NCBI GenBank assembly: GCA_002862435.1
Contig: PKDC01000057.1
Span: forward strand, 62,001-126,000
Origin: Pseudomonadota bacterium
Lineage (GTDB): Bacteria > Pseudomonadota > Gammaproteobacteria > UBA5335
DNA: 64,000 bases
Reading direction: 5' to 3'
Under the pieces are notes generated by a model that was not told where the DNA came from, made no database searches, and was given only the letters and a program-made list of their open reading frames with translations. Every line of letters begins with the position of its first letter. The stretch's first letter is position 1. The position numbers and the translations under genes were made by a program. Below, piece by piece: positions 1-64,000 of this stretch.

Positions 1-999
1 ACCAAGTATACGGCGGTGGACGGGACCGCCGGCCTCAAACAGGCGGTGGTGGAGAAGTTCCAGCGCGACAACGACCTGCGCTACACCCCCAAGCAGATCC
101 TGGTGTCCTGTGGCGCCAAGCAGAGCTTCTTCAACCTGTGCCTGGCCCTGCTGGATGCGGGCGATGAGGTGATCATCCCCGCGCCCTACTGGGTCTCCTA
201 CCCGGACATGGTGCTGATTGCCGATGCCACCCCAGTGATCGTGTCCACCACCATGGACGCGGGCTTCAAGATCACCGCCGAACAACTCGAAGCGGCGATC
301 ACCCCGCGCACCCGCATGCTGGTGCTCAACAGCCCGTCCAACCCCACGGGCAAGGCCTACAGCCGCGCCGAACTCCAAGCCCTGGGCGAGGTGCTGCGGC
401 GCCACCCTGAAGTGCTCATCGTCAGCGACGACATCTATGAAGTCATCCTGTGGACGCCGGAGCCTTTCGTCAATATCGCCATGGCCTGCCCGGATCTGGT
501 TGAGCGCACAGTGGTCATCAACGGCGTCTCCAAGAGCCACGCCATGACCGGTTGGCGCATCGGCTATGCTGCGGGGCCCGAGGCGCTGATCCAGGCCATG
601 ACCAACGTGCAATCCCAGAGCACATCCAACCCCACCTCCATCTCCCAGGTCGCCGCGGAAGCTGCCCTGCGCGGCGATCAGGCTTGCGTCGGCGAAATGG
701 TGAAAGCCTTCCGGCAACGCCACGACGCCGTGGTCGCCCGACTCAATGCATTGCCCGGCGTGCGCTGCCTGCCCTCGGATGGCACGTTCTACGCGTTCCC
801 GGATTTCTCGGCCGTGCTGGCGCGGCGCACGGATCTGGCCGATGACGTGGCCCTGGGCGAGTTCTTGCTGAACGAAGCCTTGGTGGCCCTGGTCCCCGGT
901 TCGGCGTTCGGCAGCCCTGGCCACATGCGGCTGTCCTATGCCACCAGTCAGGCCCTGCTGGACAAGGCCATGGACCGGCTGGCCGAGGCCCTCGGCTAA
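1..999 (+). CDS. Class I pyridoxal-phosphate aminotransferase (aspartate aminotransferase type), 5' end cut by window edge
   Basis: Open frame runs from base 1 (TKYTAVDGTAGLK...). Aminotransferase I motifs NSPSNPTGKAYS, SDDIYE and SKSHAMTGWRIGY (PLP lysine region). Confidence 0.92.
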   Translation, partial: TKYTAVDGTAGLKQAVVEKFQRDNDLRYTPKQILVSCGAKQSFFNLCLALLDAGDEVIIPAPYWVSYPDMVLIADATPVIVSTTMDAGFKITAEQLEAAITPRTRMLVLNSPSNPTGKAYSRAELQALGEVLRRHPEVLIVSDDIYEVILWTPEPFVNIAMACPDLVERTVVINGVSKSHAMTGWRIGYAAGPEALIQAMTNVQSQSTSNPTSISQVAAEAALRGDQACVGEMVKAFRQRHDAVVARLNALPGVRCLPSDGTFYAFPDFSAVLARRTDLADDVALGEFLLNEALVALVPGSAFGSPGHMRLSYATSQALLDKAMDRLAEALG

Positions 1000-1063
1000 G
1001 CGTTCGCGCCCCGGCTCGCCTTGACGGCAGCCGGGGCGTCGGCTAGGATTCGCCGCTTGTTGT

Positions 1064-1139
1064 TCCCCGGTAGCTCAGTCGGTAGAGCAGGTGACTGTTA
1101 ATCACCGGGTCGGCGGTTCGAGTCCGTCCCGGGGAGCCA
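1064..1139 (+). tRNA. tRNA-Asn (anticodon GTT)
   Basis: Cloverleaf readable: TCCCCGG acceptor pairs with CCGGGGA; D-arm AGCTCAGTCGGTAGAGC; anticodon loop CTGTTAA; T-arm GGTTCGAGTCC; encoded CCA. Confidence 0.97.
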
Positions 1140-1150
1140 TAAAATTCACG

Positions 1151-1178
1151 AAAGGCCGGACTTGCTCCGGCCTTTTTA
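1151..1178 (+). terminator. Rho-independent terminator after tRNA-Asn
   Basis: AAAGGCCGGA-CTTGC-TCCGGCCTTTTTATT hairpin plus T tract. Confidence 0.85.
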
Positions 1179-1206
1179 TTTCCCGGATCCCCGCTTCCAC
1201 GCCGTA

Positions 1207-1791
1207 TCAGCCGATGAACCTGCGCGCAGCAGCCACCGTCTCCTCGCAGGACTTGGCCATCTCCTCACAAATGGCATGCTGCTTGGCATGTTTGCGGCAC
1301 TCCTTGGCGCAGTCCTCGCATTCCTGCAGGCACACCGCGGCCATCGCCTTGGCCTGCGCCGAATCGTTCAAGGCCAGCTTGGCTGTTGCCTGACAGGCGG
1401 CAATGGTGCTGTCCACCAGGATGCCGCATTCGGCCAAGGCCGTATCACCGGACTTGAAGATCCGCAAAATATGGGCGAGGCAAGCCTGGCCGACAGTCAC
1501 GCAGTGAGAAGCCGCTGCGATCAACGCAGCGCGTGGGGTGTTGCCCGCCATGGCACCATGCGCGGCATGTTCATCCGCGCTGGCACCGGCCATCAGCGGC
1601 ATCGTGCCCAAAGCGGCCAGCGCCCCCATGGCGGCCAGCATGCGCCGTCTGGAGGGATCAAGCGCCGGAGGTTCTACTGCATCGAGCCCTTCAGTAAGGG
1701 TCACGGTCGCGCGCTGGTCAATCTCTTGGCTGTGCATGTTCAGATCCCCATGATGGTCATCACGATAAGAAATATCTGGAAGGCGATGCAT
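1207..1791 (-). CDS. Tat-exported four-helix-bundle copper-binding protein (DUF326 / Csp1-like)
   Basis: Twin-arginine signal (SRRRMLAAMGALAALG) followed by a Cys-rich helical domain (HCVTVGQAC...CLQECEDCAKECRKHAKQHAICEEMAKSCEE). The start may be the internal Met at ~1737. Confidence 0.8.
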   Translation of the reverse strand: MHRLPDISYRDDHHGDLNMHSQEIDQRATVTLTEGLDAVEPPALDPSRRRMLAAMGALAALGTMPLMAGASADEHAAHGAMAGNTPRAALIAAASHCVTVGQACLAHILRIFKSGDTALAECGILVDSTIAACQATAKLALNDSAQAKAMAAVCLQECEDCAKECRKHAKQHAICEEMAKSCEETVAAARRFIG

Positions 1792-1972
1792 TACGGGCTG
1801 TATTTCGCCAAGGGGCGATCTACTGACCGCCGACGATCATTATCCCGAGAGCGCGTCCGCTCATCGCATCCTCCATGCCGAGACGGATGTGTCGCAATTG
1901 CAGCAAACCCCGGCAGCTCAAGGGTTCGATTCCTGCGGGACAACGCCGGCCGGACTGTCCCATTCGATTGAT

Positions 1973-2980
1973 TCAGACGTGGTAGTAGGCTCGGTACCAG
2001 GTCACAAAACGGGCGATGCCTTCCGCTACCGGGGTGGATGGCCGGTAGCCGGTATCGCGCTCCAGGGGCGTGCAGTCGGCCCAGGTATCCGGCACATCCC
2101 CCGGCTGCATGGGCTGCAGGTCCAAGCGCGCCGGCCGGCCCAATGCCGCCTCCAGGGTGCGGATATAGGCAATCAGGTCGACCGGCTGGCCATTGCCAAT
2201 ATTGTAGATGCGATAAGGCGCGGTGCTGGCGGAAGGATCAGGCTGAGCAGCGTCAAAGTGCGGGTCAGGCCGGGCGGGCCGATCGAGGACGCGAATCACG
2301 CCCTCGACCACATCATCCACATAGGTGAAATCCCGCTTATGGCGGCCATAATTGAAGACCGGGATGGGTTCGCCCGCCAGAATGGCGCGGGTGAAGCTGA
2401 ACAACGCCATGTCCGGCCGCCCCCACGGCCCGTAAACGGTAAAAAAGCGCAGGCCGGTGGTGGGAATGCCATAGAGATGGCTGTAGGCGTGCGCCATGAC
2501 CTCGTTGGCCTTCTTGGTGGCGCCATAGAGGGCCAGGGGATGATCGGCTGGCTCCTCGGCGCGGAAGGGCATGCGTGTGTTGGCGCCATAGACCGAGCTG
2601 CTGGACGCATAGACCAAGTGACTCACGGCGCGGCTCCTGCAGCCCTCCAGGATGTGCAGGAAGCCGGTCAGGTTGCTGTCGGCATAGGCATGCGGATGGG
2701 TCAGGGAATAACGCACGCCGGCCTGGGCTGCGAGATTCACCACCCGGTCGATGGGCTGGGCACGGAACAGTGTCTCCATCCCCGAGCGATCGGCCAAATC
2801 CAGGTGGTGAAACGTAAAACCCGGCCGCTCGACGAGGCGGGCGAGGCGGGCTTCCTTGAGAGCGACCTCGTAATAATCATTGAGATTATCCAGGCCGATG
2901 ACCTGCTCACCGCGATCGAGCAAGCGCTCCGCGAGGTGATAGCCGATAAAACCGGCCGCGCCGGTGACCAGAACCGTCAT
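1973..2980 (-). CDS. NAD-dependent epimerase/dehydratase, UDP-glucuronate 4-epimerase type
   Basis: [21 protein letters not shown] Rossmann motif, [18 protein letters not shown] (YxxxK), [14 protein letters not shown]. Confidence 0.9.
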
Positions 2981-3115
2981 GCCCTGCCCTTTGTCATGCA
3001 AATGATTTGGGGGAATGCCAAGCGCCAATAGGTGAGAGAACCGGTCCGCCAAATTACATCAGCCGACCTGTCAGCCGGACCGAGTCTGATATCGCACGAT
3101 AGCGGCAACACGCCT

Positions 3116-4111
3116 TCAAAGCCCCGCGTTGTTGCGCGCAAACACCTGATCGGCACGGTAGCTGGAACGGACCAGCGGCCCGGCCACCACTTCCAGTAAA
3201 CCCATTTCCAGCCCCCATGCCCGGTAGCGCGCGAAATCTTCCGGCGGCACATAGCGCACCACCGGCAGATGGTTGGCGGTCGGCCGCAGGTATTGGCCGA
3301 AGGTGACAATGTCCACGCCAGCGGTGCGGGCGTCTTCCAAAGTCTGGCGGATTTCCTCTTCGGTTTCTCCGAGACCCAGCATCAGGCTGGTCTTGGTAAG
3401 CAGATCCGGAGCCGCGGCCTTGGCCATGCCCAGCACGGTGAGCGTTTGCTCGTAGCCGGCGCGCGGATCGCGTACCGGATGGGTCAAGCGACGCACCGTC
3501 TCCAGGTTCTGGGCATAAACCTGCAGCCCGGAGCGCGCCACCTCGGCCACGGCCATGGGGTTGCCACCAAAATCGGGGGTCAAGGCCTCCACCGCCGTAT
3601 CGGGACAGGCAGCGCGGATGGCCCGCACACAGGCCGCATAATGGGCCGCGCCACCGTCGGGCAGGTCATCCCGGTCCACCGAGGTGAGCACGACATACTT
3701 CAGCCCCATGAGTTGGACCGCATGGGCGGCATGGGCGGGCTCTTCCGGATCCAGCCGGCCACGGGGATTGCCGGTGTCCACCGCGCAAAAGCGGCAGGCA
3801 CGAGTGCAGATCGATCCCAGGATCATGAGCGTGGCGGTGCCATGGCTCCAGCACTCGGCCAGATTGGGGCAGAGTGACTCCTCGCACACCGTGGCCAGAC
3901 GGTTCTTGCGCACGATCTCCCGCACTTCCACATAGCGCCCGGCGCCCGGCACGGTCACCCGCAACCACGGCGGCTTGTCGCCCCGCGGCGGCGCAGCGGC
4001 AGCGGCATTGCGCTTGATGCCGTTCTTGATGGCCGTCACGCCCGATTTGGAGAACTTTTCGCCGCTCCGCACGGCGGCCGATTGGGAATCCCCCTCATCG
4101 CGGTTGGACAT
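3116..4111 (-). CDS. lipA: Lipoyl synthase
   Basis: [13 protein letters not shown] plus radical-SAM [36 protein letters not shown]-terminal [10 protein letters not shown]. Confidence 0.97.
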
Positions 4112-4260
4112 GCGCGCTCCTTATTCGTGAAGACCCAATCATACCAGCGCGAACGACCTTGGCAGGGAATGGACCCCGCCCCCATAATGCCTGCCCGAAA
4201 GAAGCCGATACGTCCACTGCTCACCCCGTTGCGAGCCACACCAAAGGATATTGTCACAAG

Positions 4261-6024
4261 ATGACCTGGGCTGCCTGGCTGACCATCTGCGTTGTTGTCG
4301 CCATGGTCGGCACGCTGATCCTGACCAATCTGGCTGCCGATGCGGTCTTTCTGGGCGCCATCACCGTGCTGATGCTCGCGGGTGTCATCACGCCCAAGGA
4401 GGCGTTTGCCGGCTTCGGCAACGAGGGTTTGATCACGGTGGGCGTGCTGTGCGTGGTGGCCGTGGCGCTGGAGGAAACCGGCGGCATCCACTGGCTGGTG
4501 CAGAACGTCTTGCGTCGGCCGCGCTCGCTGCGTCACGCACTGTGGCGCACGATGGCCCCCACGGCCGTCTTCAGCGCCTTCCTGAACAACACACCCCAGG
4601 TCGCCATGATGATCCCGGCGATCAACACCTGGGCCAAGAAATTCGATCTGCCGCCGTCCAAGCTGCTGCTGCCGATGAATTACGCCACCATCCTGGGCGG
4701 TACCTGCGCGCTGATCGGCACCAGCACCAACCTGGTGGTCGCCAGCATGCTCATCGGCGAGGGCATCCACCTCAACCTGTTCAGCATCGCGCCAGTCGGC
4801 ATTCCAGTTGCCATCGCCGGAATTTTATTTCTGATGCTATTTACCGACCGATTGCTGCCGGATCGGCGTCCCGCTATGAGCCAGTTGGGCGATCCCCGCG
4901 AATACAGCGTGGAAATGCTGATCGAAACGGCCGGCCCGCTCGTGGGCCACACCATCGAACAGGCCGGACTGCGCCATTTGCCGGGGCTGTATCTGGCAGA
5001 AATCGATCGACGTGGCCAGATTCTGGCAGCGGTGTCCCCCCAGGAAATCTTGCAAGCGGGTGACCGCTTGTTGTTCGTAGGCATCGTCGATTCAGTAGTG
5101 GAGTTGCAAAAGATCCGTGGCCTCACCCCGGCGACCCAACAGGTCTTCAAACTGGAAGGTCCGCGCTCAGGCCGCTGCCTGGTGGAAGCCGTGGTTTCCG
5201 GAACCGGACCGCTCTCCGGCAAAAGCATCCGCGATAGCGGTTTCCGCACCCGTTACAACGCTGTCGTCATTGCCGTGGCGCGCAGCGGACAGCGCCTTGA
5301 GCAGAAAATTGGCGATATCGAACTGGAGCGGGGCGATACCCTGCTCCTGGAAGCGCGCCCCAATTTTTTCGAGGAACACCGCAACTCGCGTGATTTCCTG
5401 CTGGTGCGGCGGATCGAGGACTCCAGCCCCCCGCGCCATGAACATGCCCTGCGTGCGGTCCTGATCATGCTCGGCATGATCCTGAGCGCGTCCTTTGGCT
5501 GGCTGAGCATGCTGGAAGCCGCTCTCCTGGCAGCAGGTCTGATGATTGCCGCTGGCTGCGTCAGTCCTCAGACCGCCCGCAGCAGCATCGACTGGCCGAT
5601 CCTGGTGGTCATCGGTGCCTCCTTCGGGCTCAGCAGCGCATTGGAGAATACCGGCGCTGCTCGGGCAGTCACCGAAGCGTTACTTGCACTGACCGGAACC
5701 GACCCCGGTGCCAACCTGATCATGATTTATCTGGTGACGGTGCTGCTGACCAATGTCATCACCAACAACGCAGCCGCCGCCTTGATGTTCCCCTTCGCTG
5801 TGAGCGTCGCGCATAATCTGGGGGTGAGTTTGCTCCCATTTGGGATTGCCATCATGATGGGGGCATCAGCCGCTTATGCCACGCCGATGGGCTACCAGAC
5901 CAATCTGATGGTGATGGGTCCAGGCGGCTATCGGTTCATCGATTACGTGCGCCTGGGGGTTCCGCTGACCATTATTACCGGGGCAGTTACTCTGGCGCTG
6001 ATTCCCCGTTTTTGGCCTTTCTAG
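4261..6024 (+). CDS. SLC13/DASS-family permease with two internal RCK_C (TrkA-C) domains; candidate sulfate transporter by context
   Basis: Multi-TM protein with SNLVV/TNLMV-type repeats and a central hydrophilic domain (GHTIEQAGLRHLPGLYLAEIDR...GDRLLFVG). It sits immediately 5' of sat-cysC. Confidence 0.85.
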   Translation: MTWAAWLTICVVVAMVGTLILTNLAADAVFLGAITVLMLAGVITPKEAFAGFGNEGLITVGVLCVVAVALEETGGIHWLVQNVLRRPRSLRHALWRTMAPTAVFSAFLNNTPQVAMMIPAINTWAKKFDLPPSKLLLPMNYATILGGTCALIGTSTNLVVASMLIGEGIHLNLFSIAPVGIPVAIAGILFLMLFTDRLLPDRRPAMSQLGDPREYSVEMLIETAGPLVGHTIEQAGLRHLPGLYLAEIDRRGQILAAVSPQEILQAGDRLLFVGIVDSVVELQKIRGLTPATQQVFKLEGPRSGRCLVEAVVSGTGPLSGKSIRDSGFRTRYNAVVIAVARSGQRLEQKIGDIELERGDTLLLEARPNFFEEHRNSRDFLLVRRIEDSSPPRHEHALRAVLIMLGMILSASFGWLSMLEAALLAAGLMIAAGCVSPQTARSSIDWPILVVIGASFGLSSALENTGAARAVTEALLALTGTDPGANLIMIYLVTVLLTNVITNNAAAALMFPFAVSVAHNLGVSLLPFGIAIMMGASAAYATPMGYQTNLMVMGPGGYRFIDYVRLGVPLTIITGAVTLALIPRFWPF

Positions 6025-6109
6025 CGTCCATGCCGGCCGGATCGTGCGAGATATAGCTCCACACCCACTGCCTTTCCATCCCATTGACCTCCATAGAAAG
6101 CGAGTGACC

Positions 6110-7822
6110 ATGTCCGAGTTGATCACCCCCCACGGCGGCTCCCTGAAACAGCTTTATCTCGACGGCGAATCTCGCCAGCGGATGCGGGAACAGGCCAGCG
6201 CCTATCCGGGCTGGAATCTCACGCCGCGCCAACTGTGTGACTTGGAGCTGTTGCTCAACGGCGGCTTTTCGCCTCTGGAAGGCTTCATGGGCGAGGCAGA
6301 TCATGCCCGCGTTCTGTCCGAAATGCGGCTCGCCAATGGCACGCTGTGGCCCATGCCCATCACCCTGGATGTCGACGAGGCATTCGCTGGAAAACTCGGC
6401 AGTGGTGACTGGATCGGTCTGCATGATCCTGAGGGCGTACTGATTGCCGTCATGCGGGTGGATGACATCTGGCGGCCCGACCTCGGGGCCGAGGCCGAGG
6501 CCGTGTTCGGGACCCGGGATGAGGCCCACCCGGGCGTGAGCCATCTGCTGCGCCGCAGCCATCCGGTCTACCTGGGCGGACCAGTGCATGGCCTGGATGC
6601 CCCGACTCACTACGATTTCAAGAGCCGGCGCCATACCCCTGCCGAGATGCGCACATTATTCGACAAGCTGGGCTGGCGACGCATTGTGGCTTTCCAGACC
6701 CGCAACCCCATGCACCGCGCCCATCAGGAACTCACCATTCGTGCCGCCCGGGATGCCGAGGCCAATCTGCTCATCCATCCCGTGGTGGGCATGACCAAGC
6801 CGGGCGACATCGACTACTACACCCGCGTACGCTGCTATGAGCAGTTGCTCAAGCGCTACCCGGAGCAGACCACCCTGCTCAGCCTGCTGCCGCTGGCCAT
6901 GCGCATGGGCGGTCCGCGCGAGGCCCTGTGGCACGCCATCATCCGCAAGAATCATGGTTGCACCCATTTCATCGTGGGGCGCGACCACGCCGGCCCCGGC
7001 AAGGACAGCCACGGCAAGGATTTCTATGGTCCCTACGACGCCCAGGAACTGGTCGCAACGTATCAGGATGAACTCGGCATCACCATGGTGCCCTTCCAGG
7101 AAATGGTCTACGTTCAGGACCGTGCCCAATACGCCCCCGACAATGAAATCCTGCCCGAGGAAACCGTGCTCAACATCTCGGGCACTGAGTTTCGCCGCCG
7201 CTTGAGGGAAGGCGCCGAGATCCCGGAATGGTTTTCCTACCCCGAGGTGGTCGCCGAACTCAAGCGCAGCTATCCACCGCGCCACCAGCAGGGCTTCACG
7301 GTGTTCTTCACCGGCCTGTCGGGCTCCGGCAAGTCCACCATCGCCAACGCGCTCATGGTCAAGCTCATGGAAATGGGCGGCCGGCCGGTGACCCTGCTGG
7401 ACGGCGATCTGGTGCGCAAGCACCTCTCCAGCGAGCTGGGTTTTTCCAAGGAACACCGCAACCTCAATATCCTGCGCATCGGCTATGTCGCCGCCGAAAT
7501 CACCAAGCACCGTGGCATCGCCGTGTGCGCGCCCATCGCGCCCTATCGGGAAACCCGCCGTCAGGTGCGGGAAATGGTCCAGGCCGGCGGGGGTTTCATC
7601 GAAGTGCATGTGGCCACGCCGCTGGAGGTCTGCGAAAGCCGGGACCGCAAGGGGCTCTACGCCAAGGCGCGAGCCGGCCTGATCCCTGAGTTCACCGGAA
7701 TCTCCGATCCTTACGAGGTGCCGGAACAGCCTGACCTGGTCATCGACACCCAGGATTGTTCGGCTGATGAGGCGGCCCTGCGAGTCTTGCTGAAGCTGGA
7801 AAGCCTGGGGTTCATTGCCTGA
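6110..7822 (+). CDS. Bifunctional sulfate adenylyltransferase / adenylylsulfate kinase
   Basis: Sat motifs QTRNPMHRAHQEL and GRDHAGPGKD; C-terminal APS kinase P-loop FTGLSGSGKST and DLVRKHLSSELGFSKEHRNLN. Confidence 0.95.
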   Translation: MSELITPHGGSLKQLYLDGESRQRMREQASAYPGWNLTPRQLCDLELLLNGGFSPLEGFMGEADHARVLSEMRLANGTLWPMPITLDVDEAFAGKLGSGDWIGLHDPEGVLIAVMRVDDIWRPDLGAEAEAVFGTRDEAHPGVSHLLRRSHPVYLGGPVHGLDAPTHYDFKSRRHTPAEMRTLFDKLGWRRIVAFQTRNPMHRAHQELTIRAARDAEANLLIHPVVGMTKPGDIDYYTRVRCYEQLLKRYPEQTTLLSLLPLAMRMGGPREALWHAIIRKNHGCTHFIVGRDHAGPGKDSHGKDFYGPYDAQELVATYQDELGITMVPFQEMVYVQDRAQYAPDNEILPEETVLNISGTEFRRRLREGAEIPEWFSYPEVVAELKRSYPPRHQQGFTVFFTGLSGSGKSTIANALMVKLMEMGGRPVTLLDGDLVRKHLSSELGFSKEHRNLNILRIGYVAAEITKHRGIAVCAPIAPYRETRRQVREMVQAGGGFIEVHVATPLEVCESRDRKGLYAKARAGLIPEFTGISDPYEVPEQPDLVIDTQDCSADEAALRVLLKLESLGFIA

Positions 7823-7877
7823 TCAGGCCAGATCGTGAGGGCTTTGGTCACTTGACACAACTTGGGGGGAACTGCAG

Positions 7878-8798
7878 ATGGGCCTGGAATTTCACTGTGT
7901 GGATGCCTTCAGCGATGCGCCCTATCAGGGCGCGCCCATCCTCGTCTTTCCCCGCGCCGAAGGCTTGGTGGAAGCCCAGATGCGCCGCATCGCCCGGGAG
8001 TTCGGCCATGAGGACACCGTGTTTCTGCAACGGGAGGGCGAAACTCTCCATTGGCAGATGCACCTGTTTGGACGGCGCGGCAATCTGCAGCCCTTCGCAG
8101 GCCATCCCACCGTGGCAGCGGGCGCGGTGCTGATTCAGGCCGGCGTGCTGCCGGCCACAACGGGAACAACCACGTTTACCTTCGGCCTGCCCATCGGCAC
8201 GGTTGATCTGCAGGTCAGCTGCGCGGATGGCCGACCGATGCACAGCGCGTTTCGGATGCGATGCGACCACGCCGTGGACGCCTACGTGCCCGGCGCAGCC
8301 GACATTGCCGCCGTGCTGGGCTTGCCGGATGCGGACCTGATCGGCATGGCGGGACACGCCCCGCTAAGCCTGCTCGGTGGTCCCTTGTCTTATTTCGTCG
8401 TTCCCCTGCGCGATTCCGCCACCTTGCAGCAAGCCTGCTTCGACCGGACCGCCTGGGCTCGCTCCAGCGCCACGGTCACCTTGCCGCCGCAAATCCTCGC
8501 CATTGCCCCCGCCGGAACGGAAGCCGATGGCACGCCGCGCATTGAGGCGCGCCTGTTCGGACTGGACATCGCACCGCAAGACGATCCCCCCATCGGTTCG
8601 GCAATGCCGGCTCTGGCCAGCTACCTGGCCTTGTCGGAGCCGGCCGATCCGCTGCGCATTGTGGCCTTGCGCGGCATGGGGCATGGCCGGCTGAGCACGC
8701 TGCAGGTGATTGCGCAGCGCAGCGGCCAAACCGTCATGGAGGTCAGCGTCGGCGGGGCAGTCACGCCGATTGCGCAAGGGCAGTTGATCACGGACTGA
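7878..8798 (+). CDS. PhzF-family epimerase/isomerase
   Basis: FHCVDAFSDAPYQGAPILVF N-terminus, NLQPFAGHPTVAAG, C-terminal SVGGAVTPIAQGQL. Confidence 0.88.
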   Translation: MGLEFHCVDAFSDAPYQGAPILVFPRAEGLVEAQMRRIAREFGHEDTVFLQREGETLHWQMHLFGRRGNLQPFAGHPTVAAGAVLIQAGVLPATTGTTTFTFGLPIGTVDLQVSCADGRPMHSAFRMRCDHAVDAYVPGAADIAAVLGLPDADLIGMAGHAPLSLLGGPLSYFVVPLRDSATLQQACFDRTAWARSSATVTLPPQILAIAPAGTEADGTPRIEARLFGLDIAPQDDPPIGSAMPALASYLALSEPADPLRIVALRGMGHGRLSTLQVIAQRSGQTVMEVSVGGAVTPIAQGQLITD

Positions 8799-8925
8799 CC
8801 CGAGCGTTGAAACCGGGGCTGACCCATGCACCGGTCAAGCGCAGCGGGTATGATGGCAGCTGAAGCGAACCCCATCGGGTTCCAGAACATTCCTGATCAC
8901 TCCCTCACCATTCAAAGACAAGCTC

Positions 8926-10251
8926 ATGAAAATCCCTGAGATTCTCATCATTGAATCGGCCCACAAACCCGGCAGTCTGGGCAAAATCCTTACTGTGATC
9001 GGCGAGGCGGGCATTGTGGTGGAACACCTCAATGCGGTACGGCGGGAGCAGGACCAAACCATCTGGGAAATCACCCTGGAAATGGACCCCGAGACCGATG
9101 GTGGGGTGATCGACCAGATCAATGCCCTGCCCAACGCCAAGATTATCGGTCGCTCGGACCGCATCATGGACCGGCACCGGGATGGCAAGATCCGCATGGT
9201 CTCCCGCGTCCCCATCGGCTCCATCCAGCAATTGCGCGACATCTATACGCCCGGTGTGGCGCGCGTCTCCCTCGCCATTCAGGCCGATCCCGTGTTGCAA
9301 TGGGAATACACCGCCCTCAGACACACCGTGGCCATCGTGACCAATGGCACGGCCGTGCTGGGCCTGGGCGATGTCGGCGTGGCGGCGGCCCTGCCCGTCA
9401 TGGAAGGCAAATCCGCTCTGTTCGCCCAACTGGCAAAAATCAGCGGCATTCCAATCCTGATCGATGAAAAAGATCCCGAACGGCTGATCGACACCATCTG
9501 CGCGATTGCGCCCTCTTTCGGCGCGATACAGCTCGAGGACATCGCCGCGCCACTGTGCTTCGAAGTGGAGGAAGGGCTGAAAGCACGCCTGGATCGGCCG
9601 GTGATGCACGATGACCAGCATGGCACGGCCGTGGTAACGCTCGCCGCCCTCATCAATGCCACCGCACGCGTGGATGTGGATCTGCGCGACAGTGTGGTGG
9701 GCCAGATTGGCCTGGGCGCCGCCGGAATTGGCATTGCCCGCCTGCTGCGCAGCTATGGCGTCAAACGGGTGCTGGGAGCGGACATTCATCCGCACGCGAT
9801 CGAGCGCCTGGAGCGCTTCGGCGGCGAAGGGCGGAGCCTGGATGCCCTGATGGCCGAAGCCGATATCGTGATCGCGACCACCGGCGTACCTGGCCTCATC
9901 AAGCCCGAGAAAGTGCGGCCGGGCCAGATCATCCTTGCCCTGTCCAATCCGGAGCCGGAAATTGCCCCGCGGCGGGCGCTGCAGCAGGGCGCCATCTTCG
10001 CGGCTGACGGCGGTAGCGTGAACAATGCCCTGGGTTTCCCTGGCCTGTTCCGGGGTGCCTTGGAGGCCCGCGCCACCCAATTCACCGATGAGATGCTGTT
10101 CGCTGCGGCCAATGCGCTGGCGGAACTAACACCAACCGATGCCTTGGTCCCCAATGTGCTTGACTTGGAAGTTCACGCCAAAGTGGCGGAGGCGGTCAAG
10201 GAAGCGGCCTTGGGGCTGGGTTCCCGGGGAACCCTGCGCCTCAGCATCTGA
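8926..10251 (+). CDS. Malic enzyme (malate dehydrogenase, oxaloacetate-decarboxylating) with N-terminal ACT domain
   Basis: N-terminal ACT (HKPGSLGKILTVIGEAGIVVEHL); YTPGVARVS, VTNGTAVLGLGDVG, MHDDQHGTAVV, NPEPEIAP. Confidence 0.93.
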   Translation: MKIPEILIIESAHKPGSLGKILTVIGEAGIVVEHLNAVRREQDQTIWEITLEMDPETDGGVIDQINALPNAKIIGRSDRIMDRHRDGKIRMVSRVPIGSIQQLRDIYTPGVARVSLAIQADPVLQWEYTALRHTVAIVTNGTAVLGLGDVGVAAALPVMEGKSALFAQLAKISGIPILIDEKDPERLIDTICAIAPSFGAIQLEDIAAPLCFEVEEGLKARLDRPVMHDDQHGTAVVTLAALINATARVDVDLRDSVVGQIGLGAAGIGIARLLRSYGVKRVLGADIHPHAIERLERFGGEGRSLDALMAEADIVIATTGVPGLIKPEKVRPGQIILALSNPEPEIAPRRALQQGAIFAADGGSVNNALGFPGLFRGALEARATQFTDEMLFAAANALAELTPTDALVPNVLDLEVHAKVAEAVKEAALGLGSRGTLRLSI

Positions 10252-10263
10252 GTTGGGAAGCCA

Positions 10264-12105
10264 TCAGCCCGTTTTGCCGCACAGGCACAAGGCATAAATG
10301 CCGCCCTGCGCGCTCCAGGCAAGCTGATCGGAGGCCGCTAGCCAAACCTGCAAAACCCGGGCAAGCTCCGGCGGTAGCAGCATGCGCAGGCTCCGCGTCA
10401 GGCTTGCGTTTCCCTGCATCCGCGCCATGAGGTACTGTCTCAGGTTGAGATCGGGCGTGAGATAGCGCGCCTGGTAGGCATCGCCCAGGCTGGCCAATTG
10501 CGCGGCAGCCTTAACCGCCTCGGGCACTTCGCCGTAAGCATCCACCAGCTTCAGATCCAGGGCATCGGACCCACTCCAGACCCGCCCCTCGGCCAGCTTG
10601 GCCACTGTCTCCACCGGCAGATCCCGCGCATCGGCCACGCGTAACAGGAAGTCACGGTAAGTTTTTTCCACCATGGCCTGAATCGATCGACCCACTTCCG
10701 GGCTCAGTTTGCGATCTGACCGCAGAGCGCCAGCCAATGACGTGGTTCCCACGCCATCCACATGGACACCCAGTTTGGCCAACGTATCCTGAAAGGTAGG
10801 AATGATGCCGAAGACACCAATTGATCCAGTGAGCGTCGCGGGAGACGCCAGGATTCGATCGGATGCCGTAGCGATCCAATAGCCGCCCGATGCAGCCACG
10901 CTGCCCATGGACACCACCACAGGCTTGCCAGCTTCGCGCGTCAACTCAAGTTCGCGCCGGATCACCTCCGAGGCAAAGGCGCTGCCTCCGGGACTGTCAA
11001 CACGCACCACCAGGGCCTTGATGGCATCATCCAGGCGGGCTTGGCGAACCTGCTCCGCAAAGACATCTCCACTCACGGATCCCGGCGCGGGATCGCCGTC
11101 GACGATCGTGCCGGCCGCAACCAGAATCCCCACCGTGGGTTTGCCGGCCTCGACTGGCGCCTCCCGGCCCACCGCCAACAAATAGGCGTTCTGATCGATC
11201 CGCTTGAATCCGCCGTCTTCATCGGCGCTGGTTTCCTCGCGCACGCGATCGATGAATTCATCGCGATGGCTCAGCGCATCGACCAGACCCTCCTGCAGGG
11301 CCAGTTGGGCGCCGTCTCCTGCTGTCTGTACCATCAGGTCGCCCATTCGGTCCGCATAGTGCTGGATGTCTTCAGGATCCCGTGAGCGAGCGCTGGCGAC
11401 CCCGGTCTTGTAGACGGTCCACAGATTGCCCAGCCAGGCCTGATTGGCTTTGCGAGAGGCCTCCGACATGTCGTTACGAATGAAGGGTTCCACTGCCGAC
11501 TTGAATTCGCCGACACGGAACACGTTGATTTCTAGGCCGATCTTCTCGACCAGATCCCGGAAATAGGCGGGATAGGTGGAAAAGCCCTCGATGCTGACCT
11601 GACCCATGGGGTGCAGGTGGACTTCGCTGGCCTGAGCGGCAAGATAATAGCCGGATTGGCTATATTGATCCGCATAAGCCAGCACGGGCTTTCCCGCAGC
11701 CTTGAACTGTTCCACCGCTGCGCCAATCTGGACCAGCTTGGATAGATCCCCCCCCTCGAAGTGGCTGAAATCCAGCACGGCCGCCTTGATCCGGTGATCC
11801 GTTGCGGCGGCTTCCAGCGCGCGAAGCACATCCCGCACCTGGGTTTCCCGGACAGGTGCGCCAACGGCTTCGTCCACCAGCTTCTGGAGGGGATCCACCT
11901 CGGACTGCTCGACCAGCGCCCCCTGCAAGCTGAGCACCAGCGCGGCGTCCGTGGGCACCTGCACCGCCAGGTCAGTACGCAGGAACGCCACCACAACCAG
12001 CAGAAAAACCACGAACATCAGCCGGGACAACCAGCGCCGCAAGCCGTCCAGTATCGATCCCACACAACGGACACCACGACGGATCAGGGAAGGTCTTTGG
12101 GCCAT
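10264..12105 (-). CDS. sppA: Signal peptide peptidase SppA, 67-kDa type
   Basis: VRVDSPGGSAFASEVIRRELE, VSMGSVAASGGYWIA, TLTGSIGVFG; duplicated ClpP-like domains. Confidence 0.93.
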   Translation of the reverse strand: MAQRPSLIRRGVRCVGSILDGLRRWLSRLMFVVFLLVVVAFLRTDLAVQVPTDAALVLSLQGALVEQSEVDPLQKLVDEAVGAPVRETQVRDVLRALEAAATDHRIKAAVLDFSHFEGGDLSKLVQIGAAVEQFKAAGKPVLAYADQYSQSGYYLAAQASEVHLHPMGQVSIEGFSTYPAYFRDLVEKIGLEINVFRVGEFKSAVEPFIRNDMSEASRKANQAWLGNLWTVYKTGVASARSRDPEDIQHYADRMGDLMVQTAGDGAQLALQEGLVDALSHRDEFIDRVREETSADEDGGFKRIDQNAYLLAVGREAPVEAGKPTVGILVAAGTIVDGDPAPGSVSGDVFAEQVRQARLDDAIKALVVRVDSPGGSAFASEVIRRELELTREAGKPVVVSMGSVAASGGYWIATASDRILASPATLTGSIGVFGIIPTFQDTLAKLGVHVDGVGTTSLAGALRSDRKLSPEVGRSIQAMVEKTYRDFLLRVADARDLPVETVAKLAEGRVWSGSDALDLKLVDAYGEVPEAVKAAAQLASLGDAYQARYLTPDLNLRQYLMARMQGNASLTRSLRMLLPPELARVLQVWLAASDQLAWSAQGGIYALCLCGKTG

Positions 12106-12511
12106 GAAATTACCTCAAGGGAATGCGAGCCATGGCGCCATCATAGAGCAGCTGCCAGCATGGCGCAGGAGAAGCTTGAGTCGGGAAGTTTTTGGCAGCG
12201 CCGGCAAGACGAGCGCCGAACGCGGCCCCTCCGGGCTTCCGTGGGACGACGATGCAATCAGCGCAGATACGGGCTTGCCCTGGCGGTCGATAAATCGCAA
12301 CAACAACCGTCGGGCCTTGGGTCCCACGCGACCATCCCGCCCATGGTCAACACCTGCGGCGGCTTCATGCATGGCGCGGCAGGGACAGCCTCAAGAAAAT
12401 CAAGTCGGAAGCCTTGGGCAACAGGAGCCCGAACACAGGACAGCGACCCATGCAGTCAATCCAAGGATGAACCGAATGGGTCGCGTACCGATCGCGTGTG
12501 AACGGAGGCGC

Positions 12512-12871
12512 TCAACGCGCCTTGGGGGCGAGCTTTTCCTTGATGCGAGCGGCCTTGCCGCGCAGATCGCGCAGGTAATAGAGTTTGGCGCGACGCACAT
12601 CACCACGGCGCTTGACCGTGACGCTGTCCACGACCGGGCTGTGGCTCTGAAATACGCGCTCCACACCCTCGCCGTGAGCGACCTTGCGCACGGTGAAGGA
12701 GGAATGCAGGCCCCGGTTGCTCTTGGCAATCACGATGCCTTCAAAGGCCTGCAACCGTTCGCGGGTGCCTTCTTTCACCTTGACCTGGACCACCACGGTA
12801 TCACCGGGGCTGAACTCAGGCAGGTCATGCCGCATCTGCGCGGCTTCTAGTTCTGCAATCAGCTTGCTCAT
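12512..12871 (-). CDS. rplS: 50S ribosomal protein L19
   Basis: [35 protein letters not shown]...[37 protein letters not shown]. Confidence 0.98.
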
Positions 12872-12881
12872 GCCTAATCCT

Positions 12882-13637
12882 CTACCCGCCATCCGGGCTG
12901 TCAATACCAATATTGTCAATAAACGCCTGCAGGAGGCTTTCCTGTTCAGGCTCCAATACCCGTTCAGCCAGCAGCGACGGCCGTCTGAGCCAAGTGCGGC
13001 CCAGCGACTGCTGCAAACGCCAGCGCTGAATGGCCGCGTGGTCACCGCTGAGCAGAACCGCCGGCACCCGCCCAGTCGCATGAACTTCCGGGCGCGTGTA
13101 ATGGGGGCAATCGAGCAAGCCCTCCCAGAACGAATCCTGGGCGCAGGACATGGCATCGCCGACGGCGCCCGGCAACAGCCGGACCACCGCATCCATCACC
13201 ACCATTGCCGCCAGTTCGCCGCCACTGAGCACGTAATCGCCGATGGACAGTTCCTGATCCACCGCCGACATGACCCGCTCATCGACGCCTTCGTAGCGCC
13301 CTGCCACCAGAATCAGCCCAGGCAAGTCGGCATACCCACGGGCAAGGCCCTGGTCGAAACGCCTTCCCTGCGGACTCAGCATCACCACCGGCGTGCCCAG
13401 CGGAGCCTCTAGCCGCGCCACCTCAATGGCTGCCAGCAGCGGCTCAACCTTCATTACCATGCCGGGACCGCCCCCATAGGGCCGATCATCCACGGTGCGG
13501 TGCGGATCGTGGGTGAAATCCCGGGGGTTGACGCAGGCCACCTCCACCAATCCCCGATCCCGCGCCCGGCCAGCAATCCCGCAGCCGAACAACGCATCAA
13601 TCAATTCAGGGAAGAGAGTGACCACGGTCAGTCGCAT
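12882..13637 (-). CDS. trmD: tRNA (guanine37-N1)-methyltransferase
   Basis: [52 protein letters not shown]. Confidence 0.98.
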
Positions 13638-13649
13638 CGCTCCCCCTTG

Positions 13650-14177
13650 TCAGAATTCCGGATCCCAATCCACCTCAATGACACTTTGGGACAGGTCGAT
13701 GCGACGGATCACCTCAGGTTGGAGGAAGGGGATCAACCGCTCCTCATGGCCTTGAACAACCAGCACATCATTGGCGCCCGTTTCCATCAGGGACACGACG
13801 CGACCCAGTTCCAAACCATCCAGACCGACGACGCGCAGGCCGACCAGATCCATCCAGTAATACGCCCCCTCCTCGGCAGGTGGCAGCGCTTCCCGGGGAA
13901 TACTGACTGATGCGCCAGTCAAAGCCGCGGCCGCCTCGCGATCGGCGATGCCGGTCAGTCGGGCGATCCAGCCTTTCCCCTGGGGCCGGACTTCCTCCAG
14001 CGCCAACTCAGTCCAGCGCTCACCCTCGCCGATGCTCCAGCGGGGGTACTCAAAGATCTGCTCCGGAGGACGGGCGTAGGACTGAACCCGGAGCCAACCC
14101 TTGACGCCGAATGGACTGCCCAGTCGGCCCAGGATCACGCGCCCCGTGGATCCTGCCTCGGAATCGGCCGACATCAA
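13650..14177 (-). CDS. rimM: Ribosome maturation factor RimM
   Basis: [40 protein letters not shown]; operon position between rpsP and trmD. Confidence 0.97.
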
Positions 14178-14434
14178 ACGCTGGCGTCGCCCGTCTTGGC
14201 GGCCTGCTTCAGCAACTGCTCGACGCGATCCGAGGGTTGCGCGCCCTGCGCGATCCAGTGACGGGCCCGTTCCAAATCAACGCGCAGGGATTCTTCCCGC
14301 TCGTTGGCGATGGGATTGAAGAATCCGAGGCGTTCGAGATAACGGCCATCGCGGCGGTTACGGCTGTCGGTAACGACCAGATGATAGAAAGGCCGTTTTT
14401 TGGCGCCGGCACGAGCAAGACGAATAGTGACCAT
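14174..14434 (-). CDS. rpsP: 30S ribosomal protein S16
   Basis: [41 protein letters not shown]. Confidence 0.98.
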
Positions 14435-14544
14435 GTAACCCTTGAACCTCCAGATTCGGATCCGACAGGCCTCTTCCAACCGGAACAGACCCGCCACCAG
14501 CAAACAGTGGATTTTACCTAAAGCACTGAACGGAAGCAAAGTGG

Positions 14545-15897
14545 TCAAAGACCCATGCCGGGAGGCAGCCGACCGCCCCGCAACAATTTGCCCATGGGCC
14601 CCTTGGTCATCTGCTTCATCATCTTCTGGGTCTGCTCGAACTGCTTGAGCAAGCGGTTCACATCCTGGACCTGCATCCCCGAACCGGTTGCGATACGGCG
14701 CTTGCGCGACGCCTGGATGATATCGGGGCGACGGCGTTCACCCGGCGTCATCGCGTTAATCAGCGCCACCATGCGCCGGATATCGCGATCCTGCACCTGG
14801 TTGCGCGCGGCCTCGGGGATTTTCATGGCGCCCGGCAGCTTCTCCATGATGCTTTTCACGCCGCCCATGCTGAGCATTTGCTGAAGCTGGTCCCGGTAAT
14901 CCTCAAGGGTAATCCCCTTGCCTTTCTGGACCTGAGCCGCCAGCTTGTCGGCCTTGGTGCGATCGGTGTTGCGCTCGATTTCTTCAATGAGGGTGAGCAC
15001 ATCGCCCATCCCCAAGATGCGCGAGGCCACCCGATCGGGATGGAACGGCTCCAGGGCATCGGTTTTCTCCCCCGCCCCCATCAGCTTGATCGGCTTGCCG
15101 GTGATCTGCCTGATCGACAGCGCTGCGCCACCGCGCGCATCGCCGTCGGTCTTGGTCAGGATCACACCTGTGAGCGGCAAGGCTTCATCAAAGGCCTTGG
15201 CCGTATTGGCCGCATCCTGGCCGGTCATGGCATCCACCACGAACAGGGTCTCGTGGGGCGAAACCGCCTCATGGATACGGCGCACTTCCGCCATCATGGC
15301 CTCGTCCACATGCAGCCGGCCGGCCGTGTCGACAATCAGCACATCGAAAAACTTGAGCCGCGCCTGGGCCAAGGCGGCCTTGGCGATTTCCGCGGGATCC
15401 TGGTCCGTGGTGCTGGGGAAAAAGCCGGCGCCGACCTGCTGCGCCAAAGTCTGCAATTGTTCAATAGCGGCGGGACGATAGACATCACAGCTCACCAGCA
15501 GCGACTTCTTGCGCTGGCGTTCCTTGAGATGGCGCGCCAGCTTGGCGGCCGTGGTGGTCTTGCCCGCGCCCTGCAGACCCGCCAGCAGGATCACCACCGG
15601 GGGGCGATGGTTGAAGCGCAACTCAGCGGTCTGCTCCCCCAGGACCCGAATCAGCTCCTCATTCACCACCTTGATCAGGACCTGGCCCGGCGAAAGACTG
15701 GTGCTCACCTCACGGCCCACCGCCCGCTCACGCACCTGATCGATGAAGGATTTGACCACAGGCAGGGCAACGTCCGCGTCCAGCAGGGCGGCGCGCACCT
15801 CACGCAGGGCCTGCTGGATATTCTCTTCAGTCAACCGCGCTTGGCCGCGCAACTGCATCAGGGTTCGATTGAGGCGCTCGGTCAGATTCTCGAACAT
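14545..15897 (-). CDS. ffh: Signal recognition particle protein Ffh
   Basis: [53 protein letters not shown]-terminal M domain with MxxM-rich [10 protein letters not shown]. Confidence 0.98.
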
Positions 15898-16051
15898 GGC
15901 ATTTCGCTTCAAGGATTTTGGGTTGATCGTGCCGCGTGGCGCGCGGCCGGGGGTTTACGTTACCCGAAAGCCCTGCGACCGTCACCCGCCCATCATATAG
16001 CGCCCCGATGCGACGCTATGCCATGATGCCCCAACGATTCTTGCCTGATAC

Positions 16052-16870
16052 ATGAACATGGACAGCTTCTGGATTGCCTGGGCAGCCGCCCTCGCCTACT
16101 GCGCCAGCACCGCCCTTTTGCTGCGACGTGCCGGACGTCTGTTGCGGGGGCAGTCTGCAGGCAAAAAATCGGCCTTGACCCTGGCCACCGTGGGCTTTGT
16201 CCTGCACACCGCCCTGCTGTCGCCGATTCTGGCCCATGATCCCCTGCGTCTGGGCCTGACCGAAGCCGTGCTGTTGATTGGCTGGCAAACCGCCCTGTTG
16301 TTGCTGCTGGCTGCCGCCCGGGCACCTCTGGAAAACCTGGGTCTCCTGCTGTTTCCGCTGCTGGCAATCTCAACCCTGGTCCATCATCCCGGCACGAGCA
16401 CCGGACCGGAACTCGCCTTGCGCGGACCGGTGGAATTGCATGTGCTGACCGCCATCGTGGCCTACAGCCTGGTGGTTCTGGCAGGCGCCCAGGCTGCGCT
16501 GTTGATGGTGCAGAATCGGCTGCTGCACCACCACCGAACCCGTGGCCTCCTGCTGATCTTCCCGCCGCTCCAGACCATGGAACGCCTGCTATTCCAGCTC
16601 ATTGGTCTCGCGTTTTTCATGCTTTCGCTGGCGCTTCTCAGTGGCTTTTTCTTTGTGGACAATCTGTTTGCCCAGCATCTGGTCCATAAAACCGTGCTGT
16701 CCATCGCCGCCTGGGCCATCCTCGGCATGTTGCTGTGGGGCCACTATCGCTTTGGATGGCGGGGCAAGGTCGCCGTGCGTTGGACCCTGAGTGGCGGCGC
16801 GATGCTCACGCTGGGTTATTTTGGCAGCAAGTTTGTTCTAGAAGCGCTGCTCGGACGGCAATGGGGATGA
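16052..16870 (+). CDS. Cytochrome c biogenesis CcsA/HemX-like inner-membrane protein (YpjD family)
   Basis: ~8 predicted TM segments; HVLTAIVAYSLVVLAGAQAALL, HHRTRGLLLIFPPLQTMERLLF, HKTVLSIAAWAILGMLLWGHYRFGWRG. Confidence 0.85.
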   Translation: MNMDSFWIAWAAALAYCASTALLLRRAGRLLRGQSAGKKSALTLATVGFVLHTALLSPILAHDPLRLGLTEAVLLIGWQTALLLLLAAARAPLENLGLLLFPLLAISTLVHHPGTSTGPELALRGPVELHVLTAIVAYSLVVLAGAQAALLMVQNRLLHHHRTRGLLLIFPPLQTMERLLFQLIGLAFFMLSLALLSGFFFVDNLFAQHLVHKTVLSIAAWAILGMLLWGHYRFGWRGKVAVRWTLSGGAMLTLGYFGSKFVLEALLGRQWG

Positions 16871-17415
16871 CTTCCCAGGGACGCTCCAGGCCTTGGTCCA
16901 TGGCGCTGGCCGCACTCCGCTCCCGGTCAGCGCAACATCGGGGCAGAACCGACGCCACCGATTCACATTGAAGGGATCAGGCGCGATTGCTATAGTTGAG
17001 GCAATTCTTAATGTTTCGTGTCCAAGCCAATGCTGGGCCCGGCGTGGAGAAGCGATCCTGGGACTGAACGGGCCAAAAAGGACAGCTGCTTCTATGGGGG
17101 CTGTTCAAAGCGCGAATGCCGCGCCCCGTAGACCCCTGCGCCCTGGGCGCGGACTCGGCCCGGATCCCGGATTTGACGATTTATGGAACCGATTTCTTGC
17201 CCATCCGGCAAAAACCGCTTCCCACACTTACCCTTTTAATTCCCTGCCCAGGCGTTTCTCTACCATGCCGCCAGAAAGTTCAGGAGCGTGACCGATGAGT
17301 TTCAGCGCTGATTGTCGATCGATCCGCATCATCGCGATTGCAGCTTCCGCGACCTGTTCGGCGCCGGCGTCCCATTCTGTAGAGAACGCCCAGGGTACCG
17401 AAGAGACCCCCCCCA

Positions 17416-19674
17416 ATGAAAAGAATGCTGATCAATGCCACGCAACCCGAAGAGTTGCGGGTCGTACTGGTTGACGGACAAAAACTATTTGACCTGGATA
17501 TCGAAACCCCCTCACGGGAACAGAAAAAAGCCAATATCTACAAAGGCCGCATCACCCGCATCGAACCCAGCCTGGATGCCTGCTTCGTTGAATATGGCGG
17601 GGATCGCAACGGCTTTTTGCCGCTGAAGGAAATCTCTCGCGATTATTTCAAGCCGGGCGTGGAAACCAGCGGCCGGCTCAATATCGCCGAGCTGCTCCGC
17701 GAAGGCCAGGAAATCGTTATCCAGGTCGAGAAGGAGGAACGCGGCACCAAGGGCGCAGCGCTCACCACCTTCATCAGTCTGGCCGGCCGCTATCTGGTGC
17801 TGATGCCCAACAACCCCCGCGCAGGCGGTGTCTCCCGGCGCATCGAGGGAGAAGAGCGGGACGAGATGCGCGAAATCATGCGCAATCTGGAAGTCCCCGA
17901 AGGCATGGGCATGATCGTGCGCACCGCCGGCATGGGGCGCTCCTCCGAAGAATTGCAGTGGGATCTGGGCTACCTGCTCCAACTCTGGCGCGCCATCGAA
18001 CAGGCCGCCACCGAACGCCAGGCGCCGTTCCTGATTTACCAGGAAAGCAACATCATCATCCGCGCGCTGCGGGATTACCTGCGCGCCGACATCAACGAAA
18101 TCATGGTGGACGATCCCGCCGTATATGAGCAGGCGCGGGAATTCATCACCGCCGTCATGCCGCAGAACCTCGGGCGCCTGAAACTCTACCAGGATGCCAT
18201 CCCCCTCTTCACCCGTTACCAGATCGAAAGTCAGATCGAGCTGGCCTTTGCGCGGGAAGTGAGGCTCCCCTCGGGCGGTTCGATCGTCATCGACCACACG
18301 GAAGCCCTGACCAGCATCGACATCAACTCTGCCCGCGCCACCAAGGGTTCCGACATTGAGGAAACGGCGCTGCAGACCAATCTGGAGGCCGCCGACGAGA
18401 TCGCGCGCCAGTTGCGGCTGCGCGACCTGGGCGGGCTGCTGGTGATCGACTTCATCGACATGACGCCGGCCAAGAACCAGCGCGAAGTTGAAAACCGGCT
18501 CCGCGATGCCACCCAGCTTGATCGCGCGCGCATCCAGATCGGCCGCATCTCTCGCTTTGGCCTGCTGGAATTGTCTCGTCAGCGCCTTCGTCCCTCCATC
18601 GGGGAGCACAGCCACATCACCTGCCCGCGCTGCGAGGGACGCGGCACCATCCGCTCGGTGGAATCCCTTGCGCTGGCCGTGCTGCGTCTGATCCAGGAAG
18701 AGGCCATGAAGGACCGCACCCAGCGCGTCATGGCCCAGTTACCGATTCCGGTGGCGACGTTCCTGCTCAACGAAAAGCGCGCCGCGCTGGCAACCATCGA
18801 AGCCCGCCACGGCATTGCCGTTGTGATCATCCCCAACCCCCACATCGACACCCCGCGCTACGAGGTCACCCGCATCCGTCAGGATGAGGCGCGCACCAAT
18901 GGCGAGACGGATGCCACCTACAAGCTGATTACCGAAGCGCCTGCCGTTCACTACGAGCCCAAAGCGGCCGCAGCGACCCGCAGCCCGGCGCAAACCCCGG
19001 CCGTCAAGCTGGCGCCGCCGCCACCCGCGCCGGTTCCTGCGCCCGTGGCGGCAGCCAAGGCCAAGCCGGCTCCCGTTCCCACGGAACGGCCCCGCGCACC
19101 GTCTGGCGGCCTGCTCAAAAAGCTGTGGGACCGGCTGTTTGGCGACTCCAAAGCGCCAGCCGCGCCTGCTGAACCCGCTCAATCGGCTCCCAGCGTGACC
19201 GCAGCAGCGGAGGAAGAACAGGCCACCACGAGCACACCGCCGCCACGTCGCAGCCGCCCATCCGCCAATCGGCGCGGACGTTCCAAGCCCGCGGACAGCG
19301 ACGGAACGCCAGCCCCGCGTGACCGCGCTGCGCCGCGCACGCGCGCCGCCGCCCCGCCTGCGAAAGCCCAACCGGCCGATGCGCCTGTCATCAACGAAGT
19401 GCCGGAAGAGGCGGATCTCGAAGCCTCTCCTGAAGCGACACCGGAAGTTACCGCGGAGGGAGGTGAAACCCGCAGCCGGCGGGGTCGGCGTGGCGGACGG
19501 CGGCGGCGGCGTGCCCCTGCGGCTGACGGGACGGGCAGCCCTGCAACTGCCGATGAGGGGAATGAGGGCGTTGCCGACTCAGCCGCTCCCGAAAGTGCCC
19601 AGGTTCATCAGGAAGCGCCCAGCACGCCCGATCAGCCTGAAGATAATTTCAGACGGGTTGCCGAGGGCGAGTAA
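17416..19674 (+). CDS. rne: Ribonuclease E/G-family endoribonuclease (RNase E)
   Basis: [31 protein letters not shown]1 domain [34 protein letters not shown] Zn-link; disordered Pro/Ala/Arg-rich C-terminus. Confidence 0.95.
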
Positions 19675-19690
19675 TCCCACTTAAGCCGAT

Positions 19691-19729
19691 CCGCCGGAGT
19701 GGCGCGCAAGCAAGCGCCCATTCCGGCGG
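19691..19729. repeat. Imperfect inverted repeat downstream of rne
   Basis: CCGCCGGAGTGGCGC...GCGCCCATTCCGGCGG; no T tract, so not called as a classical terminator. Confidence 0.5.
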
Positions 19730-19792
19730 CATCAGCCATCACAGCGACCCCATTCAAACGGCAGGGACCGTTTTAGCGGCCTCGCTGCAGCG

Positions 19793-21439
19793 TCAAGCGC
19801 CCCCATTCAAACAGGCCGCCAATAGCGCGGCGGACCAGGGATCGTGCCCGGCACCGACCTGGCCCTGCGCCAGTTCCTCGATGACGGTCTGCGCCATGAG
19901 CTTGCCCAATTCCACGCCCCACTGATCGAAGGAATTGATGCCCCAGATGGCGCCCTGGGTGAAGATGCGCTGTTCGTACAGGGCGATCAGCGCTCCCAGC
20001 GCATCGGGCGTCAGCGCATCCAGCAAAATCGTCGTGCTGGGCTGGTTGCCAGGGAAAATATTGTGGGGAGTCAGGGCTGCTACCCGCGCCGCGTCCAGTC
20101 CCCGCGCCTCCAGGGCCACGCGGGTCTCGGCTTCGGTGCGACCGCGCATCAGCGCCTCGCTCTGGGCCAGCAGATTGCCGATCAGGGCGCGATGGTGCTC
20201 CGCATGGGCGTGATGTGGCCGCACGCAACCGATGAAATCGGCCGGAATCAGGTGGGTGCCCTGGTGCATCAACTGGAAAAAGGCATGCTGGCCGTTGGTC
20301 CCCGGTGCGCCCCAGACGATGGGGCCGGTGGGCCAGCTCACCACCGCGCCGTCACGGGTGACCCGCTTGCCGTTGCTCTCCATGTCGGCCTGCTGGAGAT
20401 AGGCCGGCAGGCTGCGCAGGCGGTCGTCGTAGGGCAACACGGCCTGGTTGCCGGCGCCAAAGAAATCGGCATACCAGACTCCCAGCAAGCCCAGCCGTAC
20501 GGGAAGATTCTCGGGCAATGGCGTATCGCGGAAATGCGTGTCCATCGTGCGGGCGCCAGCGAGCAAGGATTCAAAGGCATCCATGCCCACGGCGATGGCG
20601 ATGGCGAGCCCCGTGGCCGACCACAGGGAATAGCGTCCACCGACCCAGTCCCAGATGGGGAAGCGATGCGCTTCCAAAACCCCGAAAGCTGCAGCGGCCG
20701 CCGCATTACTGGACACGGCCAGGAAATGCCGCGCCATCACGGCATCTTCCGATAGCCCGGTCTGCAACAGCCAGGCCTTGGCCGTGTGGGCGTTGACCTT
20801 GGTTTCCAGGGTGCCGAAGGTCTTGGAATTGACGATGAACAGCGTGCGACGCGGATCCAGCGGGCCTAATACACGGCTGATCTGGGCGCCGTCGATGTTG
20901 GAGACAAAATGCACGCGCGGCCCGCCTGCCGCATAGGGCGCCAGCGCTTCGCAGACCATGTAGGGCCCCAGATCCGAGCCGCCGATGCCGATGTTGACCA
21001 CATCGGTTACCGCCTCGCCGGCCGCCCCCAGCCAGTTGCCGGCACGGATTTGCTCGCACACTGCCCGCATGCGCGCGCGCGTGGCGAGAATGGCGGGCAT
21101 GACGTCTTCGCCGTCCACCCGGAATACGCTGCGCGCATCCCCGCGCAGCGCCATGTGCAGCACGGCGCGCTGCTCGGTGGTGTTGATGCGCTCACCGGCA
21201 AACAGGCGGGCAATCTGCTCCGGCAGTCCCACCTCTGTCGCGAGTGCAAACAAGAGCGCAAAGGTTTCCTCAGTGGCCCGATGCTTGGCGTAGTCCACCC
21301 GCAGCGCGCCAACCCGTCCCCACCAGCGCTCGCCGCGTCCCGGGTCCTCGATGCACAAGCTGCGCAGGTGGCGATCGGCCAGGCTGGCATGATGGGTCTT
21401 GAGCGCTTTCCAGGCAGGCAGTTGGTCAAGGGCGGTCAC
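19793..21439 (-). CDS. pgi: Glucose-6-phosphate isomerase
   Basis: NIGIGGSDLGPYM, VSNIDGAQI, WDWVGGRYSLWSATG, INSFDQWGVELGK. Confidence 0.97.
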   Translation of the reverse strand: MTALDQLPAWKALKTHHASLADRHLRSLCIEDPGRGERWWGRVGALRVDYAKHRATEETFALLFALATEVGLPEQIARLFAGERINTTEQRAVLHMALRGDARSVFRVDGEDVMPAILATRARMRAVCEQIRAGNWLGAAGEAVTDVVNIGIGGSDLGPYMVCEALAPYAAGGPRVHFVSNIDGAQISRVLGPLDPRRTLFIVNSKTFGTLETKVNAHTAKAWLLQTGLSEDAVMARHFLAVSSNAAAAAAFGVLEAHRFPIWDWVGGRYSLWSATGLAIAIAVGMDAFESLLAGARTMDTHFRDTPLPENLPVRLGLLGVWYADFFGAGNQAVLPYDDRLRSLPAYLQQADMESNGKRVTRDGAVVSWPTGPIVWGAPGTNGQHAFFQLMHQGTHLIPADFIGCVRPHHAHAEHHRALIGNLLAQSEALMRGRTEAETRVALEARGLDAARVAALTPHNIFPGNQPSTTILLDALTPDALGALIALYEQRIFTQGAIWGINSFDQWGVELGKLMAQTVIEELAQGQVGAGHDPWSAALLAACLNGGA

Positions 21440-21515
21440 GGCTCATTCCTCCAGCGCGGCGGGTTTCACGGGGATTCCGGGAGAGGATTGCACAGCTTGG
21501 GTGTACGGATAAAGA

Positions 21516-21552
21516 AAAGCCCCCGCATCGCTTGCGGGATGCGGGGGCTTCA
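21516..21552 (-). terminator. Rho-independent terminator downstream of panD (minus strand)
   Basis: GCCCCCGCATC-GCTTGCG-GATGCGGGGGC stem; followed by TTTTCTTT when read on the minus strand. Confidence 0.8.
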
Positions 21553-21572
21553 GGAATCCGGGATCAAGCCGA

Positions 21573-21959
21573 TCAAGCGCTGGCGAGCTGAACCGGAATG
21601 GTATTGCGGGTATGGGTCACGAAATTGCGTTCGTCCAGATAGACCAGCTTGGGCTTGAAGCGTGCAGCCTCATGGGCGTCCATCCCCGCGTAAGCGCAGA
21701 TGATGATGCAATCGCCCACATTGGCCTTGTGGGCCGCGGCGCCGTTCACCGAAATAATGCGCGAGTCATCCTCGGCGCGGATGGCGTAGGTCGTGAAACG
21801 TTCGCCGTTGGTGACGTTGTAGATCTGGATTTGCTCGTAATCCAGAATCCCGGCCGCATCCAGCAGGCGCCCATCGATGGCGCAGGAACCCTCATACTCG
21901 AGCTCGGCGTGAGTCACGCGCGCGCGGTGCAATTTGGCTTTGAGTAAGGTCAAGTGCAT
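21573..21959 (-). CDS. panD: Aspartate 1-decarboxylase
   Basis: [38 protein letters not shown] (GS processing site); [20 protein letters not shown]. Confidence 0.97.
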
Positions 21960-22150
21960 GTCACCCATCTCGGCAGTGATGTGGATACGGAACGATCCAT
22001 GGCCCTTGAGCGCGACCTCCATCCCTGGCGGCCGTCTCCCCAATCACGTCAAACGACGGTATTTGAACGATCCGGAATTCTGTTTTCCGGACGTTCCCGC
22101 CACAAACGGGAAGCCGGAGACCCCGAACCCTCGCACCGGTTCAGGATTGA

Positions 22151-23008
22151 TCATTCTGAAAGCTTGACCTCAATATTGTCAATAAGTCGCGTTGATCCCA
22201 AACGCGCCGCTACCAGCATCACCAGCCGGTTTTCCTGTCCCGTGGGCGCTTGCAGATCCTCGGGGCGCACGATGCGTGCATAGTCCACTGCGAATCCGGC
22301 AGCCACCAGCCGCGCAGTTGCCTGCGCCTCCAGCACGGCATAGTCCCGCTCCCCCGCGGTCAGCGCGGCGGCGCCCTCGGTCAGCGCGGCATGGATCGCG
22401 CCCGCGCGCGCGCGTTGCGCGGGATCCAGGTACTGATTCCGCGAGCTGAGCGCCAAGCCGTCGGTGTCACGCCACGTCTCCATCCCCTCGATGCGCACCG
22501 GTAGGCCCAGCTCCCGCACCACGGCCCGGATCACTGCCAGCTGCTGATAGTCCTTCTTGCCAAAGACCGCCACATCGGGCTGCACCAAAATGAACAGTTT
22601 GGTTACCACCGTGGCCACGCCGCTGAAATGCCCGGGGCGGGACGCGCCACACAAGCCTTCCGTCAGCGCGCCTGACACCTCCACATGCACAGCGCCAGGC
22701 AGGCCCGCCGGATACATGACCGCCACCGTCGGCAGAAAGGCCAGATCGGCGCCCTGGGCCGCCAGCGCCGCGCAATCGGCCTCGGGCGTGCGGGGATAGA
22801 TCGCAAAATCCTCACCGGCGCTGAACTGGGTGGGGTTGACGAACACACTCACCACCACCCGCTCGGCCAGCGTCCGCGCGCGATCCACCAGCGCCAGATG
22901 CCCGGCATGGAGATTGCCCATGGTGGGTACCAAGGCGATTCGCTCCCCCGCCCGCCGCCGGCACGCGACCCACTCGCGCAGATCTTCGGCCGTTTCCACC
23001 CGCTCCAT
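22151..23008 (-). CDS. panC: Pantothenate synthetase
   Basis: ALVPTMGNLHAGHLALV, VVSVFVNPTQFSAGEDF, FGKKDYQQLAVI, DGLALSSRNQYL. Confidence 0.97.
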   Translation of the reverse strand: MERVETAEDLREWVACRRRAGERIALVPTMGNLHAGHLALVDRARTLAERVVVSVFVNPTQFSAGEDFAIYPRTPEADCAALAAQGADLAFLPTVAVMYPAGLPGAVHVEVSGALTEGLCGASRPGHFSGVATVVTKLFILVQPDVAVFGKKDYQQLAVIRAVVRELGLPVRIEGMETWRDTDGLALSSRNQYLDPAQRARAGAIHAALTEGAAALTAGERDYAVLEAQATARLVAAGFAVDYARIVRPEDLQAPTGQENRLVMLVAARLGSTRLIDNIEVKLSE

Positions 23009-23019
23009 GGGCCGCTCCG

Positions 23020-23838
23020 TCAAAACGTATGTTCGGCGGCGGGAAACTCGCCCTGTTTCACCGCCCGCACATAGCTCTGCAAGGCCGCGGCGATGCTTCC
23101 CGTTCCGGTCAGGAAGTCCTTGGAAAAGCGCGGCCGCTTGCCAATCGAAATCCCCAGGATGTCGTAAAGCACCAGCACCTGGCCGTCCACTCCGGCCCCG
23201 GCGCCAATACCGATCACCGGCACCGGCACGGCCGCCGTGATCTCGGTTGCCAGCGTCGCCGGCACGCATTCCAGCAACAGCATGTCGGCACCGGCTGCCA
23301 CCAGCGCCTCGGCGTCGCGGCGCATGGTCGCGGCCTGCTCGGCTCCTCGGCCCTGCACCTTGTAGCCGCCCAGCTTGTGGACGAACTGCGGCTGCAGGCC
23401 GATGTGGGCGCACACCGGCACGCCGCGCGCGGTGAGGTAGGCCACCAGTTCCACCTGCAGCGCGCCGCCCTCCAGCTTGATCATGCGGGCGCCGCCGTCC
23501 TGCATCAGCCGCACGGCACTCTGCATCGCCTGCTCGGGGGTGTTGCAGGTGCCAAAGGGAAGATCGGCCACCAGCAAACCCCGCCGCAGCCCGCGCGCCA
23601 CCGCCCGGGTGTGGTGAACCATCGTGTCCAGCGTCACGGGCAGCGTGCTCTCAAAGCCCTCGACCACCATCCCCAGGGAGTCGCCCACCAACACCCACTC
23701 CACCCCTGCCGCGTCCATCTGGGCGGCAAAGCTGGCGTCATAGGCCGTCAGCGAGACGATCTTCTCGCCCTCGACCTTCATTCGGCGAAGCGTGTCGAGG
23801 GTAATGGGACGGAGGGACGAGACATCGCCGCTATACAT
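23020..23838 (-). CDS. panB: 3-methyl-2-oxobutanoate hydroxymethyltransferase
   Basis: SLTAYDASFAAQMDAAGVEWVLVGDSLGMVV; VPVCAHIGLQPQFVHKLGGYKVQG. Confidence 0.97.
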   Translation of the reverse strand: MYSGDVSSLRPITLDTLRRMKVEGEKIVSLTAYDASFAAQMDAAGVEWVLVGDSLGMVVEGFESTLPVTLDTMVHHTRAVARGLRRGLLVADLPFGTCNTPEQAMQSAVRLMQDGGARMIKLEGGALQVELVAYLTARGVPVCAHIGLQPQFVHKLGGYKVQGRGAEQAATMRRDAEALVAAGADMLLLECVPATLATEITAAVPVPVIGIGAGAGVDGQVLVLYDILGISIGKRPRFSKDFLTGTGSIAAALQSYVRAVKQGEFPAAEHTF

Positions 23839-24129
23839 TGCGAGCACCCGGAAAGCACGAGGGAAGGGTTCCAAGATTACCCCAGGCGGGGCATCGCAGC
23901 CATGCCCGACAAACCGGGGGTGAGCCCGCGCGTTGGTCCGACGGACCGACACGAGTCGTGAATTGGATCCGGCTCCGCCCCTACCGCAGCGGCGCATGGC
24001 CGCAAGTGCATCGGGTCGACGCATCAAGGCGTAAAAAGGCGGGGACGTCGCCCCCCAGGCTTGCTCAAGCCCGGGGGGGACGCAAGTGGTCTTCAGCAAT
24101 TTATATACAACGATGATCGCGGTGCAATT

Positions 24130-25608
24130 TCAATCCGCACGCGCCATGGGCGCCGAAATATCCCGCCCCACCCAACGCGGCGGCGAGCGGGTTTCCTCAC
24201 CAAAGCGGCGCGGCCCGCCAGCACCCACCGTATCCGGAAACCACAGCCCCACGTTGAGCGAAATATCGAGTTTGCCCACCGGGAAACCACGCGCATCAAC
24301 ACCGAGTCGCGGGGAGGCGCCCGGAAAATGCTCCCAAACGGTCGTGGCCTTAAGATCATCCTGGTACAGCAACCGCAACTCTTCCGGCCAGCCTGGCGGG
24401 ATATCGAAGCGGGCAAACACATCCCAGCCGAGGCGGCTGTCCATCCACAGCCAATTCTTCTCGTGCGAAATCGTCGCCGTGCGCTCCAGTTCACTCAGCT
24501 TGCCGTCCACCACGGCGTAGCCATCGGGATCCTGGCTGCCGGCCGCGTTCACATGGCCGCCCTGGATGTCGTTGAAATCCAGCGCCAGGTAAAAGCGCGG
24601 GTGATTGAGCACCCGAGTCAACACCTCGCCACCCGGAATCTGGATCGAAACAGGAAGCACGATGCCCTGGTCGTAAAGCGTCACCTGGGACAGGATGTTG
24701 AACACCGGTATGCCTGCCACCACAATGCGCAGCTTGAGCAATCCAGTGGCCCGCACGGGTCCGTCCTTGGCAAAGATCAACTCGGGACGAATGTTGTCCA
24801 GCGTATTGAAGCTCAGCTTGGGCCAGGCGGTGAACACCCCCGTCTCCAGCTCGCCATAGATGGCATCGAGCACCCGCTTGTCCTGGCGCGGACCCACGTT
24901 GGCGCGAAAATCCTGGAAGTCCAGGAAATTCGCCGGATTCGTACGGAATTGGTAATAGGTGTTGTTTGAAACACCGGTCTTGGCATCGAACGAGACATAA
25001 TCCGCCGGCTTGCGGCGCGCATCGCCCTGCACCAGATAGGCGTAGCGCGCCTTGCCCTGGTGCTCAAAAGCCAGCTCCTTGAGAATGCGGCCCTTGACCT
25101 CTCCATGCTGGGTCGGCACGTAGGGTTCATACCCCGAGTCGCGATACATGAACACCAACTCATCCACCGGATCGATCTTCCCGTAGGTCCCCTCAAGCTT
25201 GTTGGGGGAGACATCGGGGAGATAGACCCAGCCCTTCTGGTCCATCTCATCGATCTGGAACGGAATGGGCTGCATGCGCCCGCCCCGCACCACCATGACC
25301 GAAATATCCCCCACCGACTGGCGAATCAGTTCGGGCACTTCCTTGCCCTTGATCACCACCGGGTGCAGGTAGGCGTAATGCGTCAGGTCCAGCTTTTCAA
25401 TCGCCTGACTGAGCTGCTCGGGGGTCAGCGCCCGCAACAGCGCCTGGTTGTCGACCAGGTAGGTCGGATCGTCACGATAGGCCGCCACAGCCTGCTCGAA
25501 CGTTGCCGCGTCCACTTTGCCATAAGACGGCGCCACGGCATGCGCCGACCCCACAACGAGACCGAAGCACAGCGCGGCCATGCTTTTTCTGATGAAAACC
25601 ATGTTCAT
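24130..25608 (-). CDS. Secreted protein of unknown function (~490 aa)
   Basis: N-terminal signal peptide (MNMVFIRKSMAALCFGLVVGSAHA); long uninterrupted frame with an RBS-like TAAGGAGGAG upstream of the start; no family recognised. Confidence 0.8.
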   Translation of the reverse strand: MNMVFIRKSMAALCFGLVVGSAHAVAPSYGKVDAATFEQAVAAYRDDPTYLVDNQALLRALTPEQLSQAIEKLDLTHYAYLHPVVIKGKEVPELIRQSVGDISVMVVRGGRMQPIPFQIDEMDQKGWVYLPDVSPNKLEGTYGKIDPVDELVFMYRDSGYEPYVPTQHGEVKGRILKELAFEHQGKARYAYLVQGDARRKPADYVSFDAKTGVSNNTYYQFRTNPANFLDFQDFRANVGPRQDKRVLDAIYGELETGVFTAWPKLSFNTLDNIRPELIFAKDGPVRATGLLKLRIVVAGIPVFNILSQVTLYDQGIVLPVSIQIPGGEVLTRVLNHPRFYLALDFNDIQGGHVNAAGSQDPDGYAVVDGKLSELERTATISHEKNWLWMDSRLGWDVFARFDIPPGWPEELRLLYQDDLKATTVWEHFPGASPRLGVDARGFPVGKLDISLNVGLWFPDTVGAGGPRRFGEETRSPPRWVGRDISAPMARAD

Positions 25609-25831
25609 CTCCTCCTTAAGATCCTTGTTTTTCCCCGGCAAGCCCGGGATGAGCCCACGGCCCGAATCGCAGATTCGTCCGTCCAAAAGTTATAGCCAAT
25701 CCTGCGACACTTGCTTTTTTCTTTTTTCTGCGGCAGGGCTTATGATTCGAGGATGCAGGGAACTGCGCGGACGATCCGGCCGATGAGCCGGACGCATGAC
25801 AAAGCCGCGGGATGCGGTAACGAGGAGGAGG

Positions 25832-27802
25832 ATGTATATGGCTAGCCAGCCCACATGGGATCTGTTGATCAAAAATGCCCTGGTTTTCGACGGCGGCGGG
25901 GAGATGCCCCAGGCATACGACCTCGCCATCCATCAGGGCCGCATCGCCGCCAAGGGCCTCAATTTCAATCCGGCCTGGGCGCGCACGGTGGTCGACGGCG
26001 CCGGCCAGTGGCTGATGCCCGGCCTGCTCGACATCCACACCCATTTCGACGTGGAAGTGGAAGTCGATCCGGGTCTGCCCGAAGCGGTGCGCCACGGCAC
26101 CACCACCGTCGTGATGAGCAACTGCAGCCTGGGGCTCGCCTTTGGCCTGCAGCCCTATGGCTGGGGCGATCCGCTGCAGGACAATCCCGCAGTGGATTGC
26201 TTCGCGCGGGTGGAGAACATCCCCAAGTCCGTGCTCAGCGGTGCCCTCGATGGCCATGTCACCTGGGACAACCCCATCGATTACCTCAAGCATTTCAAGG
26301 AGCTGGCGCTTGGCGCCAATGTCTGCCCGATGGTGCCCCACACCATGCTGCGCATCGCGGTCATGGGCATGCCCGGCGCCTTGAGCGACAAGCCCACCGA
26401 CGAGCAGATCGTGGCGATGTGCCGCGTGCTGGATGAATGCATGCAGGCGGGTTATGTCGGCATGTCCACCGATGGCCTGCCGCTGCACTATCTGGCCAAC
26501 GACCCCTACCGGGGCGAACGCATCCCGGCGCAGCACGCCACGCGCAAGGAGATCCGCGCCCTGTGCGAGGTGGTGCGGGCCAATGACGGCATCGTCCAGT
26601 TCACGCCCAATCCGGATGCCAAGCTCGCCACGCTGTCGCTGATGCTGATGGGTTGCGCGCGGCTGTTCGGCAAGCCCCTGCGCATGACGGCCACGGCGGC
26701 GATGGACCTGATCTCCCAGCCCATGGCGTGGCGGGGCCTGCTGCGGGTCAACCGACTGATCAACTCTCGCCTGCTGAAGGGCCGCTTCGCCTTCCAGGCC
26801 CTGTCGGCGCCGTTCAAGGTCTATGCGGATGGGGTGACCTCACCGCTACTGGAGGAACGTCCGGCTTTCCGCGAACTGATTGCGCTCGAGCTGGACGATC
26901 GCGAGGGCCGCCAGCGCCTGCTCAATGATCCGGCCTACCAGGCCCGTTTCCGCGAGGCCTGGATGTCCGGCAAGCGCGGCTTCAACTTCGCCCGGCTGGC
27001 GCGGCGGCTGGGTGTCGAACCCACCACGTTCACCCGTGATCTGCGCGACATGGAGCTGGTCTCGGTCCCGGACATGCCCGAGTGGAGCGGGCAGAGCATG
27101 CAGGCCATCTATGACCGCCTGCTGCGCTTCCAGGCCTCCGCAGGTCGGCTGGGGCATTTGAGCGATGCGGAAGCCGCGGCGTTTGCCCAATTCCCCAATC
27201 CCCTCATAGACGACGCCGAGTTCATGCTGCACCTGCTGCGCCGGTACGACCGCCAGTTCCGCTGGGCCATGACCACCGCCAACCGGCGCCGCGAGGTGCT
27301 CAAGAAACTGCTGCTGGATAAGGACACCCTCCCCGGCTTCAACGACTCCGGTGCCCATCTCACCAACATGGCCTTTTTCGACGGCAATCTGCGCACCCTG
27401 CAACTGGCCCAGGAAGATGGTCTGGAAACGGTAACGCGTCAGGTTCGGCGCCTCACCCGCGACCCGGCGGCGCTGTTCAACCTGGATGTGGGAACGCTTG
27501 ATCTGGGCGCCCAGGCGGACGTGGTGTTGATCGATCCCGAGGCCCTGCGCGCCTATGACCCGGAAGCCGGGACCGTGATGCAGTACCGCGAAATCTTCAG
27601 CAACCCTCAGATGGTCAACCGCTCCGACGGGGTGGTGACCCAGGTCGTCATCGCCGGCAAGATCGCCTGGGACGGCAAGCGCTACACCCCCGTCTACGGG
27701 CGGGAACGCATGGGCCGCGTCCTGACCCGCCGCGGCACGGTCGCGCCGGGCCATGACGATCATCCGGACCGCGCTGAGTTTCCCAAGGCATTGGCCGGCT
27801 GA
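25832..27802 (+). CDS. Amidohydrolase family 3 protein (N-acyl-D-amino-acid deacylase-like)
   Basis: GAGQWLMPGLLDIHTHFDVEVEVDPGLPEAVRHGTTTVVMSNCSLG; DTLPGFNDSGAHLTNMAFFDG; preceded by GAGGAGGAG. Confidence 0.85.
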   Translation: MYMASQPTWDLLIKNALVFDGGGEMPQAYDLAIHQGRIAAKGLNFNPAWARTVVDGAGQWLMPGLLDIHTHFDVEVEVDPGLPEAVRHGTTTVVMSNCSLGLAFGLQPYGWGDPLQDNPAVDCFARVENIPKSVLSGALDGHVTWDNPIDYLKHFKELALGANVCPMVPHTMLRIAVMGMPGALSDKPTDEQIVAMCRVLDECMQAGYVGMSTDGLPLHYLANDPYRGERIPAQHATRKEIRALCEVVRANDGIVQFTPNPDAKLATLSLMLMGCARLFGKPLRMTATAAMDLISQPMAWRGLLRVNRLINSRLLKGRFAFQALSAPFKVYADGVTSPLLEERPAFRELIALELDDREGRQRLLNDPAYQARFREAWMSGKRGFNFARLARRLGVEPTTFTRDLRDMELVSVPDMPEWSGQSMQAIYDRLLRFQASAGRLGHLSDAEAAAFAQFPNPLIDDAEFMLHLLRRYDRQFRWAMTTANRRREVLKKLLLDKDTLPGFNDSGAHLTNMAFFDGNLRTLQLAQEDGLETVTRQVRRLTRDPAALFNLDVGTLDLGAQADVVLIDPEALRAYDPEAGTVMQYREIFSNPQMVNRSDGVVTQVVIAGKIAWDGKRYTPVYGRERMGRVLTRRGTVAPGHDDHPDRAEFPKALAG

Positions 27803-27833
27803 GCGAGCCGGGGCGCCAGAACGCCAGAAAAAA

Positions 27834-27855
27834 GGCCCTCTTGGTGAGGGCCTTT
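27834..27855. terminator. Bidirectional-looking hairpin terminator
   Basis: AAAAAA-GGCCCTC-TTGGT-GAGGGCC-TTTA. Confidence 0.75.
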
Positions 27856-27896
27856 AGGAGACGCGTATCGCTTTGTTGTTATGTTTCTTCATCTGT

Positions 27897-27927
27897 GCCG
27901 GCGCTTCTAAGGCGCCGGCTTATTTTT
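27897..27927 (+). terminator. Second tandem terminator hairpin
   Basis: GCCGGCGC-TTCTAAG-GCGCCGGC followed by TTATTTTTA. Confidence 0.7.
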
Positions 27928-28403
27928 ATGGATCCTCAATCAGCGCGGTGTCTTGAATGTTGCCGCCGCTCCCTTTGGTGTTTTTGTCGTGGGGCGGTTG
28001 CTGCTCTCACCGTCGCTATAGCTTATGCAGGCTGCGTGCCAACAAATGAAAGTGCGTCGGATCATTTCGCGCGGCAACCCAAGCGGCAGCATGCATTATC
28101 AGCAACCATTTGATTCAAAATATACTTCTGCTATTTTTCGAGTGATTTTCGCGCCAACCCCAGCGCGTAACAAACATCATTCCGATGCTTTCCACTCCCC
28201 GAATCACGCGCTCACTCGCCCCTCCAGATGGACCGAATAGGCACCTCCCATCCGCCCGGGACAAAAACTGACCCAACGGGTCGGTTTGCCGCCGATGAGA
28301 CAACGATCGAAGCAATCCACGTTGTCCCTGGAAAGCGCAGCCGGCCGCGCTGCTCTCGGCACGCAATGCGGATTGCGGCGCGACAGCATGGCGCGACAAG
28401 GCT

Positions 28404-30587
28404 TCAGCGGGCCCTGATGCGATAGCAGCGGTGGATGCCCGGGTTGCGGACAAAATCGGGCGGGAGCGTGGCGCGGCTCAGGTCTTCCACCCGCCAGCGC
28501 TCAGCCACGGCCGGGTCGAGCCGGAAGCGGCGGTGGTTGGTGGAGAAAATCAGTTGGCCGTCGGGGGCCAGACGCGCCATCACCGATGCGATCAAGCCCA
28601 CATGGTCACGCTGCACCTCCCAGGTCCCCGCCATGCGCTTGGAATTGGAAAAGGTGGGCGGATCCAGGAAGATCAGGTCGTAGGTTTCGGTGTCCTCGTC
28701 GATCCACACCCGGCCGTCGGCCTGGATCAGGCGATGGCGCGCGTCGCTCAGCCCGTTCAGGACCAGGTTCTCCCGCGCCCATCCCAGATAGGTCGCTGAC
28801 AGGTCCACCGAGGTCGTCGATAGCGCACCGCCCGCAGCGGCATAAACCGTGGCGCTGCCGGTGTAGCAGAACAGGTTGAGGAAACGCTTGCCGGCCGCCT
28901 CTTCCCGCAACAGGCTGCGGGTGAGGCGGTGGTCGAGGAACAAGCCGGTGTCGAGGTAATCGGTGAGGTTGACCCGAAAACGCAGGCCGCCTTCCGTCAC
29001 GATCCGTTCGCTGCCCGCAGCGCCCTGGCGGTGGTACTGGGCGCGCCCACGCTGGCGCTCGCGGGTCTTGAACACCACCCGATCCATCGGCACTTCCATC
29101 CAATCCGGCAAGGCCGCCAACAGCGCCGCGCGCCGCCGCGCCGCGGCTTCGGGATCCACCTGAGCGGGCGGCGCGTATTCCTGCACATGCAGCCAGTCGC
29201 CGTAGCGGTCGATGGCAAAGGCATATTCGGGCAGGTCGGCGTCATACACCCGATAGGCCTCGATGCCTTCCCGGCGCGCCCAGCGTCCCAGGTGGCGGGC
29301 GTTCTTGCGCAGACGGTTGGCCAGCGCCTCCAAGCCCGGATCCGGCGCGACGACAGCGGCCGCTTCGCCCCGCACGGGCACTTCGCTACCCGGCACTTCC
29401 CACACCCACACCGTGCAGGGCAAGGCCCCATTGGCGACCTCAAGATCCGCTGGCCGCGAGCAGCGCAACAGCGATCCCGCCTCCGGCAGGCCGCTGATCA
29501 CCGCCGCGCGCCAGCCCGCAAAGGATCCCGTCAGTCGGGCGCCCAGCGCCGCATGCAGGGTACGCGCGGTACCCGGACTCTCCAGTCGCTCGCCATAGGG
29601 CGGATTGGCGACCACCAGCCCGGAGCGGACCTCGCGCGGCGGCGCGGCCTGCGTCAGGTCGCCCTGCGCGATGCGCACGCGCCCCGCCAGTCCAGCGCGG
29701 TCCAGATTGGCCTGCGCCAGGGCAACGACTCCTCCATCGGCATCGCAGCCCACTATCGGCGGCAGCCCGGCCAGTCCCGCGACCCGCCGCGCCTGGGCAT
29801 CGCGTCGCAGCCGCTGCCACAGCGCCGGAACATGGCCCAGCCAGCCCTGGAAACCGTAATAGGATCGCAGCAGGCCCGGCGCGATGTCCGCAGCGATCCA
29901 CGCCCCCTCGATCAACAGCGTGCCGGCGCCGCACACCGGATCGAACAAGGCCCCGCCATCCGCCGCGATGGCCGGCCAACCGGCCTGGAGCAACAGCGCC
30001 GCCGCCAGTGATTCCTTCAGCGGCGCAGCGCCCTGCTCCAGCCGGTAGGCGCGGCGATGCAGGCTTTCCCCGGCCAGATCCAGGTACACCGTCACCTGCT
30101 CCCGGAACAGATGCACCGCCAGGCGGATATCGGGTCGCTCGGCACGCACGCTGGGGCGCCCGCCGGTACGGGCGCGAAAGCGGTCGACGATGCCATCCTT
30201 CACCGTGAGGGCACCGAAATGGGTGTTGCGGATGGCCTGTGAGCTCCCCGTGAAGGCCACCACGAAGCTGCCGTCAGGCGCGAGATGATCTTCCCAGGGG
30301 ATCTGTTCGATGCCGGCTTTCAGTGTGGATGCGTCAGGGGCATGGAAATGAGCCAGACGCAGCAACACGCGGCTGGCCAGACGCGACCACAGGCACACCT
30401 GGTAGCCGCAGGCCAGATCGCCCGCAAACTGCACCCCCGCATGCTGGATGCGCACCGCATCAGCGCCGAGCGCGGCGAGCTCCTCGGCCAACAGGGCTTC
30501 GAGCCCGCTGGCCACTGTCGCGAAAAATACCTCGTTCAAGACAATCTGTTCCCGGCCGGTGACTCGGGGGGCAGTATTGGGACGCAC
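28404..30587 (-). CDS. rlmL: 23S rRNA (guanine) methyltransferase RlmKL (bifunctional RlmL/RlmK); true start probably ~30540
   Basis: THUMP domain; FDPVCGAGTLLIEGAWIA; VVANPPYGERL; FLNLFCYTGSATVYAAAGGA; IFLDPPTFSNSKRM. Confidence 0.93.
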   Translation of the reverse strand: MRPNTAPRVTGREQIVLNEVFFATVASGLEALLAEELAALGADAVRIQHAGVQFAGDLACGYQVCLWSRLASRVLLRLAHFHAPDASTLKAGIEQIPWEDHLAPDGSFVVAFTGSSQAIRNTHFGALTVKDGIVDRFRARTGGRPSVRAERPDIRLAVHLFREQVTVYLDLAGESLHRRAYRLEQGAAPLKESLAAALLLQAGWPAIAADGGALFDPVCGAGTLLIEGAWIAADIAPGLLRSYYGFQGWLGHVPALWQRLRRDAQARRVAGLAGLPPIVGCDADGGVVALAQANLDRAGLAGRVRIAQGDLTQAAPPREVRSGLVVANPPYGERLESPGTARTLHAALGARLTGSFAGWRAAVISGLPEAGSLLRCSRPADLEVANGALPCTVWVWEVPGSEVPVRGEAAAVVAPDPGLEALANRLRKNARHLGRWARREGIEAYRVYDADLPEYAFAIDRYGDWLHVQEYAPPAQVDPEAAARRRAALLAALPDWMEVPMDRVVFKTRERQRGRAQYHRQGAAGSERIVTEGGLRFRVNLTDYLDTGLFLDHRLTRSLLREEAAGKRFLNLFCYTGSATVYAAAGGALSTTSVDLSATYLGWARENLVLNGLSDARHRLIQADGRVWIDEDTETYDLIFLDPPTFSNSKRMAGTWEVQRDHVGLIASVMARLAPDGQLIFSTNHRRFRLDPAVAERWRVEDLSRATLPPDFVRNPGIHRCYRIRAR

Positions 30588-30719
30588 TGGGCTGAATGCA
30601 ACCGACGCGCAGCAAAGGTCCGCGAGTCCATATCACGCCGCGTTAGGGGAAACCCGGCCAATGCCAGCCTGGAAAAACAGCTTCGGCGCAGCGCCGTCCC
30701 CGACGACAAGCCATAACAC

Positions 30720-31075
30720 GCTGACTTTCAAAACCTCCGCCACCGTCAGCACCCCCGGCAAACGCTTGCCCTAGCGCACCGACGCGACGTCCTTCAACCA
30801 ACTCATCAATCTTAAGCACCTGCCGATATAGGAATCGCGGGGCGCTCTTCGCTGGGTTCCGGATCGAGGCCGACACCTTGCCGGCTATCACGAGATGCGA
30901 CAGGAACACTTCAATCTCAGTCGCTCACATATCGCGCGGGTGACGCCGGACATGGACAAGACAAACCGCCGCACGCAATCGACGCAGGCTCCTCGGGACG
31001 GATGCTGTAATTCAGCCGGCGGATACGGACGCGCTCTTCATCCCGTTTGGATGCTGCGCCAGAGGTGTGATCGAC
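30720..31075 (-). pseudogene. Integron integrase (IntI-type tyrosine recombinase) pseudogene, frameshifted and lacking the catalytic C-terminus
   Basis: Stitching minus-strand frames gives ERVRIRRLNYSIRPEE / CVDCVRRFVL / VHVRRHPRDM*ATEIEVFLSHLVIAGKVSASIRNPAKSAPRFLYRQVLKI / KRLPGVLTVAEV. This is the recognisable IntI pattern (HYSIRTEExYVxWIRRF..FHGKRHPRxMG..EVExFLxHLAVxxxVSASTQNQAxxALLFLYxxVL). Confidence 0.85.
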
Positions 31076-31221
31076 AGGTGTTTTACAACGTTTGACGCAC
31101 CCAAGAGTCTTTGAGTGGTTTAGCTCTGTCAAATGTCAGGCACCCATAAAGTGTAATGCAAGACACCTTTTTGGGCGTCTAATTATAGTTAGCTGGCATT
31201 GGTAATGGTCGCGAGGAAAAC

Positions 31222-31692
31222 ATGAGCGAGCGAGATACCAAAAACCTTACACTAAAAGAATGGATTGCCGGAATCGGCGCTCTATTCCAATTGCTCGGAG
31301 TTATCCTTCTGCTCGCCGTTGTCGGGCTTTTTGGGCTTGAGTTTTATAGATCAAGCAAGATTGACGATCTCGAGCTGCCTGGCGGGAAGTTCTCGCCAGC
31401 CATGTACAACGAACATTTTTGCAGAAACAGCCCGAACTACGAGATTCTCGGTATCCATGCGTCGACACGCATAGGGCTGTGGTATAGCAGAATCAGCTTT
31501 AGGTCGCAAGCTTACTTGCATGCCAAGGATACATTGACGGCCATGTCAGCTGTGAGAGATTTTCAGCGAGTGGGAGATGAGGTCGCGGCCAATCAGGCTA
31601 TTCGGGATGCTGAGTCGCGGCTACATCAGGCCGTGGAGTCATACGTCTCATCAACATGTTTTGATGCGGAGATGAAAAGGCGCACTTATTAA
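31222..31692 (+). CDS. Integron cassette ORF: hypothetical protein with one N-terminal TM helix
   Basis: ATG ORF behind GAGGAAAAC; LFQLLGVILLLAVVGLFGLEFY TM segment; no family recognised. Confidence 0.75.
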   Translation: MSERDTKNLTLKEWIAGIGALFQLLGVILLLAVVGLFGLEFYRSSKIDDLELPGGKFSPAMYNEHFCRNSPNYEILGIHASTRIGLWYSRISFRSQAYLHAKDTLTAMSAVRDFQRVGDEVAANQAIRDAESRLHQAVESYVSSTCFDAEMKRRTY

Positions 31693-31799
31693 CGCCACTC
31701 GCAAGAAACTGAATCCGACGAACCATAGAGACGTTGCTATGCTCAGAAGTTGGATGGCGATGGCAGACACTTCTGCTGGCCGGCGATAACGAGCTGCCA

Positions 31800-31826
31800 G
31801 CTAACAATTCGCTCAAGCAGTTAGCC
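31800..31826 (+). repeat. Collapsed/truncated attC site
   Basis: GCTAACAATTCGCTCAAGCAGTTAGC: complementary R''/R' boxes (GCTAAC/GTTAGC) with the usual AACAATTCGCTCAAGC left half, but no central stem. Confidence 0.65.
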
Positions 31827-31851
31827 GTCAAAATAGGGAGGCGCATATTTC

Positions 31852-32505
31852 ATGGGGCAGAGCACATATCGAATCTCCATGGACAAACGTTGGGATTTGG
31901 AGGACCTATATCTACTTCCTCATGCCTACTCACAAAACTATGCCTTTGTTTACTGCTTTGACACGACTTTAGACCCGCGTGACGCGGAGCGAATCGACTA
32001 TGCACTTCAGGGATATCCGTGGCGCGGAGGGTACAGTTACGTAAACATCTACAGGGTCCTGAAGCATCAGATTCCAAGCAAAGAACGACCGAAAATCGCT
32101 GCTATTCAATACGCGTCTCCTGGTTGGATCGACCTTGCGCTCAATCCAGATGTCGCAATGCAGATCGCAAAGTCCGTAGGAATTTACCTTTGTGGATCGG
32201 TAGGCGCTGGAAGTACCTATCGAAAAATAAATTCCATCCTCGCAAAAATCAACGAAGAGCGTGCACGCGCACGAAACGCCCAATTAAAGCTGGCCAGAGC
32301 TGAAGCAATCGAGCTTGCAAAGCTCTCGCAGGAGCTGGCAAAGAGTTGGGATTTCAATAACGTTAATCAACTGACCCATAGAACCGGAGACGCAGAGGTA
32401 GCCACACGGCTGTTGATGGCACATTACAGGCGCATGAAAATTCTTGGAGATTACGTGCTCAAAGGTAAAGCAAGATTTCCCGAGAACCTGAGTGATGACG
32501 GCTAA
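31852..32505 (+). CDS. Integron cassette ORF: hypothetical protein (217 aa)
   Basis: GGGAGGCGC upstream; stop codon TAA lies inside the following attC R'' box (GGCTAAC). Confidence 0.8.
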   Translation: MGQSTYRISMDKRWDLEDLYLLPHAYSQNYAFVYCFDTTLDPRDAERIDYALQGYPWRGGYSYVNIYRVLKHQIPSKERPKIAAIQYASPGWIDLALNPDVAMQIAKSVGIYLCGSVGAGSTYRKINSILAKINEERARARNAQLKLARAEAIELAKLSQELAKSWDFNNVNQLTHRTGDAEVATRLLMAHYRRMKILGDYVLKGKARFPENLSDDG

Positions 32506-32558
32506 CAAAGCGTTGCAGCCGACGCCGCTTCGCGGCGCGGCTGAGCTTAATCGTTAGA
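32500..32558 (+). repeat. attC recombination site (59 bp)
   Basis: GGCTAACAAAGCGTTGCAGCCGACGCCGCTTCGCGGCGCGGCTGAGCTTAATCGTTAGA. CTAAC/GTTAG pairs; GCAGCC pairs with GGCTG(A)GC, leaving one extrahelical base as is typical of attC. Confidence 0.9.
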
Positions 32559-32568
32559 ATGCATTGAT

Positions 32569-33300
32569 ATGACTAAGCGCGAAGAGATAAAGAAAGAGCT
32601 AAAAGCGCTCTATGATGAGGGTGCAAAGATTGCTGCTGCCTTCGAGAAAAAGGAAGAGAAGCAGTTTCGATGCGACTATCAGCGCTGGTATACGAAGGCG
32701 CTAAAGACGATTGAGTCATTGGCCCCAGATCGGCTGCCAGAATTTCGTGGTTACTACGAAATTGACACTAAACGAAAGTCTCTTGGCTACGGCACCTACG
32801 TAATCCAGGACTTCATTAAGGGCGTTCCACCAAGCCCTTACCAGCATCCAGACTTTGACGCTCGTTTGCAGACGCTGCTGTGCTTCATCAATCAACTAAC
32901 AATTCTAAATTCGGTAGAGGAGCGAATTACGTCTCTGCTTGCAAACATTGAGGGAGAGCTATACGCGGGATTGCAAGACGGAGAAATTTTCGTAGCTCGC
33001 CAGCTAGCTAAGGTCAGTCCACGTGCGGCTGGCGCACTTGTGGGCGTTGTAATTGAAGGCCATCTCCAAAAAGTTGCGGCAACACATGCGGTCAAGATCG
33101 GCAAGAAGCATCCAAGCATTTCGGATTTGAATGATCCTTTGAAGGCTGAAGGCATTATCGATGTGCTAACGTGGAGAAAGATCAGCTATTTGGCCGACCT
33201 GAGAAATCTCTGCTCGCACAAGAAGGACGCTGAACCAACCAAAGAGCAGGTTGAAGAACTTATGCAAGGCGCAGAGTGGATCACGAAGAATGTCTTCTAA
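32569..33300 (+). CDS. Integron cassette ORF: hypothetical protein with C-terminal HEPN-like Rx4H motif
   Basis: 243-aa frame; ...KISYLADLRNLCSHKKDAEPTKEQVEELMQGAEWITKNVF (R-NLCS-H); stop codon overlaps attC. Confidence 0.8.
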   Translation: MTKREEIKKELKALYDEGAKIAAAFEKKEEKQFRCDYQRWYTKALKTIESLAPDRLPEFRGYYEIDTKRKSLGYGTYVIQDFIKGVPPSPYQHPDFDARLQTLLCFINQLTILNSVEERITSLLANIEGELYAGLQDGEIFVARQLAKVSPRAAGALVGVVIEGHLQKVAATHAVKIGKKHPSISDLNDPLKAEGIIDVLTWRKISYLADLRNLCSHKKDAEPTKEQVEELMQGAEWITKNVF

Positions 33301-33358
33301 CAATTCGCTGGAGGCGCGACGGCCCTGACAGGCCGCGGCCTGAGCTCAAAAGTTAGAT
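33295..33358 (+). repeat. attC recombination site (~63 bp)
   Basis: TTCTAACAATTCGCTGGAGGCGCGACGGCCCTGACAGGCCGCGGCCTGAGCTCAAAAGTTAGAT: TCTAAC/GTTAGA plus internal GGCC...GGCC stem. Confidence 0.9.
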
Positions 33359-33385
33359 TTCAAAAACATACCATGTGTACTCCCA

Positions 33386-33862
33386 ATGATTAAGCCAAAT
33401 TCAGAATACAAAATCAGTGCACTTTGTGGGCTCCCGCCAGGATTGTTTGGCAAAACGTATTCAATTGTCACAGCCACCGAGGTGGACGCAGATCTGATCA
33501 AGGCTGAATACTTCCTACTAGTGCAACTTCCGACTGCCGCATTGCATCATAGAACCTGTGAGCCAAATCTGAAGAACTCTCCACCCGAACTCGAGCGATG
33601 GGATATCTCATCCGCACTGGATGAGGCTCAATTTCGAGTGAAGATTGAGGTTGAAAACCTTCTAGAGGCACTCGCGGATGAATTGAATGGCCAAGAACTT
33701 GATTTTCTTCCATTTGAGTTCAAGTCAAACGGGGTGAACCTTATGAGCCCCTGGAGTAGTGGACTGTTTCATTCGCAGATTAGAGAGATTATGCGTCGAA
33801 CGGAGTCGCTAAAATTGAAACAGTACCTTGAATCAGTGGTTTTAAGCCCACCTATGAAATGA
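33386..33862 (+). CDS. Integron cassette ORF (terminal; no attC visible downstream): hypothetical protein
   Basis: 158-aa ATG ORF starting 28 bp after the attC GTTAGAT; no family recognised. Confidence 0.7.
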   Translation: MIKPNSEYKISALCGLPPGLFGKTYSIVTATEVDADLIKAEYFLLVQLPTAALHHRTCEPNLKNSPPELERWDISSALDEAQFRVKIEVENLLEALADELNGQELDFLPFEFKSNGVNLMSPWSSGLFHSQIREIMRRTESLKLKQYLESVVLSPPMK

Positions 33863-34007
33863 TGATCGCGGGCCTGTCCTGAATTCTTAGTAAGCGGGGA
33901 AATTGGATAGGACTCGACTTTACACATTGGGCGGCGCAAGGAAGGTGACAGTCCTCTTGCTCGTTTGCTTTCATTCCGCACTGCTCCAAAGGACAAGACC
34001 CCAAGAA

Positions 34008-34050
34008 AAAAGAACGGCTCACCCATGCGCCGGGCGAGCCGTTTCCAAGG
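34008..34050 (-). terminator. Terminator of the pirin gene (minus strand)
   Basis: AAAAAAGAACGGCTC...GAGCCGTTTCC; minus-strand hairpin followed by a T-rich tract. Confidence 0.7.
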
Positions 34051-34059
34051 GATCGTGAT

Positions 34060-34941
34060 TTAAGACATTGGCGCCGATTCATCCATGAGCCGGCCAAAAC
34101 GGCCGCTGTTGAAGTCCTCGATCGCCGCGATCAGCTCCTGCTTCGTGTTCATCACGAATGGCCCGTAGTGGGCGATGGGCTCGTTGAGCGGCGCGCCACT
34201 CAGCAACAGCACCTGACTGTCCTGCCCCACCGTGACCGCAAGCCCGGTCCCGCCGCGACTGAAATGCCCGGTCTGGGCCGTTTGGATGGCCTTGCCGCCC
34301 ACCGTCACTTCCCCGCGCAGCACCACCAGCAAGGTGGTCCAGCCTTCCGGCAGCGTGAACGCCGCATGACCGCCCGCGTTCAGCCGCAGATCCCAGACAT
34401 TCATCGGCGAGTGGGTTCGCGCCGGACCCTGTGCCCCGGCGTACTCGCCGGCGATCACCCGCAAGCTGCCGGCGTTTTCCGGCAACACGACCTCGGGAAT
34501 CTGCGCCGCCCCGATGGCCTGATAAGCCGGTTCGCCCAGCTTGTCCCGTGCCGGCAGGTTGACCCAGAGCTGGGCCATCTCCAGCGTGCCGCCTTCTCGT
34601 GAAAAGGCTGGCGAGTGGAATTCATCATGCAGTACACCGGCGGCGGCCGTCATCCATTGCACATCGCCCGGCCCGATGACGCCACTGTTGCCCGTGGTAT
34701 CACGGTGCGCGACCTCGCCCTGATAAACGATGGTGACGGTCTCGAAACCACGGTGGGGATGTTCTCCTACCCCGCGCGGAACGCTTGCCGGCGCAAAATG
34801 CTGGGGGCCGGCGAAGTCGAGCATCAAAAAGGGACTGGCGTGCTCGGCATCGCGCGGGATGGAAATCAGGTTGCGCACCGGAAAGCCGTCGCCCACCCAG
34901 TGGGCCGAGGCCTGGGGCGTGATCCGGTTCAGTTGTTTCAT
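34060..34941 (-). CDS. Pirin family protein
   Basis: GVGEHPHRGFETVTIVYQGEVAHRDTTGNSGVIGPGDVQWMTAAAGVLHDEFH. Confidence 0.93.
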   Translation of the reverse strand: MKQLNRITPQASAHWVGDGFPVRNLISIPRDAEHASPFLMLDFAGPQHFAPASVPRGVGEHPHRGFETVTIVYQGEVAHRDTTGNSGVIGPGDVQWMTAAAGVLHDEFHSPAFSREGGTLEMAQLWVNLPARDKLGEPAYQAIGAAQIPEVVLPENAGSLRVIAGEYAGAQGPARTHSPMNVWDLRLNAGGHAAFTLPEGWTTLLVVLRGEVTVGGKAIQTAQTGHFSRGGTGLAVTVGQDSQVLLLSGAPLNEPIAHYGPFVMNTKQELIAAIEDFNSGRFGRLMDESAPMS

Positions 34942-35084
34942 GGCGCGTCTCCTGGATTTGCGTGGGTACGACGCCAAGATAGGGCCGATTGCCGGCATAC
35001 AGAAGCGCACGAAAGGCGAATCCCGCGTTCGGCTGCCGCGAACACCACGGCAGCCTGCGGCATGACAACGCCGGCGGCCGGTTT

Positions 35085-36041
35085 TTAGCGCGGACTTTTG
35101 ATCGGCAGGCCGGCGAGATCGGGCGCCACCAGAGGTGGCGATGGGCTGCCGCTGACCGTGCCGAAAGTGCGGCCCGCGTTCCAGTCGGCGGTGGCCGCGA
35201 CCATCTCGTCGCGATTGCGGGCGACGAAGTTCCACCACAACAGGATTTCCTCCGCGAAAGGCTCGCCCCCGATCAGCAACAAACGCGCCGCCGCCTGGCT
35301 CTGGAGCGCCAACTGCGCGCGCGCCGTGCCCAGATACAGCAAGGTGCCGGGCTCCAGCGTCTCGCCTTCCACCTCCAGCGCGCCGCTCAACACCAGCACC
35401 GCATGCTCGAAGGCTGGATTGAGCGGCACGAGCGTTTCAGCCGGCTCGGCGCAGGCGAGGTCCACGCCCACCAGCGGCGAGAAAATCATGGCCGGCGCCG
35501 TCTGGCCAAACGCCGTGCCTGCCAGCACGGTGACGGTGAAACCGCCCCATTCCAGCACCGGCAGCTCGGGATAGTGATGAAAGCTCGGCTCGCGGTGGCG
35601 CTCGGCATCGGGCAGCGCAATCCACAACTGCGCCGCATGCAGTCGACCGGGATCATCGGTCACCGCGTCCTCGGCATGGACAATACCGCGCCCGGCCGTC
35701 ATCAGGTTCACCTGGCCGGGCCGGATGACCTGCTCATACCCCAGGCTGTCGCGGTGCATGATCTCGCCGTCGATCATCCAGGTGAAGGTTTGCAGGCCAA
35801 TGTGAGGATGCGGCCCCACGCGCAAGCCCTGCCCCGCCCCGTAAGTCACCGGCCCCGCCTGATCCAGGAAACACCAGGCGCCAACCATGCGCCGCTGGCG
35901 GCTGGGCAAGGCGCGGCGGATGGTGAAGTCCTTGCCGATGACGGAGGCGCGCGCCGAAATGCGTTCCAGAACCGGCGCACCAGCGGCGGGAGGGCAATCC
36001 CTGGAAGCAGAAGCCTGGCATTGTGGTTCCAGATCACTCAT
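35085..36041 (-). CDS. Pirin family protein (second paralogue)
   Basis: VGPHPHIGLQTFTWMIDGEIMHRDSLGYEQVIRPGQVNLMTAGRGIVHAEDA. Confidence 0.93.
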   Translation of the reverse strand: MSDLEPQCQASASRDCPPAAGAPVLERISARASVIGKDFTIRRALPSRQRRMVGAWCFLDQAGPVTYGAGQGLRVGPHPHIGLQTFTWMIDGEIMHRDSLGYEQVIRPGQVNLMTAGRGIVHAEDAVTDDPGRLHAAQLWIALPDAERHREPSFHHYPELPVLEWGGFTVTVLAGTAFGQTAPAMIFSPLVGVDLACAEPAETLVPLNPAFEHAVLVLSGALEVEGETLEPGTLLYLGTARAQLALQSQAAARLLLIGGEPFAEEILLWWNFVARNRDEMVAATADWNAGRTFGTVSGSPSPPLVAPDLAGLPIKSPR

Positions 36042-36169
36042 GGCGCCGACCTCGCGGGTGGGATCAAAGAAAAACGGGAACGGGTCCTGCAAAGCGCTTG
36101 GCGGAACCCGCGCCATTGGCGCCGTTGATGGCGCGACACGCTCACTCCGAAGACGTCACGCCGGCCCAA

Positions 36170-36733
36170 TCAAGACTTCGCCAACTGTCGCGTCCAGGCG
36201 GCCAGCGCCGCGAGCATCTTGCCGATGAACTCGCGTGTCGGTTCATGGATCAGTTGGCCTTGTGCATCGAAACGCTCGTGGGCGGCGCCGATCATCACTT
36301 CCGGCTTGTTGAGCGGATGTACATCGAGGAAAACCAGCACCTGGCGCAGGTGGTACTGCGCCCGCGCCGTTCCGATGGCGCCGGGGCTGGCGCCCATGAT
36401 GGCCGCCGGCTTGCCTGCGAAGGGTTGCTCGGGCGGGCGCGAGGCCCAGTCGATGGCGTTCTTGAGCACGCCCGGAATGGAATAGTTGTATTCCGGGGTC
36501 ACGAACAACAGCGCATCCGCCGCACGAATCTGCTCGCGAAAGCGCTCCACGGTGGCGGGAAAACCATCGGTGCGCAGATCCTCGTTGTACAAGGGCAAGT
36601 CGGCGATATCGGCAATCGTGATGCGCATTCCGGCGTCTGGCGCCAAGGCCTGCGCGACGCGCAATGCCGCCGCGTTGTAGGACGCCTGACGCAGGCTGCC
36701 GCAAATACCCAACACATTCAGAGGCGTGGTCAT
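36170..36733 (-). CDS. NADPH-dependent FMN reductase family
   Basis: VLGICGSLRQASYNAAALRVAQ; FVTPEYNYSIPGVLKNAIDWASRP. Confidence 0.92.
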   Translation of the reverse strand: MTTPLNVLGICGSLRQASYNAAALRVAQALAPDAGMRITIADIADLPLYNEDLRTDGFPATVERFREQIRAADALLFVTPEYNYSIPGVLKNAIDWASRPPEQPFAGKPAAIMGASPGAIGTARAQYHLRQVLVFLDVHPLNKPEVMIGAAHERFDAQGQLIHEPTREFIGKMLAALAAWTRQLAKS

Positions 36734-36760
36734 GGAGTTCTCCTGGTCAAGGTGGATCGA

Positions 36761-37180
36761 TCAACGCGGCGCATCGAAAGCCAGGCGGCCCGGCCCATGC
36801 GCGGCGGCAAACAGCAGCCCGCCGATGAGGGCGGTGTTTTTCCAGAAATGCAGCGACTGCTGATAGGCGGTCATCGGATCGGTCTCCATCCAGTAGCCGT
36901 GAAAAATGGGCGTGGCGATCGCCGTGAAGGCCGCCAGCGCCAAGGCAATCCAGCGCGTCTGCCAGCCAAGCAGCAACAGCGCGCCCCCCACCAGCTCGAC
37001 CAGCGCGGCCGGCCAGACCAAGAGCCCGGCCAGCGGCATGCCATGGGCTTGCATGTAGCCCGCCGTGCCGCCGATGTCACCAAACTTGGCGGCGCCCGCG
37101 CCAATGAACAAGGGCGCAATCAGCACCCGACCCACCACCGGCAGGTAATCGGCAAAGGCATCACGGGATGGCGAATTCAT
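36761..37180 (-). CDS. DoxX family membrane protein
   Basis: VVGRVLIAPLFIGAGAAKFGD...ELVGGALLLLGWQTRWIALALAAFT..FHGYW; four TM segments. Confidence 0.88.
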   Translation of the reverse strand: MNSPSRDAFADYLPVVGRVLIAPLFIGAGAAKFGDIGGTAGYMQAHGMPLAGLLVWPAALVELVGGALLLLGWQTRWIALALAAFTAIATPIFHGYWMETDPMTAYQQSLHFWKNTALIGGLLFAAAHGPGRLAFDAPR

Positions 37181-37304
37181 GCGAGGATCTCCCCAGGTGT
37201 CCGCCGGGACCGGCGATGGGGTAACTTTAGGCGATGTGGAAGCTTCCAACAGCGCCGTTTGGGAGAACGCGCCGTTCGCCATGGCCGAACGCCGCAGCGC
37301 GCCC

Positions 37305-38237
37305 ATGAAATACAGCCTGGATGACATCCGGACTTTCCTCGCCGTCGTGGAAAGCGGCAGCATCAGCGGCGCGGCCCTGCGCCTGGAGCTGACCAAGTCC
37401 GTGGTGAGCCAGCGCGTCACGCATCTGGAAGCCGCTCTCGGCGTCGAGTTACTGCACCGCTCCAGCCGGGGCGTGACGCCCACCGACCGGGGGCGGCTGT
37501 TCCACGAGCAGGCTTGTGACGCCATCGCGCAACTGGAACAGGCGGCCGAGGCGGTCGCCGAGGACGAGACCGCGCTCGGCGGCCTGCTGCGCATCAGCGC
37601 GCCCATGACCTTCGGCACGCGCTACCTGGGGCCGATGTTGTTCGCCTTCATGCAGGCCCACCCGCGTCTGGAACTGGCGCTGGATTTGACCGACCGGCTG
37701 GTGGACGTGGCGGCCGAAGGCTACGATCTCGCCATCCGCATCACCCAGATGCCGGACGATGCGCTGCTGGTGGCGACCAAGCTGGCGGACAGCCGGCGCG
37801 TGGTGTGCTGCAGTCCGGACTATGCGCGGCACCACGGCGTGCCGCAAACGCTGGATGAGATTCCCGCCCATGCCGGCATTGGCTACGCCCTCAAAACAGC
37901 CACCCAGCTCTGGCGCTTTCCCCCCGCCCGGCATGGCGAGCCGGCGCGGACCGTCACGCCGCGCCAGCGCATCCTCACCAACAACGGCGAGGCCATGCGC
38001 GATGCCGCCGTGGCGGGCCTGGGACTGGTGATGTTGCCGCTGTTCATCGTCGCGGACGATCTGCGCGCCGGCCGCCTGGTGCAGGTCTTGGCGAATGAAC
38101 GGCCCGAGCCGGACACGATCTACGCGGTTTATCCCCAGCGCCGTCACCGCTTGCGCCGCTTGAGCGCCCTGGTGGCACACTTGCGCGCCGGACTCGCCGG
38201 CGTTGCGCCGTGGGAAAACGATTGTCCCATCCGTTAG
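37305..38237 (+). CDS. LysR-family transcriptional regulator
   Basis: N-terminal HTH DDIRTFLAVVESGSISGAALRLELTKSVVSQRVTHLEAALGVELLHRSSRGVTPTDRG; divergent from DoxX/FMN reductase. Confidence 0.95.
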   Translation: MKYSLDDIRTFLAVVESGSISGAALRLELTKSVVSQRVTHLEAALGVELLHRSSRGVTPTDRGRLFHEQACDAIAQLEQAAEAVAEDETALGGLLRISAPMTFGTRYLGPMLFAFMQAHPRLELALDLTDRLVDVAAEGYDLAIRITQMPDDALLVATKLADSRRVVCCSPDYARHHGVPQTLDEIPAHAGIGYALKTATQLWRFPPARHGEPARTVTPRQRILTNNGEAMRDAAVAGLGLVMLPLFIVADDLRAGRLVQVLANERPEPDTIYAVYPQRRHRLRRLSALVAHLRAGLAGVAPWENDCPIR

Positions 38238-38318
38238 GGCCGTGGCAGGCATGTCCACCCGGCTTTCTGGGGCTGTACGCCATTGCCCTGCCCTGCCCTT
38301 GCTAGACCGCAGCAAGGT

Positions 38319-39587
38319 TCAAGCTGAGCTCAGCAGCGTCGCCAACGCGCAGGCGACCGTCGCGGTCGCACGTTTCAGGTCATTCAGGCGCAGGCATTCG
38401 TCGGCGGCGTGGCCACCGGCGTCGGCCAGTGTGCGCGGGCCGGCGCCGTAGAGCACGGTGGGAATGCCCGCCGCCGCGTAGTGACGCGCATCGGTGTAGA
38501 GCGGCACGCCATGCTCGGCGATAGGGGCGCCAAAGAACACAGCGCCGCAGTGCTGTAGCGACCGCGTGAGCCGTTCGGCGCCGGGCAATGGCACCAGCGG
38601 CTGGGCCGCCAGGATGCAGCGGATCTCGACACCGACACCGGGGCAATCCGCCGCTGCGGCTTCGATCAGGCCGCGCAGCTCGGCCTCGGCGGCCGCCATC
38701 GATTCCTCCGGAATCACCCGGCGATCGAGCCGGAAGCGGACGCAATCCGGCACCACATTGGTGTTGATGCCGCCGCTGATGAGCCCGATGTTCAACGTCG
38801 GATGACTGATGCCCGGCGTCGCCGACCGGCGCTGCGCCAATGCGGCGCGGAAGGCGTAGAGCCGGGTCAGGATCTGTGTCGTCGCCGCCAGTGCGTCGAT
38901 GCCCGACTCCGGCAGCGCGGCGTGGCCCTGGCGGCCACGCACGGTCACCTCCAGATGCAGGCAGCCGTTGTGCGCGGTGGTCACCGCGTAGGAGAAGCCG
39001 GCGCAGATCGCGTAGTCGGGCGTCGACAGACCCTCGGCGAGCAGCCAGCGCGGGCCGATGTCGCCTCCCGCCTCTTCGTCGTAGGTCAGATGCAGCTCGA
39101 CCGCGCCGTTCAGCACCAGCCCATCGGCGGCGAGCCGCTGCAGCGCCCGCAGCGCGAAGGCATAGGTTGCGAAATCGGACTTGCTGACCGCGACGCCGCG
39201 ACCGTACATCGTCGGGCCGTGCAGCGGGTCGTCGACGATCTCGGCGCCGTAGGGGTCGCGCGTCCAGCCGAGGCCCGGCGGCACCACGTCGCCATGGGCG
39301 TTGAGTGCGATGCAGGGGCCGCCGCTGCCAAAGCGCTGGCGGACAATCAAATTGGTCGCGCTGATCATGCCGACCGCCTGCACGGCATCCGCCGGCACCG
39401 GGTAGGCCGTCACCGCGAAGCCCAGCGCTTCGAGCAGCGCGCGCGCGACTTCGGCATGCGCGGCGCAGTCGCCGGGGGGATTGTCGGTCGGCACCCGCAC
39501 CAGTGCAGCCAGGAATTCACGGGCGCGAGCGTGATCGGTTTCCACCGCGTGGAGCATACTCGCGGGCCAGCGGTCGGAAGCGTTCAC
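38319..39587 (-). CDS. M20 family metallopeptidase (ArgE/DapE-like)
   Basis: LNAHGDVVPPG, YDEEAGGDIGPRW, GRQGHAALPESGIDA; start overlaps the allC stop by 4 bp. Confidence 0.88.
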   Translation of the reverse strand: MNASDRWPASMLHAVETDHARAREFLAALVRVPTDNPPGDCAAHAEVARALLEALGFAVTAYPVPADAVQAVGMISATNLIVRQRFGSGGPCIALNAHGDVVPPGLGWTRDPYGAEIVDDPLHGPTMYGRGVAVSKSDFATYAFALRALQRLAADGLVLNGAVELHLTYDEEAGGDIGPRWLLAEGLSTPDYAICAGFSYAVTTAHNGCLHLEVTVRGRQGHAALPESGIDALAATTQILTRLYAFRAALAQRRSATPGISHPTLNIGLISGGINTNVVPDCVRFRLDRRVIPEESMAAAEAELRGLIEAAAADCPGVGVEIRCILAAQPLVPLPGAERLTRSLQHCGAVFFGAPIAEHGVPLYTDARHYAAAGIPTVLYGAGPRTLADAGGHAADECLRLNDLKRATATVACALATLLSSA

Positions 39588-41362
39588 GGGTCACTCCTGG
39601 CCTGGTTGTCGGCTGCATCGGGAATCGGGAACTGCTGCAAAAAATCCATGAAGGCGGCGGTCGCCAGCTCGGCATCCTCCACGCTCAGGGTTTCCGCCGG
39701 GTGGTGGCTGATGCCGCCGTGGCCGCAGCGCACGAACAGCATGCCGACCTCGGTCAGCCCGGCGATCTGCATGGCGTCGTGGCCGGCGCCGCTGGGCAGA
39801 TGGCGCACGTCGGCGGAACCGGTGACGCGGCCGATGCTTGCCGCGATCCGGGCCTGGAGGTTTGCCGCGCAAGGCGTGGCGGGAACCTTCAACAGCGGAT
39901 CGATACGCAGCGCGACACCGCGTCGGGCCGCGATTCGCGCACTGCCGGCGAGGATGTCGGCCGCGGCCGCGTCGCGCACCGCATCGCTCGGCGCGCGGAT
40001 GTCGAGGGAGAGCTCGCAGGCGCCGGGAATGACATTCACCGCGCCGTTCGGCACGCCGAGCTGGCCCACCGTACCCACCAGACCCGGCACCTGCGCGCAG
40101 CGCTGCTCCACCAGCAATACGATCTCGGCGGCCGCGGCGGCCGCGTCGTGGCGCAAATCCATGGGCACGGTGCCGGCGTGACCCGCCTCGCCGCTGATCG
40201 CGACGCGATGGCGCACGCAGCCATTGATGGCGCTGACCACGCCGAGCGCATGGTCCTCGGTGAGCAACACCGGCCCCTGTTCGATGTGCACCTCCAGATA
40301 ACCGAGCAGCTGCGCGGCATTGCGCGCCAGTGCCGGGATTGCGTCCGGGTCGTTTCCGGCGGCAATCAGCGCATCGCGCAGGCTGATGCCGGCGGCATCG
40401 CGGCGATCCAGACAGCCGGCATCGAAGCTGCCGGCGACCGCGCTGCTGCCGAGAAACGCCGTCTGGAAGCGCACGCCCTCCTCGTCGCTGAAGCCGATGA
40501 TCTCGACTGCGAAGGGCAGCGCCACGCCGGCCAGACGCAGCTGCTGCACCGCGACGATGGGCAGCAGAATGCCGAGGCGGCCGTCGTAGCGGCCGGCGTC
40601 GATGACGGTGTCGTAGTGGGAGCCGGTCAGCAGTGTCTTCGCGCCGGATCGCGCGCTGCGCCAGCGCCCCACGACATTGCCCATGGCGTCGATGTGTGCG
40701 TCGAGCCCCGCTTCCAGCATCCATTCCCGCAACAGCGCGGCGGTCGCCCGATGCACCGGCGTCATGAAGGTGCAGGTCAGTGCGTCGGGCTCTTCGCTGA
40801 GCCGCGCCAGCCGCTCGGCCATCGCCAGAATGCTGGAACCCGGCGGCGCGGTCACGCGCTCGGCAAGGCGAAAGCGGGCAATGCGCGCGATTTCCGCCAC
40901 GGCCGTGGCCAGTTCGGTGTCCGCATCCTGGTGCAGGCGCCGTTCGAACGCGGCCAGAATCGACGCGCGGTCATGGCCCTTCACCGCCAGCACGAACGGA
41001 AACCCGAAACGCTGCCGATAGGCTTCGTTGAGCGCCTGCAGGCGCGCGAATTCCGGCGCGCTGCACTGGTCGAGACCGGCGCCGGCCTGTTCCCGGCTTG
41101 ATGCGGCGGTGAGTTCGCCGCGCACGGCGGCGCGGCCGGCGAGGTCAGGGTGGGCGCGCACCAATGCGAGCTGGCGTTCGCGGTCGGCCGTGCGCAGCGT
41201 GTCGGTGAGCGCGTCGGCGAGATCGAAGCGCGTTGCAAAGGGGCGCCGCTGCGCGGTCTGTGCAGCGACCCAGTCGGTGTGTTCGAAGATGCCGTCGAGG
41301 GCAGCGACAAAGCCGTCGGCATCGAGCGCGTTCAGCGTGTCGAGATCAATCAATGCGGTCAT
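39584..41362 (-). CDS. Fusion protein: OHCU decarboxylase (UraD) + allantoate amidohydrolase (AllC-like M20)
   Basis: N-terminus TALIDLDTLNALDADGFVAALDGIFEHTDWVAAQTA...FGFPFVLAVKGHDRASIL (OHCU decarboxylase), continuing in frame into LLTGSHYDTVIDAGRYDGRLGI, FSDEEGVRFQTAFLGSSAVAG, EVHIEQGPVL (allantoate amidohydrolase). Confidence 0.92.
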   Translation of the reverse strand: MTALIDLDTLNALDADGFVAALDGIFEHTDWVAAQTAQRRPFATRFDLADALTDTLRTADRERQLALVRAHPDLAGRAAVRGELTAASSREQAGAGLDQCSAPEFARLQALNEAYRQRFGFPFVLAVKGHDRASILAAFERRLHQDADTELATAVAEIARIARFRLAERVTAPPGSSILAMAERLARLSEEPDALTCTFMTPVHRATAALLREWMLEAGLDAHIDAMGNVVGRWRSARSGAKTLLTGSHYDTVIDAGRYDGRLGILLPIVAVQQLRLAGVALPFAVEIIGFSDEEGVRFQTAFLGSSAVAGSFDAGCLDRRDAAGISLRDALIAAGNDPDAIPALARNAAQLLGYLEVHIEQGPVLLTEDHALGVVSAINGCVRHRVAISGEAGHAGTVPMDLRHDAAAAAAEIVLLVEQRCAQVPGLVGTVGQLGVPNGAVNVIPGACELSLDIRAPSDAVRDAAAADILAGSARIAARRGVALRIDPLLKVPATPCAANLQARIAASIGRVTGSADVRHLPSGAGHDAMQIAGLTEVGMLFVRCGHGGISHHPAETLSVEDAELATAAFMDFLQQFPIPDAADNQARSDP

Positions 41363-42291
41363 GGACTCACCGGATGCTGCGCCCGCCAATGGCGGGCGAT
41401 GTCGATGCGCCGGCAGATCCAGACATCGGCAAAGCCGTGGACGTAGTCGATGAAGCGCTCCAGCGACGCCAGCCGCGCCGGGCGGCCGATGATACGGCCG
41501 TGCAGGCCGATGGACAGCATCTTCGGCCGGTCGAGGCCTTGCGGGTCGCCCTCGCGGTAGAGCACATCGAACGCGTCCTTCAGGTAGTCGAAGAACTGGG
41601 TGCCGGAATTGAAACCCTGCGCCGCGGCGAACCGCATGTCGTTGGTATCCAGCGTATAGGGCACGACCAGATGCGGCTGCAGATCGACCCGCGTCCAGTA
41701 CGGCAGGTCGTCGGCGTAGGAGTCGGCGTCGTAGAGGAAACCGCCTTGCTCGACCAGCAGCCGCCGCGTGTTGGGGCTGTCGCGGCCGGTGTACCAGCCC
41801 AACGGCGCGCTGCCGGTGAGCGCTCGCAACAGGTCGACGGCCTCGGCCAGATGGGCGCGCTCGGCGTCGATGTTCATGGTCTGGTAGCTGATCCAGCGCA
41901 GGCCGTGGCCGACGATCTCGGCATCGAGCGCGCGCAGCGCAGCGGCCGCCTCGGGATTGCGCGCCAGCGCGCGGGCCACCGCGAACACCGAGAACGGCAG
42001 CCGGTGCCGCTCGAACAGCCGCAGCACGCGCCAGAAACCGGCGCGGGCGCCGTACTCGAACAGCGACTCCATGCTCATGTGGCGCATCGGAAACGCCTGC
42101 GCGCCGATGATTTCGGACAGGAAGGTCTCCGACACCGGATCGCCGTCGAGCACGCAGTTCTCGCCGCCCTCCTCGTAATTGAGCACGAATTGCAGCGCGA
42201 TGCGGGCGCCGCCGGGCCAGCGCGCGTGCGGCGGCGTCGCCCCGTAACCGATGAGATCGCGGGGATAGTAGGGGTCTGCGGGCGATTTCAT
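41359..42291 (-). CDS. puuE: PuuE-type allantoinase (polysaccharide-deacetylase fold)
   Basis: YYPRDLIGYGATPPHARWPGGARIALQFVLNYEEGGENCVLDGD; GWYTGRDSPNTRRLL; SIGLHGRIIGRPAR. Confidence 0.95.
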   Translation of the reverse strand: MKSPADPYYPRDLIGYGATPPHARWPGGARIALQFVLNYEEGGENCVLDGDPVSETFLSEIIGAQAFPMRHMSMESLFEYGARAGFWRVLRLFERHRLPFSVFAVARALARNPEAAAALRALDAEIVGHGLRWISYQTMNIDAERAHLAEAVDLLRALTGSAPLGWYTGRDSPNTRRLLVEQGGFLYDADSYADDLPYWTRVDLQPHLVVPYTLDTNDMRFAAAQGFNSGTQFFDYLKDAFDVLYREGDPQGLDRPKMLSIGLHGRIIGRPARLASLERFIDYVHGFADVWICRRIDIARHWRAQHPVSP

Positions 42292-43607
42292 GGGCGCCTC
42301 CCGATCGCGGTGCCGGCAACGGCGCGGCCGAGCACATGGGTGGCGCGGATGCAGCGGTCGTCGCCCAGCGTCATCAGGATCAGCAGGCGCTCGGCCAGGG
42401 TCTGGGCGATTGCGCAGCGGCGCGCGATCAGCGGTGTCGCGGCCAGATCGAGGACGATGAAATCGGCCTCATTGCCAACGCGGAACGAACCGATGCGATC
42501 GTCCAGATGCAGCGCGCGGGCGCCGGCGAGCGTGGCCAGATAGAAAGCCCGTAGCGGCGCCAGCCGCTGGCCCTGCAATTGCGCGACCTTGTAGGCCTCG
42601 CCCAGGGTGCGCAGCAGGCTGAAGCTGGTGCCACCGCCGACGTCGGTGGCCAGCGCATAGCCCAGACCGGCGGCATCGGCGGCCGCGAAATCGAACAGCC
42701 CGCTGCCCAGGTACAGGTTGGAGGTGGGCGCATGCGCGATCCAGGCACCGCTCTCGGCCATGCGTTGGCGATCGGGGTCGTCGAGATAAATGCCATGGGC
42801 ATAGATCGCCCGTTCCCGCAGCAAACCGTAGTGGTCGTAGACATCGACGTAGCTGCGGCTCCAGGGAAACAGCTCGCGCACCCAGGCGACCTCGGCGGGA
42901 TTCTCGGCGACATGGCTGTGGACATGGACATCGGGGTACTCGGCGGCCAGGCGGCCGGCACTGGCGAGCTGCTCGTCGGTCGAGGTCGGCGCGAAGCGCG
43001 GCGTGATCGCGTAGTGCAGCCGCCCCCGGCCGTGCCAGCGCTCGATCAGCGCCCGGCTGTCGCGCTCGCCGCTCGCCGCGGTGTCGCGCACCGCCGCGGG
43101 ACAGTTCCGGTCCATCAGCGTCTTGCCGGCAATCAGGCGCAGGTTCAGCTTCTCTGCGGCGGCGAATACCGCCTCCACCGAGGCGGCGTGGACGCTGCCC
43201 AGCACCTGTGCAGTCGTCGTGCCGTTGGCGAGCAGTTCGGCGATGAAGAAATCCGCCACCGCGCGGGCGTGGTCTGCATCGTCGAAGCGGCTCTCGGCGG
43301 GAAAGGTGTAGCGCTCCAGCCAGTCCAGCAGATTGCTGCCGCCGGCCGCAATCATGTCGGTCTGCGGCATGTGGATGTGGGTGTCGATGAAGCCGGGCAT
43401 TATCAGCGCGTGCCGGTGTTCCGTCAGCGCGCATCCCGGCGGCAGCTGCCGCAACAGGTGCTCGGCCGGACCGAGGGCCGCGACGCGGCCGTTGTCGATC
43501 ACCAGCACGCCGTCGTCGTGGTATTCATAGGCCTCGCTGTTGCTGTGAATGCCGGGGTCGGCGAGAAAGTGCAGCACCGCGCCGCGGTGCGCGCTGAGCT
43601 GGCTCAT
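42288..43607 (-). CDS. guaD: Guanine deaminase
   Basis: LIMPGFIDTHIHMPQTDMIAAGG; HSHVAENPAEVAWVRELFP; APTSNLYLGSGLFDF; ATDVGGGTSFSLLRT. Confidence 0.95.
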   Translation of the reverse strand: MSQLSAHRGAVLHFLADPGIHSNSEAYEYHDDGVLVIDNGRVAALGPAEHLLRQLPPGCALTEHRHALIMPGFIDTHIHMPQTDMIAAGGSNLLDWLERYTFPAESRFDDADHARAVADFFIAELLANGTTTAQVLGSVHAASVEAVFAAAEKLNLRLIAGKTLMDRNCPAAVRDTAASGERDSRALIERWHGRGRLHYAITPRFAPTSTDEQLASAGRLAAEYPDVHVHSHVAENPAEVAWVRELFPWSRSYVDVYDHYGLLRERAIYAHGIYLDDPDRQRMAESGAWIAHAPTSNLYLGSGLFDFAAADAAGLGYALATDVGGGTSFSLLRTLGEAYKVAQLQGQRLAPLRAFYLATLAGARALHLDDRIGSFRVGNEADFIVLDLAATPLIARRCAIAQTLAERLLILMTLGDDRCIRATHVLGRAVAGTAIGRRP

Positions 43608-44800
43608 GGCGGGACTCCGGCGTTGATCCAGGCCAATACGGCGGCGCGTTCGTCCGCGGTCATGCCCGTCAGATTACCCAGCGGCATCGCCCCCGTCGCC
43701 ACCTGCTGGCCGATCTCCGCCGCCTGGGCGTGGATGCGCTCGGCGGTATCAAAGCGATAGCCCTTGGGCGCCGCCGCGAAGCCGGGCTGGGTCGGGTGCT
43801 GGGCGTGGCAGCCCACACAGCGCTGCTCGATGATCGCGGCAACGGCCGTGAAGTTCGGCGCAGTCGAGGCAGCCGGCGCCAGCGCGGGCCGCAGCGCCCA
43901 GATTACGGCGGCGATTGCGACCACGCCAGCGAGTGCCGGTAGCGGCGGTGTGCGCCCGCCTCGTTCACGGGCGCGGTGGCGGGCGACAAACCAGGCGCGG
44001 ATCGCGGCGCCGGCGCCACACAGTGCGATCAGCACCAGCCCGTTGTGCGCCGCGCCATAGGTCATGGCGTAGTGGTTGCTCATCATCGTGAACAGCACCG
44101 GCAGCGTGAAATAGGTGTTGTGCACCGAGCGCTGTTTGCCGCGCAGGCCGTGGCGCGGGTCCGGCGGTTCGCCCCGGCTTGCCGCCGCCACCAGCGCGCG
44201 CTGGCCGGGAATGATCACGAAGAACACATTGGCGACCATGATGGTGCCCAGCATCGCGCCAAACTGCAGGAAGGCGCCACGGCCGCTGAACACCTGGCAC
44301 AGGCCCCAGGCGATGCCCGCCAATAGCAGCGCCAGCACGCTGCCGAGCAGGCGCTCGTTGCGGCCCAGCACCCGGCACAGGCCATCGTAGGCCAGCCAGC
44401 CCACCACCAGTGTGCCCAGGCCGAGACCGACGGCGGCGCTCGCGCTGAGGTCGGCGACGGCCGGGTCGATCAGATACCGCTCGGGCGCGCGGTAGTACAA
44501 CAGACACAACAGGAAAAAGCCCGACAGCCAGGTGCTGTAGGCCTCCCAGTAGAACCAGTGCAGCGTCGTGGGCAGGGCCGCCGGCGCCAGCCGGTATTTC
44601 TGCGCGTTGTAAAAGCCGCCGCCGTGTACCGCCCAGACCTCGCCACCGACGCCTTTCGCATGGAGGGCGGGGTCGGTCGGCGGCAGCAGATGGTTGTCGA
44701 GCCAGACGAAATAGAAGGACGCGCCGATCCAGGCGATGCCAGTCACCAGATGGATCCAGCGACCGAGCAGGCTCAGCCAGTCCAGCAGATAGGCCTCCAT
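43604..44800 (-). CDS. puuD: Membrane-bound urate oxidase PuuD with C-terminal cytochrome c domain
   Basis: RWIHLVTGIAWIGASFYFVWLDNHLLPP; GGEVWAVHGGGFYNAQKYR; HNTYFTLPVLFTMMSNHYA; C-terminal CVGCH haem motif. Confidence 0.95.
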   Translation of the reverse strand: MEAYLLDWLSLLGRWIHLVTGIAWIGASFYFVWLDNHLLPPTDPALHAKGVGGEVWAVHGGGFYNAQKYRLAPAALPTTLHWFYWEAYSTWLSGFFLLCLLYYRAPERYLIDPAVADLSASAAVGLGLGTLVVGWLAYDGLCRVLGRNERLLGSVLALLLAGIAWGLCQVFSGRGAFLQFGAMLGTIMVANVFFVIIPGQRALVAAASRGEPPDPRHGLRGKQRSVHNTYFTLPVLFTMMSNHYAMTYGAAHNGLVLIALCGAGAAIRAWFVARHRARERGGRTPPLPALAGVVAIAAVIWALRPALAPAASTAPNFTAVAAIIEQRCVGCHAQHPTQPGFAAAPKGYRFDTAERIHAQAAEIGQQVATGAMPLGNLTGMTADERAAVLAWINAGVPP

Positions 44801-44872
44801 CAGCGTCGCCGCCCCGGGCCGAACGGGACTGCGGATACAGCATCGGCACGACCAGCGCGGAGAGCATCCATG

Positions 44873-45796
44873 TCAGGCATCCGGATGGTAGGACCGGCCG
44901 AGCGCCGCCGGCTGGTTCAGCAGGATCGTCTTGGGATCGCGGCAGATCAGCACCAGCACGATGATGGTGGCGAGATAGGGGAGCATCGACATGAATTCCG
45001 AGGGGATGTGCAGGCCGAAGCCCTGGGCGTAGAGCTGGATCACCGTCATGCCGCCGAACAGATAGGCGCCGAGCAGCACCCGCAGCGGCTTCCAGGTGGC
45101 AAACACCACCAGTGCCAACGCGATCCAGCCGCGCCCGGCGCTCATGCCCTCGACCCACATCGGCGTCAGCGCGGTGGACAGATAGGCGCCGGCGATGCCG
45201 CTGCAGGCGCCGCCAAAGGCGGTTGCCGCATAGCGCACCCGCGCGACCGGGTGGCCGAGGGCGTGCGAGACCTGCGGCGCCTCGCCGATCGCACGCAGCT
45301 TGAGGCCGGTGTGGGTGCGGGTCAGGAACCAGTGCACCGCGAAGAACAGCAGCAGCGAGCCATAGACCAGCAGGTTGTAGCGAAACAGCAGCGGGCCGAG
45401 CACGGGCAAGTCGGACAGCAGCGGAATCGATACGGCCGGCGCGCCAGCGATGGGCTGACCGGCAAAGGGCCGGCCGACGAAGGCGGACAAGCCGACGCCA
45501 AACAAGGTCAGCGCGAGGCCCGTGGCGACCTGGTTGGTCTGCAAGGTGATGGTCAGCAGCCCGAACACCAGCGCCATCGCGACGCCGGCCGCGGCGGCAG
45601 CGAGATAACCGAGGACGAGGCTGCCGCTGGACAGGCCGACCGCGAAGCCGGTGATCGCGCCCACCAGCATCATGCCCTCGACACCCAGGTTCAACACCCC
45701 GGCGCGCTCGGTGACCAGCTCGCCGAGCGCGGCGTAGATCAGGGGTGTCGCCGCGATCACGGTGCTGACCAGAATCGGGATCAGGACGTCGGTCAT
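44873..45796 (-). CDS. ABC transporter permease (BMP-type nucleoside/purine family), subunit 2
   Basis: ALGELVTERAGVLNLGVEGMMLVGA; TGLKLRAIGEAPQVSHALG; multi-TM. Confidence 0.92.
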   Translation of the reverse strand: MTDVLIPILVSTVIAATPLIYAALGELVTERAGVLNLGVEGMMLVGAITGFAVGLSSGSLVLGYLAAAAAGVAMALVFGLLTITLQTNQVATGLALTLFGVGLSAFVGRPFAGQPIAGAPAVSIPLLSDLPVLGPLLFRYNLLVYGSLLLFFAVHWFLTRTHTGLKLRAIGEAPQVSHALGHPVARVRYAATAFGGACSGIAGAYLSTALTPMWVEGMSAGRGWIALALVVFATWKPLRVLLGAYLFGGMTVIQLYAQGFGLHIPSEFMSMLPYLATIIVLVLICRDPKTILLNQPAALGRSYHPDA

Positions 45797-46908
45797 GGCG
45801 CGGCCTCCGCGGTGGTCGTTGCGGCCGTTTCGATCGGCTTCGGCGCGATCGCGGCCCGCCGCCAGCGCAGCCGGAAGTTGACGAACAGATCCGCCGCCAG
45901 CAGATAGAACAGCAGCAGACCCTGGAACAGGCCGGTCACTGCCGCCGGCATGGCCAGCTCCATCTGCGCCTGCTCGCCGCCCAGATACAGCAGCGACATC
46001 AACAGCGACGCCAGCACGATGCCCGCTGGATGCAGGCGGCCGACGAAGGCGACGATGATGGCCGCGAAGCCATAGCCCGGCGACACCGACGGCTGCAACT
46101 GGCCGATGGGACCGGCCACCTCGCCGATGCCGGCAAGCCCGGCGGTGGCACCGCTGAGCAACAGCGCCAGCCAGATATTGCGCTTCTCGCTGAAGCCGGC
46201 GTAGGCCGCGGCCGCGGGCGCGAGCCCGGCCACCTGCATGCGGTAGCCGGCATGGCTGCGGGCGACGAAGAACCAGGCCGCGAGCGCCACCAGCAGCGCC
46301 AGAATGAAACCGACATTGGTGCGCGCACCCGCGAACAACAGCGGCAGCAATTCCCAGTCGTTGAAGGTGCGCGATTGCGGAAAGTTGAAGCCCGCCGGAT
46401 CGCGCCAGGGCCCGTGCACCAGGTAGGCCAGCAGCAGTTGCGCGATATAGACCAGCATCAGGCTGACCAGGATCTCGTTGGTATTGAAGCGCGTGCGCAG
46501 GAACGCCGGAATCGCCGCCCACAGCATGCCGCCGGCGATTCCCACGAGCAGCATGGCTGGCAGGATCCAGGCGCTGGGTTGATCGCCGAATGCCAACGCC
46601 ACGCCGGCGCCGGTGATCGCGCCGATGGTCAACTGCCCCTCGGCACCTATGTTCCAGACGTTGGCGCGAAAGGCGAGCGCGAGGCCCACCGCGCACAGCA
46701 GCAGCGGCGTGGTTTTCAGCAACAGCTCGCCGAGGCCGTAGCTGGTCGCCAGCGGCTTGATGAAAAACACCCGGAACGCCGCGACCGGATCCTTGCCCAG
46801 CAGGGTGAAGATCAGAAAGCCGGTCGCCAGCATCAGCATCGCCGCCAGCATCGGCGCGCCCAGCTGCATCAGCCGCGACGGCTCGGCCCGGCGCTCAAGC
46901 CGCGGCAT
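45793..46908 (-). CDS. ABC transporter permease (BMP-type nucleoside/purine family), subunit 1
   Basis: FRANVWNIGAEGQLTIGAITG; TRFNTNEILVSLMLVYIA; multi-TM. Confidence 0.92.
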   Translation of the reverse strand: MPRLERRAEPSRLMQLGAPMLAAMLMLATGFLIFTLLGKDPVAAFRVFFIKPLATSYGLGELLLKTTPLLLCAVGLALAFRANVWNIGAEGQLTIGAITGAGVALAFGDQPSAWILPAMLLVGIAGGMLWAAIPAFLRTRFNTNEILVSLMLVYIAQLLLAYLVHGPWRDPAGFNFPQSRTFNDWELLPLLFAGARTNVGFILALLVALAAWFFVARSHAGYRMQVAGLAPAAAAYAGFSEKRNIWLALLLSGATAGLAGIGEVAGPIGQLQPSVSPGYGFAAIIVAFVGRLHPAGIVLASLLMSLLYLGGEQAQMELAMPAAVTGLFQGLLLFYLLAADLFVNFRLRWRRAAIAPKPIETAATTTAEAAP

Positions 46909-48466
46909 CGGCCACCTCCGCACCCGCCGCGATGAAGCCGCCGGCCATCCATAGGCCGATCTCCTCGATGCTGGTCTCGGCCGGGGTTCGGGTCGGCGAC
47001 AGGCGGCCGTGCGCGATCACCGCGATGCGGTCGCAGATGCTGAACAGCTCATCGAGTTCCTCCGACACCACCAGCACTGCGACGCCGCGATCGCGCAAAT
47101 CGATCAGCGCCTGGCGGATCATCTGCGCGGCGCCGACATCGACGCCCCAGGTCGGTTGCCCGGCGATCATCAGCTTGGGCGCCAGCAGGGTCTCGCGGCC
47201 GACAATGAATTTCTGCAGATTGCCGCCAGACAGGCTGTTGGCCGCCGACTGCGCGCCACCGCTCTTGACCTTGAACTCGGTGATGGCGCGGCTGGCGAAC
47301 GCCGTCGTCAGCGCGTTGCGTACCAGACCAAAGCGCACCATGCCCCGGCTACCGCCCACCGCGCCACCGGTCAGCAGCGCGTTGTCGGACAGACTCATCG
47401 GCGGCACCGCGCCGCGACCCAGGCGCTCTTCGGGCACGAAGGTGAGTCCCAGCGCGCGCCGCTGCACCGGGTTCAGGAGACCCGCCGGCTGGCCCGCAAT
47501 GCGGATCGCGCCGCGATCGTCATAAGGCGTGCGGGTCTCGCCGGACAGCGCCGCCATCAGCTCCTTCTGGCCATTGCCCGACACCCCGGCAATGCCGACG
47601 ATCTCGCCGCTGCGTACGCGCAGGTTGATGCCCTCGAGTGCGATGCCGAAGGGATCGGGGGTGGCGAGTCGCAGATTGGTCAGTTCCAGCATGATGGCGC
47701 CTGGCTCGCGCGGGGTGAGCGTGCATTGCGACAGCTCGCTGCCGATCATCAGCCGGGCCAGGCTGTCGTTGCTCTCGTGCCGCGGTGTCGCCGTGCCGCT
47801 GACGCGGCCGCCGCGCAGCACCGTCGCGGTATCGCAGAGCGCGCGGATCTCGTCGAGCTTGTGGCTGATGTAGAGAATGCTGACGCCCTCGCCGGCGAGC
47901 CGGCGCAGGGTGTCGAACAGCGTGCGCACCGCCTGCGGCGTCAGCACCGAGGTGGGTTCGTCCATGATCAGCAGCCGCGGCTGTTGCAGCAGGCAGCGCA
48001 CGATCTCGACGCGCTGGCGCTCGCCCACCGACATGCTGTGCACCAGGCGCTCCGGGTCCACCGGCAGGCCGTAACGCGCGGACACCTCGCGGATGCGCTC
48101 GTGCAGGCGCGTGGGCGAGGCGCGGTGATCCAGCGCCAGCGCGATGTTCTCGGCGACGTTCAGCGTCTCGAACAGTGAAAAATGCTGGAACACCATGCCG
48201 ATCCCCAGCGCCCGCGCCTGCGCCGGGTTGGCGATACGGACCTCCCGGCCCTCCCACAGGATGCGACCGGCGTCCGGCTGCACCACGCCGTAGACGATCT
48301 TCATCAGCGTGCTCTTGCCGGCGCCGTTCTCGCCCATCAGCGCGTGAATCTCGCCGGGCTGCACGCTCAGATCGACGTCGGCGTTGGCGACGACGCTGGG
48401 GTAGCGCTTGGTGATGCCGTGCAGCGCAAGGCGCGGCGGCGCAGGGTTCAGCGCGGGTGGGTGCAT
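46895..48466 (-). CDS. ABC transporter ATP-binding protein (duplicated domains, BMP/nucleoside type)
   Basis: HALMGENGAGKSTLMKIVYGVVQPD; SVGERQRVEIVRCLLQQPRLLIMDEPTSVLTP; second domain SGGNLQKFIVGRE. Confidence 0.94.
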   Translation of the reverse strand: MHPPALNPAPPRLALHGITKRYPSVVANADVDLSVQPGEIHALMGENGAGKSTLMKIVYGVVQPDAGRILWEGREVRIANPAQARALGIGMVFQHFSLFETLNVAENIALALDHRASPTRLHERIREVSARYGLPVDPERLVHSMSVGERQRVEIVRCLLQQPRLLIMDEPTSVLTPQAVRTLFDTLRRLAGEGVSILYISHKLDEIRALCDTATVLRGGRVSGTATPRHESNDSLARLMIGSELSQCTLTPREPGAIMLELTNLRLATPDPFGIALEGINLRVRSGEIVGIAGVSGNGQKELMAALSGETRTPYDDRGAIRIAGQPAGLLNPVQRRALGLTFVPEERLGRGAVPPMSLSDNALLTGGAVGGSRGMVRFGLVRNALTTAFASRAITEFKVKSGGAQSAANSLSGGNLQKFIVGRETLLAPKLMIAGQPTWGVDVGAAQMIRQALIDLRDRGVAVLVVSEELDELFSICDRIAVIAHGRLSPTRTPAETSIEEIGLWMAGGFIAAGAEVADAAA

Positions 48467-49695
48467 GTGGCGCAGCCTTGGCTTGGGCAGGAATCGAGGG
48501 CGGGCGCGGGGGCCGCAGCCGTCACCGCTGCATGGGAAATGGCCTGACCACCGCGACGGGAAAGTTCGCCTGCCGGCAGGGTTCGCAGCAACTGCGCGGC
48601 CACCGCCACCGCAATCGCCGCCGGCCACTTGCTGGTGATGCCCGCGACGCCAATGGGACATTGCAGGCGGGCGATGGTGGCCGCGTCGAAGCCGTCGTCG
48701 CGGGCCAGCCGCGAGCGGAAGCGCGCGGCCTTGCTGGCGGAGCCGATGAGGCCGGCGAAGCCGAAATCGCCGCGGGCCAGGATCGCGCGACACAGGCGGT
48801 AGTCGAGGCCGTGGTCGTGGGTCATCACCACAAAGCGGCTGCCCGGCGGCGCTGCGGGAACACCCGCGACCGGATCGGCCTCGACGCGCAGATCGACGTT
48901 GGCCGGAATTGTCGCGGGCAACAGCTCCGCGCGCGTATCGATCCAGGTCAGCGCGAACGGCAATTCGGCCAGGGCGCGCGCCAGGGCCTGGCCGACATGG
49001 CCGGCGCCGTAGAGCCACACCGGCGGCAGCGGCGCCGGCAGCGGTTCGACCAGGGTGATGCCGTTGGCATCGCGGCGCAGTTCTGGCGTCGTGGCGGCCA
49101 TCGGGGGGTTGCTTCGACGTCGCGTTGAGCCCTCGCTGCGGCCGTCGGATTTGGGTGTTGTTGACGGTGCAAACGTCATTTCGCGCATGACGCTGCCGCG
49201 CGTGATATGGGTCTGCGCGATATCGATCTGCGCGATAGTGACGCGCAGCCACCCCCGCTGCCACCGGTTGCTCGCGCTCGCCATGGCCCGCAGCAGCGGC
49301 AGGTCCGCCGCGACATAGCGCTCGATCCACAACTCGACCGCACCACCACAGCACTGCCCGAGTTCGGCGCCAAGGACAAAGCGCAGCAGGCGCGCGGCGG
49401 GCGCGCTGGCATCGGCCAGCAGCGCCCGCGCCGCGGCGATGCCCTGCCATTCCAGCCGGCCACCGCCGATGCTGCCCTGAATGCCGTCGCGACTCACCAG
49501 CATGCAGGCACCCGCCGCGCGTGGCGCCGAGCCATGCACGCCGACGACGAGCACGCGGGCGATGGCGGGCGCTGTCCCGAGTGCCTGTGCGGCCGCCCGC
49601 GGCCAGTCGTGCAATGGCCGCAGCCAGGCGCCGGTGCCCACCGTGCCGGTCGGCGGGTGCGCGATGGCGGTCGACAACTCGGGCACGGCGTTCAT
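48448..49695 (-). CDS. xdhC: Xanthine dehydrogenase accessory protein XdhC
   Basis: VVGVHGSAPRAAGACMLVSRDGIQGSIGGGRLEWQ; LGQCCGGAVELWIE; LYGAGHVGQALARALA; FAGLIGSASKAARFRSRL; C-terminal CPSQGCATC. Confidence 0.94.
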   Translation of the reverse strand: MNAVPELSTAIAHPPTGTVGTGAWLRPLHDWPRAAAQALGTAPAIARVLVVGVHGSAPRAAGACMLVSRDGIQGSIGGGRLEWQGIAAARALLADASAPAARLLRFVLGAELGQCCGGAVELWIERYVAADLPLLRAMASASNRWQRGWLRVTIAQIDIAQTHITRGSVMREMTFAPSTTPKSDGRSEGSTRRRSNPPMAATTPELRRDANGITLVEPLPAPLPPVWLYGAGHVGQALARALAELPFALTWIDTRAELLPATIPANVDLRVEADPVAGVPAAPPGSRFVVMTHDHGLDYRLCRAILARGDFGFAGLIGSASKAARFRSRLARDDGFDAATIARLQCPIGVAGITSKWPAAIAVAVAAQLLRTLPAGELSRRGGQAISHAAVTAAAPAPALDSCPSQGCATCTHPR

Positions 49696-52031
49696 TCCGC
49701 CCGCTCCGCGAGCGGCCGCACGGAATCAATGGCAGCGAGCACCGCCTCGGGCGTCGCCGGCGCCCGCAGCGCAGGCAGCGCGCCCGCAGCGCCGCAGCTC
49801 GCCACCGCGTCGCGGATGGCGTGGAACACCGAGATCGCCAGCATCAGCGGCGGCTCGCCCACCGCCTTGGAGCGATGGATGCTGTCCTCGCGGTTGGGCG
49901 CACTTTCCAGCAGACGGATATGGGTGACGGCCGGCCAGTCGCGGGCCGTCGGAATCTTGTAGGTCGAGGGCGCATGGGTTTTCAGCTCGCCCCTGGCGTT
50001 CCAGCGCAGCTCCTCCGAGGTCAGCCAGCCGACGCCCTGCAGGAAACCGCCCTCGATCTGGCCCAGATCCAGTGCCGGGTTCAGCGAGCGGCCGGCGTCG
50101 TGGAGGATGTCGACGCGCAGCAACTGCGACTCACCGGTGAGGGTGTCAATCGCCACCTCGGCCACCGCCGCGCCATAGGCGTAGTAGAAAAACGGCCGGC
50201 CGTGCAGGCGGGCACGATCCCAATGGATTTTTGGCGTGGCGTAATAGCCCGTCGCCGACATCGAGATGCGCGCCGCATAGGCCGCGCTGATCACCTGCTT
50301 CCAGGGCAGGATCTCGCCGCCGACCCGCACCTCGGCGTTGGCGAATTGGATCGCCACGGCACGCGCGCCATGGATCTCGCACAGATGGGAAACCAGACGC
50401 TCGCGCAAGGTTTGCGCCGCCGCCTGGGCGGCCTTGCCATTGAGATCGGCGCCGCTGGAGGCGGCGGTGGCCGAGGTGTTGGGCACCTTGCTGGTGTCGG
50501 TGGCCGAGACTCGGATCAGTGCCAGCGGCAGGCCCAGTTCGTCGGCGACCACCTGCGCCACCTTGGTGTGCAGGCCCTGGCCCATCTCGGCGCCGCCGTG
50601 GTTCAGCAGCACGCTGCCATCGGCGTAGATATGCACCAGCGCGCCGGCCTGGTTGTATTGCGTGGCGTTGAAGGAGATACCGAATTTCACCGGCGTCAGC
50701 GCCAGCCCGCGCTTGATGACGGCGTTGCCGGCATTCCATTGCGCGATGCCGGCGCGACGGGCACGGTAGTCGCTGCTGGCTTCCAGTTCATCGGCGATGC
50801 GGTGCAGCAAATTGTCTTCGACGACCTGGCCATAGGGCGTGACGTCGCGCTCGCCGATGCCGTAGAAATTGACCCGGCGCACGTCGAGCGGATCGCGCAT
50901 CAGCGTGCGCGCGATGTCGTCGATGATGTGCTCGATGACCATCATGCCCTGCGGCCCGCCGAAGCCGCGAAATGCCGTGTTGGAGACCGTGTGGGTCTTG
51001 CAGCGGTGCGAGACGATGTCGATGTGCTCGATGAAATAGGCGTTGTCCAGGTGGCACACGGCGCGGTCGTTGACCGGCCCCGACAGGTCCGCCGAATAGC
51101 CGCAGCGCGAGGCGAGCATGACCTTCAGCGCCTGAATGCGGCCGCTCTCATCGAAGCCGACCTCGTAGTCGGCCACGAAGTCGTGGCGCTTGCCGGTGAT
51201 GCGCATGTCGGCCTCGCGGTCGAGGCGCAACTTCACCTCCCGGCCGGTCTGGCGCGCCAGCACCGCCGCCGCGCAGGCGATCAGCGCCGGCTGGCTCTCC
51301 TTGCCGCCGAAACCGCCGCCCATGCGCCGGCACTGCACCACGACATCGTGCTGATCGCAGCCCAGCGCGTCCTTGACCATGTGCTGGACTTCGGTGGGAT
51401 GTTGGGTCGAGCAGTGGATCAGCATGCCGCCGTGCTCCTGCGGAATGGCGATCGCGATCTGGCCTTCGAGATAGAAGTGATCCTGGCCGCCGATTTCGAC
51501 GCTGCCGCGCAAGCGCCGGGGCGCGCTTGCGCAGGCGGCGTCCGGCTCGCCGCGCACCAGATGCTGCGAGGGCAGCACAAAGCTTTGCGCCGCCAGTGCC
51601 GTGCGGACATCGAGAATCGCCGGCAGCTCCTCATAAGTGATCAGCGCCTGGCGCACCGCATGGCGCGCCGCCAGATGGGAAGTCGCCGCCACCGCGAACA
51701 GCGGCTGGCCGGCGTACTGCACAAGATCGGTGGCGAAGATGGGGTCATCGTGGAGGATGCCGCCGTAGTTGTTGGCGCCGGGCACATCGGCCGCAGTGGC
51801 CACGGCGACCACGCCGGGCATCGCCCGCACCGGCGCCAGATCGAGTTGCGTCATGCGACCGTGGGCGACAGCGCTGACGCCAAAGGCCGCGTGCAGGGTG
51901 TTGGCCGGCAGCGGGATATCGTCGCAATAGCGCGCGAGACCCCTGACGTGCAGCGCCGCGCTCTCGTGCGGTTGCGGCGTGCCGACGACGATGCGGCCCG
52001 CGGCGGTGACTGTCACTGCGCGGCCGCTCAT
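49692..52031 (-). CDS. xdhB: Xanthine dehydrogenase molybdopterin-binding subunit
   Basis: YCDDIPLPANTLHAAFG; FYLEGQIAIAIP; RRMGGGFGGKESQ; FRGFGGPQGMMVIE; GGAEMGQGLHTKVAQV. Confidence 0.96.
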   Translation of the reverse strand: MSGRAVTVTAAGRIVVGTPQPHESAALHVRGLARYCDDIPLPANTLHAAFGVSAVAHGRMTQLDLAPVRAMPGVVAVATAADVPGANNYGGILHDDPIFATDLVQYAGQPLFAVAATSHLAARHAVRQALITYEELPAILDVRTALAAQSFVLPSQHLVRGEPDAACASAPRRLRGSVEIGGQDHFYLEGQIAIAIPQEHGGMLIHCSTQHPTEVQHMVKDALGCDQHDVVVQCRRMGGGFGGKESQPALIACAAAVLARQTGREVKLRLDREADMRITGKRHDFVADYEVGFDESGRIQALKVMLASRCGYSADLSGPVNDRAVCHLDNAYFIEHIDIVSHRCKTHTVSNTAFRGFGGPQGMMVIEHIIDDIARTLMRDPLDVRRVNFYGIGERDVTPYGQVVEDNLLHRIADELEASSDYRARRAGIAQWNAGNAVIKRGLALTPVKFGISFNATQYNQAGALVHIYADGSVLLNHGGAEMGQGLHTKVAQVVADELGLPLALIRVSATDTSKVPNTSATAASSGADLNGKAAQAAAQTLRERLVSHLCEIHGARAVAIQFANAEVRVGGEILPWKQVISAAYAARISMSATGYYATPKIHWDRARLHGRPFFYYAYGAAVAEVAIDTLTGESQLLRVDILHDAGRSLNPALDLGQIEGGFLQGVGWLTSEELRWNARGELKTHAPSTYKIPTARDWPAVTHIRLLESAPNREDSIHRSKAVGEPPLMLAISVFHAIRDAVASCGAAGALPALRAPATPEAVLAAIDSVRPLAERAE

Positions 52032-53509
52032 GCGCTGGCCGCCTGCACGGAAACGTCGTGCGTGCGCAGTGACCGCGCCGTGCTTTCCATCTGGAAGCGC
52101 CGCAGCAGGTTGCCGGCCGCGCGCGTGCGATAGCCGGCGCTCGCCCGCAGGTCGTCCAGGGGCTGGAAATCCGTTGCCAGCGCGGCGATCGCGGCTTCGA
52201 TGCCGGTCGCGCTCCACGGGCAACCGCGCAGGGCCGCTTCGGCAGCCGCTGCGCGTTTGGGTATCGCCGCCATGCCGCCGAAGGCGAGACGCGCGTCGAC
52301 AACGACATCGCGCTCGATCTGGACGGCGAAGGCGGCGCAGACCGCGGAGATATCCTGGTCGATGCGCTTCGCGACCTTGTAGGCGGCATAACGCCAGCCC
52401 GGCTGCGGCGCCGGCAGCAGCAGAAGCGTGATGAATTCGCCCCGCGCCAGCGCGGTTTTCTGGTAGCCCAGATAAAACAGGTCGAGCGGCAGCTCGCGCG
52501 TCGCAGTCCCGCAGCGCAAGCGCAGCCGGGCATCGAGGGCGAGCAGCGCCGGCATCGAATCGCCGATGGGCGAGCCGTTGGCGATGTTGCCGCACAGGGT
52601 GCCGGCGTTGCAGACCGGCGGCGAGGCGAAGCGGCGCGCCAGCTCGGCCAGCGCCGGATACAGCGCAACGATGGCGGCCCAGGCATCGGTCAGGTTGACC
52701 GCCGCGCCGATGGCGAGACTGCCGTCGGCGGCGGTGTCGATGGTGGCGAGTTCCGCGACCTCGCCGATGTAGAGGATGGGCGGCAGCTCGCGCAGTTGCT
52801 GGGTGACCCACAGGCCGACATCGGTGCCGCCGGCCAGAATCAGCGCCTCGGGCTCGGCGCGCCGAGCAGCGGCGAACTGATCGATGGTGCGCGGCGCGGT
52901 GAATCCCGGCAGCTCAAGAGCCTGCTCGCGGCGGATCGCCCGCAGCGCCGCCAGACGGGGTGGCGCCTGTGCATCCGCGCGGCTCCAGCGTTGTGGCGCC
53001 GGCAGACCGAAGCAGGCAGCGCCGGCGTCGATGATGGGCCGATAGCCGGTGCAGCGGCACAGGTTGCCGGCCAGCGCATCGATGAGGGACTCGCGCGTAG
53101 TGGTTTCGTGCTGCAGATAGTGCGCGAACAAGGACATCACGAAGCCCGGCGTGCAGAAACCGCACTGCGAGGCGTGGCCATCGACCAGCGCCTGCTGTAC
53201 CGGATGCAGTTCGCCGTCGGACACTGCCAGGCTTTCCACCGTGACCAGCTCACAGCCGTCGATGGTCGGCAGCAGGCGGATGCAACTGTTGACCGCGCGC
53301 CAATCGATGCCGTCGTCCCCGGCGCGCGGCCGGCCAAGGACGACGGTGCAGGCACCGCAATCGCCCTCGGCGCAGCCCTCCTTTGTCCCGGTGCGGCCGG
53401 CGACCTCGCGCAGATAGTCGAGCAGCGTCGCGGTCGGCGGCAGCGGTGGCGCGAGCACGGTTTCCCCGTCGAGAACGAAGCGCACGCACTGGGGTTCGGC
53501 CGCGGTCAT
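52028..53509 (-). CDS. xdhA: Xanthine dehydrogenase small subunit (2Fe-2S plus FAD domains)
   Basis: GTKEGCAEGDCGACTVVLG; GHASQCGFCTPGFVMSLFA; GNLCRCTGYRPIIDA; NAGTLCGNIANGSPIGD. Confidence 0.96.
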   Translation of the reverse strand: MTAAEPQCVRFVLDGETVLAPPLPPTATLLDYLREVAGRTGTKEGCAEGDCGACTVVLGRPRAGDDGIDWRAVNSCIRLLPTIDGCELVTVESLAVSDGELHPVQQALVDGHASQCGFCTPGFVMSLFAHYLQHETTTRESLIDALAGNLCRCTGYRPIIDAGAACFGLPAPQRWSRADAQAPPRLAALRAIRREQALELPGFTAPRTIDQFAAARRAEPEALILAGGTDVGLWVTQQLRELPPILYIGEVAELATIDTAADGSLAIGAAVNLTDAWAAIVALYPALAELARRFASPPVCNAGTLCGNIANGSPIGDSMPALLALDARLRLRCGTATRELPLDLFYLGYQKTALARGEFITLLLLPAPQPGWRYAAYKVAKRIDQDISAVCAAFAVQIERDVVVDARLAFGGMAAIPKRAAAAEAALRGCPWSATGIEAAIAALATDFQPLDDLRASAGYRTRAAGNLLRRFQMESTARSLRTHDVSVQAASA

Positions 53510-53859
53510 CAGCTGCCCCGGTAGCTGGTGTAGCTCCACGGCGATACCAGCAGCGGCACATGGCAGTTGCCGGTGGCATCGGCGATACCGAAGCGCAGCG
53601 TCACACAGTCAAGGAACGGCGGTCGCGGCAGCGCCGGATCGCGCGGGCGAAAATAGCCATCGACATCGAACACCAGCTCGTAGATGCCGGCGGTGAAGGC
53701 CGCGCCCGCCAGCATTGGCGCGTCGGTGCGGCCGTCACTGTTGGTCAGCGCGCGCAGCAGGGACTCGCGATCAGCGCCACAGCGGAACAGTTCCAGCGCC
53801 ATGCCGGCGGCAGGAATGCCGTTAGCAGTATCGAGAACATGTGTGCTGAGCTTGCCCAT
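53509..53859 (-). CDS. hiuH: 5-hydroxyisourate hydrolase
   Basis: [22 protein letters not shown] ... C-terminal [16 protein letters not shown] (YRGS signature). Confidence 0.96.
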
Positions 53860-54212
53860 GGGTCTTGAATCCGGATACCCCGCATGGGGTCGTGAACGGC
53901 TGACTTCTGGATCGCGCAGGCTTACTCAGCAAACGCCATGCCACTTCCCGGCGTGCCGAGAGGCCGTCTCGCGGGGCGCCCTGAGCGTCATGCGGCATCA
54001 TGGCGGGCGGGCGATCGCCACAAAGTCGTGCATGCACGCACCATCGGGGAACATCAGCGCATGGACTGTCCTCTCCCGATCCACACGCTGCGGCATCCAT
54101 GCACGGCGCCGCCGAGGTAATGAAGCGGGTACAAAGCCTGTGCTCGCATTCTTGCGCCGCGGCATTCGCGCACCCACCCCCCATGGCATAAGCATTGCAC
54201 TTGGATTCAGGC

Positions 54213-54231
54213 GTACACACGCTTGTATACA
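54213..54231. promoter_or_regulatory. Candidate operator/promoter element upstream of the BMP-type binding protein
   Basis: GTACACACGCTTGTATACA: inverted TACA-N6-TGTA and a perfect TGTATACA palindrome 48-66 bp upstream of the ATG in the divergent intergenic region. Confidence 0.35.
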
Positions 54232-54278
54232 CGGAATCGCGCCACCGCCTCGCGCCATCCACATCATCCGGGGGTTTC

Positions 54279-55370
54279 ATGAAAGGTCTTTGCCATGGTT
54301 TGCGTGCGCGTGGGGTCACGCTCTTGCTGAGCTTGAGTCTTGCGCTTGCCACCGGCGTCGTCGCCGCCGAACCCCTCAAGGTGGCCTTCGTCTATGTGGG
54401 CCCGGTCGGCGATGCCGGCTGGACCTACGCCCATGACCAGGGCCGGCTGATGTTGGAGAAGGAACTCGGCGACAAGGTCAAGACCACTTACGTCGAGAGC
54501 GTGCCCGAGGGTGCCGATGCCGAGCGTGTGATTCGACAGCTCGCGGTGGATGGCAATCAGCTGATCTTCACGACCTCCTTTGGCTACATGGAGCCCACAC
54601 TGAAGGTCGCAAAGGCCTTCCCGAAAGTGACGTTTGAACACGCCACCGGCTTCAAGACCGCCAAGAACTTGGGCGTGTACGAGACGCGCTTCTATGAGGG
54701 CGCCTATCTGCTCGGCATCCTTGCCGGCGGCATGAGCAAGACCGACACCGTCGGTTTTGTCGGCTCCTTCCCGATCCCGGAGGTGATCCGCAACATCAAC
54801 GCCTTCACGCTGGGCGCGCAGAGCGTGAACCCGAAGATCAAGACCAAGGTGATCTGGGTGAACACTTGGTACGACCCAGGCAAGGAGCGCCAGGCCGCCG
54901 AGACCCTGGTGGCCCAGGGGGCGGACGTGATGTGCCAGAACACCGACTCGCCGGCGACGCTGCAGGTCGCCCAGGAAAAGGGCGTCTACGCCTGCGGTTG
55001 GGATAGCGACATGGCCCGCTTCGCGCCCAAGGCGCAGCTTTCGGCCAACATCAACAACTGGGGTCCGCACTATGTGAAGAGCGCGCAGGCGGTGCTGGCG
55101 GGCACCTGGAAATCTGGTGATGCCAAACTTGGCATCGCCGAGGACGCGATCCATCTGGCGCCCGTGTTGCCGGTCGTGCCGGCGCCCATCAAGAAAATCT
55201 TTGACGACAAGATGGCGGCCATCAAGAGTGGCAGCTTCAAGCCCTTCAGCGGGCCGTTGAAGGATCAGACGGGCACGCTGAAAGTCGCCGCCGGGGCGGA
55301 GCTAACGCTGCCTGAATTGATGTCGATGAACTGGTATGTGGCCGGCGTCGAAGGATCCATCCCCAAGTAA
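54279..55370 (+). CDS. BMP-family ABC transporter substrate-binding protein
   Basis: Signal peptide; VAFVYVGPVGDAGWTYAHDQGRLMLEKELGDKVKTTYVESVPEGADAERV; QGADVMCQNTDSPATLQVAQEKGVYACGWDSDM. Confidence 0.95.
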   Translation: MKGLCHGLRARGVTLLLSLSLALATGVVAAEPLKVAFVYVGPVGDAGWTYAHDQGRLMLEKELGDKVKTTYVESVPEGADAERVIRQLAVDGNQLIFTTSFGYMEPTLKVAKAFPKVTFEHATGFKTAKNLGVYETRFYEGAYLLGILAGGMSKTDTVGFVGSFPIPEVIRNINAFTLGAQSVNPKIKTKVIWVNTWYDPGKERQAAETLVAQGADVMCQNTDSPATLQVAQEKGVYACGWDSDMARFAPKAQLSANINNWGPHYVKSAQAVLAGTWKSGDAKLGIAEDAIHLAPVLPVVPAPIKKIFDDKMAAIKSGSFKPFSGPLKDQTGTLKVAAGAELTLPELMSMNWYVAGVEGSIPK

Positions 55371-55439
55371 ACCAGGCGCGATCGCGCACAGGAACGGCAT
55401 CCATGGGGATTCAGTACGGCCTTGATCCGACTGGGATGA

Positions 55440-56477
<1,038 letters not shown>

Positions 56478-56613
56478 ACAAGCCTTGAACGCCTGGCTTC
56501 GACTCGCCAAGACCCGTGGTGAATGGCGTTCGGAGTAGGCGTCGTTTTTTCGGCCTGGTCGCGGGAGTTGATGCGCCCCCTATCCCCTCACCCCGGTTCC
56601 GCACCGCCACTGC

Positions 56614-58005
56614 TCAGCCCTGCAGTTGCCGGCTGGCGCGGCGATGCCGTTCGATCAGCGGCGGCAGATCGACCCCAAGCAGCCTGCCGTCCTCGATCAC
56701 CACCCGGCCATTGATGATCGACAGCCAGGCGCTGGCCGGGGCGCAGGTCAGCAGGCTCGCGACCGGGTCCGACTGGCCGCCGGCATGCGCTAGATCATCC
56801 ATCCGGAACGCGACCAGATCGGCGGCCTTGCCGGCCTCCAGGCTGCCGAGATCGTCGCGGCCCAGGATCGCCGCACCGCCGCGGGTCGCCAGCCGTAGCG
56901 CCTCGCGCGCTGACATGCGGTCGGCGCGGGACTCGAAGCCCGGCCAGCCGACGCGCTGCAGCAGCATCGCCTGGCGCGCTTCGCCGAGCAGGTGGTTGCC
57001 GTCGTTGCTGGCCGAGCCGTCGACGCCGAGGCCGAGACGCACGCCGCGATCGAGCATCTCGCGCACCGGCGCGATGCCGGAGGCGAGGATCATGTTGCTG
57101 CTCGGACAATGGCAGACGCCGCTGCAGCTGTGCGCGAGCTTGCCGATGTCGGCGCTGCTGGGGTGGACCATGTGCGCGAACCAGACGTCGTCGCCGAGCC
57201 AGCCCAGCGATTCGGCGTAGTCGACCGGCCGCAGGCCGAATTTCTCGACGCAGTAGCGATCCTCATCCGCCGTCTCGCCCAGATGCGTGTGCAGCCGCAC
57301 CGCGCGCTGGCTGCGCGCCAGTGCCGCAGTCTCGCGCATCAGCGCGGCGCTGACCGAGAACGGCGAGCAGGGCGCCAGCCCAATCCGCAGCATCGAGCCC
57401 GGCGCCGGGTCATGGAACTGCGCGATGACGCGCTGGCAGTCGGCGAGGATGGCGTCCTCATCCTCCACCAGGGCGTCGGGCGGCAGGCCGCCCTGGCGCT
57501 CGCCGACACTCATCGATCCGCGCGTCGGATGGAAGCGCACGCCCAGTTCCCGGGCGGCGGCGATCGCGTCATCGAGCTGCGCGCCGTTGGGAAACATGTA
57601 CAGGTGATCGGCGACCGTGGTCGCGCCCGACAGCAGCAGCTCGCAAAGCCCGACTTTGGCGCTGACGTAGACCGCTTCCGGGTCCATGCGGCCCCAGATC
57701 GGGTACAGCTTCTTCAGCCAGTCGAACAGCACCAGGCCGCCGCCGGTGCCGATGCTGCGGGTCAGCGTCTGGAACAGGTGGTGGTGGCCATTGATCAGTC
57801 CCGGCATCAGCACGCAACCGGACACATCGAAGCGCCGATCCGGCGCGCGTTCGGCCGGCGCCTCGGCAATCCAAGCCTCGAGTTCGGCGCTGCTGCCGAC
57901 CTTCTCGATCCAGCCGTCGCGCAGCATCACCGCCCCGCCCTGGATCTCGCGGCCGGCATCGTCGTGGGTGACCAGCACGTCGGCGCCGCTGAGCAGTTGT
58001 CGCAT
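56614..58005 (-). CDS. Amidohydrolase, probable 8-oxoguanine deaminase
   Basis: LMPGLINGHHHLFQTLTRSIGTGGGLVLFDWLKKLYPIW; LHTHLGETADEDRYC; CHCPSSNMILASGIAPVREMLDRGVRLGLGVDGSASND. Confidence 0.85.
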   Translation of the reverse strand: MRQLLSGADVLVTHDDAGREIQGGAVMLRDGWIEKVGSSAELEAWIAEAPAERAPDRRFDVSGCVLMPGLINGHHHLFQTLTRSIGTGGGLVLFDWLKKLYPIWGRMDPEAVYVSAKVGLCELLLSGATTVADHLYMFPNGAQLDDAIAAARELGVRFHPTRGSMSVGERQGGLPPDALVEDEDAILADCQRVIAQFHDPAPGSMLRIGLAPCSPFSVSAALMRETAALARSQRAVRLHTHLGETADEDRYCVEKFGLRPVDYAESLGWLGDDVWFAHMVHPSSADIGKLAHSCSGVCHCPSSNMILASGIAPVREMLDRGVRLGLGVDGSASNDGNHLLGEARQAMLLQRVGWPGFESRADRMSAREALRLATRGGAAILGRDDLGSLEAGKAADLVAFRMDDLAHAGGQSDPVASLLTCAPASAWLSIINGRVVIEDGRLLGVDLPPLIERHRRASRQLQG

Positions 58006-58009
58006 CGGC

Positions 58010-59113
58010 TCAGGCTCCGTCCCGCGCGGCCTTGAGGCGCTCGGCTTCGCGGCCGGCGGCGGTGTTCGGCGTGCCGGCACGCGAGCCGGCGAGCTTGGCG
58101 GCCAGGTGATCGGCGACACGGATTGGCGGATCGCCGCTGCCGTCGGCGCCCCGACAGGAGGCGATGGTCTCGATCAGCGCATCGAAATTGCCGTCGTGGA
58201 AATAGGCCGCCGAGCGCCGGCGGACGATGCGGCCATCGACCACCGGCGGCTGCACGCGGTGCAGGGTCGAGCGCCAACGCTCATGGGTCCAGCGGGCGGT
58301 CAGGTCGCCGAGATTGACGAGCAGCGCGCCCGGCGCCGGCTGCACGTCGTGCCAGACGCCATCGCCGCCGAGCACCTGCAGGCCCGGCACCGGGTCCGCC
58401 CAGAGCACGGTGACGATGCCGTAATCGGTGTGCGCGCCCATGCCGGTCGGCGTCCCCTGCCCGATCGCGAGTCCCGGCGGCAGCGCGTAATGATTCATCC
58501 GCAGCACATCGATCGAATGGTCGGTGACGCTGGCGAACACCTGCGGATCGACACCGAGCGCGTCGGCGAAGATCCGGCACAGGGTGCGGGCGACGCGACC
58601 CGCCTGCTCGAAATAGGCCCAGACCGTGCGCTGGAACTGCGCAGCGTCGAAGTCGGCGCTGCTCGCCGGCCAACGATTGGCGGCATATAGATCCGTCGGC
58701 AGCGACAGCTCCGGAAACGCGGCGGCGCTGGTACCCACATTGAAGGCCTCGAAATAGTCCTTGAGCGGCGCCGCAGACGCCAAGCCCAGCGACAGGCTCA
58801 AGGATTCACTGTACGGCGGCGCATAGCCGCGATTGATCTCCGGCGGCGCGCGGTCGCGCAGCTTGCGCTCCAGCGGCTGGGAGAAGTACGCATCGATCGC
58901 CGCCGCGAGCCCGGCGAGCGTCGCCTCCGGCACACCATGCCCACGGATCTGCACGAAGCCGACCTCGCGACAGGCCGCGTCCAGCTCCACAGCAACACGC
59001 ACCCGAGCCGCGTCGTCACCGCCGCTCACATACGGCGCGATATCGACAATCGGCACGGCAAACGCCGGTGGTGCGTCCGGCGGCGCCTGGGGATCGCTGG
59101 GCAATATGGCCAT
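58010..59113 (-). CDS. Isopenicillin N synthase-like Fe(II)/2-oxoglutarate dioxygenase
   Basis: VPIVDIAPYVSGG; MGAHTDYGIVTVLWADPVPGLQVLG (HxD); LLVNLGDLTARWTHERWRSTLHRV (distal His); RRSAAYFHDGNFDALIE. Confidence 0.9.
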   Translation of the reverse strand: MAILPSDPQAPPDAPPAFAVPIVDIAPYVSGGDDAARVRVAVELDAACREVGFVQIRGHGVPEATLAGLAAAIDAYFSQPLERKLRDRAPPEINRGYAPPYSESLSLSLGLASAAPLKDYFEAFNVGTSAAAFPELSLPTDLYAANRWPASSADFDAAQFQRTVWAYFEQAGRVARTLCRIFADALGVDPQVFASVTDHSIDVLRMNHYALPPGLAIGQGTPTGMGAHTDYGIVTVLWADPVPGLQVLGGDGVWHDVQPAPGALLVNLGDLTARWTHERWRSTLHRVQPPVVDGRIVRRRSAAYFHDGNFDALIETIASCRGADGSGDPPIRVADHLAAKLAGSRAGTPNTAAGREAERLKAARDGA

Positions 59114-59350
59114 TGGGTCTCCTGCATGCCCCGCCGGGGCGGCAACCGATGGGATTGGCCGGATTCGCACGCAACGCGCCGTTGGCAACCCGGCATTCGA
59201 CTTAACCGAGAAGGATGCAATTGGCCTGCCGGTTTCTGCACAGCGAATGTGTCCCATCGCCCCGGCCGCGCGCAACAGCGCTCAGCGACAGGCTCCGGAC
59301 GGCTCTCTCGGCGGACTTGCCTTGTAGGGCAGCAAGAAGTCGCCCTTGAT

Positions 59351-60646
59351 TTAGGGCAATTCCAGATCCCCCAACCCTTTCTCGTTCTCACGTGTCACGA
59401 TCGGCGGCGCGAGCTCAGGCGCGAGTTGGTCGTAGACTTGAGCCACGGCCAGACGCAGGTTCTGCAGATAGCCCCAACAGTGGCTTTCGTCCACCGCCGT
59501 GAACACGATCGAGGTCAACGCCACCGGATCGACTTCCTCGTCGCGCTCCTTGGCGTGCATGAAGTTATTGCGCAGGTCGCGCACCGTCTCCAGCGCGTCA
59601 TAGGGCGGTTGCCCCTCTACCAGCGGCACGAAGCTCCGGCCAGCGGCTTGAGCCAGCGCCGCCCCGGCCTCGTTCATCTTCTGCACCGGCGTCCGCTTGT
59701 CGCGGTAGTGGGGATGGACCATTGTCTGCTGGAACACCAGCCGGTTGCCAATCGCCTCGGCGCAGGCTGCAACTGCGACAACGCAATAGACGCCGTGGAA
59801 GAACGCACCTTCTGTATCGCGCTTCTGCATGTTGGCCTTTAACTCATGCAACTCGCGCAGCGCCTTTTCGTAGTGCAGCAGCGCGAACGACAGTTCGATG
59901 CGCGGCTGACCGGCAGCGTCATGAGTCAGCCGGCCGTAGCGGGTCAGTGTCGGCGCGATGTAGTCGAACGGTTTTTCCAGCGGCTCGCGCTCGCGATGGT
60001 GTTTCATCGCCGCCGCGTGGATTTTCCCGTTCTCGACGAACATCGCATCCAGCAGCGTGGCTAGGCGACCGATGTCGCGTGGCGCATCGCGCGGCCCGTT
60101 GACATAGTCCGCATGGAAGATGCGAACCATTTCCGCCAGCGGGCCGAAATCGACGTGCGAAGAACGCGGTCGGCTGTGCCCATCGACAGTGACCAGCTCA
60201 GCGAAACTACGCTGATAGCTGCCACTGCGGTCCATAAAGATGTATTGCGTCCCGAGCGCGGCGAACGGGTGCATCCCGATGTAGAAGGGGTCGTTGAAGT
60301 AAATCATCCATTGGGCACGCGGGTTGGCCATACCTTCGACGATCACCTGCGCCTCCGGCGACATCCCCGCATCGACGCCACCACCCATGAATACATTGAG
60401 CAGTCGGCTCCCACCTTCGTCTGGCCGCATGTTCTGCATCAGGCGGCCGTTGGCGAACACGACAAACTCGTGGATTTCGTTGCGGCACGCCTCGATCCGC
60501 GCGATATCCACCGCCAGGAACGGATAAGTCTTGATCGGAACCCACACGTCGCGGAATCGCTGCAGCACGTGCTCAACTCGCAACCAATCCGACACCTGCG
60601 TATCCGGCAGGGTTTCGCCGTTGACCCCTTCAAAACGCTGCTGCAC
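59351..60646 (-). CDS. Hypothetical protein with C-terminal HEPN-like Rx4H motif
   Basis: 431-aa frame; ALETVRDLRNNFMHAKERDEEVDPVALTSIVF (RNNFMH) in a predicted all-helical C-terminal region. Confidence 0.75.
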   Translation of the reverse strand: MQQRFEGVNGETLPDTQVSDWLRVEHVLQRFRDVWVPIKTYPFLAVDIARIEACRNEIHEFVVFANGRLMQNMRPDEGGSRLLNVFMGGGVDAGMSPEAQVIVEGMANPRAQWMIYFNDPFYIGMHPFAALGTQYIFMDRSGSYQRSFAELVTVDGHSRPRSSHVDFGPLAEMVRIFHADYVNGPRDAPRDIGRLATLLDAMFVENGKIHAAAMKHHREREPLEKPFDYIAPTLTRYGRLTHDAAGQPRIELSFALLHYEKALRELHELKANMQKRDTEGAFFHGVYCVVAVAACAEAIGNRLVFQQTMVHPHYRDKRTPVQKMNEAGAALAQAAGRSFVPLVEGQPPYDALETVRDLRNNFMHAKERDEEVDPVALTSIVFTAVDESHCWGYLQNLRLAVAQVYDQLAPELAPPIVTRENEKGLGDLELP

Positions 60647-60739
60647 GTTCCACCCCAGCGGTTGCCGTCGATTCCCAAAGGTTAGATGGTATTAGACGAG
60701 CATGTCCGCATGCAGTGGAGACACTCTCTCCACGGACGT

Positions 60740-61071
60740 GCCAGCTCGCGCCGATGTTGTGGCCGGCCGCGGCCTGTGCGGTCTGGCGCCGCAGGTCGTC
60801 GATCAGCGCCTTGGGGTGGATGTTTTCCTGGATGTAGACCGGCGGTGTGTGGACGACTAGGGTCCGACCAGTCCTGCACGTCCTTGCCCTTGCCGCGCCA
60901 GACGAGCTGAGGGTCGAGATCCTTGTTGCGGCGTTCTTAGGCGACGCGCAGCGGGTGTTTCTGCGCCTCGTCTATCACCGATTGGTATTCAGCGGTGGGG
61001 ATGTTCTTGCGAGTGGCGTCGTCGTGCTTGAGGGCTTCAACGCTTAGCGGTGTCTTGGAGTTGCAGGCCAT
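60740..61071 (-). pseudogene. N-terminal remnant of a site-specific DNA-methyltransferase (type III Mod-like)
   Basis: MACNSKTPLSVEALKHDDATRKNIPTAEYQSVIDEAQKHPLRVA*ERRNKDLDPQLVWRGKGKDVQDWSD / (frameshift) LVVHTPPVYIQENIHPKALIDDLRRQT. Nonsense codon at 60937-60939; frameshift near 60855. Confidence 0.8.
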
Positions 61072-61073
61072 GG

Positions 61074-61925
61074 TCAGCTCTCGTCAATCGGCGGGGCTTC
61101 GCCCGTGAGAATTTTGAATAGGGGTTCGTTGATGTAGTAGTTGTTGCGCCCGAGCTTGCGTTTGCGTAGGAAGCCGTCGGTCACCAGCTGGTCGAGGTAC
61201 TTGGTGGCGGTGAGCCGGGAGACCTTGAGGTCGCGCTCGACGAACGCGATCTTGGTGTAGGGGTGCGAGAACAGGTTATTGATGAGGTCCTGGCTATAGA
61301 AGCGGTGGGCCTTGCGGATACGGTGTTTGTAATTCATCTGCAGGGACTTGATGGCCTGGATGGTGGTGATGCCTTCGGCCGCAGTGCGTTTCACGGTATC
61401 GAGGATGTAGATCACCCAGTCTTCCCAGTTGCCGGTTTCGCGCACGCTTTGCAGCAGGTGGTAGTAATCCGCCTTGGTGCGGACAATGGCACGGCTCATG
61501 TAGAGCACGGGAATGTCCAGCAAGCCTTCCTTGACCAGATAGAGCACGTTAATGATGCGACCGGTACGGCCGTTGCCGTCGTAGAAGGGGTGGATGCTCT
61601 CAAACTGGTGGTGAATGAGAGCCATCTTGACCAGCGGATCTGCGTCGAACAGCGCGTAGTCATTGATGAAGCGTTCGAGGTCGCCCATCAAGTCCGGCAG
61701 CAGTTCCGGCGACGATGGCGTGTAAGTGATGCGGCCAGCGCCGTCCTTGAGCGTGGTGCCGGGCAGCTTGCGGTAGCCGGGACGGTTCTTTTCCAACACG
61801 CCCTGGATTTCCACGATACGGTTTCCTGTGAGCAGACCGGTCTGGCGCACCGCCTCGAAGCCGACGCACAGGGCGACACTATAGCGGGCGACCTCCTTGG
61901 CGGCAGGGCTGCCGTCGGCATCCAG
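61074..61925 (-). pseudogene. Fic-domain protein, 5'-truncated (possibly still expressed from GTG at 61850)
   Basis: Intact HPFYDGNGRTGR Fic motif and C-terminal winged-helix. The open frame continues upstream (SAALDADGSPAAKEVARYSVALCVGFEAVRQTGLL...) but loses Fic-like sequence and any start codon at the IS-like repeats. Confidence 0.8.
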
Positions 61926-62020
61926 GGCGGCTGATCGTAAGGTTATGTGTCGGCCAATTGCAAGGTTAAATGCCGGCTGATCGCCATGTCAGGTTTCGGC
62001 TGATCGTAACCCTGTCCCCT
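61926..62020. repeat. Cluster of short repeats resembling an insertion-sequence end (IS21-family-like)
   Basis: Three CGGCTGATCG copies (61928, 61974, 61997), two of them CGGCTGATCGTAA, interspersed with CAAGGTTAAATG/TAAGGTTATGTG variants. Confidence 0.5.
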
Positions 62021-62122
62021 CGCGCGGGCATCCGGAGGCGCTATTTTTTCCCTGATCTTGCCGGCCTTGTGCTCATCGCCCGTCAGCCGGGCTGAGGGTG
62101 GGGGCGGTCCATGGCATTCGCT

Positions 62123-63382
62123 TCACGCCGCCTCGTCCTTCGCAGCGCCGACCTTCTCGCCCGTGACGCGCTCGACGACGAGCCCGGCGGAAAGCCCATG
62201 GAAGATGGTCGAGAGCAGGATCGTGATTGCGACCGTCGACCACAGGCCCTCCTCGTCGATCCAGTCGAGATGCGCGGCGGCATAGGCGATGTAATAGATC
62301 GAGCCGATGCCGCGCACGCCATAGACGCTGACGACCAGCCGCTCGCGCGGGCTGAAGCCGGTGCCGGCCAGAGAAAGCCAGGCGCAGATGGGCCGAATGG
62401 CGAAGATCAGCGCGGCGCCGACCGCGACATTTTCCCAATGGGCCTCGGCCCACAGGGCGGGCAATGCCAGGCCAAGCGCCACCAGCAGGAGCGCCGTCAG
62501 GCTGTGCTCGATCGTCTGGGTGAAATCATGCAGGCGGCGATGGAAGGCGTGCTTGGCCTCCGTGCGTCGCAATGTCATGCCGGACACGAAGGAGGCGATG
62601 AAGCCATAGCCTTCGATGAGCTCGGTCACGCCATAACAGAGCAGCACGCCAGCGATCGCGACGACGCCGGCCTCGGTGCGCGCCAGCGGATTGCGCGGCG
62701 GGAACTCAAACAGGAGCTTGCCAAGCAGCCAGCCGATGGCGATGCCAGCCCCGGCGCCAACCAGGATGCGATAACCGACATCGCGCCACGCCCAGTCCAG
62801 CAGGAGATCGCCCGTCACGGCGCCGACGGTGCCGATCGCGATCGCGAGATACACGAAAGGAAAGGCGAGCCCGTCGTTCAGCCCCGCCTCGGTGGTCAGC
62901 GTGAAGCGGACTGGATGCTCTTCCCCCTCGAGCGGTGGCCCGACCTGAACGTCGCTCGCCAGCACCGGGTCGGTCGGCGCCAGAACGGCGCCGAGCAGCA
63001 AGGCGCCAGCAAAGGTCATCCCGGCCAGTCCGCTGCCAAGCAAGGTGATCGCGGCGATGCAGAGCGGCATGGCAATGGCGAGCAGACGGATGGTCGGCTG
63101 CCAGCCGCTCCACCCGATCAGGCGGTCGATCCGCAGGCCAGTGCTGAACAATCCGACGATCAGGGCGATCTCGCTGCAGGTCTCCCAGGGCTTCGGGTAT
63201 CGCGTCGGGTCGATCTGTTCGGCGAGGCCCGGAATCAGTTCACTTGCGCCAATTCCGGCCAAGATCAGCAGCGCCGATGCGGCTGGCTCGCGGCCCGATA
63301 CGAAGCGTGGCAGCCAATAGGCGAGAATGATGCCCATGCCCAGGAGGGCTAGGCCGAGATGGAAAGTCGAGAACTCGTACAC
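62123..63382 (-). CDS. CPA1-family Na+/H+ (cation:proton) antiporter
   Basis: GAVLAPTDPVLASDVQVGPP; TTEAGLNDGLAFPFVYLAIA; ERLVVSVYGVRGIGSIYYIAYA; ~12 TM segments; GTG start assumed. Confidence 0.88.
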   Translation of the reverse strand: MYEFSTFHLGLALLGMGIILAYWLPRFVSGREPAASALLILAGIGASELIPGLAEQIDPTRYPKPWETCSEIALIVGLFSTGLRIDRLIGWSGWQPTIRLLAIAMPLCIAAITLLGSGLAGMTFAGALLLGAVLAPTDPVLASDVQVGPPLEGEEHPVRFTLTTEAGLNDGLAFPFVYLAIAIGTVGAVTGDLLLDWAWRDVGYRILVGAGAGIAIGWLLGKLLFEFPPRNPLARTEAGVVAIAGVLLCYGVTELIEGYGFIASFVSGMTLRRTEAKHAFHRRLHDFTQTIEHSLTALLLVALGLALPALWAEAHWENVAVGAALIFAIRPICAWLSLAGTGFSPRERLVVSVYGVRGIGSIYYIAYAAAHLDWIDEEGLWSTVAITILLSTIFHGLSAGLVVERVTGEKVGAAKDEAA

Positions 63383-63437
63383 GCTCGCCCCTTTGCTCTG
63401 CCCGGCGCGCGACGCCGATGCGCAAGTCCATGTGTAC

Positions 63438-63700
63438 TTAGCCCGGCAACGGAAACAGGCGCAGACCCTGGTTGACGAAAGGCTCGAAATCCGCACCGAT
63501 CAGGGTGACGAATTCGGCCTTGGCCCGGATTGCCATCGCCGCGATGAGCGCATCGGTCTTGAGCATGCGTTTGCGGCCAGCGGCATTGAACAGCTCGGCC
63601 GCCAGCTCGGCGGCGTCCTCACCGACCGACAGAATACGTCCTTCGAGGAATGCGCGCCCCAGGCCGGCCTCGTTTCAGCCAGCGGGACGGAAAGAAACTC
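63438..63700 (-). pseudogene. PIN-domain (VapC-like) toxin, frameshifted
   Basis: VWYEFLSVPLAE / (1-nt shift) NEAGLGRAFLEGRILSVGEDAAELAAELFNAAGRKRMLKTDALIAAMAIRAKAEFVTLIGADFEPFVNQGLRLFPLPG*. Confidence 0.7.
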
Positions 63701-63913
63701 GTACCAGACCGGGCCCTGACGGCGACGGCCTCCCCCGCCAGCGACGTTCGCCAGACGCCTGTGGCGGGTCCACAGGGGTCGGGGCGGCGAGCGCCACCAA
63801 TGCGAGCAGGTGCACGTCGGTGTAACCGATGCCGCGGCCATCAGCGCGTGGCTGTCGATGAAGCCCAGCAATTCGGCGTCGGTGGCCACTGGGTTCGGGA
63901 CGCGGGCATGCAA
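63700..63913 (-). pseudogene. Second PIN-domain (VapC-like) C-terminal fragment, frameshifted
   Basis: TDAELLGFIDSHALM / GRGIGYTDVHLLALVALAA / PLWTRHRRLANVAG across frames. Confidence 0.6.
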
Positions 63914-64000
63914 CTCAAGTCTTTGCCGCAGAAAACTGATAGATCATGTCGTTGAACTCGGCTTCGACCCTGGCGTCGAAATCCACCTGCATCTGCCACA

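Follow-up and report, generated by a model that had tools for sequence, protein, structure and literature searches.

The gene at positions 32569-33300 on the forward strand of the window, that is, of the whole 64,000-nucleotide stretch of DNA analysed here, probably encodes a mobile, single-gene, DUF4145-like HEPN endoribonuclease that would act against phages by an abortive-infection-type response. We put the probability of this reading at roughly 60%. As judged from sequence and from a predicted structure, membership of the protein in the HEPN superfamily is well supported; its RNase activity is a prediction from this membership.

Results

In the ORF list of the window the reading frame is intact from ATG to TAA and codes for 243 amino acids (the protein includes ...LADLRNLCSHKKDAEPTKEQVEELMQGAEWITKNVF). 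Its assignment as the gene of a HEPN-type (DUF4145-like) protein is based on this ORF reading, on the Pfam DUF4145 profile and on the homologues. The C-terminal domain (32995-33297, +), which comprises residues 143-233 by Pfam and about residues 123-241 in the structure model, matches DUF4145 (PF13643) over positions 3-85 of the 88 of the profile with 23.6 bits, a narrow pass over the curated cut-off of 23.1 bits, and the same profile is matched at E<=0.1 by 13 of 21 homologues. DUF4145 has been assigned to the HEPN superfamily and has mostly kept the catalytic motif (Anantharaman et al. 2013, PMC3710099). In the protein of the window this motif would be R212-N-L-C-S-H217 (33202-33219, +), an Rx4H string near the C-terminus. 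Such a string by itself is to be expected by chance; what raises it above that level is the invariance of R212 and H217, the ratio of synonymous to non-synonymous change and the DUF4145 score above cut-off. R212, C215, H217 and likewise E139 are invariant in all 33 aligned homologues, which are 33-75% identical, and E139, R212 and H217 are still kept in a wider set, to which three DUF4145-like proteins with identities near 20% were added. Synonymous sites are saturated at high protein identity (mean pS 0.87, pN 0.17), and this combination with few non-synonymous differences indicates strong purifying selection.

The AlphaFold (AF2) model of the protein is all helical with a pLDDT of 87, its pTM of only 0.54 leaving the mutual placement of the two domains unsure. 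Helices of the C-terminal domain are modelled at residues 123-146, 151-172, (184-193), 199-214 and 225-241; R212 is located at the end of helix 199-214 and H217 in the next loop, before helix 225-241. This corresponds to the published HEPN layout, in which the Rx4-6H motif occupies a helix end and the following loop, and the short extra helix that precedes helix 199-214 in the model agrees with this layout too (PMC3710099). The Foldseek matches at a probability of about 0.9-1.0 are the HEPN domains 2hsb (1.00, TMt 0.67), 1o3u (0.99, TMt 0.65) and 6m6w, all with E-values above 0.1 (0.6-0.7 for the first two), and HEPN-MNT toxins are also among the matches. Weak E-values are expected in fold searches with helical bundles, for which loose matches are common. 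PDB sequence searches with the protein and with the family profile gave no HEPN match, so that the assignment of the fold rests on the predicted model; a fold search of BFVD returned nothing useful. The initial annotation had called the protein HEPN-like, and this is borne out by the profile score, by the HEPN domains that lead the fold search, by a predicted HEPN-like helical core that carries the motif in its usual place, and by the conservation of its arginine and histidine among the homologues.

The N-terminal domain (about residues 1-121; 32569-32931, +) is all helical as well. These approximately 120 residues have no convincing match in Pfam, NCBIfam, PADLOC or PHROGs, and none of the PADLOC models, including PD-T4-10, matches the HEPN protein. 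Across the family alignment the domain shows the conserved pattern YQxWY...DR..EF..YYE.D.KRK..GY.TY.IQD and it may well represent the sensor or regulatory part of the protein.

The gene was further claimed to be cassette-borne. We identified attC sites with two covariance models, R1, which is partly circular, and R2, which was trained without the sites of the window on attC sites from other parts of the genome and from one relative, and whose consensus structure shows the R and L boxes as two short stems, as it should for attC. The HEPN gene is preceded by an attC site at 32500-32559 (+; 51.8 bits with R1; 45.9 bits, E 9e-8 with R2), which is part of the preceding cassette, and followed by its own at 33295-33358 (+; 55.2 bits with R1; 44.9 bits, E 1.6e-7 with R2), the 5' core of which (TTCTAAC) overlaps the TAA stop codon. 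Recovery of both flanking sites by a model that was built without them confirms the claim. Otherwise R2 matches in the window only a degenerate attC between the first and second cassettes, the middle of which is deleted (31799-31826, +; 23.0 bits with R1; 17.4 bits, E 0.37 with R2). Recombination points read from the attC cores, G^TTAGAA (32553) and G^TTAGAT (33352), delimit an integron gene cassette of 799 bp (32554-33352, +) that consists of the HEPN gene and its attC and leaves 15 nt between cassette start and ATG. It thus holds a single ORF between attC sites of the same orientation and is too small for an additional antitoxin ORF, in keeping with the earlier remark that no antitoxin is obvious in the same cassette.

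The array in which this cassette resides is short and decayed. It begins next to a broken integron-integrase remnant in the intI position (30733-31193, -), which retains the N-terminal part only and contains frameshifts and stops, so that the integron must be regarded as decayed. The first cassette ORF (31222-31692, +; 156 aa) has a hydrophobic N-terminal stretch and belongs to no family, the preceding cassette (ORF 31852-32505, +; 217 aa) encodes a homologue of PD-T4-10_B (PADLOC, 120.5 bits, E 2.6e-35), and the HEPN cassette is followed by an ORF of 158 aa without a family (33386-33862, +). The covariance models found no attC after this last ORF, and the array is apparently truncated there. 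G+C content is 49% in the patch that contains the HEPN gene versus 65% across the window. No promoter better than chance was found ahead of the array, which makes expression of the window copy doubtful. In the assembly (70 contigs) no intact integron integrase matches TIGR02249 over its cut-off, and frameshifted remnants are all that is left.

Remnants of the integrase are found at five dispersed places of the genome (window 30733-31193 (-), L035, L036, L037 and L039) with 76-82% DNA identity. Most of them have attC nearby, and about ten further attC sites are present on other contigs of the same genome, which thus contains several dead mini-integrons. In or near such other attC sites lie further HEPN-like ORFs, namely L040 1563-2069, which has RNTISH, and L039 3715-4446, L035 3350-4087 and L038 1897-2319, which have weak DUF4145 or HEPN matches. 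By the integrase remnant and attC of L037 (797-3176) a HAD-like ORF, a 205-aa ORF and a DprA-family protein (127.8 bits) follow in a row and possibly form a three-gene unit related to nucleic acids.

Genome-wide and viral scans queried with the window protein gave no homologues; the family was found after a relative had replaced it as the query, and viral-contig scans added members. Phage records yielded no match and plasmids one. Together with the window protein 12 members form a tight clade, 61-75% identical to the window protein, and 11 of them are exactly 243 aa long. Its hosts are Xanthomonas, Polaromonas, Sideroxydans, Oxalobacteraceae, Janthinobacterium, Paraburkholderia, a Methylomirabilota and a Verrucomicrobiota, in addition to viral contigs. 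Most copies are on integron cassettes and others are in prophages. The gene is directly followed by an attC found with R2 in the window and at L018; at L022 the R2-found site is one gene further on, the one directly after the gene reaching only E 0.28, and the putative attC sites that follow L019, L021, L024 and L026 were missed by R2. The attC calls at L019, L021, L022, L024 and L026 are therefore to be read as resting on R1 and on position directly after the stop codon, where R1 had the sites of L022, L024 and L026 in its training set and is weak for L019 and L021. A GTTRRR sequence 12-16 nt before the ATG is present in the window, L018, L019, L021, L022 and L024 and absent from the other clade members checked; at L019, L021, L022 and L024 it is a further basis of the attC calls. 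By ORF reading, L025/L043 and L044 are prophage-like, with terminase- and portal-like genes adjoining. As integron and other copies are intermixed on the tree, the gene has evidently changed its vehicle. It is absent from eight further genomes of the same order.

Five of the 12 clade loci have a defence-type neighbour. A PD-T4-6-like kinase (325 bits) lies directly downstream of the HEPN gene at L017, an AriA/AriB-like (PARIS-like) ATPase-TOPRIM pair 135 bp downstream at L023, and an AAA_15 ATPase next to it at L044; at L026 the HEPN gene is preceded by a CAP12/PDC-S35 TIR protein and followed by a ThsA/ThsB Thoeris pair, and in the window the neighbour is the PD-T4-10_B homologue. The sample is small, and since 37 ordinary ORFs of the window gave four PADLOC families as a control, some of them generic, the gene-level excess at the clade loci is modest. 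The weight of the neighbourhood signal lies in the occurrence of complete or dedicated systems beside so few loci. The PADLOC names among the control ORFs, all outside the array, are SoFic, CARF_ADA, mad2 and mad3. The viral-labelled contig of L026 resembles a defence island over 864-6581, where the TIR PDC-S35 protein, the HEPN gene and ThsA/ThsB lie together, and at L023 (4905-8079) the HEPN gene lies directly 5' of the AriA/AriB-like pair, with recombinase-like ORFs on both sides. The ORF immediately after the HEPN gene at L020 (5719-6639) encodes a membrane protein that weakly matches RiboL-PSP HEPN and so might be HEPN-like itself.

Discussion

How would such a protein act? From what is known of HEPN proteins in general, we suggest that the protein dimerises through its C-terminal HEPN domains, which would bring R212 and H217, together with the acidic E139 or E163, into a composite RNA-cutting site. 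The substrate would probably be tRNA or mRNA. The conserved N-terminal helical domain may hold the enzyme quiet in healthy cells, sense a phage-caused change and then release the activity, which would stop translation and phage growth. A role of this kind has a favourable prior by analogy with the literature: at least 16 of 179 integron cassettes of V. cholerae (approximately 10%) gave anti-phage activity, as did 9 of 57 tested cassettes of V. parahaemolyticus (PMC12409362). Like the anti-phage cassettes of V. cholerae, V. parahaemolyticus and mobile integrons described in 2025, the HEPN cassette is compact, holds a single gene and lies beside a defence-type cassette. Different from the Vibrio cassettes, which belong to large arrays, it resides in a short array whose integrase is dead, and protection is predicted.

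HEPN proteins are classic toxins of TA systems with MNT antitoxins, and TA pairs abound in integrons. Could the protein then be the toxin of a toxin-antitoxin pair, its antitoxin being encoded by a cassette next to it or at some other place in the genome? HEPN-MNT toxins share with it the HEPN fold and the Rx4-6H motif and are among its fold matches, and the adjoining cassette encodes a homologue of a TA toxin, PD-T4-10_B of the anti-phage TA system PD-T4-10. However, the HEPN ORF is alone in its cassette, no partner gene recurs in the loci compared except between closely related prophages, and no MNT nucleotidyltransferase was recognised beside any family member; the protein moreover differs from HEPN-MNT toxins by its additional N-terminal domain. 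The PD-T4-10 model in turn misses the HEPN protein, and the PD-T4-10_B homologue is itself a lone cassette, PD-T4-10_A not being seen. As there is no conserved adjacent antitoxin across the family loci, we consider a toxin-antitoxin pair unlikely. The earlier proposal of a candidate effector or toxin thus finds support in its first part from the PARIS-like, Thoeris, PD-T4-6 and PD-T4-10 neighbours, and none in its second in the sense of a toxin-antitoxin toxin.

The many homologues on viral contigs, two of them beside terminase and portal genes, and the fact that the homologues are single genes without a partner would also suit a prophage-type gene for superinfection exclusion or other phage benefit (a moron), which was captured by integrons and blocks rival phages without cleaving RNA. 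But the complete Rx4H motif is invariant, as is an acidic residue, and this speaks for catalysis; moreover, the preferred reading of an anti-phage endoribonuclease takes in the prophage-borne copies as well and so overlaps with this explanation, which we regard as improbable in its own right.

RNA processing is another known role of HEPN domains, and for those encoded by integrons a role in stress-induced dormancy was proposed in 2013 (PMC3710099). A non-defence function of the protein, be it in RNA binding or processing or in stress dormancy, nevertheless has a rather small chance of being correct, because the gene is patchily distributed, being absent from the eight other genomes of the order and present at 61-75% identity across distant phyla, and has copies within prophages and next to dedicated defence systems, a pattern unlike that of a housekeeping RNA processor. 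Finally, a chance Rx4H motif in a helical, non-HEPN protein could account for the weak Pfam score and for loose fold matches as they are typical of helical bundles, but it is hardly conceivable given a DUF4145 score above cut-off, a motif invariant in 33 sequences and modelled in the HEPN position, and HEPN domains at the top of the fold search.

With the DUF4145-like HEPN families the protein shares a C-terminal domain above the curated cut-off and the Rx4H motif, as well as the tendency to adjoin defence genes (PMC3710099). It differs in its marginal score, in the unmatched N-terminal helical domain and in that it stands alone, without fusion to helicase, nuclease or AbiJ-NTD modules. Another integron-cassette protein of the HEPN type has been described before (PDB 3jrt, Anantharaman et al. 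2013). Membership in that family was rejected, as 3jrt is not matched by phmmer or by the family profile up to E 10 and is absent among the 50 Foldseek matches listed, and the family of the window protein appears to be separate from it.

Conclusions

The protein of the window represents a family that is new and uncharacterised, though of a known kind, HEPN, and is no surprise in principle. We give slightly less than an even chance to the possibility that the family is a hitherto undescribed type of single-gene phage defence, whose HEPN RNase is controlled by its own unnamed N-terminal sensor and which passes as a self-sufficient unit between integrons and prophages of different phyla. A single gene for 243 amino acids with a clear catalytic motif makes it easily tractable by means of two point mutants. 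According to recent reports, anti-phage genes are stored in integrons, and defence libraries miss most of them. The family would be a case of this gap, as it has no PADLOC model and yet is kept at 61-75% identity in hosts as distant as Verrucomicrobiota and Xanthomonas. Its N-terminal domain, which is conserved as well, is a specific candidate for the part that senses phages.
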